From Scatophagus argus (Eukaryota > Chordata > Actinopteri > Scatophagidae): a stretch of DNA of 64,000 bases. The notes under the pieces are model-generated. The model was not told the DNA's origin. It did not search any database and saw only the letters and a list, made by a program, of their open reading frames with translations. Shown here in pieces: positions 1 to 64,000 of this stretch. Within the stretch, counting starts at the first letter, position 1, and each line of letters begins with the position of its first letter. The DNA is taken from assembly GCF_020382885.2 (NCBI RefSeq), contig NC_058506.1:11386318-11450317 (forward strand), given 5' to 3'. The translations under genes were made by a program, and so were the position numbers.

Positions 1-46
1 ACCAAAGTTGCAAATAATCTTACGGTGGTTCTTTGTGTTGACTTAC

Positions 47-3000
47 CCTGACCAAAACCTTGAAAGTGTTGACTCCATCATCTACAGCCCTCTCAATGTC
101 ATCCATCAGGTTGTCAGTGGAGCCCCTGATCACCACCGTTGAGATGGCACCATCCTCTTTCTCTGTTTTAAACAAGACCACAATACATTATGATACATTA
201 AGCCTAAAGCTCACAGCAGCAAACATCAGCTCTAAAGTGAAGATTCATGGGATTTGAACAAACAGTGATTTACCGTGTTTGAAGACCACCACCTGGGTGT
301 CTCCAACCTCTGTCAGGTACACACTATCGCAGTGACCCATCTCCTCTGGAGTGGGAGCCGTCTAAGGGAGCAGAAAAGCATCATTTCACCTGATATAACG
401 GTCCGTTTTATTATTGGTTCAAATACTTCATGTGAACCAAACACCATGACACTCACCATCCTTGGCAGTGCGACAGCTTGCACAGTCTTGCATAACCTCC
501 TGAGGTCCCACTTGGAGTTAAGCCTGGTGGAGAAAAGATAACAAGGATTTAGGGGCCAGGCAGAACACAGGTTAACCCTACTACCAAGAAGACCTTGCAA
601 TCCCACTAAATTAATAATATGATCAATTATGATGATTTTTATTCTGCAAATCAAAATTACAGATTGATCTCACAAAGAATATGCGCTCACAACACTAACA
701 CATGACAACTCTCCCTTTCACTCAGATCTTTCACTTTAGGTATACACAACATATGTAATGTGGTGATCTTAGATGAAACCTTAACAAACTCATCTCTTTC
801 CTTATATCATGTAAATATAATGTCCTGCCCATCTACTGTTCCACAGTGACCTAATGTCAGTCGCACGGGGTAGCAGTGTGTTGGTCACTTCACCACCAAT
901 ACCACTGGCATCGGTCCCCTCTCAATTTGGTTCAAACTGCGTTTTTTGTGGTAGTTTTAAAGAAAACTTCAAAAAAAAAAAAAAAATCCTGTCCCACTAG
1001 TTCCGATCAATTAATAATTAACAAGTATTTGGATAATTAGAGGTCATTCCAGTCTTACCTGACCACCATGAGCTGGTACTTGTTGGCATAGTGCAACGCC
1101 ATGTCAGCCACTTTTCCTCCAGTTACCAACACATTGGCACCAGCCTCCTTGATGGCCTTCACCTGAGCCTCCATCATATCCTCCTCTCCCTTACTGAAGT
1201 CCATGAGCTCCTGTGCATTATTTATCAGCACTGTGCCCTAGGAGACAGATATGCCTACTGTTAGCACCAAGATCAGCCCAAGATGCCTTTAGAGGATCAA
1301 GTGCATTGACATCATGACTTTATAAACCCCCATAAATGGGTCTTTTTCAGAGTAGATATTTTGTCATAGCAGGAAGAGAATATGTTACTAATAACATTAA
1401 TGATGGCTTTGTGCTATTCAGATACCCCAGTAAGTCATGGTTGTGAGCCAGCATGAACAATACCACATTCTAAAACTGAAGCAGCCAGATGAAAATCAGC
1501 CATCATTTATTAGTTACGTGTGCTTTTACTACTGTGTCAAAATATTTTCCATACAAAAGCCTATAATATTGAGACCTTTAGTGTCTCAACCATGTTAGTT
1601 CATGTTTAATTTTACAAAGAATACTACTTGTGTCTCTTCTCCTTAGAGGTGTGAAAAGGTTTCAGGCCATATGTGAAACTGACGGAAACTTAAGAGGATA
1701 CCAGCATATGACAAAGCATAAAATTTAAGCATAGTCAGTTTTTTTTTCCCCTTTCTCTAACTTATCAGAGACTGAAGTATTTGTTACCTTTGTCTCTGTC
1801 ACCATGCAGTCAAAGGGGCAGGAGTAGACGGCGATCTTGGCGTCTTTAACTGATTTGACGTCTCCCTCTGCTTCTTTCTTAAACACCATCCCATGCAACA
1901 TGGAGGATGACGTCACCCCACAGCCCTGAAAACGGCACAGATATTAACTTGGAGGCACACAACACAAACACACAGACAAGACATTCAATGGCTAATGCTG
2001 CTTACCAAGATCTTGCACACTCTGACGTTATCAACATTGAAATTGCCAGACTCTGGGAAGATGGACACTGTAGCATAACAGTTAGGAAAAGAAAGTGAGA
2101 GAAATACAAAATGAATACTAGAATTAAGTTTATTATTTTTGACAGTCTTTGTTTAGTTCAGGTAGTTTGCACTGCTGACTCACCACAGGCCTGTGCGATG
2201 AGGTTGGCGAGGAAGTCTTCGTTGCCGTACTGTTTACTCATGACTGCCGGGCGAATGAGAGATGTCGCCTCTTTAACATCATGGAGATTCTTGGCTGAGG
2301 AACATACGCAGTCTGGCAGGATCTCCAAAGCCTTTTTGCATGCGCTCTCATAGCCTTCAATCACCTGCGGAAAAGAGGAAAGGGGACACTGAGCAAATGC
2401 AGCCACTGATTTCTTTGTGATGCAAAACTCAATGTTTTTGCAGACTATTATATCGATATCAGCTCTAAAACTACTACCATATCACCCTCATGTATACTGC
2501 CACTATTACGCTGATTTGTATAAAGGACATTTCTTGTTTTTTTTTTTTGTTTTGTTTTTTTTATAAGAGTTTAACTTTATTGAAGTATCAACCAGAGATG
2601 ATAACGATCAGTGACTACATCTGCTTACCTCTGACACAGAAAGGCCCATCCTGAGTAGCTCCTCAGCCAGCTCCAAGAGAGCTCCAGCAAACACCAGGAC
2701 AAAGTTTGTGCCATCTCCAACTTCCTGTTCTTGCATGTGGGATGCCATCACTACCATTTTGGCTGCTGGGTGCTGCACCTATAAAACAAAATGATATTCA
2801 TGCAAAAGGTTAATCTCCTTCCTTTATAAATCATTCCTGTATGCAGCATGTTGAACAAAAAGATTTCTTCACCTCAAGCTCTCTCAGAATTGTTGCAGCG
2901 TCATTAGTGACAAACAACTTCTCCAAATGGTTGATGACCATTTTGTTCATACCTGAAAGGCACAATGTCATAGTTTAGCCATCACTGAATCTGTTGTCTT

Positions 3001-3854
3001 TGTGGTCTTAAGAAGTCAAAGCACACAGACAACTATATCTTAGTGTTGGAGGAGTGAGCTTACCATTGGGCCCATAGGCGGTGCGTGTGGTCTGAGAAAG
3101 TTCCTTACAAGCTCTGATGTTACGAAAGACTGCCTCTTCAAGCCCTGAATAGTGCTGCATCAGAGAACATCACAAGAACTCAGCTGCTGTGACTTTTTAA
3201 GAGAGGTGAATTACATTTTTTGAGCGTGCATGTCAAAAAATTTAATGGTACTCTGCCCAATAGCTCATGGAAAGCAGACTGTGTCACAAGATATCGTTGG
3301 GTTTATCAGCAATATCCTGGGATTATGAAAATTAATGTGTGGACAAAGAGCAAGATCAGAGGTTTGAACCACCCACAGATGTTAAACGAGTTAAAACATG
3401 TAAGCTAACCCAAAACAAAAAGCGTCAGCATCACTGGGCAGCAAGGACCAAGCGAGGTGACAATCAAAATCTGAGCTCTGACAGGTACGTTAGCTCAACA
3501 GTAAAGGGTGTGACTACAGTTTGTCAGTCAGTTAAAACTGCAGCTACCACACTGCAGACATGTAAAGCATATTTAAGTGGTAGAGGGGGTAGCGAAATGA
3601 CGAAGAAACCAGCCATTTGTTCCCCATAACAGTCCTGGGTCCAGCAGCTCCGAGCGGCCTGGCTACCTTCTAGAAGCATCCCACATGACTGTGAATGAGC
3701 GTGCTAACTCGGAAGCTAATGCTAGCTAGCATGCTAGTTAACAACCATACACTCAAAGCCACCAAACTACTCCAACCTACAGATTTAACCTCACCTTGGC
3801 ACCATCCTTCAACATTTGGGCAAAGCCCGGAGCTTTGGGGACGTGGAGAGCCAT
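47..3854 (-). CDS. cct8: CCT8, chaperonin (TRiC/CCT) subunit theta, 3' end beyond the window
   Basis: One of the eight subunits of the cytosolic chaperonin ring that folds actin, tubulin and other proteins using ATP. Eleven coding exons on the minus strand, all with GT-AG borders: 3795-3854, 3064-3154, 2873-2952, 2629-2778, 2184-2364, 2006-2067, 1788-1925, 1059-1237, 457-523, 274-361, 47-162. Together they give 404 in-frame codons; the family is about 550 residues, so the last roughly 145 lie off the left edge. The N-terminus MALHVPKAPGFAQMLKDGAK is typical of the theta subunit. Residues 44-54 (RTAYGPNGMNK) match the TCP-1 nucleotide-binding signature, TNDAAT is at 66-71, and the ATPase motif GDGTN is at 98-102. 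Exon 9 encodes NSKWDLRRLCK, a strongly conserved theta stretch. No break is seen. The GC-richer sequence upstream of the ATG lacks a TATA box, as expected for a housekeeping gene. Confidence 0.96.
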
Positions 3855-5947
3855 TTTCCGATGTTTAGCAGCCCCGGTATCCTGAAGAAGGTAGCCGCGG
3901 CGTGGGTTCAGCTCTGGGTACAAAGCCGGAGAGACTGAGGAGGAGCGATATCAGCGAGGCGTGGGACTAAAGACGGGTAACAACATGGGACAAACTGAGC
4001 GATTCAAGTTTCACTTGCTATGACCAAGACTCACGCCTTGGGGGAACTGTTGCCTTTTAAGGCAACATCCAAAATGAGAAATGTTAGACCTCTATACTTA
4101 AAATTCTTTATTTACTTGCAAAAGAACTAAACCATCATGTAAAATGCTCTAAAAAGCGCTGCCTTTAATGTAAAATGTACTAAACGTAAAAGTATATAAA
4201 ATAAACTTCAAAATGTACCTAAAAGTAAAAAGTATCAAATGTATAAGTACTTATTTTGTAAATGTATGGACGCAATCATCGACCCATAATCGTTAGATTA
4301 CATATATTATGACGATGGATGTTTTTTGAGAAATTAAGATGCAAGAATCCTTTTGATTTCCTAGCTAGCTGTTTGTTGGGTGATTTATCAATAACAATGC
4401 TTCAAAAACTGTTCACATGAATTTTAAATTAAAAAAATATATATTCAAGGTGTGTATAAATCAGAAATGTGTATATACCCGCCACATAAATGTGGTATAA
4501 TGGAAATGTACCAAGTACCTCAGTTAATTTCCACTATTGGATATAAGATTACAAGATTCAGATATATGTTAACATGTTGTATTATATTTAATTAACCCGA
4601 TTACATACTGATAACATATTTTCAGTTGTGACTTAGTCTCTAAAGTTTATGTTGACCTGAAACGTGTGTCGTAAACATTTAATTCAAATTCAAATAATGA
4701 AAAACATGGAACAGTAATGACAACAAGGCAAATATGTATCATCTCACCCAATCACATTATTTTACCTAATTTCTAAACCTACATTTGAATTCTATTTGTG
4801 TCTGTGAAATGTAAACATGCATACTGAATATCTCCAACAGGAACAATACCCTCCACACCATTTGAGATAATATTGACATTTTTCAATGTATATCTCCCTG
4901 CTTAGACTTTCAGTGACGATTTTTCTTTTTTTTTTGTTCGTGGTCACTATAATATTATCTTGTGTTACAAACAGGCCAGAGTACAATTACCATATGTTGC
5001 AATAATAGTAATGAAAAAGAAGCTCACAGATTTTATTGTGATTTTTTTTTCACATTTAGGCACAATATCACCTTTTATCTCACTGCGGAAGACAAGGGGG
5101 TACCAATATATTGAAATGACAGAGAGGAGAAGAGCGTTTTGCTTCAATGGAGGCTATTTGTTTGACAGTCACTACACTAATAACCTGCTGGATATGGCTT
5201 TATAACATCATTATCGCTGTCATCAGGCAATGAGTCATTACATCTTCTCCCATCACATTATCAAATGATTTATGCATACAGCATTGGCACATGAATCATC
5301 CACAGGCCATTAAAAGTGCAGACATCTGCCTCAAGGAAGGAGAAAGTCCCAGTCAAATTCTGCCTAAGCGATATATAAAAAGTCCCCTTTCATAGAAATA
5401 CACTTAATATTTTGGCATAATCAAATAATAAAAAAAGGAAACAAGTGTTAGTAACATTATTGCATACATATAAAATAGATGAAAATGCAATTTCCATCTG
5501 TCAGTAAATTTAGTGTTAGCTCTGCAGATACAAATGTGGTCTTGTGCAGTGTTTCTCTTTAACTAAATATCAGAAACTAGCAACAGCTTTCTGAACAGAG
5601 AGTGGGAATACAAAACTACAATATTAGTATTTTTGACAATGTAACTAAGACATTTGGCTGTAGCAGCTATAACAGGTACATACACCACAATACAGAAATC
5701 CCTTTGGTAGCTACAGTGGAGATATTTTACCCATAACTAGCTAACCTGAGAAGTGTAAACACACAAGAGATAGTTGGGATGTTGCTAATTTCACACAGAT
5801 AATAAAAAAGGAGACAAGCTGCCATGTAATAGTCTGCAAGTAACATGACAACACAATATGTAAATGTAACAGTAATACCTAAGTAATGATAAATGTGAAA
5901 TAAGGCTACAGAAGGTCCTGTGTTTTACATACACACTTGCATGTAGT
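3855..5947. other. Intergenic region between cct8 and pimreg
   Basis: The first 150 bases (about 3855-4020) are GC-richer with several CpGs and probably hold the cct8 transcription start and core promoter; no TATA box is seen. From 4080 to 5947 the sequence is AT-rich, with only short chance reading frames and no splice-bounded coding similarity that I can recognise. It would contain the pimreg 3' UTR. Confidence 0.6.
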
Positions 5948-8649
5948 TCAGTTGGGTTTGTGAAAAGTATTCACAGCCGTGTGGGCCCAACCTCCCAGTG
6001 TGTTTGAGAGGTGCGTGGCTCGACGCGTGAGGTTTGAGCGACTAAGTTTACCGCTGGGGTCCAACTTTCTCATCACTGCTCCTCCACAATGTTCCCTTGT
6101 ATTGGTTCTGCAGAAAGAAAGAGAGAACAATTACTAAAGAAAGCACAAACAGAGAACCAGTGAGCGATAAAAGTGTCCGCATGCGTCATGGACTCAGTTA
6201 AACCTTTCAAGACTGCATTAATACCAGGGCTTGATCTTTTTCCGCACCAGCCACTGTGGCCAGTGCTCTTCTAGAGAAACTAGCTAACAGTATGTCGACT
6301 ACTGCAGAATTTCACATATATGTGTAGGTGGGCAGGTGCCAGTGCATTGATAAGTACCAATGGGAAATGGAAAATGGCACTAAAACAATCATTAATTTAC
6401 GTCTCTGCTCTTTAGAGATGCATCTAAAAAATGTTTGTCAACAATATTTCTAGACCAGACACAAGATTTCCAAAGCTGTGAAACACTTTTCAATTCCATT
6501 AATAAACTGAATTAATTTTGAATACCAGAAGCTTAGATCTCTACAAGGTATTTGAGACTTGCAGAAAGCCTGGTAAGTAAGAAATATTCAAGAACTGATA
6601 AGGCAACAGAGGAAAAGTCAGTATGTAAAGTCAAGGATAGTAATGGGGGAGAGAAGTGTGAGTCTGAAAGTGAAGAGCATATTCTGCATGGACAATCACG
6701 GTTATTTATCAGTCATAAAAAAAAGCAGTGGGTCAGACACTGTCACAATTTCATACACATAGCTGTCCATGCATCACTCTGCCATGCATAATTTTATGTC
6801 ACAAAATTAGTTCCACTCAGAGCATATTTTTCCACAACTCATCTGTGTTTGGATTTACCTTCTTCCCTACTCCACAATTAGGGAATAGTTGAACTGCCTG
6901 TTGTAGGAAGAAAACAAAGAAAACAAAATCCCAATGGACGAGTTCTTCATACAGAGAGGAAAGCAGTCAGCTGCGTGTAATACACACTGATAACAGACAA
7001 GGTCACTGTCCACGTGCATCTCCTTGTGGGCTGGTCCAGACCATGATTGGACATTTTGAATGTCAATGCAGGAAGTGATGCAAATATACTTCGAGCTCTC
7101 TCAAGTGCATTTTTGTCATTTCATCTGGTTCCAATTCCCACACCCATATGCTCTACCCCTACTGTCCCCCCCTCACTCCCTCCTCATCCGAATACCAGAA
7201 AGACAGACCCAGTTTCAAATTGACCCGGGAAGAATGTATGTGGGGGGAGGGGGAGGAAGTCTAAGGCCCCTCAAGCTGAGCAGTAGAATGGGATTCTTTG
7301 GGCGGCAGGGTTAAGGGTGTGTGTGTGTGTGTGTGTGAGTGCAGCAATGAGATTCTGTTGTCTCCACTATGAATAAAAACAAATGGACCAATACCTTCGT
7401 CAAATGCAAATGCACACATATACAGCACACACATGCTTTCATTCGTGCTTACAAATAGTTAAAAACTAATAAAACTACTTAAAAACAACTCTTACTTACC
7501 TCACTGGTAAAATGAAAAGAACAGAGATATTACAATTTACCAAATGTCAACAATCAATACATTTAACCCTGCTTTACCTATCATCTCTGCCGATTACATC
7601 ATCAAAGGCCTTGGATAGATGTTTGAGCCTCCTGAGTCCACTGGACACCGACTCCAAATCTCGGTCAAACTTTCTGTTACAGCAGAAAAACAAATACTCA
7701 GAGCAGAGAAAACCACACAAATGAAAGCAAACAAAGAAGAAAAAAAAATCAGAAAAACATCAGGACAAAACCAACAAAGCCAGATGTGAATAATAGAAAA
7801 CTCACAGCCTCTGGTTCTGCGTGTTGGGGGAAGCAAATGGACTTCGTAAAGCAGCCATGCGGACCAGCTGCCTCCTGCCTCCTCCTGTTCTCACCCCCCG
7901 AACACCAGCTTCAGGAGTCCTCCGTCCTCTAGAACCTGGGGTACGTCCCGGTGTGGCTGAAGCTTTAGGGGTACGTCTGGGCGTTGCAGCTTGGCCAGGC
8001 GTACGTCTTGGGGTGCGAGAACTCGGTGCACCAGCTTCTTCCCCATCACATGTGCGACCAGGGGTCTCTACTAAACACTCCTCACGTGAAAACTCTCTGG
8101 TCCTCTGCAGCCTCTGTGTAAGGGAGAAAAGGAGACACAAGAAGACAGATGATGAGAAGGGAACAGATTGGCACATAAGCGGCGCGATTATCACACATCT
8201 ATATCATAAACTTAATGTTAAATGTGTTGTTTCATACCGCAACAAAAATGGAAAGGAATCAACTTAATTTCCTGTTTTTTCACACAAAATCATTTCTTGT
8301 ACACATTCCACCAAAGTAAAAATCACACCGACCCATTTACCTGATACATCCCACTGATGGAGTTGCGAGCACTGCGAGTAAGTTTACGGACTGTGCTGGA
8401 TTTTGGCTGCTCCTTCATGGTTTCACAAGTGGGATTCTCCGGGAGGGAGTTAGTCTGGACAGAACGCAGTGGGAGACGCTTGCGCAGTGACATTCGCAGA
8501 GAGTTAAGTGAAGATGAGGAGCGAAGCTTGCGGAAACGGTCAGGGGCTTCTGGGGAGCTCTCAGCTCCATCAGACTCATCTAGGACTGTATGTGCACGCC
8601 AGACTCCGACCACAGCTCTACCAACTCCATCCATCACTGACGACGCCAT
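5948..8649 (-). CDS. pimreg: PIMREG (FAM64A/RCS1/CATS)-like mitotic regulator
   Basis: Known in mammals as a cell-cycle-regulated nuclear protein (PICALM-interacting, metaphase-anaphase regulator). Coding exons: 8341-8649, 7806-8113, 7578-7673 and 5948-6107, giving 290 codons in frame. The ATG at 8649 lies 15 bases after a splice acceptor (exon from 8664), so the 5' UTR starts in an upstream exon with a donor at 9596-9600. Evidence for the family: residues 51-64 contain RKRLPLRSV, like the mammalian RRLPLRAV block; residue 192 onward reads LRSPFASP, like FRSPYSS; the helix FDRDLESVSSGLRRLKHLSK (from about 208) matches mammalian SDLEPVGAGIQHLQKLSQEL. Between these lies a basic stretch with repeated RTP motifs (about 135-170), plausible proline-directed phosphorylation sites. 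The last exon is the least certain: a 39-base alternative exon at 6859-6897 would end the protein early. Confidence 0.85.
6859..6897 (-). other. Candidate alternative terminal exon of pimreg
   Basis: A 39-base segment is bounded by a CAG acceptor (6898-6900) and a GTAAAT donor (6853-6858). Spliced to the 7578-7673 exon it reads QFNYSLIVE then a stop, giving a shorter C-terminus than the 5948-6107 exon. The mammalian protein ends soon after the same helix, so a short tail is plausible. Inference only, with no transcript evidence. Confidence 0.3.
7317..7337. repeat. (GT)n microsatellite
   Basis: About ten GT units within the last pimreg intron. Confidence 0.9.
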
Positions 8650-9674
8650 GCTGACCGAGTTTACCTGCAATAGAATTTACGGAACAGCACAGTGTGTAAC
8701 ATTACGAAGCTTTAATAATAGTTTTAAAAATATGTATCTTAAGTGTGTTTCACAGGAGTGAGTAAAATACAAGGTGTTGAACAGTGACACCAAATCTGTC
8801 AAATTTTGCTGCAACAGATAAATCTGTTTGTCTGCAACAATTTTGATGATTATTTAATTTATTTAACAAGCAGAAATCTCTGGGTTCAGCTTATCAAATT
8901 ACAGCATCTACAACATATATATCACTATATATATATACATATATCTTTCAAAACACCACATTCAGCTAATATTTTTTGGCATTATATAAATACTCGTTGA
9001 CGTAAGTAAGAGTAATTTCATCTATGAAGAAAGAGACAAACAAGTTTAATTTGGGCAACTTTAAGTGTAACTGGTACTTAAATAAATAATTTCGCAATAA
9101 TCTGACCAAAAATGTGAAAAATGTTGACCAAAAAAGGAAGGAAAATGAAGCTGACCTGTAGCAACCCGTACAATTAGGTAGCAGTTAACCGTGTTAGTAA
9201 AAGCCCCGTTGCTATTGTTTGATCAGGATTTCTTGCTTTGCAGGCTGCCCTGCCCTGTTAATCCAGCTAACTTTATGGCTTCATCCAAAACACAATCTGA
9301 GAAGCAAACTGCAGTGATTTATCATGTATGCGTCAAACGGAAACGATAATGAAGTCACACTTTCATACTCTTACCAATGAAACGTATTCAAATGCAACCA
9401 TTACCACTAAAAGACCTGTGATTATCACCCACAAATAACATAAAGAGGGGTGTACCACTGAAAGCTCCGTTAGCTTATCTGCAGTAACAGCTTTAGCGGA
9501 CGTTAAAACACGAGTTTTCGGGGGGAAAGTCTATGTTAAATATCCTGGAAAAGACAAAGGAAACCCAGATACCACACCGACTGTACTACGGCCATCTTAC
9601 CGTGAAATTGTGAGAATTTGTTTGCGGTCTCAGTTTCAGCTGCCTGTTGTTGCTGTGTTTTCTTTCTTTCACTG

Positions 9675-9688
9675 TTTGAATTTGGCGG
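9675..9688 (-). promoter_or_regulatory. Putative E2F/CDE plus CHR element at the pimreg promoter
   Basis: On the plus strand TTTGAA (CHR-type) directly abuts TTTGGCGG (E2F/CDE-like). It lies about 75 bases upstream of the likely 5'-UTR exon donor (9596-9600, exon end 9601). CHR and E2F/CDE pairs near the start site are the known signature of DREAM/MuvB-controlled mitotic genes, which fits a G2/M-expressed gene. The spacing is closer than the classic four bases, so the call is tentative. Confidence 0.45.
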
Positions 9689-9749
9689 TGGACCGCAGAC
9701 TGCACGCCCGATACACATCGCCACGCCCTTTACGCAAAGTCCCATAATG

Positions 9750-12600
9750 ACGCAAAACGTTACGTCGCGGCGTGCAGGTCATCACGAGACGCTAAAATGT
9801 GCTTGAAAAATTAAAAATTTACGCTTTTTAGGATATAATAGCTTGGAAATTAATCGGGTACTTTAAAATTAAATTGACCCCAACCAAACTAGAGATATAT
9901 AATCATACAAGTAATCTAGAAAACCAATATGACACTAATGTGTTGTGATTTTTGTGATACAGGCCTTTTCACAGCAGACATTTTTATCCCAGTTGGATAT
10001 TTATTTTATTATTTTAATAATAAACTTTACAATGACTTTGTCATACCCCTCTGTCTGAAAGAGTCGTTAATTGTAACAACCTAAATGACTGATTGTGATG
10101 TTAGCTTCTTTTCTACAGCCTACTGACAGCTGAAACATTTCTTTTTTTTTTTTACAGTTTTTACAGATTGATACAGTACTGTGATAAAACATCTAAAAAT
10201 CATTATGACCATGTAACAGCCTTTTAAAAATATCTCTTCCATTCAGTTCACCAATAAAGATTATCTTTGTGAGGCTTCTATTGTTCAGTTTTATTGACTT
10301 GGGAAAAGATAGACGTTGCTCCAACTTGAGGGCAGTTCAATGAACTGCATCATTATATGTTCAAAGGTGTTTCCAAAGTTTTATCCCATTTACACATGAA
10401 GGAATACAGAAAATTATGAACACGTCTGAATTTGAACCAGCTCAGTACAACAGAGCCTTCATGTCATGGTGTCAATATTTTGTTGAATTATGCAATGATA
10501 TGTGGGCCTGTGGTTGTGAAAATGTCATTTAAATTCTTATTAATTTATTGCGTTTAAGGCTGCACTACAGTCAAGCAACACAAACTGGCATTGTATTAAT
10601 TCCTTTTAGCTCATGATATGATTGTTTTGTGTAAATATCTTCTAAAAGTACCGTCCACAAAATATCATCACATTATATTAACATGGATTTGGTCAAAAAT
10701 ATTGCAGGCCCGAGAGCGAGCTGGTTCTGCTTGCTTGGAAAACTATTTATAGATTTTTTTTTTCCATTTTATGAGGGCAGACATCTTAACTTTGATTCTC
10801 CCTTGAAATATAGATTCTAAATCTCAATGAAACTACCTGACTGAGGCTGAATGAAATAAAAACCTGAGATTAATACATACTCTGTACTGTGGTATTATTA
10901 TTATTACTTATTGATAATGACAGAAAAAGTTTAACAAATTCTGATGAAAAGTTGTCAAACACTGAGACTTGTCCTCTTCTAATGTCTGTATTTCATTTTA
11001 TGTCTTTTTTGTCACATTTATGGTACTCAAGATGTTGCTATCATGGATGTTGTTATCGTGCTTCAAAGCAGACTGACCAGCAGATGTCACTGCAGACCTG
11101 CACATACAATGCTTTCATGTGTCAGTGCTTTGGTATCTTTGTCATGTCCTCATATTTTATTATTTCCTCAAATTTATTATATTTTGTATTTTGTGGTGAT
11201 TAGCAAAGGCATTAACAAGCTGGTGTCTCAACTTCTTGTTTAAGCTTCAATCTACTAGTTTTTTTTATCTTGTAAAAACAATTTATGACATTTCAAATGG
11301 ACCTAACAAAATAGAAAGGACAGGTTTTCTGTCTCTACACAGTAAACTGAATCATCAGGGTGTGATCAAAACTTGTGGTGTGTTTGGTCAAAAATCTAAA
11401 TGATGTCTAAACCAGACTTTTGTGCAACCTTCACATTCTCATTTTGGCATATAATTAGCACATATCACACTTAGCTGAGAGAGGTTTTATGTATTCTTAA
11501 CACTTTTTAAAATCGTGTGCTTTGTAGCTGATGCTGGCACAGAAAGGGACAAAATACGTAAATTCTTGTCAAGAGATTGAAAACCACATGCAATCAGCCT
11601 CTTTCACAATAAATGCCTTCGCTCAGACAATAACCTTGTCTTCATAATATAAGTTTGATAACCACTTTGCAGCTCTGATCTCACATTCTTGTCAAACGTG
11701 CTATTATCCATCATTCTGTTTTATGTGATCCTGTTAAGTGTTTCTTTATTGGTAGGAACACACAGATCCAGACCTTGACCCTCATGGCACCGTTGTCCTT
11801 TTGCACCATTAAGAGTAAATGTATAACATGATTTTAACAAGCCTTGATTGTATTGTTGAGTCAGGAGATAAAGTTCAGTGTGAATGTTGAAACTACAGAC
11901 CACAGTGGTGAGGAAATAAAAGAAAGTTTATTAATATTATGAAAAACAGAGTGGAGTCTTCAACCAAATTCTACATCACAGGTGCATCACACTATGAAAA
12001 GTAACAACTTTTAGGATGATCTCAAGGACATATTGCAAACTTAGCAGATCCTCCTGCCATAATCAACAGCCAATACAACAAATATCATGCTACATTTTCT
12101 CAGATTTTCAGGGCATTTTGGGAAATATACTTAATTTATTTTTGTTTTGCTAAGAGTTAGATGAGAACACTCCCATGTCTGTGCAGTAAATATGAAGCTA
12201 AAGCCAGCAGCTGGTCAGCTTAGCATAGCACAAAGACAGGAAACAAAGCAAAACAGACTCTGTCCAAACATAACAAGATCTGCATACCCTCTCCAAAGGT
12301 CATTAACGAACATGTTATATTTTGTTGTTTAATCTGTGGTTCATACAGTGGCATCACTTTTAGACAGAGCCCTGATATCTGTTTCCCTTTAATTCCTGTC
12401 TTTGTGCTATGCTAAGCTAACCAGCTGTGCTGTAGGCTCATATGTAACAGACAGATGTGAGTATATTGGTCTTTAAACTCTCATTTCTGAAAAGTGGAGC
12501 CATTTAAAATTTAAATAACAAGGATGATAAATTAAAAATCAAAAAAAGGCTACGTTATTGGGTGATAGCAATCTGCACATAAAATAGAGTGGTGATGCCA
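9750..12600. other. Intergenic region between pimreg and tmigd1
   Basis: AT-rich sequence without supportable exons. The longest open frame (10889-11203, plus) has no recognisable domain and no splice context. A dispersed palindromic repeat sits at about 12110-12480. TTTATT near 11927 could be a minus-strand AATAAA for tmigd1, about 700 bases past its stop. Confidence 0.6.
12110..12480. repeat. Palindromic dispersed repeat (MITE-like), copy 1
   Basis: Inverted arms of about 38-40 bases (12205-12242 and 12393-12432) share the core CTTAGCATAGCACAAAGACA with its reverse complement. Related, more degraded copies with the same internal words (GGGAAAT, AGCTTAGC, GACTGAAAACAGGG-like) occur near 26860, 32050 and 58100. 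No coding capacity, so a non-autonomous element; I do not assign a named family. Confidence 0.65.
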
Positions 12601-12638
12601 TCATGGCTTCTCTCACTTGGTGAAGTAGAGAAGACTGG

Positions 12639-14748
12639 TTACTTGCTGCCACAGCCTTTGAAGCACTGTCAAAAGAGAAATAAACATTGAGAGGTTCAGT
12701 TTGGAATGAATTGGGGTCGATCATTATGCTGTTTGTACATCTGTTTTGCATGTTACCTTCATAATTATCTTCCACCGTGACAAAACAGCAAGAATAGCAG
12801 TCAGGGACACCACCACAATCCCTGCTATCATGGGCATCAGTGGGAACTTCAAGGTTTTTTCTACAGATGTGAAGAATGAAGATGATTGCCCAAGAGCATT
12901 AAAATATCAAATAAATCAATTTTATACTGAGATGTGGCTTAAGAAAAAAAATTGACTGTGAACTGACCTGTTAATGTGACATGGAAGAGCTTGGTGTTGT
13001 CTCCATAAATGGGAGAGACTGCTGAACACTGATATGTGCCTTCGTGCAGGCTTTTCATCACCCTGTTGGCCGATAATTGGCTTGTAAAACCATCATTGGT
13101 CACTGTGAAGCCACCTGCTTCTAGATCCACTTGGCTTCCGTTTAGTTTCCAAGACACGGATGAGACTGGTGGATTGGCCCAAATATCACACTTCAGGAGC
13201 AGGTCTGACTCTTCTTCTATTGTAACCTTCTCTGACCCAGAGAGCTGCGGGCGATCTGAAGGGAACATCACAGATGTCATATTGATGCTGTGAGTTTCTT
13301 GAAGCAAAATTGAAACAGACATTCTTTTTATATAGACACACAGATTTCCCTCAATGTCAGCCTGCTGGTTGGCCCACCCTGTTGGTACAGTTAGATCAAT
13401 TGCTATAAAATTTTGTGCATAGCAGATCATGTATTCTAATGACATTCCTTCTATGCTAAGACGGAGAACATGGTAAGCATTATGTTAGCATGCTTTACAT
13501 GTTACATTATGTTAGCAATTAGCTCGAAGCACTGATGCACCTAAAAATAACCTCACAAAACTGCGGTCAACTTGTCAATTGTTATGTCCTGATGTCTGTT
13601 CCCAAGCAATGCTCCTTGACCTCAATGGAAAATATCATGAGGTCAGAAAAGAGGTGAAGAGAAAATTCATAAGCCTTTACAGAAAAAGGCGACTGCAGTG
13701 CTAAGCAGTGCTTACACTATGCTACATATGTGATGGCTGATGTGTCTGCAGTGGTGAAATTACAATGTTCTGACTGTCTTCTAATGAACTTTTCTAGATG
13801 TTGAGGGTGCTGCAGCATTCACAGAAATCTGGAATTAACAGAAAGATAAATCTGTATTATATATCTTCCATGAAATGTCTAAATCCTGACTGCACTTCAT
13901 TATTATAAGCTATGATACACTGGTGGTGGGTCACATCTCCAGGTGCCCCAGGTTTATCACTTTTTGACTGTGTTGCCGTGGCTGCTTTGAAATGGCATGA
14001 TGACTTTAGACCTTGTTTTCTTTTTCTTTTGAAATTCTTTGCAGCAGCTGAAATCTTGACCTGATGGTGCTGTTAACTAGGTGAAAGTTTAAGGATTCAC
14101 CAATGTGGTTCAAAATCTTCATGAAGAAAAATGGCTGTACAAAATTTCAGAAAATTCATCAAGTAAATGTCAAGATATTTTACTCAAACCACAAAACATC
14201 ATTCAGACATTGATTTGAAGAGACTCACATGTGACATCCAAGGTGACTGAGGCATTAACTGTGGCATCTTTGCTCAGGTGGCAGGTGAACGTGGCGCCAT
14301 TGTCTTCATAGATGATGGGAGTAACACACACATAGCTGTGATTGATCTTATTTCCTTCCTTCAGACTGACGGCAGCACCATTCCTCAGCCAGACCAACTC
14401 TTCATTAGCTTGGTGGTCATGGCTGCTGTCAAGCTGGCAAACCAAAGACACGGTCTTGTTCAGCTCTGTCTTTATAACACCATCACTGTTGACATCTGGG
14501 ACAGACTGGATCTCGACACCTTTGAAAAAGGAAAAGGGGAGAAAACTGAAAGGGATGACTGAATAAAGAAGTAAATGTTCAAATTGCACAAAAGTAGAGA
14601 GAAAGATAAATCTAGCCTGTTATTAGAATAATTTAACCTAAAGAGGCTGGTTGGATTTAATTGCTGGCGACAAGACATGCTTACCTAACGCCTGGGTTGC
14701 ACAGCACAGGAACAAATGGAAAAAAAAAGATCTGGACATCAGCTTCAT
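12639..14748 (-). CDS. tmigd1: TMIGD1, transmembrane and immunoglobulin domain-containing protein 1
   Basis: A single-pass cell-surface protein known in mammals from kidney and intestinal epithelium, with roles in adhesion and cell survival. Coding exons: 14685-14748, 14229-14519, 12968-13255, 12757-12860, 12639-12665, giving 257 residues (the human protein is about 262). Domains: signal peptide about 1-21; Ig domain 1 with C49, W65 and C101; Ig domain 2 (about 119-213) with C141, W154 and C195; membrane helix about 222-242; then a short basic tail ending in GCGSK. The block GNKINHSYVCV and the junction VTYRPQLSG closely match the family. Several N-x-S/T sequons are present (for example NKT, NHS, NAS, NGS). 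All exon phases agree. The 5' UTR is carried partly by an exon about 1.4 kb upstream. Confidence 0.93.
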
Positions 14749-16134
14749 TTTTCTCTTTGCTGGGTAAAGCTGGGGGGTAAAAGTCAACAGGAAGTTCATA
14801 CAGTCATACAGTTTATTTAAAATTCTCATTTAATCTAAATATAAAATAATATTATTATATAATATAAAAATAATATTATGTAATATTATATATATTATAT
14901 AATCTAAATATATACACACAAAACATCTATTAAAATAAATAATGAAGCTATATCCCCACATATGTTTTAGTGACAGACTGAAATCTGTATGAACTGATTC
15001 AGTCCTTTATGCCATTTAATATTGCCTTGTGTTTCCTTTCTTAATGCCTTTAATGTTTTATACAAAGTTCTTTGAATTGCCTTGTTGTTGAATGGTGCTG
15101 CACAAATAAACTGCCCCTGCCTAATATTCTGAATTGATTTCTTTGTTGTTATGAGGCTACCCATCATCTGTGGCACAGACAATAACACTTAACACCTTAA
15201 TCACTTATGCTTTTACCAGCAGTATAAATTTCCTGTTTCTCTACTCTTTTCCAGTCAACTAAATTTGTTTTGCGAACCAAAGTTTTCGCCTCTGTCCTTC
15301 TTGTCCTTTAAACAATTTAATTGTTTAAAGGCTTTGAGACCAAACACTCAACAATTAAAAAGCTTTCTATACCTCTGTTGAATGAGAAATATGCACTGTA
15401 TGATATTGTGTTAGCAAAGAGGAGAAAGCAGTAGTTAAACCCAACTAACTGAGCCACAAAATCTTGTACTTTGTGTACGAGTGACCAAGATGATAATGGA
15501 TTGGTTTAAAAGATCAAATCCAAAACATGGAACATGCTGTTTTAGTAAAATGTAAAAAAACTCCCATCTCAAAGATTGTTAATACTTAAATATTACTTAA
15601 ATATTATATGATGCTGCTCTGCTCATTCAGTTTGCATGTCCTATCCTATTATAAACATCTGGAATATCACAATGTGAAATCTGATTTTTAAGGATGAAAA
15701 AAAATTGTTTTATATATAAAATAGTTTTGGTTTCTTCAGTTGTATTCTTAGGCAAAGGCATGTTGTGCGCAAGGTGTTTTGAGATTTACAAAATGGCCTT
15801 TAACCAAAAACCTGTTCTCTAACAAGTATATCACATCCAAGACATTTTGTTCTAAACCATCTGACTAAATATATGCAAACCTGCTTGTTACGTCTCCTCT
15901 AAAATCATCCATTTGGATGTAAATCAAGTCATTTTTTCTTGACATTTTTTTCTTCGTAAAATAAATCATTAGAGCTACTATACCAGCAACTGAGTACAAA
16001 AGATACCAACCAGTGCCCACAGAATTAGCTATATTCATGAAATACACTACAAAATATACATAATCAAATCAAAGATTGCTCAAAAATCGTTTACTCATAC
16101 AGAAATGTTACATACATGACTAAGAGGTGCTTAC

Positions 16135-16236
16135 CTGATAATGATTATTTCTTTGTATTCCTTGTCTGTTTTCTTTGTGATGTTCCCTCTGTGAATATGA
16201 AAACGTGGAGGACTGTCCAAATGATCAGGAGTTCTT
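16135..16236 (-). other. Probable non-coding first exon of tmigd1
   Basis: A GTAAGC donor (16129-16134) ends a segment that begins about 30 bases downstream of a perfect TATAAAA. The start coordinate is inferred from TATA spacing, not seen. A splice to an acceptor just upstream of the tmigd1 ATG (near 14760-14770) would complete the 5' UTR. Confidence 0.5.
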
Positions 16237-16263
16237 ATATGCTTCACATGCAGATGAGGACAC

Positions 16264-16270
16264 TTTTATA
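16264..16270 (-). promoter_or_regulatory. TATA box (TATAAAA) for tmigd1
   Basis: TATAAAA on the minus strand, preceded by a GC-richer block (GGGGAGC) and followed after 30-130 bases by a 5'-UTR exon with a good donor. TATA promoters suit tissue-restricted genes such as this one. Confidence 0.55.
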
Positions 16271-17344
16271 GCTCCCCTTGCAATTTCTAAATTGGTTTCT
16301 CATCATTCTGTTCGCCTGTTCCTGTCAGTGTCCTTTCAATCCTCCCACCCCTGACTTTTTTTCTTTTTTATTGTTGCATACTTATAATGTGCAAAGACAA
16401 GAAAACGTTTTATTGGCTATAGTCATTACAATGGCACTAAAACCTCTTGGGCGTGGATGCAAGGATTAAAATTCACATTTTATAGATTCTTTTCATGTAA
16501 CCTTTTCATAGTTACAAGTTTCTGAAGCATGTAATTCACCAATAAAGCAATTTGCTGATGAGTGAAGTGAACAACAAAACTAACAAAATATAAAACAAGT
16601 TCTTTTTTGCCTGAGATTTTTTCTTTCTTGATGTTCCTTAATAGAAAAATGATTACACCACTGATATGTAATCATTTTTTAAGTTCATATGATGAGCTTG
16701 TTAGCAAATGTTTGCTGATTTCCACATCCTGTCTGACATGATCATTTATTTGGAGTTTGGTTTGCAGCCACTTTGTGAGCAGCAGGTGTTCGTAGGCTTT
16801 TTAAGGTTAACTCTTGGTCCCACTCTGTCTCTCTGATAGATTCATGTCAGTATTCTGTACATTAAATGTGTTTTATATCATAGTAATAAGAAAAATGAGA
16901 ACTATTAACTCTTTGTAAAATAAATTTCAAAAGAAGGACATGACAGTAATATACCATAACTATAGCACACTACATATGTACCTTGTGTTTAGAGAGCATG
17001 GAGAACTTAAAATTCACCTGGAAAAAACACATGAATGCTCTTAGTCCTGCATGGAGTGTGAACAGTGGGGCACTCAAGCCTCTTGTGGATAAAATGAGTA
17101 TTACAACAACAAACACCTTGGGGAAGGAAAAAATTCCTGGCAAAGATGGTGAGGGTGACAAAAGCATCAGATCAGATTTAAAAGAAAGCTGGCAGAACAA
17201 TAAAGATGTTTAGAACAGGGATGTAGTGTTATAGTCCAACTGTGCCCCTCCCTCATTTGTGTTTTCTACAATTCCACAAAGGACTGAGTCCTGCACACAG
17301 AGATTTCTCAAGAATGCTTGTGTCTGTTCTTGGCAAATCACTTT

Positions 17345-17490
17345 GCGGTGACTGTGGCTCAGGAGGGAGGATGTTCTGTTAATCAGAAGGTCTGTGGTCT
17401 GATTCTCCAGTCTCCAGAGCGTCTTTGGGCAAGACTCTGAACCCCAAGTTGTTGTAGGAATGCTAGAAAGCACAGTATGACTCCGGATGA
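17345..17490 (+). mobile_element. tRNA-derived SINE fragment
   Basis: The head GTGGCTCAGGAGG...GTTAATCAGAAGGTC...GATTCTCC resembles tRNA A and B boxes. It is followed by TTGGGCAAGACTCTGAACCC and by TGCTAGAAAGCACAGTAT, words typical of a widespread fish SINE group. The B box is degenerate, so the copy is old. Confidence 0.7.
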
Positions 17491-18360
17491 GCAGGTCAAC
17501 ACAGCAGATTTGTGTCATTTTGTGTCACTTCTTCAGTGTCAACAGGAGAACCCGAGGCTGCATATTTCTCTGTGCTGCTGGTGCCACAAGAGAAGGACAG
17601 CAGTCCATAGTTATCTGCTCAGAAGACACATCATGTCTTTGGCACTCTGATGATTGAGGTCCTATTGTTCCAGAAGTGTGGCACTATAACCACACTCAGA
17701 AACTGTAGATGTGGGTCAGGAAGGGGACCTCTCACAGAACTGATAACACAAATCAGAGGCATTCACATGTCTCCTGTATGCCCCAACTGTTTTTACCGTT
17801 TTGTGGGTGGTGTCACATGTTCTCCTGTACTGATAGCAATATGGAATTTATAAAGTGATGCAGCTTTTTGATTGGGGTTCTTGAATAAATTCCTCACAAA
17901 TCTGTGTGATTATATGTGTCTTATTGACTCCAAAGTAAACGACTGACAAATAGTTTTCAAAAAATTACTGAACAAAATGAATCACTTTACTGACAGTATA
18001 GGTTGAATATACATGTTGTACTTCACCTTAAGTGATTCTGACTGAGCACTGAACGTGCCATTTGTAGTCACCCCTTTCTCAAACTTCCAACCTCTTTGCT
18101 CACGTATTTTGCATTTGACCAAAGTGAATTTGGAATATAAGCTTTTTAACCTTTTATAATCAGTAAGTAATATTCAATCTATGATGCCTTATTATAACCT
18201 CTCTTTTAAAAAAAAGAAAATAAAATGATCAGATCAAAAGTTGGCAGCAATTGCAACATGCAGAGTTGTGGGAGAAGAATGCACTCTTAATGTGAAGTTG
18301 CACAACTGGCTAACAAATAACCTATATACTAGATGTGTAAGAAGGTCGTCGTTCTCACCA

Positions 18361-18398
18361 ACACACACACACTCACACACACACACACACACACACAC
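18361..18398. repeat. (CA)n microsatellite
   Basis: Nearly pure AC array with one CTCA interruption, about 950 bases upstream of the slc47a start. Confidence 0.9.
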
Positions 18399-19346
18399 GT
18401 GTAAACTGATAACTGTGCTGGTGACCTCTCACTTTGTAAAGCTTGAGATCTGTTTACAGACTTTGCCACAGAAGTTCCCTTAAGGTGAGTGTTGCTACTT
18501 AGTGATGTTAAAACCAATACACATCGACGGTGCACCTCCTGAAACTGTGTCTTTTTGACAAGATACATATCAGTGAGTCAGTGAGTTGTTGCTCAGTCAC
18601 AGTCATTTATTAACATATAAGTTGAAGATGTCTGTCGATGCTGGTGCGTAAATGTTTGCGTAACAGAGCTCTGTCAGGAAAAAGTTGATGAGTGCGGGTT
18701 TGTGTGCACTTGTGACTTTGTTTGTTTATGTGACAAGTACGTGAGGAGGCCGACTGCCGCAATAACCAGTGGTCGAAGTACATTCAGAGGCAGATAAGAT
18801 CACTGGCTAATATATGTGTGCACATACAAACAACCGCATGGTCACCCTGTAAGTAATTAATCAAATCCTGCAGAGTTTATGCCATCAGAGCTCTTTGTGC
18901 GAACAGACATTCTTCATCAGATTACTTCTGAGCCCTGTAGGACCACACATGGACAGCCTCACAGCAAAATATGTAAATGCAACATGTTCACATGGCATTT
19001 GTTCACTGTACAGTACATACACTCAGACAGACTGCACCTCCTTCCTCTCCATACATTCATCAGCCCTACTTTGACCCTTGTATCCATGAAAAAAAATCTT
19101 TTGTTCCTTTCCACTCCCTCTTGTCACTCCCCGTTTTCTTCTCCTCTCTCCTTCACTCATTCTCTCATCTCCACCCTCCTCTGAACCGCATTATTTAATC
19201 AATAACTTTGAAGAAGTGCATGTGTTGTATTTCTGAACTCAGACTGCCCCCCATACTCTTGCTCTCTCTTTCCCCACTCCCTCCCTCCCTTGTCTCTTAG
19301 CTTTTCTCCCTTTTCTCTCCCCTCTCTCTTCTTTTTCTGTGTTTGA

Positions 19347-22300
19347 ATGGAGAAGCTGGGTTCCCCGGATCCTGCACGCCCGTCGCCGGGTGCAGGGCCT
19401 GTGACTGGGGTGTCTGTTGCCAAGACAGCAGAGACTGAGGGAGACGAAGCGGCTGTGGTCAGCTCCAAACTGTTTCGGTGTGCATGCGTTAGACGTTGCC
19501 TACCATTGGCCTACAGAGAGGAACTCTACCATGTCTTGAGGCTCACAGGACCATTGGTGAGTAGGGGAAAGTTGAAGTGTTGGTGGGGGAGGGGTTGGTC
19601 TGTTGTTCATAATACACCACTGTTATACATTTGGTTATTGTACTACTTTGCTGCAGGGTTACTGTTATAGATTGAAATCTAACAGTGCACTCAATTGTTG
19701 GTGTCCGACCTCTGTGAATTCACAACAATGTTCTCTAACCTGAAACAAAACTACTTTGCAGAGTACAGATAAGCTATCTGAACCCAGCTCATGCAGCAAT
19801 ATGCTGCATCAGTTCCACCTGATCAGTGATGGGTTGATAGGAAATTATTCCAATCTTTTTGTTTGTTTCTACAGCTGGTGTCTCGGATGCTGAATTTCCT
19901 CCTGTCGTTTGTTACCACCATATTCTGTGGGCACATTGGCAATGCAGAACTGGCTGGATACGCACTGGCCTCAGCGGTACTGTCTTGACTTTATCCTGTT
20001 GCAACTTAAGTAGTTAGTAACAGCTACTACAACTACTCTTTTTACTTATTGAAGTATTTCTGCTGCTGCTGATGCTCACACTGTAATTTTCTCTGCTACT
20101 TACAGTTTAAATATCGACCTTTTTATGTGTATGTGTGGCCCCCACTATAATTTGTTGTGATGGTGATGTGTTGGCTCCTGGATTACACAATGCAGGTGAT
20201 GCGTATGCTGATGCTCATTTTCCACATGTATAAAAAGAGGCTCAGAAATACTCTGATCTTATATTGCAAAAGGCTGAAGAAAGACATCAGCACTTGCCAT
20301 GTCACATGAGAAACAGTCAAAAAATGTTTTTTAAATTGTTTAGAGCTGTTATGCAACTGACCAAACAGAGACTGTCTCCCACACCTGTACTCTGCAAACA
20401 GGTAGCCAGAACTCACCTAGATGTCCACTCACTCAGACCACTCCCACACCTATTGACGTCCCCGGGGTCCTAGCACTAGCTTGTTTGATTTTCTGTGCTT
20501 CTCTTCCCTCATTCATGAGGATCCAGGATGCTCTACAAACATAATTAATCCTCCCAATTTAGTCAGTGTAACCTAATCGATCAAATGTTCCTGTCAATGT
20601 TTCTTTACCCAGCTGTGTCTACTGTTCCCTCACATCTCCTCCTTGCTACCTCTAAAGAACATACCAAACTGCTTCATTTGAACATCAGAAGCCTGCTCAC
20701 TTAAATGGACTTTATCAAAGTTTTGATAGATGGAACCTCTCAGGGTGTCCTCATTCTGGTTGAAACATGGGTTTCCTTTAAGATCCCAAATAATCAGATC
20801 GGTGTAGATAATTACAATGTTTTACGATGTGATCAAACAAGTAAGGGGTGGTGGAGTACTGATCTATGCTAAAGACAAGCACAGTCCAGTTATTATGCAC
20901 CTCTGAAATGGAATGAGCTGCAGACTGCAGTCAAGTTAGATTCTTGCATTCCACTCGGTTGTTTTAAATCCTTGATGTTTTTAATGATTTTTGTAAATAT
21001 TCTTATTATCTCCTTGTTGTGTTTGCTGGTTAAGTTTTTATTTTCTTTATTCGCAGGTCTATCTTGAAAAAGAGTACCTAATCTCAATGAAACTGCATGG
21101 CTAAATAAAGATTAAATAAAGTCTCTACAGACTGCCAAACACCCAAGAGAGGTGAAACTAATTTAAATTGTTGTTTCTTAGGAGATAAAAGTAAAACAAA
21201 CACACATGAGTCACTGAATAAAACATGTAATCGAATTAAAATACTTGTATAAACTGTCCACAGACAACTAGCATTACTAAACAGCAAAGTATGTAAGTTT
21301 GAACTTTGCTACTGCACGGCAAATTTTTTAGTGTTAAATCAACACTGAGAGTCAGTTCTAATGCTGTGCTGGAGTTTATCTTGTTCCAATCTTTGAAGAG
21401 TTATTTTAGCACTTGCCAAAGTATTACTAGTATAACTCAGATCCAGTGTTAAATAACTCCATCCAGAGTTAGAAGTGAACTCTGTGTAAGACTAGAGATA
21501 GAAATCCATGAGGATGTGTTAAGAGAGGCCTGGTTTCATAACTGTGTAGGAGATTAGTCCTCCTTACACAGTTGAGTTAAATCAACTTTTAACAGTGTCA
21601 TTTCAGCTCTGTATTTGAACACTTTTGCTCAATACTGGAAAAGTAACTCTGAGAATTTTGCTGTGTACTGCAGACTAACTTACAAAATTGTGCGTTGCTC
21701 CGTTGTTCTCATTCATGTTAGATGTCAATCCATTCTCATCCCAAATGCTGAGCTCTGACTGGTCAACTGTTTCTCCCACTGACAGAAACAGTCATCAATG
21801 ATCGCAACACAAGGCCTTCTTCATTTGAATTGCTGAACAAATACGAGCTTTGGCCTTGCAGTTCAGATGTCTCAAACAAGGCTAGCACTGTCTAACACAG
21901 CATTCAAAATCTCCCACTGGTGTGCATTTGGGTTGGTGGGTCATATCAAGTCAGTTGGGATCACTGTTTATTCCACTGATGTTGTTTTATTTGGTTGTAA
22001 TCCTCCCAGTATCAGACCTCTGCAAACTCATGGCAGCCACCTGTTGGTTCAAATAGCAGAACACTGACTTGTGATAGCATTGTGTGTTTGGAGCGGCTAC
22101 CCACAGTTTACACAGGGGAACTGAGAGAACAGCACTGAACAAACCAAAGCAATGGGCTCAAATTGGTTGAAATTTGCAACAAGCTGCAGACTGAGTTGTT
22201 GATTCTCAGTGGGACTGGGTGTGTTGACCCTTTCAACAGCCAAAAATATTTATTCTTTGTTTATATCAAGAGCTTGACAAAACTTTAGTATAAGCACCTA

Positions 22301-25300
22301 ACAACACAACCCTGTAGTTCTCACCCATTAGACTTAGAAAAAGATCCTGCAAATTAGGGCTGACAGAGCAGCAGCCAAAGTGCTGGGCTAGGGTGTGTAT
22401 GTGTTATACATTCCCTGCTGAACAAGAAGATGGTGAAGAAACATTCGCCCTCACAAAGCGTATGACGGCTATCAACCGCTCCATTGTCATAGGACAAACT
22501 AATCAGTCTCTAAAATCTGTCAGGGTAAACCAGTCTGTACCACTTGCTGTGATCTCTCATACTGTCCTGCATGTATTGTGCAGGAGATCCAGGATCAGTC
22601 TCATATCCTCAGGGTACAACAGGAGAGCCAGAGCACAGCTCTCAATCTTGATTTTAGAAAGACTTCACAAATAGCTTCTTCCTGAATGTCCCTGTGCAGG
22701 GTGTCCATGTCCGCCAGTGAGCTCATAATGGCCTGAAATAGGACACAGTGACACTGTAGTGAATAAGCCTGTTGAAATGGCCTGTGCATCCACTCTATTT
22801 CTAGTCTAATAAGCTGCAGTAAATTTTGTGTGAGTCATCATAATACCAAATACAGTTACAGTTATATAAGTAAATCTGTGTGTGCTTAGATTTTGAAATC
22901 AAATACATGAAGATTGTAGAAAAAGATGCTTTATTATAAATCAAACTCTGTAACAGCATACAAGTACGGCTGAAATGATTACGGCAAATTCTTTGGAAAC
23001 TATTCTTATAAGTGTTGTGCTGTTTGCAGAGATGCAAAACATTTTATTTGATTATTTTTCTTTAAAATACTTTAGATTTAGTTGAAATAATGTTGCAATT
23101 TGGACTACTGGTTAGACACAGTTAGTACTGTGAAGTTGTCGCTTTCGGCTTAAGTAACAATGCAGGACTTTTACTGGCATTTTTGCAACAATAGTATTTT
23201 TACTGAAGTAAAGGATCTGAATTCTTCCTCCACCACTTGGTTGCAGCACATCATAGATTGCACTTAAAATTTATTTTATTATTTAGTTTTCCAATCCTAG
23301 AACTTCCTCCTGTACAAAAATCCTTCCCAAAACTCTACTTTGCTCTGATATCTCTTTATAAAGCATTTTCTGCACATGTTTTTTGATGGCATTGCTCTGC
23401 TTCATAAAGACTGCATTTTGCTCTTCCACTCTTGCTGCACCTGGCCCTGGTGTTGACATGTGTGAACACACAGTGCCTGCTGCACTGTTTTTCTTGGAAT
23501 CAGTTCTGTTTGCTCTCTTTCTATTAAATAGTTTCCGGGAACCACATTCACAATAGCTGCTAGAACAGCCAAGGAGTAGGAGAGCTGGGTGTCCAGATTT
23601 ATGGACATAAATAGAAAAAGGACAATAAGTAAAAGACATTTGAACAGTGACAATTTATATCTAAAGTCGAACTTTTTTCTTGCATCACATTTTGTTCTCT
23701 GATTTCCTTGTGTTTGATTCTCTACCTCTCAGACCATTAACGTGACCACGACTGCTACAGGTTATGGCCTTGCTGTGGCTTGTGACACACTCATTTCTCA
23801 GGTGAGCAAATCACTCCAGAAGGGTTTAAATTTTGAACACATACAATAGGATTCAGTTCTCATTTGTTTCATTTGTGTTTCGCAGACATTCGGCAGTAAG
23901 AACCTGAAACGTGTGGGAGTGATTCTCCAGAGGAGTTCATTGATCCTGCTGCTGTATTGTCTGCCATGTTGGGCTCTTCTCATCAACGCTTACCACTTAC
24001 TGCTCCTCTTAAAACAAGAGGATGAGGTGGCAAGGTAAACTCACAGTTTGCGTCATTAGATGTAGTATGTGTGCGTGCTTTGCATGTATGTGTCAATGGA
24101 AACATACACTCTGTTGAAGACAAACTGTTATTAGATTATTTAACAGCTCCTACTGCATGTCTTTTATTCAGTGACATGGTTGCCATTCTTATTAGCAGTG
24201 TATTGACATCTATATTATCTATATATGTTATTATTCCAGGTAAGTGTGTACAGAGCCGTTTGAAGTGTATAGAAATTGTATGTACATTTATGTAAGCACT
24301 TGTACAAACTTACAAAAGGTGCAGAATATAGTAACAACTGTGTCATTTTAGTTTGAGGAAGTAAAGCAAAAACGGAGAAATTTAATGTGAACAGACAGCC
24401 TTGTTTTAATACTACATACACAGACTTGCAAGAAGAGAGGCATATTTGAACTAAAAGTGAAAAGCTTCTAAGTTTCAAAGTTATTGCCCATGTGTATTCT
24501 CTACGCAATTAATATTATCCTGTTTTCCCCTTATTCAGAATTGCTCAGTTCTACCTGATGATGTTTCTACCAGCTGTTCCAGTGAGTGTACTAAACTGAA
24601 CTACTTCTCAGAGTCCGGAAAAGATAGCACGGTGTCCCAGAGGACAATTCACCGAGTGAAACTTCTTTTTTTCATGTTGATGAATTTACTTTAATCTTTC
24701 CAGTTGGACTATCCATGTAATTGTCTGTAGAAATTCTTTTAATTCTTAGCCTCTCTGGTGCAGAAGATACAAATTATTAGAAAAAGCATGAGTAGCTGCA
24801 TCTTCACTGTACTGGGCATCCAAACAGTAGCAGCTGTTGCTAGATAATTGGCCACATCAAGAAAAAAAAAACAAAAAACGAGTGTCTTCAGTCTAGGCAG
24901 TTCATACTTATAATCGAACTAAAGTGTGTAAATGACACAGTCATCCATAAGCAAGCCAAGTACTCCAACACTGTCCAACACATTGTGCTAATTCCTCCTA
25001 CCTCCTTAACTTGATTGAGACAATCCAGTTTGAGTTATTGGATTTAAAAAAAAAATCTTCTCATCACTTTTCTTCTCTCTGCTACAGGCCATGTTCCTGT
25101 ATCATCTGCAAGTTTCCTACTTACAAAACCAAGTAAGTTCACACGAGGAAACCAGTGCACTCCGTCAGAGTGACCTGAAATTGAAGCTGTATAAATAATA
25201 TTCATGCATTTTGAATATGAGCTAAACAGACCGGAGAGCTGACTGTGGATATCATGTGTTTTTGCTTGTCAGGGGATCATTATGCCTCAGATGTACACAG

Positions 25301-28300
25301 CAATAGTAGCGAACGTTTTTAACGTGGCTGCAAACTATATCTTAATCTTCAGCCTGAAGTTGGGTGTCAAGTAAGTGTGCCACGCTTCTTCTCCTTTCCT
25401 TTCTATTTTTGTTAAACTTCACTTTGCTTGACATAGTATCAAACTTCAAGTGCCATGACCAATAAAATATTCTAGCTAATCCTCAGAGAAACTCTCTTTA
25501 TCACTGCACTGTTATCCAGAAAGGAGAGGGCTGAATATATATACAGGAGATCAGAAAATTCATTCTACATTTTAATCTAAAAGAAGAATTACCCACTCTT
25601 GCTCGAACAGAGTCAACAGCACCCTGATGTTTATTATTGTTGTACTTTATTTAGAGAGGGAGGCAGTGTAGGGCAGCGAAAGAAGAGAGAGAAGTTGATC
25701 CTGGTCCAGCTGGACAAACATTTGATTCAACAGATAGCTGACTTAACCAATCAGAATGCCCTATTTGAGTCAGATCTGTCCCCTCTCATGTCAAGCATGC
25801 ACTCCTGCTTGTCCCTTACTCGCAGACTCTCAGACATCAAGTGTGCTCATACTACAGTGTAACTCAAACCCCTCAGTGTGCAGTCTTTGGCTAGAGAGAA
25901 GGATAGAGAATCACAGTTAACGTAGACAGCCCTTCAATATAAAAAGATGCTCTGTCATGTGTGTCTGCAGTGGATCAGCAATTGCTAACAGCCTCTCTCA
26001 GATCAGCCTCTGCCTGCTGCTGCTTGGCTACATCAGATGGAGGAAGCTCCATAAGCAGACATGGGGAGGTGACTTGTTTACAAAAAAAAACAAAACAAAA
26101 CTGAATAAGAAATACTGAATGATCAGCGGTTGTCCTGTTCAGGCTATAGTGAGTATAACACTAACCTAACCCCTCTGTATGAACCTTTCTGCAGGCTGGT
26201 CCACTGACTGTCTGCAGGAGTGGGGCTCCTACATGAAGCTGGCTATTCCCAGTGCCTTCATGGTCTACTTTGAGTGGTGGATCTGGGAGGTTGGAGGTTT
26301 CATGGCTGGTCAGTGTTGTTTGCCACACATTTCCTGCAGGCTTAACACCCACTGCACACACACTTGCTATTTGGAAATATATGAAACATTTGTTCTGTAT
26401 TATCAGTGCAATTCAATGTACCTTTTTTTTGGCTGAAGAGATTAACACAAGAGTGCACAATTCTGAAGAAACCCAACCACTGAAAATAAGCTAATGATAC
26501 ACAAACAAAAAATACTTCTCTTTTTAGCTGAAATGAAAATGGCTGCAACACATTGCCTATCCCACAAGATTGTGATAATATGAATTTAAATAAAATTCTC
26601 AGTTATTTAAAAATGAAGAGAATAACCTAAAAGTGTATCCCATGTAAAAGTTCAGTTTTTGTCATTTGATTTAAGTTTCTTATTGGGAAAGTTTTTGTAC
26701 ATGTCTGAATCCCTGGCCTTTGTCACATCAGGTGTACTCGGGGAGGTGGATCTTGCTGCCCAGCATGTGATGGTGGAAATAGCATCCATAACATACATGG
26801 TATGGATCATTCAGTGTTTTCAGTGTTGAACATATATATGCATATTATTATTTAAGAATAATTCAGCATTTTGGGAAATGCCCTTATTCACTTGATGCGA
26901 GCAGTGGAAAAGGGCTAGCTTGCCAGTCCTTATGCTCAACTAAGCTAACTGCCTCCAGTGCTCACACAGACACCACATTGAAATTGATCTTTTCATCAAT
27001 CTCACAGAAAGACCAAGTATATTTAATAAACTATTCCTTTATGTCAGCTGTATGACTGGCTGTAATTAACCTCAAGGAGTCACACTGGGTCCTTGCAGTT
27101 CCCTCTAGGTGTCCATGGAGCTGCCTGTGTGCGTGTTGGGAACGCTTTGGGGGCTGGAAACACTTCCGGAGCTATACTCACTTGCAAAGTGGCCTTGATT
27201 CTAACAGGTACAGTATGTACACCTGTTAAAGACTTATACTTGTTAACATGTATGTATATCATTAATGTAACCTGACATAATGTTTTTGTTATAGGCATAT
27301 ATTCAGTAGTCCAGGGTATTGGCATCATGGGTTGTAAGTCCGTCGTTGGATACATATTTACCTCAGATGAGTGAGTGTCAGACCCACACACATTTGTTCC
27401 TGTACCACGTAAGGCAACTTTGCTTTTAATGATATTCTGTTACTGTCTGCAGAAACATTGTGAAGATTGTCTCACAGAATCTCACAGTCCACACATTTCT
27501 TCAGTTTTTTGATGCAATTCTGGTATGTACAGAACACAACAAATGTTCTTGTCTTGTTTTACACTGAGCGCTCGAGTTGAATAGTACAGCAGGCTGTTTG
27601 CTTCTTTTATTTAACTTTGTGTGTGTTTTCAGTGTGTTTGCTCAGGGATTATTATAGGAACTGGGATGCAGATAATTGCTGCCTTGTCCAACTTGGTGGC
27701 TTACTACTGCGTTGGTCTACCAGTGGGAGTAGCTCTGACATACTGGGCCCAGCTCAGAGTATTAGGTAATCTTTCCATTCAATCTTTGTGTGTTTCTGCT
27801 AACAACAATTAAATAAATATAGTGAGCCTGTTATTAGTGTCTTACGCCAACCTTTTTTGGCTGGGGATCCCTATGTTTAGTCTGAAAATGTTCACAACCC
27901 CACAAGTTCCATGTCATTGGTGCTTTTTAAATGAAAGAGATTTTAATGAAGTGTAATGAAAGAATGTTACTTCTAAAGCTCTGTGCACATACAGCGAAGC
28001 TCACATGTCTCTTTGTGTCTAAATATACTGCTGTGCTTGCACATCATGCTGTGGCCTAATGTCAAACGGTGTTGTTTAGAGTGCACATCACCTCTCATTT
28101 GTCATGTCTAGCACAGACTGGGCATTTCATGTAAACAAATAAATAAATCCATTTTGACACAAATAAGTGGTTGTAGGAAACTAAATGTTTTAAAAGTGCC
28201 CTGTCATCTTTGGGCTAATAAAAAACCTCCTTAAAGTGTTGATTGTTAGTGTAGATTGTTAATTATAAAACAATTCTTGTATTTCTTTGTATGTACCAGC

Positions 28301-28507
28301 AGAAATCAGAATAAGGTGGTGTGTCTTTAAAATTCAGGTTCATTAGTTAAACCCACAAACCCTCAGTCCTCCTGCACTGCACCAGTCATTCCATAATTTC
28401 CCTCCCTGCAGCCTGCCATTTACCCCCTGCCAGAGTGAACCTTTGCTGTCCACTCAAAGCGTGCATGTAGTGATAAATGTGCACTCATGGTGACACACAC
28501 ACACACA

Positions 28508-28547
<40 letters not shown>

Positions 28548-30240
28548 GACAGACATTCACCCAATGTGCATCAAAGCTCTGACATTGTGAATTATCTATA
28601 TAGTATAATAACAATAACAGGGTGTCTGTTATTTACCATGCAGGTATGGAATATGTTTGGGGTTCAGAGTACCTGAGTAGGTGATGTCTCAAGCAAACCT
28701 TCTGCTCCTTTTAGCCATTTGTGGTTTTTGGAGAAATACCTCAACAACCAGGATGTATTGCCATAAAACTTGCTTCAGATATTCATGTTCCCCTCAGGGC
28801 GATTTGTAATAATTGAGTGACACCTTAACTTTTCATCCTGAACCACAGTCAAGTCAAAATACACTATATAGACAAAATTGGGACACCTGACCATTACACC
28901 AACAGGGATTTTAATGACATCGCATTCTAAATACATAAACATTAAGAGAGTGGGTGTATATTTGTCTTTTGGTATCAAATACTAAGCATGTCCATTGTTT
29001 TTCTACATTTACATTGGATTTACAGATATACATGACATGAAAACTGATTTTTTTAATGTGTGTATTTGTAGGCTTCTGGTTGGGTCTCTGCATATGTGTT
29101 TTCCTTGAGATGAGTTTCTTGCTTATTCTAATCTTGAAACTCAACTGGAAGAAAGTGACAGAAAAGGTAGGATGTCCTCATCATTCTTTCAACGATACAT
29201 GCTGTTCAAGCCTTTTCAAAAAGTCCTGAGGATGTAATTGGGATTATCTTATGAAAACTCTCATTAGAGGTTTCTTTTTGCTGTTGTAATGAAGCTCCAT
29301 CAGGAGACATCCTTATGAGTAAATTCTGGCAACCTTGCAGGATGTTCCCCACACTAATAGCTTTTTGGCAGTATTTTAAATGTTTATTTTGTTTTGTTTT
29401 TTCAACATTGTTCATCTGTCTTTCTTCTTTTGCAGAGCTTTCTTAATTCTTAGTCTTAACTCATTCACAAAAAAGCATAAATGTTATTTTCATTCTTTTT
29501 CAAAGAAGAGCGGAGGTTGGGTGTAATATTTGGATTGTGTGTAAATGCGTGGGCTGCTGAAATCTCATCAGTTTTTTTCTTCAGTTAGCATTTTTTTTGT
29601 GTGTGTCTCATGAGCCTCATGCTAATGTGTTTTCAGGCTCAACTGCGAGCTGGAAAGAAAGTGGTGATGATTCCAAAGCGTCCTGTTAGTACCGTGTTGA
29701 ATGAAGCGATGGTGCCTGACTTCTCTGACTGCCCTAATACAGTAAGTGCCTACAGTGTGTGGTGTGTTGTCAAGGAAGATGTCCTCACTTATTTCTTTGG
29801 GGTAGTTTTATCAGTGCTTGAGTTACTCACTTACTGATTAACTTCAAAATTTTTTCACCCTGAAGGCCCAGGTGGACAACAAAGAAGCCTCTAAATCAGA
29901 TGGTTACAGTCCAGTTAACACCCAGGATCACGAGCTGAAAGCAGATCATGAGGCTCAGGGCAACAACACAAACGCAAGAGGGACTGAGGAGGATGCTGAG
30001 TGGAACAAAAATACGTCAGACACCAAACCTCAAGAATTGCTTACTAACTCTCAGCTGTTTTTTCGGCGGGGGCTCACTTTATTCGTTTCAGTTCTCATTT
30101 TGGCCATCGGTGTTGCTTTGCACATTGCGTTTCCTATACCGGAGCACACCGCTCACAGCAGAGCCAACTTTACCCTGAACTGGGCTAATGACTCCACTCC
30201 TACACCTCTGGCTCCACTGGATCTCACACAAAACCTCTGA
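19347..30240 (+). CDS. slc47a1-like: MATE-family multidrug and toxin extruder (SLC47A), diverged copy
   Basis: A proton/organic-cation antiporter of the plasma membrane (MATE/SLC47 family). Seventeen coding exons, all GT-AG: 19347-19556, 19875-19976, 23733-23801, 23886-24034, 24539-24581, 25088-25132, 25273-25370, 25971-26068, 26195-26308, 26732-26799, 27099-27207, 27295-27370, 27453-27522, 27633-27765, 29072-29166, 29637-29741, 29866-30240. They give 652 residues, longer than the usual 570 or so. Family hallmarks: CGHIGNAELAGYALA, QNQGIIMPQ, FEWWIWEVGGF (E298, E303), [12 protein letters not shown]. Two sites that are glutamate in human MATE1 (E300, E389) are aspartate here (D316, D414). The C-terminal exon adds an acidic linker, a last membrane helix (about 597-618) and a tail with sequons NFT and NDS. 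Exon 17 could also start six bases later, in frame. Confidence 0.93.
20640..21120 (+). mobile_element. Truncated LINE (L2/CR1/Rex-like): endonuclease fragment joined to 3' end
   Basis: Lies in intron 2 of the plus-strand slc47a. From about 20673 one frame reads LHLNIRSLLT, then LVETWVSF and GGGVLIYAKDK, matching the start of an APE-type LINE endonuclease. From about 20898 it jumps to PLKWNELQTA and CIPLGCFKSL, the family's ORF2 C-terminus, followed by the tail ATCTCAATGAAACTGC...AAATAAAGATTAAATAAA. The reverse transcriptase is deleted and a stop interrupts the frame, so it is dead. Confidence 0.75.
21310..21672. mobile_element. Palindromic non-autonomous DNA transposon (MITE-like)
   Basis: The left end ACGGCAAATTTTTTAGTGTT and the right end TCTGAGAATTTTGCTGTGT form imperfect terminal inverted repeats. 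Inside are short palindromes (AGTGTTAAATCAACACT) and recurrent GAGTTAAATCAAC words, a pattern common in fish MITEs. No coding sequence. Confidence 0.55.
26855..27040. repeat. Dispersed MITE-like repeat, copy 2 (degraded)
   Basis: Begins with CAGCATTTTGGGAAATGCCCTTATTCAC, then AACTAAGCTAACTGCCTCCAG, the same words as the copy at 12110-12480. In intron 10 of the plus-strand slc47a. Confidence 0.5.
28493..28545. repeat. (CA)n microsatellite
   Basis: About 25 CA units with one GA interruption, in intron 14 of the plus-strand slc47a. Confidence 0.95.
28856..28975. mobile_element. Tc1/mariner-like terminal fragment
   Basis: ACACTATATAGACAAAATTG followed by GGGACACCTGACCATTACACC and CGCATTCTAAATACATAAACATTAA-type words match the terminal region of fish Tc1-like elements. 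Only one end remains and there is no transposase, so it is a relic in intron 14. Confidence 0.6.
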
Positions 30241-33200
30241 GCTACCTTTGACCTCTGAATGTAGCAGTGTAGTGGATGGAAACAATTAGTATGATATTTT
30301 AGATATCCTATAGAGAAAAGTATTAAAATCTTGACCCAAGTTTCACAGCATACTCACAGACTTGGGATGTTACTTTGTAAAACCAGAACCTGAAAGAGGC
30401 AACTGGCTCTCTGTCAGTGCTGTACTGCTGAGAAAATCCACAGAAAGCACAAAGGAAATGAAATGAGACTAGCAGGATGAAGAAATTCTTGTCACATAGA
30501 TCATGCGTTAACCTGCTCAGCCTGAGATGCTCAGCTGGGACGACATGACAAGTCATACATCCTTCACTAGGAGGGACATCAAGGGACAGATGTTCTTCCA
30601 CCGATAGTTTTGATTTTTCAACCTTTTCTTGTCTTGACTTTTCAAATGGCACTGTGATAGTTCTTTTCTTACTGACCTTAAATGATTTTTCTCACATTTT
30701 AACTTTGAATATAAAATTGACTGTAAATATCTGATGTAAAATTTACATGCATACATGTATATATGTAATACACAGTATGACGATATGAGTGGGCTATAAT
30801 TACTGAAGTGTCTTCATGTATCACTGTCACTCTGCTCTGGTATTCTTCAGGACAGAGGCGAGTCATAAATAATAAGCTATTATTTTTTTTGTAATGAAAC
30901 TAAGTGAAAGGAAGTTAATGTGTGGTGGATTTCAAAATATATTATCTGTAGTTTGAATTTTCTAGGTCGTTCTTGTAAATATGCAGTTCAAGGGAAGAAC
31001 CACAAACTATCTCACCAAGGGTTCAAAAAGTAAATCATCAATTATTATAGAAGGTTTCGCTGTTGATGTCACAGTATCCAACAGTTACCAGACTGGCACA
31101 AAATGCCACTTTTTTTTTTTCCTTTTTTTTCTTTAACAGACACACACTGAGCACAGAAAACTGTGCAAACAGAAAGACCAAACTAAAGTTTAAATTTCAT
31201 CATACCCCATTATAAATGTCTCCAACTTTTTGTTTTATTTAAATTTGGAGAACAAAGAGTTCAGTTGCACATGCACAAATACATATTAGTATTCGTGCAT
31301 GTGCAAGAGCCATTAGCGCAACACTAACTTTCATTAATTAATATGCAATATTATTAACTGAAACCACGATTTAACTGAATTGCAGGTATGTTATTGTACT
31401 ACATGGCGAAGCAGTACAAATTAATGAGATTCTTTAAGCTACTGTCACACAAGTTCGAGTCTAACGGTACTGACAGCAAATCTTTGCACAGGCAGTTGTT
31501 AATGATGCCACAGCATGTTACTGATTGCAGTCTCTGGAGGTGAGGGGGCCAAGATTACAGTCTCTGTGAGGAGCCTGTGGCAATGTTTCCGCTGATGAGC
31601 AAGACCGAAGCTCAGGCGAAGATGTAACCATGTATGAATCAAGGCTGATTTACATGTTGAATAACGATAAATGAATAAGCAAGTTGTTTTTTTTTTTTTT
31701 TTTAAAGTGACTGGGGCAAACATCGATCTGCTGATGTTTACACAGTGCAGTGCTTTGTGGGTCCAAAGTTGAAATTTGAGACTACCACCTGCTGAAATGA
31801 ATAAACCAGATTACACATACACAGTGGTTAGCCTTTGCCTTGCAATGAAAATGCAATTTAATAGAGATTAAATGTAATTTGGACAGTTTTTTTTTTTTAT
31901 TTAAATGTCTACCCACAAAAAGTTGATGAGGTGACATGCCATAGGCCCCTTTCCTTAAAACTTGAGTTATTAATTTTCTACTAAATATCAAGTCAGAGTA
32001 AGATGGGAAGACTTAAACCTCATGTCTGTATGGCAAATGTGAAATACATGTGAAGCTATAGCTAGCACTTAGATAGGCTTAGTTTAGCAGACTGAAAACA
32101 GGGAGAATCATCTAGCTCTGACCACAATAACAAAATGTGTCTACAAATATGAATTAAACACATGGAACATAACTTGTTAATTATTGACCTCTCAAGGCCT
32201 GGTAGGTGGATTTTGTGAACTTTGGTCTGAGCCCTGTTTTTCCCTCTGTTCCAATCTCTACTAACTGGTTTCATGCGATGTCAAATGGTTTCAATCTTCT
32301 CAGATAACTCTACAACAGAATGCAAATAATCTCCTGAGGCATTGTTTCTGCAGAGAAACAGCATACATGTGCGTATTTCAGAACATCATATGTGGTTAAT
32401 TGTTTGCAGTTAACCAGGGTGAATTATTCATTTATGAGCAGACTTTCAGTGTGAAGCCTGAGCTAGCTGGTTATCTGCTCCTGCACACTGTGAACAGGTG
32501 GTTGATTTGCTCAGTTTGACATGTCTTCAACCAGCCAGCATGTTGCAGTGTGAGCATACAGACCTTTCATTATCATCAAATTTGGCAACACAGATCAAAG
32601 GACAGAAAAATAAACCACCAGAAAAACAGCATCTTTTCCATCCTTGATGATGAAGCCACACATCACATACAGATGAGCTGAAGCCCAAATACAGCATTTA
32701 ATTATGCTGTTTCTAACTATGGCATCCATTCAGACAATATATTTCATAATGAGAACATATATTTCATCAGTGTCTTGATTAGAGCCATCTTACGCAGCAT
32801 GGTTTTTTTTTTTTTTTTTTTATAAAAGAAGACAATTCTATACAGTGTTTATTCGTCTATGCTTTTCATTGGCTGCTTCATTCGCATCATGTTTCCTGTT
32901 AGATTTTTCCAAAATGTGATGAATGTAACAATCCAAAAAAAATGACTTTGTTTGATGAAAGTAATAGAGAAAACTGACACAAGATGCTGTAGTAATATAA
33001 CTCCTTTATGAAGATAACCCTAAAGACAATCCCTTAAGTATGCAGTATTGACAGAAAATAATAGTCAGAGTGGATTTCATCTCCTACATTTGAATTCTGT
33101 GCAAAAATTCCACTTAATTAATGCAGTTAAAGAAGATTTTAATACTCGGTAACTACCAGTCTTTCTAATGCAGTTATTGCTGTAGTTGTCTGTTTTTTGC

Positions 33201-33280
33201 ACATGTATATGTGTAGTCTAGGGGATGATGAACTGTACTTGAGCTTTGGTTTGTGCTGCACACATGTGGTCTAATAACGG
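30241..33280. other. Convergent intergenic region between the two slc47a genes
   Basis: About 3 kb between two stop codons that face each other; it must hold both 3' UTRs. TTTATT near 32848 is a candidate minus-strand AATAAA for the right-hand gene, about 430 bases past its stop. Poly-T tracts lie at 31686-31703 and about 32803-32821. No exon is seen. Confidence 0.6.
32050..32280. repeat. Dispersed MITE-like repeat, copy 3 (degraded)
   Basis: GAAGCTATAGCTAGCACTTA, TTTAGCAGACTGAAAACAGGG and a distal GAGCCCTGTTTTTCCCTCTG in the opposite sense, the same palindromic design as the copy at 12110-12480. Confidence 0.45.
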
Positions 33281-36200
33281 TCATTCCTTTAATTCGAGCA
33301 GTCTGGTGAGCAGCTCACTAATGAAGACTCCAACAGCGAGGATGACGAAGACGAGCAGCACTGCGAGACCACGTCGTACCACCAGCTGCCTGACTGACAG
33401 AGCCACGTCATCTGAAGTCTGCTGACCTGCACCGGGCGTTTCCAGCTTCCCCTCCACTGGACTCAAAGAACTGCATCGACTGGTCTTTGAGTGTTTCTCA
33501 TTGCAGTCCAGGGCTGAGGGGGAGACAGTTTTAATACATGATTAATGTTACTTGTGCAGTAGTTCGTGTATGTAGCTGTAAGTGAAATAGCTTGTGTTTA
33601 CCCATGTTGTCAAGCCCAAAGATCTTGTTCCTTTTTGTAGTGTCGACTCCTGCTCTTACCTGTGCCTAATTAGAGATATTTAAAACAACAACACTGTATT
33701 AACAGAATTAGGTATGACACAAAATGTCACCAGAAGAGTCACTCACTTCTTCAGTGGCTTTCTTCCAGCTTAGTTTACACAGAAAAAGTGTAAAAAATGC
33801 AGACTGTATCACAACACAAATTAAAAACCCCAACCACAGTCCTGCAACAGAGATGAAAAGTTCATTAGCTTGAGTGGAAATGTGATTAGATTGTCACTTA
33901 CTGTACAAATATTTAATCTGCCCTCACCTACAATGCCCAGTTTGACAGGGAACATCAGAGATGCCCCGATGGGGAAGCCAATGATGTAGAAACACACCAA
34001 GTTACACACAGCACCAATGATTTGCTTCCCTGTCCCCCTGACTATTCCTCCTGCCACAGCCTGTGGAGGTTAAACAAAGGAAAATCTAAAATCTGGCTCA
34101 GCAAGTCCGTTTGATAAACTGATAAATTGACTTGTACGACAAATGAGCTCACCGCATACGCCTCAGCAATATGGACGAAACCATACATTTTCATGACATC
34201 AGCCACCCTCTGTATGAGGTCTCTAATAGCAAACATATGCATGAGAGTGAAATTCTAACAAAGACAGGTGAAGTGCAAATTTCAGTGTATTTTTCCTTAT
34301 AATAGATTACTTCATCTGCCATCTCTCTGGTAGTGACAATACTTGGTTCTTGAGGGTCAGTGTCCATCAGAGGTTAATACATGATGAATTACACTTTGAC
34401 TTCATATGAGCTTTTTTTCTGTTAGTTATTGTTTCAGAGGAAAGAAAACACGTTGAACGTTAGATTAGGTCCCAAAATGTGCACTCACTTCTCTGTGGTG
34501 AAAATGTAGCCAACCACATCCTTAGACACAATGAGACAAGCTCCAGTGAGACATGAGACAGCAGCTGGATTGGGCATAGGAAATGCAGCACGTTGTTAAA
34601 CAAAGATGGTGTATATATAAAAACAAAATGAGGATTTGCATATAAATTAACAAGTGAGAGCAACAGAGAACAGAGCAGAACATTTAAATCGACAAACAAG
34701 GCACAGGACTTTGAAGAAGGTTTGGTTTGTGGAGGAACAGATCTGAGGAGCTCTCTTCTGTGACATAATTCGACTCAGCAGCCATTGCCTCTGTGGTGGT
34801 GATTTGCCAGGCTACAAATTTGATTCATACATGCACAGATGAGGGAGACCTTGCTGGACAGTTTGGCTTGCTCTGTGTTCCCTGCGCCAAGAGCGTTTCC
34901 AACCCGCACACTAGCAGCAACAGAGAAGCCCATTGGAAACTGTGGGATAGGAAGAGAGTAACTGAAAACAATCACTTCATGGACAAATGTAGCAATAAGT
35001 ATGGTCCTGTGAATCCATTCAGTTGATCATTTAAGAATAAAGCAATGCAAGAGAGTTACCATGTAAACAATAGCAGCCAGTTCGTAAACTATAGACTGAG
35101 CTCCCAACTCGACCTCACTGATGACACCGGCCAGGAACCCTGCGATCTCATACAGCCACCACTCCAGACAATGCATCAGCATGCTGGGGATGGCCAGTTT
35201 GAGGAAAGGACCCCACTCCTGCAGGCAATCTTGTGACCAACCTACAGTCGGAGATAACTAATGGTCATTTTTCTAACGTGGTGTTGACATTACATGACAG
35301 ATGATACAAGAGTCTCCAGACAGACTAGCAGCTCTGTGAGGCTGGTGCCAACAGTGATTTAATCCCTTGAACTTACCATCCCAGGTGGCTTTGTGTAGTC
35401 CTCTGGAGCAGATGTACACAAACAAGAACACAGCCAAGGAATACTGTGAGATGGCATTGGCAGCTGCAGAACCACTTTTGTGTTGTCAGGAAGATTAAAC
35501 TGTCAAGTATGGCGGCGTCGCTGACGCAGAAATTAGCTGAACCCCGATGCAGAGTCAAAAAGAGCAGGCAGGCAGGCAGGCAGATCCCAAAAACAAATGT
35601 CTTTTAATTAAACTAAACTAAACACAAAAGCACACTTACTGTGGAAAAACTAGGCAAGGCATGGCATGGCAAGGCAGGGCAGGGCAGGGCAAGGCAAGGC
35701 AAGGCAAGGCAAGGCAAAAACAACAACACGATCCGATCATGGCATGGGGGAAAAACACAGACGCTCTGACAACAGTGACTGGGAAGACAAGGACTAAATA
35801 GACAAGACAACGAGACACAGGTGACACACATCAGGAGGGGAAAAAAGCAATCAAGAAAACTAAAAGCAAAGCTACATGAAAACAGGGCACACAGGGGAAG
35901 AGACACTTTCAAAATAAAACAGGACATGACAAAAACCTTGAACATAATACATGGAAACACATGACAAGACAAACATGAAACATAGCACATGGACTGAAAT
36001 CAAGAGACAAAGCATAACAAAAAAACCAGGCATGACAGAACCCCCCCCTTAAGGAACAGATCCCAGATGTTCCTAAACACAAAAAACAGTACATAACCAG
36101 GCTGGGCAGGTGAAGGGGGGACCAGGAAGGAGGGATCAACCAAAGCAATAAACCAAGAAGTCAGAGATTCAACCCGGGTGCAGGGCATAGGCCCGGACTG

Positions 36201-39200
36201 AAACCTCGGGTGGGCGACCCCAGTTCAACACCCAGGTGAGACTTGACGCATCTGGGGGTCTGCCCAAATGCTGGGCCAGGACCCAACATGAGGCCTCAGG
36301 TGGTCTGCCTGAGGGCTGGGTCAGAACCAAGGGCCGATCCATGAGTCGCCTCTGGGGCGACCTGATGAGGCGTGAAGACCTGAGGAGCCATGGAGACCTG
36401 ACAACGAAACCTGGAGACCTGATGACCTGACTTGGAGACCTGAGGACCTGACGTGGAGATCTGACGAGACGTGAAGATCTGGTGACCTGACGTGGAGACC
36501 TGACGAGACGTGGAGACATGGCGACCTGACATGGAGACTTGGCGAGACGTGGTGACCTGACGAGACGTGTAGACTTGGCGACCTGACGTGGAGACTTGGC
36601 AAGACGTGGTGACCTGACGAGACGTGGAGACTTGGCGGCAAGACGTGGCGTGAAGGCAGGCAGACCCAGCCCGGAGACGGTGAGCTGCGGTCCGTCTGTT
36701 GAAGCATGGGGCCCTGCCGTAGCTTGGGGTGCTGGTGGACCCAGACCTGGAACAGCGGGCTGCGGTCCATCAGCTGAAGCATGGAGTCCTGACGTAGCTT
36801 GGGGTGCTGGTGGACCCAGACCTGGAACAGCGGGCTGCGGTCCATCAGCTGAAGCATGGGGCCCTGGTGTAGCTTGGGGTGCTGGTGGACCCAGACCTGG
36901 AACAGCGGGCTGCGGTCCATCAGCTGAAGCAGGATGCCCTGGCGTTGCTTGGGGTGCTGGTGGACCCAGACCTGGAACAGCGGGCTGCGGTCCATCAGCT
37001 GAAGCATGGGGCCCTGGCGTAGCTTGGGGTGCTGGCGGACCCAGACCTGGAACAGCGGGCTGCGGTCCATCAGCTGAAGCATGGGGCCTTGGCGTAGCTT
37101 GGGGTGCTGGTGGACCCAGACCTGGAACAGTTGGCTGTGGTCCATCAGCTGAAGCATGGAGCCCTGGCGTAGCTTGGGGTGCTGGTGGACCCAGACCTGG
37201 AACAGTGGGCTGCGGTCCATCAGCTGAGGCGAGGAGAGCGGAGACGGCAGACAGTCGCTCCGTCAGGGTCTGGAAAATGGCGTCGATCTCCGCGACGGTT
37301 GGCGGCTCGATCCGCAGACTCCGCCCCGGCAGCGGGGAGCCTGATGCTGGATGCAGGCCTCCCCGGGGCCTGAAGCGGCGCATCTGCTCCTCCCAGAGTT
37401 CCACCAGATTGGGAGGCCGGGCCGCCAGACCGGTGCCCGCATTAGAAGACTCTACGGGGTTCATTTTGGTCAGAGCGTTCTGTCAAGTATGGCGGCGTCG
37501 CTGACGCAGAAATTAGCTGAACCCCGATGCAGAGTCAAAAAGAGCAGGCAGGCAGGCAGGCAGATCCCAAAAACAAATGTCTTTTAATTAAACTAAACTA
37601 AACACAAAAGCACACTTACTGTGGAAAAACTAGGCAAGGCATGGCATGGCAAGGCAGGGCAGGGCAGGGCAAGGCAAGGCAAGGCAAGGCAAGGCAAAAA
37701 CAACAACACGATCCGATCATGGCATGGGGGAAAAACACAGACGCTCTGACAACAGTGACTGGGAAGACAAGGACTAAATAGACAAGACAACGAGACACAG
37801 GTGACACACATCAGGAGGGGAAAAAAGCAATCAAGAAAACTAAAAGCAAAGCTACATGAAAACAGGGCACACAGGGGAAGAGACACTTTCAAAATAAAAC
37901 AGGACATGACAAAAACCTTGAACATAATACATGGAAACACATGACAAGACAAACATGAAACATAGCACATGGACTGAAATCAAGAGACAAAGCATAACAA
38001 AAAAACCAGGCATGACATAAACGACAACAAAAAAAGATAGAAGAACAAATCACACAATCACTTATACAGATAAGTCCTCAGAAAATTCCTCCAGCTGATG
38101 AATGATACTGTGACTTAAAATATTGACTCTAAAGAGTACACTATTATGGTGGGTGGTACTCACGCGACACCCAGATCCAGAAGATTTAGGAAGATGTAGT
38201 TGATTATTGCATTTAAAACATTCCCAAAGGCTGCAGATATCACCTGAGGCCACATGATGCCCTGTGAGCCAAAGACAAACGCTGTTTTAAAAACGATCTC
38301 AACACATCAGTGCTCCTACTCTTTGTTACTTGCTCACAGTATATGCTTCTTTGTAATGCTCATGCAAAATTATATCCTCACTGACATACTTTCAGTCATT
38401 ATTTTCTTTCACATCAGTGGTCTTGCAGTCATTAAATGCACCTGATTCTGGAGATACCTCCCCTGCAGCTGGTACATAAAGGCAGCCTGCAGAATTCAAC
38501 ATCAGCAAATGAATGGGGTTAATTAGATCAATAATACAACACAGCAGCCATTCAGTACAGCGTATATGGATGAAGATACAAAAAACGTTTTGTAAAACTG
38601 TGGAGGAAACTGAACTCACTGGCAGAGCTGGTATAAAGATCTTCACATACAGCTGGGAGAGTCTTTACGTCAGAAATTAAGAAAAGGAAAATTGTGAATC
38701 ATAGTGAATAAGTTGACTGATGAGTGACAAGTGCATATGTAGAATTTAATGTCATACAATGCCAAGTTTGAAGTGAAAATGATTCACCTGGCGACCTCTG
38801 GGCTCTGCTTGACAGCCAGCAGAATCGGTTGAGTATTAATGAGGACTGCCCAGCAGGGGAAACAGGCCAAAAGCAAGATTAAAACTCCCCTTTGGAGTAT
38901 CACTCCCACACGCTTAAAGTTACCACTCCCATAAGTCTGCAATAAAAGGGGTCAGAATATCAGATAAATAAAACAACACTTACTCTTGTGCAAAGAAAAC
39001 GGCAAAACTGACACAGGAGAACAAATCTGAAAGAGCATACTGTGAATGTGGAAGTATCTGGTCTGGACCGATCTGGTTATATGAAGATGAAGATGAATTG
39101 AATACCTGAGATATGAGAGTATCACATGCTGATGCCAAACCGCAGCCAATGGAAATACCTGTGACATTTATTACCTGCAGTGTAATGAAGTATTTTCAGT

Positions 39201-40418
39201 CCAAAAAGAAGAGACCAATATGCTTGAATAATGTGATAAAAACAAATTCAACAGCTATGACAGAGAATGAGCAGCGATCTTTGAGAAAACGATGTTAATA
39301 AAAAAACAGAAACAAAACTCACTGCTATTGCTAATGCCACCCCTGCCAGCTCTGTCTTCCCCAGGTGACCGCAGAACACCACGCTGACAAAGCCGATCAG
39401 GAAGCTCATCAACTGTGAAATAATCTGAAAAACAAAAACCGCGCACCCTCGTTTTGAGATCCATAAAAACATAAATGAAATTCACCAGACATGAATGAAA
39501 TATCGAACTCCACGTGCAACACATACAGTAGCTGATTGAGCTATTACTCATAGAAAAAAAATGTTGTCTCAAAAGGCCTTCAGGTAAGAATAAGTTCTCA
39601 TTTGTTCTGGCAGCTGACAAGTTATGCTTTGGGTTTGCTGCAGCTCCTTTGTGCTTCTAAATGTCTTTACTACCTCTCTTTCTTTTCCTTCAAAAAAAAT
39701 AGTTTTCGTGATTGATGGTGTAGGTTTTTGACAGTATTTGGCATCAAAAGGTTTGCACAAAAGGAAACTAAATGCCCTCGTTTATCAAGTTCTGGGTTTG
39801 TGCAATGAAAAGGAGTCAGGGATGTTGGCTTCTTCGAATTGCTAAGCTATTTTTCTCCTCACTGTAAAGAAGACAATTCCAAATGAACTTTAGTTTATGG
39901 TATATTGAAAATACTGTAATTTCCTTCATCTAACATTTGTTAGGATAATGCAGGTCACATGATGTATATATCTATTCTTGAAGGATTTCTACTGGTTTAC
40001 TTTTAATTTAGATATAATTCAGTGAAGTTAGACATGATTTAGACTCACATCTATAACTTGGAACTTCTTCTGAAACATCTTCAAGACTAAATGACTAACT
40101 TTATCCAACATATCACACTGTATTTGTGAGACTTGAACTAGTGACATATCTTATATTATAATACTATTACATATTTAGCCCTTTTGGTGCTGTCAGACTC
40201 TGGTCAACCATTGCACCTAAACATAACCTTACCACAGGTCCTGCCAGTTTAAAGAGCAGAGCTGTTTCATTCTTGTAGTCAACGGGTACGCAGAGCTTGA
40301 TGCGTTTCAGCCAGGATCTGCAGCATGAGTCAACACTGTGAGCAACAGGAGGTGATTCGTCTATTTTGGACTGTCCATTTACTCCTCTACGAGTGTTTTT
40401 TGTCGCTAAATCTTCCAT
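33281..40418 (-). CDS. slc47a1-like: MATE-family multidrug and toxin extruder (SLC47A), canonical copy with LTR insertion in intron 7
   Basis: Proton-coupled organic cation/drug exporter. Sixteen exons: 40233-40418, 39323-39424, 39106-39174, 38788-38936, 38620-38662, 38442-38486, 38164-38261, 35377-35474, 35060-35241, 34831-34939, 34489-34564, 34153-34222, 33928-34060, 33747-33841, 33602-33665, 33281-33513; 583 residues, a normal family length. Motifs: [40 protein letters not shown] (E290, E295), SEVELGAQS (E308), [12 protein letters not shown] and HIAEAYA (E406), so all four conserved membrane glutamates are kept. The terminal helix [16 protein letters not shown] precedes a short tail. Exon 9 (182 bases) equals exons 9+10 of the plus-strand paralogue (114+68) without an intron. 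The acceptor of exon 8 (35475-35476) is only about 20 bases from an LTR retrotransposon. Confidence 0.94.
35496..35500. other. Target-site duplication (left), TAAAC
   Basis: Matches the five bases at 38018-38022 immediately beyond the other LTR, as expected for LTR-retrotransposon integration. Confidence 0.9.
35501..36037 (-). repeat. 3' LTR (element orientation)
   Basis: 537 bp, TG...CA ends. On the plus strand it contains GGCA tetramers (35566-35582) and an AAGGC/AGGGC pentamer array (about 35653-35716). Element-sense AATTAAA at about 35606-35612 could serve in polyadenylation. Confidence 0.93.
36038..36054 (-). promoter_or_regulatory. Polypurine tract for plus-strand priming
   Basis: Element-sense CTTAAGGGGGGGGTTC directly abuts the start of the 3' LTR, the expected position for a polypurine tract. 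It fixes the element's orientation as minus. Confidence 0.7.
36169..37464 (-). CDS. Repeat-rich 431-residue ORF of the LTR element
   Basis: Starts 16 bases inside the 5' LTR boundary and fills almost the whole interior. Residues 1-78 are non-repetitive, with a plausible helical segment ([20 protein letters not shown]). About residues 79-255 hold seven 25-residue repeats of the type [17 protein letters not shown] plus a decayed eighth. About 263-355 is a Ser-Pro-Arg-rich array (SPRLV/SPRQV), and the rest is a short unique tail with three GRPP(E/D) repeats. I recognise no gag zinc knuckle or enzymatic domain. It may be a degenerate gag-like product or may simply be kept open by repeats whose length is a multiple of three; other frames are also open there. 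Confidence 0.5.
   Translation of the reverse strand: MNPVESSNAGTGLAARPPNLVELWEEQMRRFRPRGGLHPASGSPLPGRSLRIEPPTVAEIDAIFQTLTERLSAVSALLASADGPQPTVPGLGPPAPQATPGLHASADGPQPTVPGLGPPAPQATPRPHASADGPQPAVPGLGPPAPQATPGPHASADGPQPAVPGLGPPAPQATPGHPASADGPQPAVPGLGPPAPQATPGPHASADGPQPAVPGLGPPAPQATSGLHASADGPQPAVPGLGPPAPQATAGPHASTDGPQLTVSGLGLPAFTPRLAAKSPRLVRSPRLAKSPRQVAKSTRLVRSPRLAKSPCQVAMSPRLVRSPRQVTRSSRLVRSPRQVLRSPSQVIRSPGFVVRSPWLLRSSRLIRSPQRRLMDRPLVLTQPSGRPPEASCWVLAQHLGRPPDASSLTWVLNWGRPPEVSVRAYALHPG
36365..36650. repeat. Degenerate short tandem array (GACCTGACGWGGAGAC-like)
   Basis: Irregular units of about 12-30 bases built from GACCTGA, CGAGACGTG and GGAGACTTGGC. It encodes the SPRxV-type array on the minus strand. 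Confidence 0.75.
36700..37224. repeat. Seven tandem 75-bp repeats
   Basis: The word GACCTGGAACAG recurs at exactly 75-base spacing (its AACAG at 36751, 36826, 36901, 36976, 37051, 37126 and 37201). Units differ by a few substitutions and no indels, so the reading frame is kept throughout. Confidence 0.95.
37481..38017 (-). repeat. 5' LTR (element orientation)
   Basis: 537 bp, same sequence as 35501-36037 as far as I can compare line by line. The bases just inside it (element sense GAACGCTCTGACCAAA) do not begin with the usual TGG of a tRNA primer-binding site. Confidence 0.93.
38018..38022. other. Target-site duplication (right), TAAAC
   Basis: Second copy of the 5-bp duplication, abutting the TGACA end of the right-hand LTR. 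Confidence 0.9.
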
Positions 40419-40533
40419 ACTGAAATGAGATTTGGCAGAAAACAGAACTCAATCCCAAACTGAATGATGTTCATACAGTACCATTCCCTTCAGACAGACA
40501 CAAGAAGGCTAGGTGTAATCAATAACCAATTAC

Positions 40534-40800
40534 CTGTGAAATAATCAATAACCAAGGCAATATCTTCCCACCCTGCTCTCTGTCTGTGAGAGTGGGCATA
40601 TACATTATGCTTCGGGCATTGCTACAAGTCAGATCTCTCCTCCGCCCGACCCACCAACAAGCTGTGTTCTCCTCCAGGAAATGCTGCCAGAAAGAAGCTG
40701 GTTGTGTTTCTTTCAGCTGCTCTGGAGCGTCACAGATCTTCACTGGTTCACCACAGTTCAAAGGATTGAAATCCTTCTGGTCAAAGTGTGAACGCTAGAG
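40534..40800 (-). other. Candidate 5'-UTR exon of the minus-strand slc47a
   Basis: The coding start at 40418 lies one base after a CAG acceptor, so an upstream exon is needed. A donor GTAATTGG (40526-40533) ends a stretch with an 81-codon open frame that is out of frame with the main ATG. The outer limit is a guess. Confidence 0.4.
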
Positions 40801-42054
40801 CCGATAATTAAACAGGTTGCATGAGTAACAGGGTTTTCACTTTATTTAACCCTATTTTCTCATGTCTTAAGTAATTTTCTACCTTTCTGCCTATCTCCGT
40901 ATAAATGCTGAATAACATATTCAATTACATGTTAATTGAGTTGAAAGAACTGGTTAAATATATCGTTTTCAAAGAAAGTACACATTGTATGCTAGAAATA
41001 AAGAAACTTCTGGTGAAGCGTAACAAACTATAGCTGTTGTATTTCATGACTGTAGTGGTAGAGAAAGAACTAACGTTATGTTTCTCACTCAGACTCTCTA
41101 TTTCGCCCTCACTGAGATGAATCACTGATGAATCTGTCACCGTGCATCAGCACACATACTTGTATGCTGTCACCTCGTCGTGTAGTCTTTTATATTCCTC
41201 CTCCCATAGTAACACCTATTTTTGAGGTGTTCGTGTCTGGTTGAACCTCCCATCGGGTGGTGCTGTTTTGCTCTTGTTGAAATTCAAAAGCTCGAAATTT
41301 CTGACACATCAGGCTGCTTCACTGAACTTTGAGTGGATTTCTAATCATTTAATCAAATGATATAAACATTTGCTTCTCCCTCAGCTGATTCAAGTCATTA
41401 AACACAGACAAGCAACCCTGCAACATACTGTCAAGCATATTGTCAAACACTCTGTTAATTTTTTGTAATTTCAACAGTTTTCTTTGCCCCAGGGGCCGAC
41501 GGCAGAAGAGAAGAACAGAAAAGGGAAAGAAAAATTAACGGAGGCCAACGGGAGAGGAAGGGGGTGACACCTAGTGTAGGCTCTCATTCATTTTCCTGGT
41601 TCAGTGATGCAGCAAGGCCCACCGGGTCCACCCACCCACCAAATTGTATTCCTCCGGCTCCCCCATCCCAACCACACACACACGTAAATATGTTCCACCA
41701 ACCAGTGGGGTTGGCGTCCGCCGTGACGTCACACTGCAGTTCTTCTCGTGCTCCACTGGATGACAGTGGCAAGTCACCGCTTACACACGATGAGCCGTCA
41801 TTCTTTAATGGCGACCGGTCAGATTGTGTGTACGTGAGTGCATTTGTATACGTGTTTGTGTTTGTGTGCATGTGCGTTTGGGTGGGGTTTGCGCCTGATG
41901 GGTAGCGATGGGGTATTGAGGAGGTGGAGAGGGTTTACTGAAGGGGGTAGGTGGGTTGATGGAGGTGTAGGAGGCGGGGGCGGGCAGTAAAATCGCAAAT
42001 GAGAGGAAATTGTTTTGAGTCACAGCAGATTTGGTGGAGCGAGATAAGGGCTGA

Positions 42055-42145
42055 TGACGGTGGTGGTGGTGTGATTAGGATTATAGTGGGGGGGGGTTGG
42101 AGAGAGTAGATGATGATGGTGGTGGTGGTGGTGGTGAGGGGGTGG
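42055..42145. repeat. GGT/GAT trinucleotide-rich tract
   Basis: Runs of GGTGGTGGT, ATGATGATG and GGGGGGG; low complexity and strongly G-biased on the plus strand. Confidence 0.8.
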
Positions 42146-42330
42146 TGAGTGTGTGCATGGAAGAAGGTTTTGGGAGGGGTGAGAGTATTTGCACGCACAG
42201 TGTCACTGCGTGCATGTGCATTTATCTCTGTGTGTGTGTGTGTGTGTGTAGGTTGTGAAATTTTTCCTGACTATGAGAGAGGGGAATTGAGGAAAAGATG
42301 AGGAGATGGGTGGTTTAGATAATGGCGGCC

Positions 42331-42332
<2 letters not shown>

Positions 42333-42396
<64 letters not shown>
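42333..42396. repeat. (GA)n microsatellite, about 30 units
   Basis: Almost perfect AG array. The large open frame across it on the minus strand (Ser-Leu repeats) is an artefact of the dinucleotide repeat. Confidence 0.95.
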
Positions 42397-42398
<2 letters not shown>

Positions 42399-43231
42399 GA
42401 CGAGGGCAGAGCATGTCACGCAGAAAGATAGAGTGTGATGGAACAAGAAAGAGTGGATGAGACAAAAGAAGTGAACATTTGATAGAGAGGCAAAAAAAGG
42501 GGAGAGAGTGCAGAGGGTATACGAGGGTGGGTGGGGTGTACAGGCCGTGGATGAGAGGGTGGATGAGGGGAGGGACGTTGACAGAGTGCCAGAGTGATTT
42601 TCGACGTGTTCTCTTCCCTCCTTTGTTGGTTACGTTGGTGGGTAGCTTTGGCGGCGAGAGCTTTAGGGGTTTTGAGGAAAACAATGACGCAGAGGGACCC
42701 ATCGCGTCTGTTCCAGCTGATAATGATGATGCCTAAAGATGATAACAAAAATAAGTATCTTCTAGTGGAACCCTAAAACCGCTGGCACGTGAACGCATAC
42801 GTCACACATTTATCACTCCTGACACACTGCACTGGACACACAGACATGGCTATCTCACGTCGGCAGTGTGTGTGAGGGTGGTCAGGGCGAGTGAGCGAGA
42901 CACAAAGAGAGACAGAGGTGGGAATGGAGAGAAAAGGGGAGTGGGCAGGAAAACAGGATTATTGTCGGAGTCTGTCACCTGCATACACTTGACATTCGCA
43001 TATGGGACAAACCTAAGAGATGAGTGCTGAAAGTCAAAAAATAAAATGAATGCATAGCCACCCCCGCTGTATGTCAGCAATCTTGTGTAATTTTGTTTCT
43101 CATCAGTACAGACTTCAAAAGAAAAAAGTCAAACGCAGTCACTCAGAGAAAGCTGAACAGTACAGAGAAGAATTATTTTCAAAATGTGGTAAAACCTGAA
43201 TGAGATGGCGGGAGGGGTTGGGTGGTGTGTG

Positions 43232-43234
<3 letters not shown>

Positions 43235-43263
<29 letters not shown>
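43235..43263. repeat. (GT)n microsatellite
   Basis: About 14 GT units flanked by GCAT. Confidence 0.9.
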
Positions 43264-43266
<3 letters not shown>

Positions 43267-44949
43267 ATGAGATCACATCTTCAGTTTAAATCGACACAAT
43301 GTCAAGCGCTTCTTTTAAATTTCAGACTTTGTCAAAGGAACAAATGAGTGAATCGTGGACTCATCTTGCCAAAAAAAGAGAGAAAAAAAAAAGACGACGG
43401 AGATGAAAAGTAATTCAGCCATGACTAAAGCAGATGAAAATTTGCTGTCTGCTCTTTTGATGATGTGTGAGCTTTTGAATTACTTTGGTGAGTCATATAG
43501 AAATTACTTGAAATAGTCATAGCAATGCTGCTCTCACATTGTGTACTAGGTGCTATAAATATGGTTTGATGTTTTTTGGGAATTTTAACTTCAGCTGTTT
43601 CATGGGGAGGTTTGACAGCAGAGGAAAGCTATTTTTCTTCAGAAACAAATTACAATCATAACATGTAACTGTCGAGTCCCTCAGGTAATTAGGTTACATT
43701 ATGCCTTAATGAATTTCTTGTCTGATCTGCTAAAACAGGCATCATGGGAACGCATTGTAATTCCACTGTTGATTTAACAGTGCTGTCCTAATGCAATGGA
43801 CGAGCCTTCTCAAATGCCACCAACCCTGATTTGTCTTCCATGACTCACCCAGCCTCTGAAACAATGCGGCACCGTGCAGCTCGGTCCCCCATGACACACT
43901 GTCCTTTACATAGCGCCCTTGATGAAGCTGCGGGTTTGTCCGCAGGGGTAAACACAAACAGACAGCACCAAAGGGTGTCTAAGAAAAAACACACAACAAA
44001 AACAAACCAGCGACAGATCAGAGGTAAACAGGTTTTTGAGGACATTTTGTATGACTCAGTCAGATGCCTCCCCTTTAGCTCATGAGGTTATTACGTATGA
44101 CTTCTTTTTGGGCATGTGATGGGTCGAGTGGTTGTATTATATATGACACATTCACGTTGGAAGCGAACCTGTGCTTTGTTGGCTCATAGACTGAAGAGGC
44201 TCATTGACTCTGGCAGCTGGTTGACCTTGCAGAGAAGGCAACCTGTTTCTCTCACTTTCAGTTTTACCCTCGGGAGTTTTTTTTTTTTCTTCTTCTTCTT
44301 CTCCTTCTCCTCTCGTTTGAGGAAGTGAAGCGGGAGATGTACGATCTGACATGGGAGTGGGAGGAGGAGGAAAACAGCACCTGGCCTCACCTACAGCACA
44401 AACATACCAGCTTGTGATGCCTTAAGAAATCCTCAGCACCCCTAAATCGATCCTTTCACACTATGACAAGTGGCTTAAAATAACTAAGCAGTATCTTGTT
44501 TTGGAGTCATTATATCTGCTCAGTCTAAAAGATATCTGATTCATGCTAGCAGCCTTCATGACAGCACCTACAGTGACTTACACCTTTTGAGATCTTGTAC
44601 GCTTACAACTTGTACACTCAACACCAACAAAAAGTTAGGAGGGCATATCCATTCCTGAATCCCAGAGAAGAATGATTTTAGCTGTAAATGTATGGCACAT
44701 AAGCACTCCTATAGAATTGTTCAAAAAAAAAAAAAAAAAATCTAACTACGAATAAATTATGTTTTGTTTTTTTTCTTTGTTTTTTTATAATGTCAGGGCT
44801 GCAACACGCCATTGATCGCCCCGGTAAGATCTAGCTCAAATTTTTACATTTCTCAAAGCAGTTTGTAAGATCCACTTTCTGCTGAGCTCACATCTAACAG
44901 TCTAAAGATTGACATACAGGAGGTTGATTGTTCATTGTTGGTTCGGACA

Positions 44950-45015
44950 TAGGCTCCAGCTCCCCCGCGACCCTGACGGATAAGCGGCATAAAAAATGAA
45001 TGGATGGATGGATGG
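44950..45015 (+). mobile_element. 3' tail of an RTE/Rex3-like retroelement
   Basis: AGGCTCCAGCTCCCCCGCGACC...GGATAAGCGGCATAAAAAATG followed by (GGAT)n, the usual 3' end of this fish element group. Only the tail remains. Confidence 0.6.
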
Positions 45016-46879
45016 TTCGGACACTACTGATTTGGTTTTCAGTGAAATACAAGAGACAGAAATGAATCTTTTCATCATCATTTTCATCGCGGGATTTGGA
45101 CCAGTGTGAGTGTTTGCCCATGTGTTACACTTGGTGTTTGAACAGAGTCAAGCCAAATATGTGGCCAAACTGAAACACTTAAAGGTCACAATGACAGAGT
45201 GTAGAACAGCTTGTGACCAGATCATACACTGACAGCTAAGCAACCTCGATGGAAGCCATTTCCGCTCGTCTCCCATTGCTTTCTCGACAATGTAAAGTTT
45301 CCAACTGAGTAAGTGGTAGCGAAATATTAATTATCAATACATCTCGCACTGACAGTGTTGCCATGGTAACGGCATGAAAAAGCTAATTGTAGCTCTGTGG
45401 TCTTTCACACCTGAATGTTTTCAGTCTCCTGAAAGTTGCATAAACCACTTAACTAAAATGTCCCCAAGATGAGACGCTTTGAAAGATGCACGTGTCCATG
45501 AATAAAAGAGTGCCTTGGAATAATTTCTACAAATGTGTGCACTCATTGCAAGGAGATGGCTGACAAGGAGAAGCTCCTCACTCCAGACAATGATTTTAGG
45601 TTTTTAAGGCGCTCAGGTAACCTAATACAACCCAACCAGCTACTACTAATACAAATGGACTGAATTAATCTCATTCTTGCTCAGCGACATGAAAGCGTAT
45701 GGATGAAATTGGGGAGGGGAGTGAGATGGTGGTGGGGCGGAGCTGGGGTGCCGCGTGTTGGTGATGAGGCTTGAAGAGAGATGAAGCCGGCTGGGTGGAG
45801 GACTGGAGAGTGAGAGTTAAACGCAGAGAGAATTAAAATGAATGATGACAAGATCTGCTCCTTCTTTTCCATTTTTTTTACAAAAAGTCTTCACTGTGGG
45901 ATTTAGGCCAGCAGAAAGAAACCTAATGTTTGTCTCCACATGACCCACACGGGCACCAGATGCACTTTGCTGCCGATGTCAGATATTTCAAATTCAAATA
46001 ACAACATAATGTTACCACCCAGCTAAGGACTGACAGTTTGGAAATTAGCTAATGTTCCTGTCGAAGCTCACCTGATTTTCTGTCAGGCTGCAGTATAAAT
46101 GCTTTGTTTTTGTTTTACAGTAACCTTGCGCTATCTGACAGCTAGTGACTAATGAGTCAGTTTAACATACAGCTTTGCAGTCCTACAGTCCTTTGCCGCT
46201 GACAGAAAGAAATTTCAGAAGGTGAAGCATATATCTGTGATTAAGAAATCAATGCATTCACTATTAAAATTTATGTGAAACAATGAAATTTAAGCTAAAA
46301 CGTGACCACACTGTAAAGTACAGGTGAGCGTTTTTTTCCTCGTTGTTTGTTTCATGAGCAAGATGTTGTTTCTATAATTCTATAATATATAAAAGCAAAT
46401 ATTTTGTGTCTACAGAAATATATTAGTATATTATTAGAATATATTAGTACATTAGTTGCTGTGTTGCAGTGTAATTGTATGTTGAATAATGCATGTTTTC
46501 ATTGTAATTTCACACCAATCCCATCCTGCAGAACCATGTGAATTTGATTTATTTTGATTTTATTGATTATTTTGTATTTTCACTCATCAGAAGGTGGTTT
46601 TACTGGTTTATGTCATCGTGACAGTGATGCTAATGCAGTTTACATGAAATGTGATTTAATTTTCTATTGTGACCTTTTCTGATTCATTCCCTCTATGAAA
46701 TTTAGTTGTTTTGTTTTTGTGTGTGTCTCCCATTACGTGTCTATTTGCTTGTTTTTTGCACTGAGTCAGAGTTGGGTAACATTAGTAAAACCCTCTCATG
46801 TGCTGGAAGTGGATAATTGTGTAGGTAATGAAGGGAGACCATTTTAACTGTGTTTAAGTGCTTTTGTTCATATTTTTTA

Positions 46880-47135
46880 AGGCTGCGTGATTAGTCGACT
46901 AAAAGAAAATCGCCAACTATTTTAATAATCCGGTGATCCAGTTTTTGTGGTATTAGAGTAAATTGAATATTTTTTGGTTTGTCAGGTAGCTCAAACAGAA
47001 CAACGTATTTGATGATGTTGTTGCAGTGGGCGTTTTAATCATTTTTCTGATGTTTTAGAGCCGAGACAATTAATCGATTCACTGAGTAAATAATTAGCAG
47101 GTTTATCAATAATATCATTCAGTCCATCCCTATAA
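46880..47135. repeat. Degraded dispersed repeat with terminal 'attaatcgatt' words
   Basis: One end reads GCTGCGTGATTAGTCGACTA with ATTTTAATAATCCG; the other reads GAGACAATTAATCGATTCAC with AAATAATTAGCAGG. Such mirrored ends flank a known type of interspersed fish repeat. No coding part. Confidence 0.45.
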
Positions 47136-47692
47136 TTTTCTATATTCTGTACCTGGTGTGTCTGTACAGTGTTTGCTAATGTGTGAAAAATGAATGACTT
47201 AGTCAAGATGATCACAGCACATTTGACGCAGCCTTTTCAAGCCCGGCTGAACAGTGGCAGAGCAGAAGGATGGCAACACAAGGAAATATGTATACAGGAT
47301 ACAGATGGCTGATTTAATCCCCAAATTTTATTTTAACTAATTACAAATGCTGCAACATCATGCGGCAGTAAACCACAGAGAGACTAATTTGCGTCTTTCA
47401 TTAACATTTTGTTCGACTGTTTGTGTTAATTATCAGGATGGTATCTCAAATTCACCAGGAAGGCTTTAAAAGGTCGAATCATTTGGTAGTTTTTCTTGAT
47501 TTCTTCAAAAAAAAAAATGTAAATAAAATCCATTATGCTTTTTTATCTTCACTGGTGCTTTCAGCAGATGCTTGAGCTTCAGATGTGACAATGCGACACA
47601 TTTGGTGACTGTAGTTTATGAGACAATATGGCATTGTAACTACACAGTTGTGGGCTGTGACTGCAAAGCCTGTCTCTTTGGGGTTTGTGCGC

Positions 47693-47698
<6 letters not shown>

Positions 47699-47724
<26 letters not shown>

Positions 47725-47734
47725 GCGTGTGTGT
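47699..47734. repeat. (GT)n microsatellite
   Basis: GT array with a GCGC interruption near its right end. Confidence 0.9.
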
Positions 47735-48208
47735 TGCCTACAGGTGACTCATCGCACTGCAGATGACCACAATGTTTCTCTGCTGCTTGAGTGTTCATGG
47801 CTCTCTTTCCACCTTTCCCTCTGCTGTGATTCTCATTCTCTCGCTCCTTTCTATGCTTCTGTTTTTCTCTTTACACCCTCCTGCTATCTCTTTCCATCAG
47901 TGTTTCCTTTAGGCATTACAAACATGTATCCCAGGATTGCATAATGCCCCGGTAGCATACCATTTTGTCTGGATACCGCAGATGTTACAACAAATGCAGA
48001 GACAAAGAAACAAAACATTTACATTTTGAGGACATCTCATATGCGTCTTTTCTGCTTCGGGTGCTACATTGTACCTGCAAAGGCTGGCCACCAGCAGCAG
48101 CCCCCTCATCCAGCCCAGGTATAATGAGCCATAATGTCATGTTACAATCTGATTGGCATGGCGAGAGTCACTGAGAGAGGCAGGGAGAGGGGCTGGTGAC
48201 AGAGCAAG

Positions 48209-48213
<5 letters not shown>

Positions 48214-48249
<36 letters not shown>
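48214..48249. repeat. (GA)n microsatellite, left arm of a GA/CT pair
   Basis: Eighteen or so GA units, about 110 bases before a CT array of opposite sense. Confidence 0.9.
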
Positions 48250-48254
<5 letters not shown>

Positions 48255-48361
48255 GGCGGTAATAATGATGATGAGGGGCCATGAGCCAAAACAAAGGCAA
48301 AATGACACACAAAAAAGGTGAGGATCAATTTGTGCCTGCCACCTCATTTACTGCTTCCTCC

Positions 48362-48412
48362 CCTCTCTCTCTCTCTCTCCCTCTCTCTCTCTCTCTCTAT
48401 TTCTCTCTCTCT
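48362..48412. repeat. (CT)n microsatellite, right arm of a GA/CT pair
   Basis: CT array with CC and AT interruptions, complementary to 48214-48249. Confidence 0.9.
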
Positions 48413-49070
48413 ATCCACCCCAGCGTCAAATTTACATCAATCATACATCCATTTACCCCATCCCTCTCTCCCTCTCAATTAGTCTCCCTTCCATTTCTTG
48501 TCTACTGCCCTCCTGTCATCTGCATCCAGCGTCACAGTGTTTTTAATATCTAATATCATTTCAAATAGTATATTTTCTCAGAGAACGTGGAGCTGAATAT
48601 TAAACTGAATAGTGGAAATCTTTTAAGAGCTACCACGAAGCAAGCGCATGCACACGCTGACATGTAGGTGAGCTTGGAAACTTCAGCTTTGCTTTAAAAC
48701 AAGAACATTGTGCTGTCCAGTTGCATTAAATTGAAGAATTTAGATGTAGAAAAACTTGTTTTCTTTCTTAGCTTTTATGTTAAATACAATATATTGCATT
48801 ATTATATATATAAAAAAGATTAATTTCAGTATCTCATTATAAAATATGTTTAAGGAAGCTTTGTGGCAGAAAAGCATGAACAAACTGATATTGTCTTAAC
48901 ACAGGTGCACATACAACAGTTGACATGAATCTGATTTCTCATTTTCTAATGCTAATAATTAGATATTCAGGGATTTTTTTTTTCTTTTTACTTGCAACAT
49001 AATCAAAAGGTAGCTTGATTGTAGATTAACCTAATCTTGGACATGCACATGCAGGCTGGAAGGCGTGTAC

Positions 49071-49077
49071 ACACACA

Positions 49078-49114
<37 letters not shown>
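49071..49114. repeat. (CA)n microsatellite
   Basis: About 20 CA units with a GA interruption near the left end. Confidence 0.9.
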
Positions 49115-49121
<7 letters not shown>

Positions 49122-52100
49122 ACATTGTAATTACCCCTGAGCCTCTCTTTGGGTCCCTGTGGGGCCTCCAACTGAAGACGAACTCAGAAGAGTCCCAGTT
49201 GTCCCATTGAAGAGATCATTAGCCTGGTTAGAGTAATCCACAACAATCTGTGTGTGTGTGTGCGCACGGGCATTCGTATATGCGTGGGTTTGTGTCACTT
49301 GTGTGCTCATGCGTTAAGCAGCTGTTAAATGGACTCCACGGCCTTTAGTGTCTGTGGACATTAGCTTTATTGGTGTGATCTGAAAAGTTATTTAGTGACA
49401 GCTGGGATTTCCCTCCCCAGGGACGGAGAAGCTGACGACGTGTGATAGCAGACATGAATGAAAGGGAAATAGGCGTTAAATTGAAAGACCTGGAAAACTG
49501 CTGGGGAAAAAAATGCCTTGAATTGATTAAAAATGGAAAAAAAAAAAATACACACATAAGGAAATTGTTAAAATTGTTTATGGTATATGGTATATCTCGT
49601 TTATTTTATATGTCTAGAAAATATGCCTTGTTTTATTAACTTACAATTGCTAAAAAATATAATTTATGTTGAAGGTTAATAAAAGCATGCATTGAAAACA
49701 AATCATTTTGGCTTATTTGAAAAAAAATTGAGCATTTATGAACAAATTAAACCACATTAGTTCAGACATTTTTGACATCAGACATGAATGAAATTTTCCT
49801 TTGCTTCAGCCTTTGAATAAAGTACACCTGCATGTTTAAGTGCTACTCGGGGTATAAATGTAATGTATTCTGTGATGGTTTCTCGAAAATGGAAAAGCTG
49901 TCTTCTCCATCAGCTTCTTTGTTGCAGGATCATGTGAGATGTGAGTGTCACAGGCAGTGTGGCTGTGTTTTAGGGTTTAGAGGATCTGTGTCAGGGGTTG
50001 TAGAGCAACTGTCCATTTGCCTGTCTCGGCTTAAGACAGCAAACATCTGTATGCACTGTTGTATTGTCAGATGTACCTCTAAACTCTTTAGACCAACATG
50101 ACCTGGCCAATCAGCAGTGCCTTTCTTTTTCTTTATCTCCTTTCGCCCCTCCTTTTTCCTCCCTGTGCCATTTCCCTCCCAACACTGTTGTTTGGAAAAA
50201 TTATCCTCCCTTTGCACTCTCTGCTGTAAAAGAGTGGAGTAAGGGGGCATACAGAATGGGGAGAGGGAGAGAGGGCAACTGATTGCTCCTATTGTTTAAG
50301 AATGAGGCTTGCAGCCTCTTAGGAGATAATTGGTACACAAGGAGGGTAATATGTTTGGACGGGAAAGTGAAGTCAAAAGAAGAGAAATTAAAAGAAAGGT
50401 GGTGAAAGGGCTCATAGGATGCTGTGCATTCAGCAGTTAAATTTAACCAACTGAAATTTAATGAGAACGAGTGAATCTAACGTTCTCTGAAATCAAGCAT
50501 GTGTATAGATTCAGATCCAAACATTTTATTTATTTGATATATGATGTAGGTTTAACTATGTCCTGTATTCTGGATCTTTTATGTCAAAGGCAAAGGAGCC
50601 CTTGACATCTAATTGCCCTGCTGTTTCCCGTATAATAAAAGCAAACACAACACAGAATAGTGGATTTATTCCCTTGAAAACTATGAATACACACAAATTA
50701 GAATGTACTGCAAGTAAATCCAAACCAGGAAATGATAGCTGATACAAAAATAAACAATAAAAAGAAAAACAAACAAACAAAAATACTTGCTGTTGTGCAG
50801 ATAGATGTAGATATATGGTCTGGAAATGTTGAAACATTATGTCCTCTCATGTAGAGAAATATTTGTGACCAGGATAGAGGGGTAAGGTCCACAAGATGTT
50901 CACTTAAACTGGATAACACTTTAAAATAGGCTGTCAGCAGCACCTCTAGAGCATCCATGTAAGATATATACATGCAATTATTCTATTGTTGTCAAAAACA
51001 CATGTCATAAATATTCACATAAATATAAACATCTGAAGCTTAGCTAAACTCTAGAATGAAAATTAAAAATAGTTAATTAACTCAGATGCCTGTGACGCTA
51101 ATACGCTACATACAGGATCGTGCGGTACATAAACGGTACTTACATTTTCTTCACAGGAAATGAACACTGCCAAAAATATACGCAGTCAATATCGTATAAT
51201 ACAGCAGTCACACTTTCTTTTGTGCCTGTTCTCAAAGGCAGGCTCTGCCTCTTGGTTTTCATGATGTTCTTACCCTCATTTCTATCGGCATGTGTCCTTT
51301 GTCTCCCATCAAGCCCATTGAGAAAGTGCAGCTGTTAAAGGTGCTTTTTAAGCAAACTTGGCTGGAAGAGAAGTAAACCAGAGAAGGAACAGCATGTTCG
51401 ATATTAGAGATAAGATATTATGAAGATAATTCTGCAACAATTTCGCTTCTGAGGCCCCTAGAAATCACTCAAGCTAAACCACAAGAATGGCATTTCTTCT
51501 TCAAAACCATACAACCATAAATAATCAACAAAATACATGACAGGTGAGGCAGAAATCCTGTTCTTACAAGAATGACCTTTAACCAGCAGGATGACTCGAA
51601 CATCATGCAGTGCAGATTGTATTGTGACAACTATCAAGCATGCAGTATTACCTCAGAGAAGAGTTTGCCTTACTGCGTCATCAAAGCAAGTCCTGCACGT
51701 CCCTCTCTGTGCTGGTGTCTCTATTTCATATTCTAGTCACAAGCTGTGTGGTGCAACTGCTCAAAGGGTACGATTTGGTATTTTGGATTTTTTCTTCTTT
51801 TTTTGGGGGGGTGGGGGGGGGGGTGGCTTGATATGTTTCATGCCTCGAGCTCTGTCTGGGATGGGATGGCTGCGCACTGAGAGCGTGCAAGCTCAACACG
51901 CTCGTGACCACAATCACTTTAACTCAATACCCGTGATGAAAAAAAAGGAATATAGAAAAAAAGGAAGAGAAACATTTACATTCAGTTCGCAAGTATGCCG
52001 AAGATGCTGTGAACATCTTTGAGTGCTCACAGTGTGCACGCACATCCGTGTGTGTCTACATACTTGTGTGCGTGTGCGTTACAAATTAGTGTACTTGTAA

Positions 52101-55100
52101 GACTATTATTTGTGATATTATTTTGTGCAAGTGTGTGTGTGTAGGTGCGTTTGTGTACAGTGTGTCTAAATTGGAAGGCTGTAATTAAATGCGTAGACCT
52201 CTCCACTATCTCCTCCTCCAGCCAGCGCCAGTGACGCACAAACCGCAGCACAGCCATGAGTCATCAGGCCCCCAGGATCACCACCCCTCCTTCTATCTCT
52301 CTATCCCTGCCTCCATCCACCTCTACACAGCTCTCTATAACCCTCTCTGCCTCTCACTACACATTCCTATGTGCCACTCTTTCTAAATTACCCACCATCA
52401 CGCGCACAATGCAAGCAGCCGCTTTTTCCCTATACACTCCTTGAGATTCATGCTCAATTTCCACCTCAATCCGACACGCTTCTGCTTATCTCTCCACATC
52501 TGGCCATAGCTCTCCTTCACCACCTTTCCTCTTCACTCGATCTGTCTTTACCCTCTTTATCTCCCCAGTTAACCTCTCCACGCCCACCCGTGAACCGGTG
52601 GGTTATTAAGTTTGGCACAGTTGCGGGCAGACGGTGGGGGGAACAGAAAGCAACACAGTGAGGAAAACAGAGAAAGAGGGAGACATGAGAGACGGGGCTT
52701 GAATTGTGAGGAGAAAAAGAGTGGGAACGGTGGGAGAAGATGAGTACAGAAGGCTGTGAGCAAGCGAGAGGAAACAAGAGAATGAGAGGGAGCATGATTT
52801 GAGGCATTTGCCACCTGGCGTCCTAAATCATTATCTGACTCATGCTAATCTCTTCTTCTCTCAGCCAAACACACACACTCATTGCACACACGACAAAGAT
52901 GTTTTTTTTTTTTTTTTAAAAAAACTACCGCCACAGGGGTCAAAAGCAGTATTTCTGAGTGTCAGACCCAGTAAAAGAAGAGGACTCAGGGGGCACCGGA
53001 GAGTGAGGATAAGAAACAATCAGAGGAGAGAGGAGAGAATCTCTCGTGAAGGTCTGACGAAGTCTCCGAAGTGGTTAAAGAGGAAAAACGGGATGTTTCA
53101 TTTCCATCTCTCTGAGTGTTTATGATATGAGTAGGAAGGGAGAGCATATTAAATGTATGACTCATAAATGTGTGTGCCTCTGTGCCCCACCAACGCCCTG
53201 CAGAGAGGGTTGCTGCTGCAGGAGGGATAAAAAAAAAAAAAGTCAATTTCGTGCTTTACTTGGTGTGGTTATCCAATTAGTTACACAAAACATGTGGCTA
53301 AGCGGATGTGTGCCAATATGCTTCTGTTCCTGATAAATGTTTTATCCCCGGGAGAACCTTCACAAATATGTAGCAAAGCTGTCTGATGAAATATTACATT
53401 TTGAGTGCAATAGTTTTTGTATTCGGCATTAGTTGTTTCAGCTTGACAGAGGGGATCATGCATTATTATCCTCTGAGCTGACAGCGATAATTCAAGGTAT
53501 TCTGCTCACAGATGCTGTAAGCTGTGTTCATTGTAAAGCCACGTGGATTGATTTTACAAAGGTTCCCCAAAGTGTAAGTATTATTTATTATCTTGTTCCA
53601 ACATGTGCACGTTAATCACGTGTGCGTCCTGGACGTTCCTGATAAAGCCACCTTCCTTTTCATCTCGTGAGCGAATCCATGAATTACTTCTTTAGAATAT
53701 ACTCTGTCTTTCACAAATGCAACAGAAGCAGCCCACTACTGCGCTAATACAGAATGATGCATAAACATGGCTCTCAAGAAGCTCACAGCAATGCCATGGC
53801 ACAGAAGAAGTCATGTGCCGCCTCTCTACGCTGCAGCATCAAAATACACAGGAAACTTTTCCCTGTCGAATTTGAAGTTTGTGATTAACAAGATGGGACA
53901 CCGGTTGCATACATATGCAGGGAAACACACCCCGACTCTCACTTCAGCACTGGTGACTCAAATCCATGCCTTGCAGTGGGCGAATGACTCAACGTTCTGC
54001 TACTAGATTCTACTCTTACTGGAGCACCCCACGTGTATTTCAAACATTTGAAATATTCAGGACTTGAATTTGGATGTTGCCTAAAGCAGACTTTGAAGAA
54101 TACAGACTTTTAATAACCCACAAGAGTCGAGCTCACATAAGAAGAAAACCCATTCTGAGCAAACACTGTTGGTTGGTGATAATATCTATCTGAGTGGGAT
54201 TTAAATGATTGCCTCCAGCCTACATAGCCTAATTTCTGAATATATCTCTCTGCCTAAGCTCGTCAGAGTAGCTACCCAAACAAAGTGAAATACTTGGAAT
54301 ATGCGTGCGGAAAAAGGGAAATATTTATATCTGCAGATATGAAATGTCTCACGGGTACATTTGAATTCCATAATAAGGGTTATTTGAGAAATTTAGTCTT
54401 TCGTCTACTATGAAGGATTCTGCTTTTTCTGAGGCTTTGTTAAGGGTCCCTGTGGATCTGTGTCATTCCAACTTTAATCCCTTATTCTCCTTCTTGGTAT
54501 AATAGTGTGTCTTGGTTTGAAATGTCCTGTCTCCAGCTTCAAGTGTTACATAAACTCTTTTTATTTCTTTATATTCTGGGTTTAATGTCCTATTCTATCT
54601 GGCTTTTGCTAATTTTTTATTTGTTTGTCAGCCTAAAGCCAGGTTTCTGTCCAATTTCCAGATAATCTGTGACAGAAAATGTGACTTGATGCACGTGTCT
54701 GGATGCACTGTCATCATGTTTGCGTGATGACAGGCCATAGAGGTGATAGAAGCTGAGCACACTGACATAAACCACTGGTGGTGCTAATTGTCAAGTCAGG
54801 TATCATTAAATCTTTGAAGAACGACAGAGTGCAACAACACGATGCAGTTAAAAGGAAGGAAGGCAGAGTTTCCTGAGCCTCATTCATGTTTAAAGCTGTT
54901 TTGTCTTCCTTCACTTGTAAAAACTGAATGGAGAAAAGTAAGACAGTGAGCTCTACAACAGCTCCAGAAAATGTGCCCACATAACAGTCAGGCCTTTTTC
55001 ACATAAGATATGTGAGCATTTTATAGGAGGAAAAGTGCGTGTGTAAATAATAAAATTAATCACGTCTGAATTCCATTTGGCTGCTTCAGCGTCAGTGTTG

Positions 55101-57573
55101 TGCATGCTGGCAGCTCACTGTCACACTTTCATGGCTTACTGGGGTGCTTGAAAACAACAGAGCCCATGTTATTAGTGACATCTTTTGAGCCAAAATGTCT
55201 GCTCTGAAAAAGGCCGAAGCTGAAGTCCTTGGGAATCGGAATGTGAATTCTGGTCAAATTCTCATTGTTTAAATACACACCCAAGTGTTATATGATGTTT
55301 TTATAGTAAGGAATATTGAAGGCAAAATAAATAGCCCTTAATTAAACTTAGGTCACTGCATTAAAAAGCAATGTCGACACATGAGCGGAAATAAGTCATC
55401 AAAACAGTAAAACAGGAGGAGGGAAAGCCACTGAGGGCATTGATCGTGAATCTGTGGCCAAAGGTTGATGAATTGTGGGAACAGCTTATCCTCAAGTGGT
55501 AAACTGGTTTGTGTTTTCTCAGCTGACCTCAAAAGGATGTTCTTTGTCCATGAGAAGTTACACGTGGTGAGAGAAAAATAAATTTGTTTTATCCCCTTTG
55601 AATTGTACCATCTGAGGTTTGTCCATGTAAAAGGTAATTTCCACAGATTCACAGCTACATTCATAACTTGCAGTCTGCTTTGACCTCACTCTGACCATCA
55701 CTGCGGTGTTAATATGATGACTCATGGGAGAGAAAAAAAACTACTTGTCTAAACCTCGCAGGGCAACAGACATCATTTACAAGGAGGCATGAAGGATTAA
55801 GAATTCACCATAACTGTTTCACAAAGTTTAGTAAGTTTCTCCTGACTGAACAAGTCTCATAAAGAAACACCTTCATGAGGTCAAACTTTTCAATTTTCCA
55901 ACATTTTTCTCCACCAGTGTGGCTGTAGACTCTTTACAGGTGTATCGGTGTATTAATTCAATCTCCCTTGGCCATGTTTAGGAGGTCATATTTTCTGTTT
56001 CTCAAAGAAGGACTCTTTTTTTCTTGCTTTCTGGAAGCATTGTGACATGCACTTCTACCAACGTAGACTTTGGCTAATCCACAATCCAGAAGTGTTCTCA
56101 CTGTGAGGGAGACTGATTCTGTCCATCAGGGTCAATAAAAAAAATCCCAGGTGTGCCAGTTTATCAGCAAGACATCCGTCTAGATCAAGACAGGCACAAG
56201 ATGAAATGTTTCAATTACAACACTCCCCGATTCCTGCTCTTTGTGAACAGAGCACTAAATATATCAGTGAGGTACTTGAACGCATCGAGTCTGTGACCAA
56301 GACAGCTGACCAAAGGTTGTTTTCGTGCCAAGTCCCAAATTTACAGGCTTTAATACTCATCAACCTTTCTTTAAAGGAAAGTAGGAGGAAAAAGTGAAAC
56401 TTTTGTGCATCTCCCTCATTTTCACCGTGTAAAATATTCCCTGTGATTTGTCAGTGTAGCCAGGAGCACTACTAATTGGGTATTTCATTTCTTTTGTTTA
56501 GCCAGTCTGCCTAGTTTTACTATTATGTAACTCTGCTCCTCCACAGTCTATTAGAATAACAAAGGTTGGGAAATCTGTGTGTACACAATGTCCACATAAC
56601 AATATGGAGACAATGGTTTTGTCCCAGATTATAACAACTGAGCATCCCTATTATGCTGGGTGTTGGCCAGTTCACTTTTTATAATTGTGTCAAAGCCCTG
56701 TGAGAAAATAAGCAGTCATTTTCATTCCACAATTAAAAAAAAAAAAAAAATACAAATATATTACAAAAATAAGAATAAAGCCAGGAAATCCTCTCATATA
56801 TTTGTGCTTTTGCTGTCCTCCTTTTCTTATTTGCGTTTCTATGTGTAAATGCTGTCTCTTGTTCTTTTTCTCTCTCACACACACACCAGCAGACACACAG
56901 AGATAAGCATGCTCATGCCTGGAAATAGGACATATAGAGGAGAGATGGTGAAAAGAAGGGAAACAGAATTTATAAAGAATCCATGCAACCATAATAGAGG
57001 GGGTGATGATGGAGAAATGATAGAGGAGACAAGAGATGTGTTTATGACATTCAGTTACATATAGAAAATACAGCTTTGTTTCAGGGAGATCACTGTCTGG
57101 ATTAGCAGAAGTGACTGATAAAGAAATGGAGAATTTTATTGTGTGCTGCTATCTGGAAAATGGATTTTGTGAATACTGAGCTGGCTGGATATAAGCTTTT
57201 ATTCACTCTTTTACTGCCCGAATCCTTTTACATTTACAAGATCTGGTTTGCCCACTGGCTACTCTGGAGACTTTCTCTTTCTCTTTGCTTCGACAGAAAA
57301 AAGCACTACAGCCTTCACAGGTTACAATTCACATGCACCCCTTCACCCCAATGGGCCTTGTGCACGAACATTTTCGTTTTCTTAATTTTTCTTCCAAAGT
57401 ATTGTGTGCCACTTATTCATCATGTAGTGCGTGTTCCTGTGATTTTATCTGCAGCATTATAAATTGAGGTCAAATTAGTAATTTTTTTTAGCCTTAGTGG
57501 ACAAAGCCAGACTGTCTCTGTACAGGTTGGTACCACTTGTGACTTTGTGCCTTGAATTTCACTCGGGATCAAT

Positions 57574-57600
57574 AAAGCATCCATCCATCCATCCATCCAT

Positions 57601-57635
<35 letters not shown>

Positions 57636-57711
57636 TCCATCCAGCCAGCCAGCCAGCCAGCCATCCATCCATCCATCCATCCATCCATCCATCCATCCAT
57701 CTATCTATCTA
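57574..57711. repeat. Compound (CATC)n/(CAGC)n tetranucleotide array at a retroelement tail
   Basis: Alternating blocks of CATC and CAGC, ending in CTAT units. The preceding TTTCACTCGGGATCAATAAAG is the kind of 3' end that primes such arrays in fish retroelements. Confidence 0.85.
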
Positions 57712-58094
57712 TACCGGGGACAAAGTTCAGAGAGTTCCTGAATGCCACACATACTCTTAAATCTCTGGTCCATTGTAAAAGTGCTTCATACATGAGGGCC
57801 ATTGTCTGTGAGAATTACTCATCGTTTTTGTTTTTTTTAAAAACAACTTTTCCTGTTTGTACCAAAGTCATGTCTTTGCCAATAATCATTCCTAACATGG
57901 TCACTGGTATGAGATTAGATTCAGTTGACCGAGAGTCTCATTCCCAGGTCATCAAATACTGATGTTTTGGGTTTGTATCTGGGATTGAGCCACAAGCCCA
58001 AAACATTGGTATCTGACATGTGGAATTCCGTACGTTCCTGAATCTTCATTTAGCACTACCCTTGACCAAAGTTGTTCACTTGCCTTGTCTTCAC

Positions 58095-58347
58095 TTTAAA
58101 CAAATAGTATGACATTTTTGGAAATATACGTTCACTTTCTTGCCAATACATAACAGCATATACAAAGCTACAGCTGTTAGCTTAGCTCAGTATGAGATCC
58201 GGGAACATGGGGGAAACATCTAACATGGCTCTGCCCTAATGTCACAAAATCTTCCAAATACTCCTAAGCTTGTAACTCCTTTGTTTGATCCGTACAGAAA
58301 CTCCAGTGTGAACAAAATGTTGTAGGCCAGCTCTTTCCTAAGCAAAG
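58095..58347. repeat. Dispersed MITE-like repeat, copy 4
   Basis: TGACATTTTTGGAAATATACG, CTTTCTTGCCAATACATAAC, CAGCTGTTAGCTTAGCTCAG and AACATCTAACATGGCTCTGCC follow the order of the family seen at 12110-12480. It is followed directly by the poly-C tract. Confidence 0.55.

Positions 58348-58379
<32 letters not shown>
58348..58379. repeat. Poly-C homopolymer, 32 bases
   Basis: Uninterrupted run of C between AGCAAAG and GTCTCCTGG. The length is uncertain because such runs are prone to sequencing and assembly error. Confidence 0.85.
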
Positions 58380-58380
<1 letters not shown>

Positions 58381-60048
58381 TCTCCTGGCTCAAGCTTCAG
58401 ATAACCCAGGAAGGGCTGTGTTGGTGGGGTGTTCTGTTTAACTTTTGTCATTCAAAGGAATTAGAGGGCTATTTATTTTCTTTTTCTTTTTTTTTACATA
58501 GGCCTACTCTTTGTCTGAATGAGACCTGACTTTAAGCAAATACCAGTCAGGTTTTCCCAAAATGTCTTACTAATCCTTTGAGAGCATCAAATCACTAGGT
58601 GCCTTTTTGACCACCGTTTATCTCATGTGGTACGTAACAAGCACTAAATCAGAGCCTGAACAAGATCACATTCCTCGTGTTCCCCTAAAACCCATGTGCA
58701 GCATTTGAAGGTGTCCAACTCGGTGGAATTCATTAATTGCGCTGTTTAATTCTGCAATTTAAAAACAAACAAAGGTGTGGGATGTGAGGATTAGGATACA
58801 TAACCACATCAATGTGATTAACAGTGTCAGGGAAGACATCAATTGAACAAAATATTTATAATTTACAGTCATTCATTTGTTGAGTTTTCATGCCAAATTT
58901 GGAATTTCATGAGCTTCTGTTCCTGTCTGATTTTTAGTTTTTAAACTCCCACATATTCATGTGTAAATCCTTTAGAAATCTTGTCAGATGTTATGAAGTT
59001 GGCACAAATGTTTTTTTTTCAAATGTTTGAAAAGCTCTTGAATGTAAACTCTTTAAGATCCTACAGTTTATTACATCCTCAAGAAAAGGCAAAAATAGTT
59101 GTGTGACTGTGTTTAATTCTATTGAAAAGCATCACATGCTTTTTTGAAAACAGCTAATTGTCTTGAGTTTTGTTTGAGTCACAAATGTTTGAGTCTCAGT
59201 GACTGTTAAGTAATTTAACTACTTTTTAAATGATTAATAGGCAATAAACATTTAATCACAGATAAGTAGGCCTGCACTTTTCTTAAGCAATTAATGTACA
59301 AATGACTTGATTAGTCATATCTCTCTATACTTCAGAATTTTTGTTGATAGAAAGGTGGACACTCTATGATTTAGAGTGAACTGAACTGATTCAGCTGAAT
59401 TTAAGATGTAATTTTAGGGATTCTGTGGGTTTGTGTTCTCAGTGTGAGCACCCATGTTGCGACCGATGAATTGATCAAATGAAAATTGCACTATGTTGCC
59501 TTATATTAATCTTTGGTAATTCTGTGTCTACAAATAATGCAAATATTTCTATTACTGATGTGCAGTTTAGTATGAGTCTCCAGTATTTTTCTCTCCCTCA
59601 CAGAATTACAGCTCATCATTTGATGGATTATTTTTTAAAATGGGTCCATAATGGAAAGTCTTGTTTAAGGTCTTTGCACAACACAATGAAGCTTGATATC
59701 TTATTTTAAATCTTGAGCCAAAATTAATCAGGGAGAGATAATGATTAACAAGTGAGAGACTGATTACATTCCTGTCTAGTCGTAACCCTGCATTAATCAT
59801 GATAATTTCCCTCACCCTGACACCTCCAGTGAGCGCGCCCTATTTTGCTGCGATATCATCAGGTTCTTATCAAAATTGTATTAACTGGACCCCGACTTCC
59901 TGTCTGATATCAAAATGTAGACAGTTTGTTTTGTATCTCAGCCTGCTGGTGTCTTTTACAACCTACAGTAAACCTGTTTTCCCATGTTATGGCATGTCGT
60001 TGAATCAGCACAGGACATTTATCAATAAAAACATCATTTGACTGGCTC

Positions 60049-60122
60049 ACTTAGCTCACTTGAGTGAGCTAAGTTACTTGGGTGAGCTAAGTTAATTTAC
60101 TTGGGTGAGCTAAAGTTAATTT
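60049..60122. repeat. 12-bp perfect hairpin followed by a tandem duplicate
   Basis: ACTTAGCTCACT (60049-60060), two loop bases, then AGTGAGCTAAGT (60063-60074). Two further units of about 23-24 bases containing ACTTGGGTGAGCTAA and GTTAATTT follow directly. Confidence 0.85.
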
Positions 60123-60318
60123 AAAAAGACTGTTTTGATCATACTCTTGAAAGGTTTGGCTAGTAAATGAAACTTGGAGCAGGCTATGAAAAATGTTGTC
60201 TACTTTTCTTCAGTGAAGCAGAAAACATTTCAATATAAGATCCATAATTATATGATACAAACTACATATACACCTATAGCTTATCTATAAACCTCAAACA
60301 CCAGCTTGTTTTTGTATT

Positions 60319-60333
60319 ACACACACACACACA

Positions 60334-60365
<32 letters not shown>
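60319..60365. repeat. (CA)n microsatellite
   Basis: About 23 CA units with one CATA interruption. Confidence 0.95.
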
Positions 60366-61786
60366 GTTGTGCCACCCTATTCTTCCTTTGGAGGATCAGA
60401 GGTTTTGTCGCTGTAGGTGTTGGCGATGAGTCACACCGACAAATTACCGCATTTCAAACGGCTTTCAAATTGCTTCCCCTCCAGTCAGGTGGTTCACTGA
60501 TAACCGATAACAGTTTTCATTTCAACAAGGAGTTTTGGAGAACTGATCTTTCCTTCTGTTTGTCCGCCTCAAGGTATAGCTTATGTGTAGCCTGTGCCTG
60601 CATGCATTAGGCCCATATTACAGTACGTGCAGTGAGGAGGCCAGCGGCACACACGGACGAGCTTAGAGTTGATAAAATGATCATCAAATGCTAAACCAGT
60701 CACTGCTCATGCTTCTGCCGACCTGTCAGAAATTCGTCAGGACAATAGAACAGTTTACTTTATTTCACAATCTGAAACTTGTTGACCCTGGAAGCTATCC
60801 AGTAAGGAGGCAAGTGGGAGAAGATTTTAAGGGAAGTCTATTAAATCGTTGCTCATAAAAAGGCTAATTTAAGCTGATAAAAGATGCTACTGGAGATGTA
60901 CAGGGTCTCCCAAAAACCTGCCTAAGCACTTTGAGACTAAATGCAGAAAGGGCTTGCATGTACATTTTTGTGAAAACAAAGCGAGAACTAATACAAATTA
61001 AAGTCAAAGTAAAGAGAACTAAGAGCACAAGAGAATTGTTATAACTAAAGTATAAGAATCAACTTTTACAATGCTGAAAAATCATTTTTGCCTCGGAAAT
61101 ACATATGTAAAGCTTGAGGAATTTACATGCATATTTCAAACACTCACCCACTCTGCTCCCTCAAGATAAAAGACTTCTGCATAGCTGCTGTTCAGCCCAA
61201 AATGAAAACTGCTTTTGCAACAGCTTGCTAGTACAAACAAATGCAGTGTTTTTGTATAGTAATGATCACATCAGTGTAGAGGGATGCATGAGTTTGGAAA
61301 TTTGGCTCATGTTGTCATGAAAGTCTGCAAAAGCGTGGTTTCTGTGCCATTACATCTTCAGGCAGTGGTTTTGCCATCTGTGCTCTCTGGTGCAGTGATT
61401 ACAAATGATGTGGATGCAAGCTATTACTCTAATAAAGTCTCATGCTAGGTTTTACTGTAGTACATTAGAGGCAGCTGGCTACAGGCCAAGTGTCTTGTCA
61501 TGAGGCCTTGAACGTGCAAGCATTGCCTCTGAAACCGTGTGTATGTGTGTGTTTTTGTCAGGGTTGGGTTCAGTTCACTTTCAATAGTGTGTTTGCTGAA
61601 GCATGTGCCAGATGTCTACAGGGGAGAGGGGAAGAGATTGATGGTGAGCGCTGATGTCGCACGGTCTGATATGAGTCGCCTCATCAACCTCAAATTCATT
61701 GCCTGCTTCTGGCCTCCAACACCATCCGTCACTGATGCCACCGGTTTCTCAAAGGTTGCAATGTGCATTTTACAGCTAATATTTAA

Positions 61787-61809
61787 GGGGGGGGGGGGGG
61801 GCGGGGGGG
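61787..61809. repeat. G-rich homopolymer run
   Basis: Fifteen Gs, one C, then seven Gs; could form a G-quadruplex. Confidence 0.85.
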
Positions 61810-63814
61810 TAAATAATTTCAGAGTAGCAGACAATGAGAGAGCGGGACATCACCACAATGCGCACACATTACTCATACAAAATCCACTTCCCAAGGGGGT
61901 CCATCCTCTCCCACCATAACTCCTCTCATAGGCCTAATTTATGCTATAGACGTTTGTCATTCACCGACTGTTCAGAGCTTATTCTCTCCCACCATCTATA
62001 ATGGCATATGGATTCTGATATTACACCATATTCATCGAGATGGAGGTGTTAACTCATCTGGGATTACTTATAGAGGGATGGTGTTCATTCACAGCGCTGG
62101 ACTGTGTGAACAGGAAGACATTATTCTTTGGAGTGATGGTCAAAGACTTAAGGGAGCTGAGAGGATGGAGGCAGCAGAAAAACTGGAAATATTTCAGTCT
62201 GTCTCTCTTCAGAGACTTTTTCTTTTCCTGTAATCTTAAAACATTTTAGGATTTATTCAGTTTTCTGTTTGTACACAACTTGCTAAAACTATTCTGTTGT
62301 ATGAAACACTATCACTATTGCATTACATCAGTACCTTACAAGCAGCACCCTACAAAGAGACCAAACATGTTTCATATTGGCTGCTGTGTCCTCTTTAGAT
62401 AACGTAACAAGCGCTACTGCACAGTGGAAATATACATAATGGAGACACTGATATATTGCTGGTGTCAAAACTCTGTGACATTATTACAGCCCCAGTAAAC
62501 ATTGCTAGTCTGTTTTCCCACTTTAATATTCAAGTATGTTTCCAAGGCCAACTTGATTAATTACCACATTAAAGACAAGCATTTCAATATCGTTGTTATC
62601 AAATATAAATATTGTATCACTTATTTTAATATGATGACATCACATCTGCACTAAATCAGTAAAAAGTCAGCTTACGTTGCAATAATATCACCAGTCAGAG
62701 AGACATAAACAATGGCTGATAATGAGATACTAATTTTGAAAAAAATCTCACCCGTTCAATCATAACATTTTCCAATTGTTAATATGGCTACTTAACTATA
62801 AAAACTCAAAATGCAAGCAAAACAGTACAACAAAACTGGGATGAAAAGGCTGCAACAAGCAGAGCAGACTGCATAACACTGTTTTGCATCTTTTAACATG
62901 AACAAACACTGAGTTTGAGAAACAACTGAGTGATACAAAAAATTTTTTTAAATTAAAAAAATTGCCTTGTCTTCAAAACTGGGCCAAAAACTGACAACTT
63001 CTACTTCCTGCACCTGCACACTGACAGGTAGGCTTGAATGATGGATGTGAAAGTAAAATCTTCATAATCTGTGAAATTATAAACAAATTAAATCAGGCTT
63101 TAATTTTATACCTTTAAATCAATTTTATCCTTTGGCACAAGCACACCATTTGCATTTCATAAATATGTGTACCGGTATGTTAGTGCAGCTTGCAGCAAAT
63201 TCCAGCTTTTGAAGAGCATGTATGAAATAAAAAAACAGCTAGATGAAACTGTAGATTATAGCGTGGGCACCAGGGTCCTGCACACATCATCAAGTCTCAG
63301 CTATGCATTGTGTTGTAGGAACCTTACAGTGCAATTACTTGTCCTTCCCTCCCCTGAAAAAGTGGCGTGGGCGGAAAAGCTTCTGTTAATCATGAGTCCT
63401 TTTTTATCACTTCCAGGTAGAGACCCTTTGCAGTGTGAGGCAGCTGCATTAGCACGCTTGCCGAAAGATCCCCAGCCTGGATTAGCATAACTGTGGTAAA
63501 AATGTCAGCAAAAACTAGGGAATTCATCATTCCATATCTCCCCTTGTTTTGAGCATGTCGATTTTTCAGCTCCGCCTGACGACCCTGCAGCCCTCCTCAG
63601 TCTGTCACCAACAGTGAAAAAAGAGGAAGTTAATTTAATGGAACAAAAGGCCATCCACATACAGTCATCATCCCTTTTCTTGTACAGGGAACCATCAGAC
63701 AGCATGCCCCAACCTCTTCCAAAGGTTCATTTATCTGTAATGTACATTACAGTAAGAGAGGGGGAGTGTGTTTGTCTCTGTGCATGTGTTAGTGTGTGTG
63801 TGTGTGCATGTGTG

Positions 63815-63815
63815 G

Positions 63816-63849
<34 letters not shown>

Positions 63850-63859
63850 GAAAGAGAGA
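63815..63859. repeat. (GA)n microsatellite
   Basis: GA array with CA and AA interruptions, preceded by a TG-rich stretch. Confidence 0.9.
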
Positions 63860-64000
63860 AATGGGACTATTACCGTGAGGTGTGTGTGCGCTGCAGTGTG
63901 TGTATTCCATTAAATGCAAGCACGGTGTACCAGTGTTAATCTATGTGAGTGGCCAAGCAGGCAGCAGAGTGTGAGTCAGTGCGGGGGTGCGGACATGGAG

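Follow-up and report, generated by a model that had tools for sequence, protein, structure and literature searches.

The minus-strand slc47a gene carries a young LTR retrotransposon in intron 7, inserted in the orientation of the gene and just upstream of the exon 8 acceptor, and normal messages from this slc47a copy are probably reduced. Two slc47a (MATE transporter) genes were located in the window (the whole analysed stretch of 64,000 nt), one per strand. The minus-strand gene is an SLC47/MATE transporter: a 146-aa piece matched the Pfam MatE domain (E 2.8e-19), a 325-aa piece, whose query included one surplus residue at the exon 2 boundary, matched human MATE1 (chain 9r10_A, E 1.3e-115), and the frame is intact. 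An old pseudogene was considered and rejected, as the full model including exon 11 (34564-34489) is translated without an internal stop. The junction of exons 7 and 8, between which the element lies, is gap-free in the alignment to human MATE1. The coordinates are given in Table 1.

Table 1. Features of the minus-strand slc47a gene and of the LTR element in its intron 7 (positions refer to the window).
Feature	Position	Strand	Description
slc47a	33281..40418 (coding span)	-	16 coding exons, 583-aa frame; based on exon model, Pfam and human MATE1
Exon 7	38164..38261	-	98 nt, donor CGC/GTGAGT
T-rich tract of intron 7	38023..38053	-	severed from exon 8 by the element
Target-site duplication, second copy	38018..38022	.	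TAAAC
LTR element	35501..38017	-	2,517 bp, same orientation as slc47a
Upstream LTR (5' in sense)	37481..38017	-	537 bp, TGTCATG...CTTGACA
Poly(A) signal, upstream LTR	37583..37588	-	ATTAAA
Putative self-primer binding site	37469..37478	-	ACGCTCTGAC, 2 nt after the LTR
431-aa open frame	36169..37464	-	25-residue repeats; putative coding
Polypurine tract	36041..36050	-	AAGGGGGGGG, 3 nt before the downstream LTR
Downstream LTR (3' in sense)	35501..36037	-	537 bp, identical to the upstream LTR
Poly(A) signal, downstream LTR	35603-35608	-	ATTAAA, second copy, LTRs being identical
Target-site duplication, copy by exon 8	35496-35500		TAAAC, within the last 26 nt of intron 7
Last 26 nt of intron 7	35475..35500	-	between LTR end and exon 8; weak acceptor CACAAAAG
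Exon 8	35377..35474	-	98 nt, phase 2 in, 1 out

Structure of the inserted element

A genuine LTR retrotransposon insertion, and not a chance arrangement, was confirmed by the agreement of several features: the LTR pair shows 0 differences over 537 bp, the target site is duplicated over 5 bp, the element ends with TGTCA...TGACA, a polypurine run precedes the downstream LTR and a possible self-primer is present. The putative primer site ACGCTCTGAC is complementary over 10 nt to GTCAGAGCGT of the LTR (37750-37741), which lies 30 nt further on from a TATTTA box at 37780. In mononucleotide shuffles of the LTR, a 10-nt complement anywhere in the 25-nt leader, with no position of the match required, was obtained in 80 of 5000 cases; the complement by itself may be regarded as moderate evidence.

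The inside of the element is GC-rich and measures 1,443 nt. When seven repeat units of its 431-aa frame were compared, 12 columns varied, seven of them at third codon positions. Further reading frames are also open across the same stretch, hence the openness of this frame proves little. The first 89 and the last 170 residues gave no match in Pfam; the first 89 residues used as a query yielded two word-sharing candidates, none with E ≤ 0.001, and exact patterns of the LTR and the inner repeat had 0 matches in viral_contigs. A second copy of the element was not found in the window, in which a blastn search with the element masked returned three matches of 17-19 nt (E 0.34-0.94).

Classification of the element

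We call the insertion a non-autonomous LTR element, which is probably sushi-like. Its layout resembles that of non-autonomous, self-priming Ty3/Gypsy elements of the Tf1/sushi type; only a non-autonomous relative of this group would be possible, since pol would not fit into the 1,443-nt inside and the long sense frame is repetitive. Gag, protease, reverse transcriptase and integrase were not recognised in the element. The putative self-primer layout, the 5-bp duplication and the TGTCA...TGACA ends fit the Tf1/sushi chromoviruses of fungi and vertebrates. In contrast to these, the element is without pol (reverse transcriptase and integrase with chromodomain) and has one GC-rich frame of 25-residue repeats, and its poly(A) signal is ATTAAA, not AATAAA. 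For the Tf1/sushi group, self-priming is described in PMC6317226, and a T-rich U3 or LTR start with a 3'-placed signal in PMC3601003. With TRIMs and other non-autonomous LTR elements the insertion has in common two LTRs, a short inside, a putative primer site, a polypurine tract and the lack of pol. TRIMs are defined as shorter than 1 kb with terminal repeats of 100-250 bp, a primer site and a polypurine tract, and no pol (PMC6934838); an assignment to them was ruled out by the total length of 2,517 bp and the 537-bp LTRs.

Strength of the exon 8 acceptor

The acceptor reads ...TTGACAG TTTAATCTTCCTGACAACACAAAAG/TGGTTC; exon 8 lies 26 nt from the LTR end and 21 nt from the duplicated 5-mer, the latter in agreement with the distance of about 20 bases given in a preliminary description of this stretch. 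For comparison, 30 acceptors were placed by homology, 15 each from the minus-strand and the plus-strand slc47a gene (exon 2 of the latter, which was not located, is left out), so that the set is drawn from two genes only. The generic matrix and the branch-point matrix used here are built on approximate values. The exon 8 acceptor was indeed weak: it scored lowest of the 30 with the generic matrix (-1.9, the next being 4.0) and second lowest with a leave-one-out matrix built from the other 29 sites (1.4, the lowest being -0.8). Its T fraction at -20..-4 (0.24) is the lowest of all, and it is among the three of the 30 acceptors with A at -3. The acceptor of exon 5 in the same gene model also has AAAG.

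That the insertion damages this acceptor, as had been proposed, is supported in part. The pyrimidine tract is split and the site is weak, but a change of the core acceptor score was rejected: the core 3' splice-site score is equal with and without the element because the last 26 nt of the intron are the same in both states. In the present intron 7, the true acceptor is outscored by 115 of 140 AGs, and even in the empty intron it ranks only 9th of 10, while with the same matrix the true acceptor comes out on top in 8 of the 14 other introns of the gene. Therefore, either the matrix misjudges this site or the site relies on features beyond the last 20 nt.

A U12-type intron was suggested by TTCCTGAC at -12. 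U12 introns have the consensus RTATCCTT at the donor and TTCCTTRAC at the branch site; the donor GTGAGTACC departs from this, and GTAAGT...CTGCAG are the ends of the corresponding intron in the plus-strand paralogue. This possibility was rejected.

Displaced tract and branch-point candidates

The far flank reads ...TTCTTCTATCTTTTTTTGTTGTC in minus sense and is T-rich, and the earlier suggestion that the insertion splits a pyrimidine-rich tract was borne out. Rejoining the flanks with one TAAAC gives the empty site, an intron of 167 nt. At -60..-27, the pyrimidine fraction is 0.76 in the empty site versus 0.56 now and the T fraction 0.65 versus 0.24. This empty-site T fraction exceeds that of all 30 acceptors (0.18-0.59, the filled exon 8 included), and a single site, at 0.79, surpasses its pyrimidine fraction. 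The AG-free zone is shortened from 64 nt to 25 nt, and the LTR/target junction adds an AG at -27/-26 (35501-35500), which is the extra CAG (TTGACAG) noticed previously.

Among the branch-point candidates scored, TTGAC from the LTR end (yUrAy-type, A at -29, followed by TTTAATCTTCC) is tied for the best score, 5.4; the A of this motif lies 2-3 nt from the junction AG. CTGAC at -12 is level with it, close to the AG and present in both states, as is TTAAT at -21 (4.9). In the empty site, the weak GTGAT at -54 (2.7) is the sole upstream candidate above the cut-off within -60. The LTR further contains CTAAT (A at -59, 4.9), with another AG (GTCAG) between it and the junction.

Acceptors with distant branch points have a long AG-free zone, counted as large at ≥ 100 nt, whose distant end carries the tract, and the use of the first AG has exceptions, namely AGs that lie no more than about 12-15 nt from a branch point (PMC1431707). 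With its poor proximal and exceptionally rich distal tract the empty site resembles such acceptors, but its AG-free zone of 64 nt is below the 100 nt. Exon 8 may have had no distant branch point in the first place, since TTAAT and CTGAC are present in both states and GTGAT is weak.

Intron length and signals in the LTR

With the element, intron 7 measures 2,689 nt, 16-fold its length without it, whereas the other introns of the gene span 81-808 nt. The switch from intron to exon definition is placed at about 200-250 nt (PMC9225289).

LTR positions 37974 and 35994 are candidate acceptors scoring 12.8 by the matrix derived from slc47a (native leave-one-out maximum 11.4); with the generic matrix, for which the native maximum is 13.8, 37759 and 35779 reach 12.0. 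When the LTR was shuffled by mononucleotides 1000 times, 294 of the shuffles attained this 12.0, and the best acceptor on the antisense strand of the LTR scored 1.9; acceptors that look this strong are expected of T-rich sequence. Donors were compared among 28 sites: the minus-strand gene contributed 15, and the plus-strand gene 13 out of 14 attempted, as one anchor was not located. The native donors scored 0.6-10.7, with exon 7 weak (4.1, 7th lowest of 28) and exon 8 strong (9.3); the LTR donor ACA/GTAAGT at 37619 and 35639 scored 8.7. Each LTR has one sense ATTAAA, with a T/GT-rich stretch, CATTTGTTTTTGGG, downstream of it. Early polyadenylation in the LTR, which had also been put forward, thus has a basis in the sense orientation of the element and in its signals; as an outcome it is predicted only.

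Proposed effect on splicing

The following course of events is proposed. A young, sense-oriented, non-autonomous element, probably of the Ty3/Gypsy type, jumped into the 3' end of the 167-nt intron 7 of slc47a; the sequence itself shows the insertion with its identical LTRs 26 nt before exon 8, the weak core acceptor left as it was, the split tract, the new AG and the longer intron. Before, exon 8 would have used a distant branch point together with the U-rich tract at about -60 to -27, and would have been recognised across the short intron. The insertion puts 2.5 kb between exon 8 and this tract, together with any branch point that precedes the tract, and interrupts the AG-free zone; by lengthening the intron, it would force exon definition on an exon with a poor acceptor. 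Carriers would then show less joining of exons 7 and 8. Exon 8 might be skipped, which, given its 98 nt and its phases, shifts the frame, as stated before, with a predicted stop after 261 residues. In addition or instead, transcripts might end in the sense LTR or splice into it, for instance using an LTR acceptor and then ATTAAA (predicted stop after 258 residues when spliced to 37973). Use of the LTR-end AG (predicted stop after 302 residues) is a lesser possibility; retention of intron 7 would give a stop after 231 residues.

Taken as a whole, i.e. displaced tract and branch point, exon definition and reduced exon 7-8 joining, this is the explanation towards which we lean, with modest confidence; a measurable drop in exon 7-8 joining appears fairly likely. 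Reduced splicing of exon 7 to exon 8 is likely because the tract is 2.5 kb off, an AG stands at -27/-26 and the intron is past the boundary of about 250 nt. The loss is expected to be partial rather than complete, as the old acceptor and the branch-point-like LTR end remain. Normal splicing could persist, given TTGAC at -29, TTAAT at -21 and the closeness of the junction AG to a branch-point-like A. The papers on splicing and insertions cited here concern mammals.

Alternative outcomes

A competing reading places the main effect in the upstream LTR and makes the acceptor damage secondary. Exon 7 would be spliced to the LTR acceptor at 37974 or 37759, or its weak donor would be read through, and cleavage would follow the ATTAAA at 37588. 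ATTAAA is a common but weaker variant of the poly(A) signal, which counts against such a premature end, and its use here is a prediction only. The signal is in sense and has the T/GT-rich CATTTGTTTTTGGG downstream, the exon 7 donor scores low, and the LTR acceptors exceed or approach the best native ones, although T-rich sequence yields such acceptors easily, as the shuffles indicate. In mouse, Trpc6 and Kcnh6 messages end in an intronic IAP with less normal splicing, but aberrant forms seemed minor in most of 19 genes with chimeric transcripts (PMC3088655). We judge this reading to be a real possibility that falls clearly short of an even chance. Somewhat less probable still is a nearly neutral insertion, in which the core acceptor stays intact, TTGAC (-29) takes over or the native TTAAT (-21) had served all along, and splicing copes with the longer intron as usual. 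The scores of these two motifs, the unchanged last 26 nt and the AAAG acceptor of exon 5 are in line with it, and the LTR-end AG is near enough to the A of TTGAC to belong to the exceptions of PMC1431707. The loss of the T-rich stretch, the interrupted AG-free zone, the 16-fold longer intron and the 115 AGs that outscore the true acceptor argue against it. The reading frame of the gene, which is intact, cannot show tolerance, since the LTR is too young for its intactness to mean this.

In a more specific version, which we regard as unlikely, the LTR terminus itself is a working branch point, TTGAC (-29) and the old TTTAATCTTCC replacing the displaced distant one, and the adjacent LTR/target AG would be skipped because it is too close. 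If this were true and other copies also end with TTGACA, each sense insertion would have a branch-point motif of its own, carried along by the element, at the downstream junction, and insertions just upstream of acceptors would be partly self-neutralising. The reverse case, in which the junction AG (35501-35500) becomes the acceptor and 25 frame-shifting bases (35499-35475) are added to exon 8, seems improbable and is the least likely of the outcomes proposed. The AG is the first one upstream of the true acceptor, and the branch-point-like CTAAT of the LTR might serve it. However, GTCAG lies between the two, TTGAC is too close to serve, there is no pyrimidine tract before the junction AG, and it scores 2.4, rank 78 of 140 AGs. 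The cryptic use of this CAG that had been suggested earlier is thereby weakened, yet precedent for it exists: in the NF1 cases reported in PMC7317903, new AGs in the zone were used wholly or partly in 32 of 49.

Age and frequency of the insertion

The insertion is young. Zero differences in 2 x 537 bp give a 95% upper bound for its age of about 0.3-1.4 million years at assumed rates of 1e-8 to 2e-9 per site per year. The insertion could be private to the sequenced animal, or a mildly harmful allele of low frequency, and would then tell little about slc47a in the species; with identical LTRs and so low an age bound we rate this as not far from an even chance, though the allele may also be fixed. 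Long identical repeats are a known assembly hazard, and a misplacement of the identical LTRs or of the element might stem from it. Considering the exact 5-bp target duplication, the clean ends, the complete internal structure and the flanking exons, which are intact and in order, an assembly artefact is highly improbable.

Comparison with mammalian cases

Among mutations of the human gene NF1 (PMC7317903), 57 of 91 non-canonical 3' splice-site mutations made a new AG in the zone. For single-nucleotide 3' splice-site changes located upstream of -3, the figure was 49 of 55; exon skipping was seen in 24 of these 49.

In mammals, the surroundings of exons are depleted of LTR elements, most of all of elements in sense and of those close to acceptors, and for full-length elements in mouse the depletion zone extends to about 2 kb from exons (PMC3088655). 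Mutagenic mouse LTR insertions lay in this zone in 29 of 40 cases (20 of the 26 with known direction in sense), compared with 435 of 1447 full-length reference elements (PMC3088655). The distance of 26 nt found here is just outside the <20-bp class of that study. Similar to the sense intronic IAP and ETn elements near mouse exons (Trpc6 and Kcnh6, with fewer normal junctions), this is a young LTR element near an exon for which chimeric or truncated transcripts are expected; those, however, are endogenous retroviruses with measured transcript effects, while the present insertion is known from its sequence alone. An LTR insertion at the same transporter family is the ETn near Slc47a2 in CAST/EiJ mice, which is tied to higher expression of the adjacent gene, not to splicing (PMC10671454).

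Slc47a (MATE) transporters are exporters of cationic drugs and toxins (PMC4928094). The insertion would be a good candidate for a functional polymorphism because a recent sense LTR at this distance from an acceptor falls in the zone depleted in mammals (PMC3088655). The event is of an ordinary kind and otherwise one more possibly gene-disrupting insertion, but the site is unusually telling, as it separates two ideas on splicing, one in which a distant tract and branch point are lost and one in which the LTR end comes to the rescue.

Neighbourhood of the slc47a genes

The whole window was searched with Rfam at the gathering score and scanned for tRNAs; neither an Rfam match nor a tRNA was found. 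The genes present point to a vertebrate, very probably a teleost. The plus-strand slc47a gene was followed between about 23.7 and 30.2 kb; its first exon, recognised by eye, probably lies near 19.35 kb, and a Pfam search with this piece gave no match. Left of the slc47a genes, chaperonin pieces were detected whose best PDB match is CCT theta (E 3.2e-23), with Pfam Cpn60_TCP1 below its cut-off. Another piece to the left matches Pfam RCS1 and presumably represents PIMREG. Ig-domain pieces on the same side, one above and one below the Pfam cut-offs, look tmigd1-like by eye. On zebrafish chromosome 21, tmigd1 adjoins mate3, 4 and 6, and teleosts have 3-6 copies of Slc47a (PMC4928094).

Potential promoter activity and open frame of the LTR element

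Downstream of the presumed sense start, each LTR of the element in intron 7 of the minus-strand transporter gene slc47a contains a good splice donor (37619 and 35639, both minus strand). With a presumed start and a donor in each copy, the downstream LTR could drive 5'-truncated slc47a transcripts in which donor 35639 is spliced to exon 8 or 9.

The open frame of this non-autonomous element consists of proline-rich repeats of 25 residues. Seven full 75-bp units, in which 7 of the 12 variable columns are third codon positions, are followed by shorter repeats with periods of, e.g., 18, 21, 39 and 57 bp. The two end pieces (first 89 and last 170 residues) had no match in Pfam.

Features located in the window
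Feature	Position	Strand	Basis
Chaperonin piece, CCT theta	1728-2481	-	PDB match
Piece with RCS1 domain	8326-8676	-	
Ig-domain gene pieces, tmigd1-like	12942-14619	-	likeness to tmigd1 by eye
Plus-strand slc47a, exon 9 counterpart (two exons)	26195-26308 and 26732-26799	+	read by eye
Minus-strand slc47a, exon 9 (continuous)	35060-35241	-	read by eye
Presumed sense start and LTR donors, through to slc47a exon 8 end	37750-35377	-	
431-residue open frame	36169-37464	-	
Minus-strand slc47a, exon 5 acceptor region	38620-38662	-	

Gene structure and neighborhood

By eye, the plus-strand slc47a paralogue has an intron after ...GGFMAG, and the minus-strand exon 9 has none there; one intron thus appears to be present in the former and absent from the latter. 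At exon 5 of the minus-strand copy, an AAAG acceptor similar to that of exon 8 was also observed. CTGAC is found nearby with its A at -8, preceded by the pyrimidine tract, as at exon 8.

The RCS1-domain piece is presumably PIMREG. In zebrafish, mate3/4/6 likewise have tmigd1 as neighbor, according to PMC4928094.
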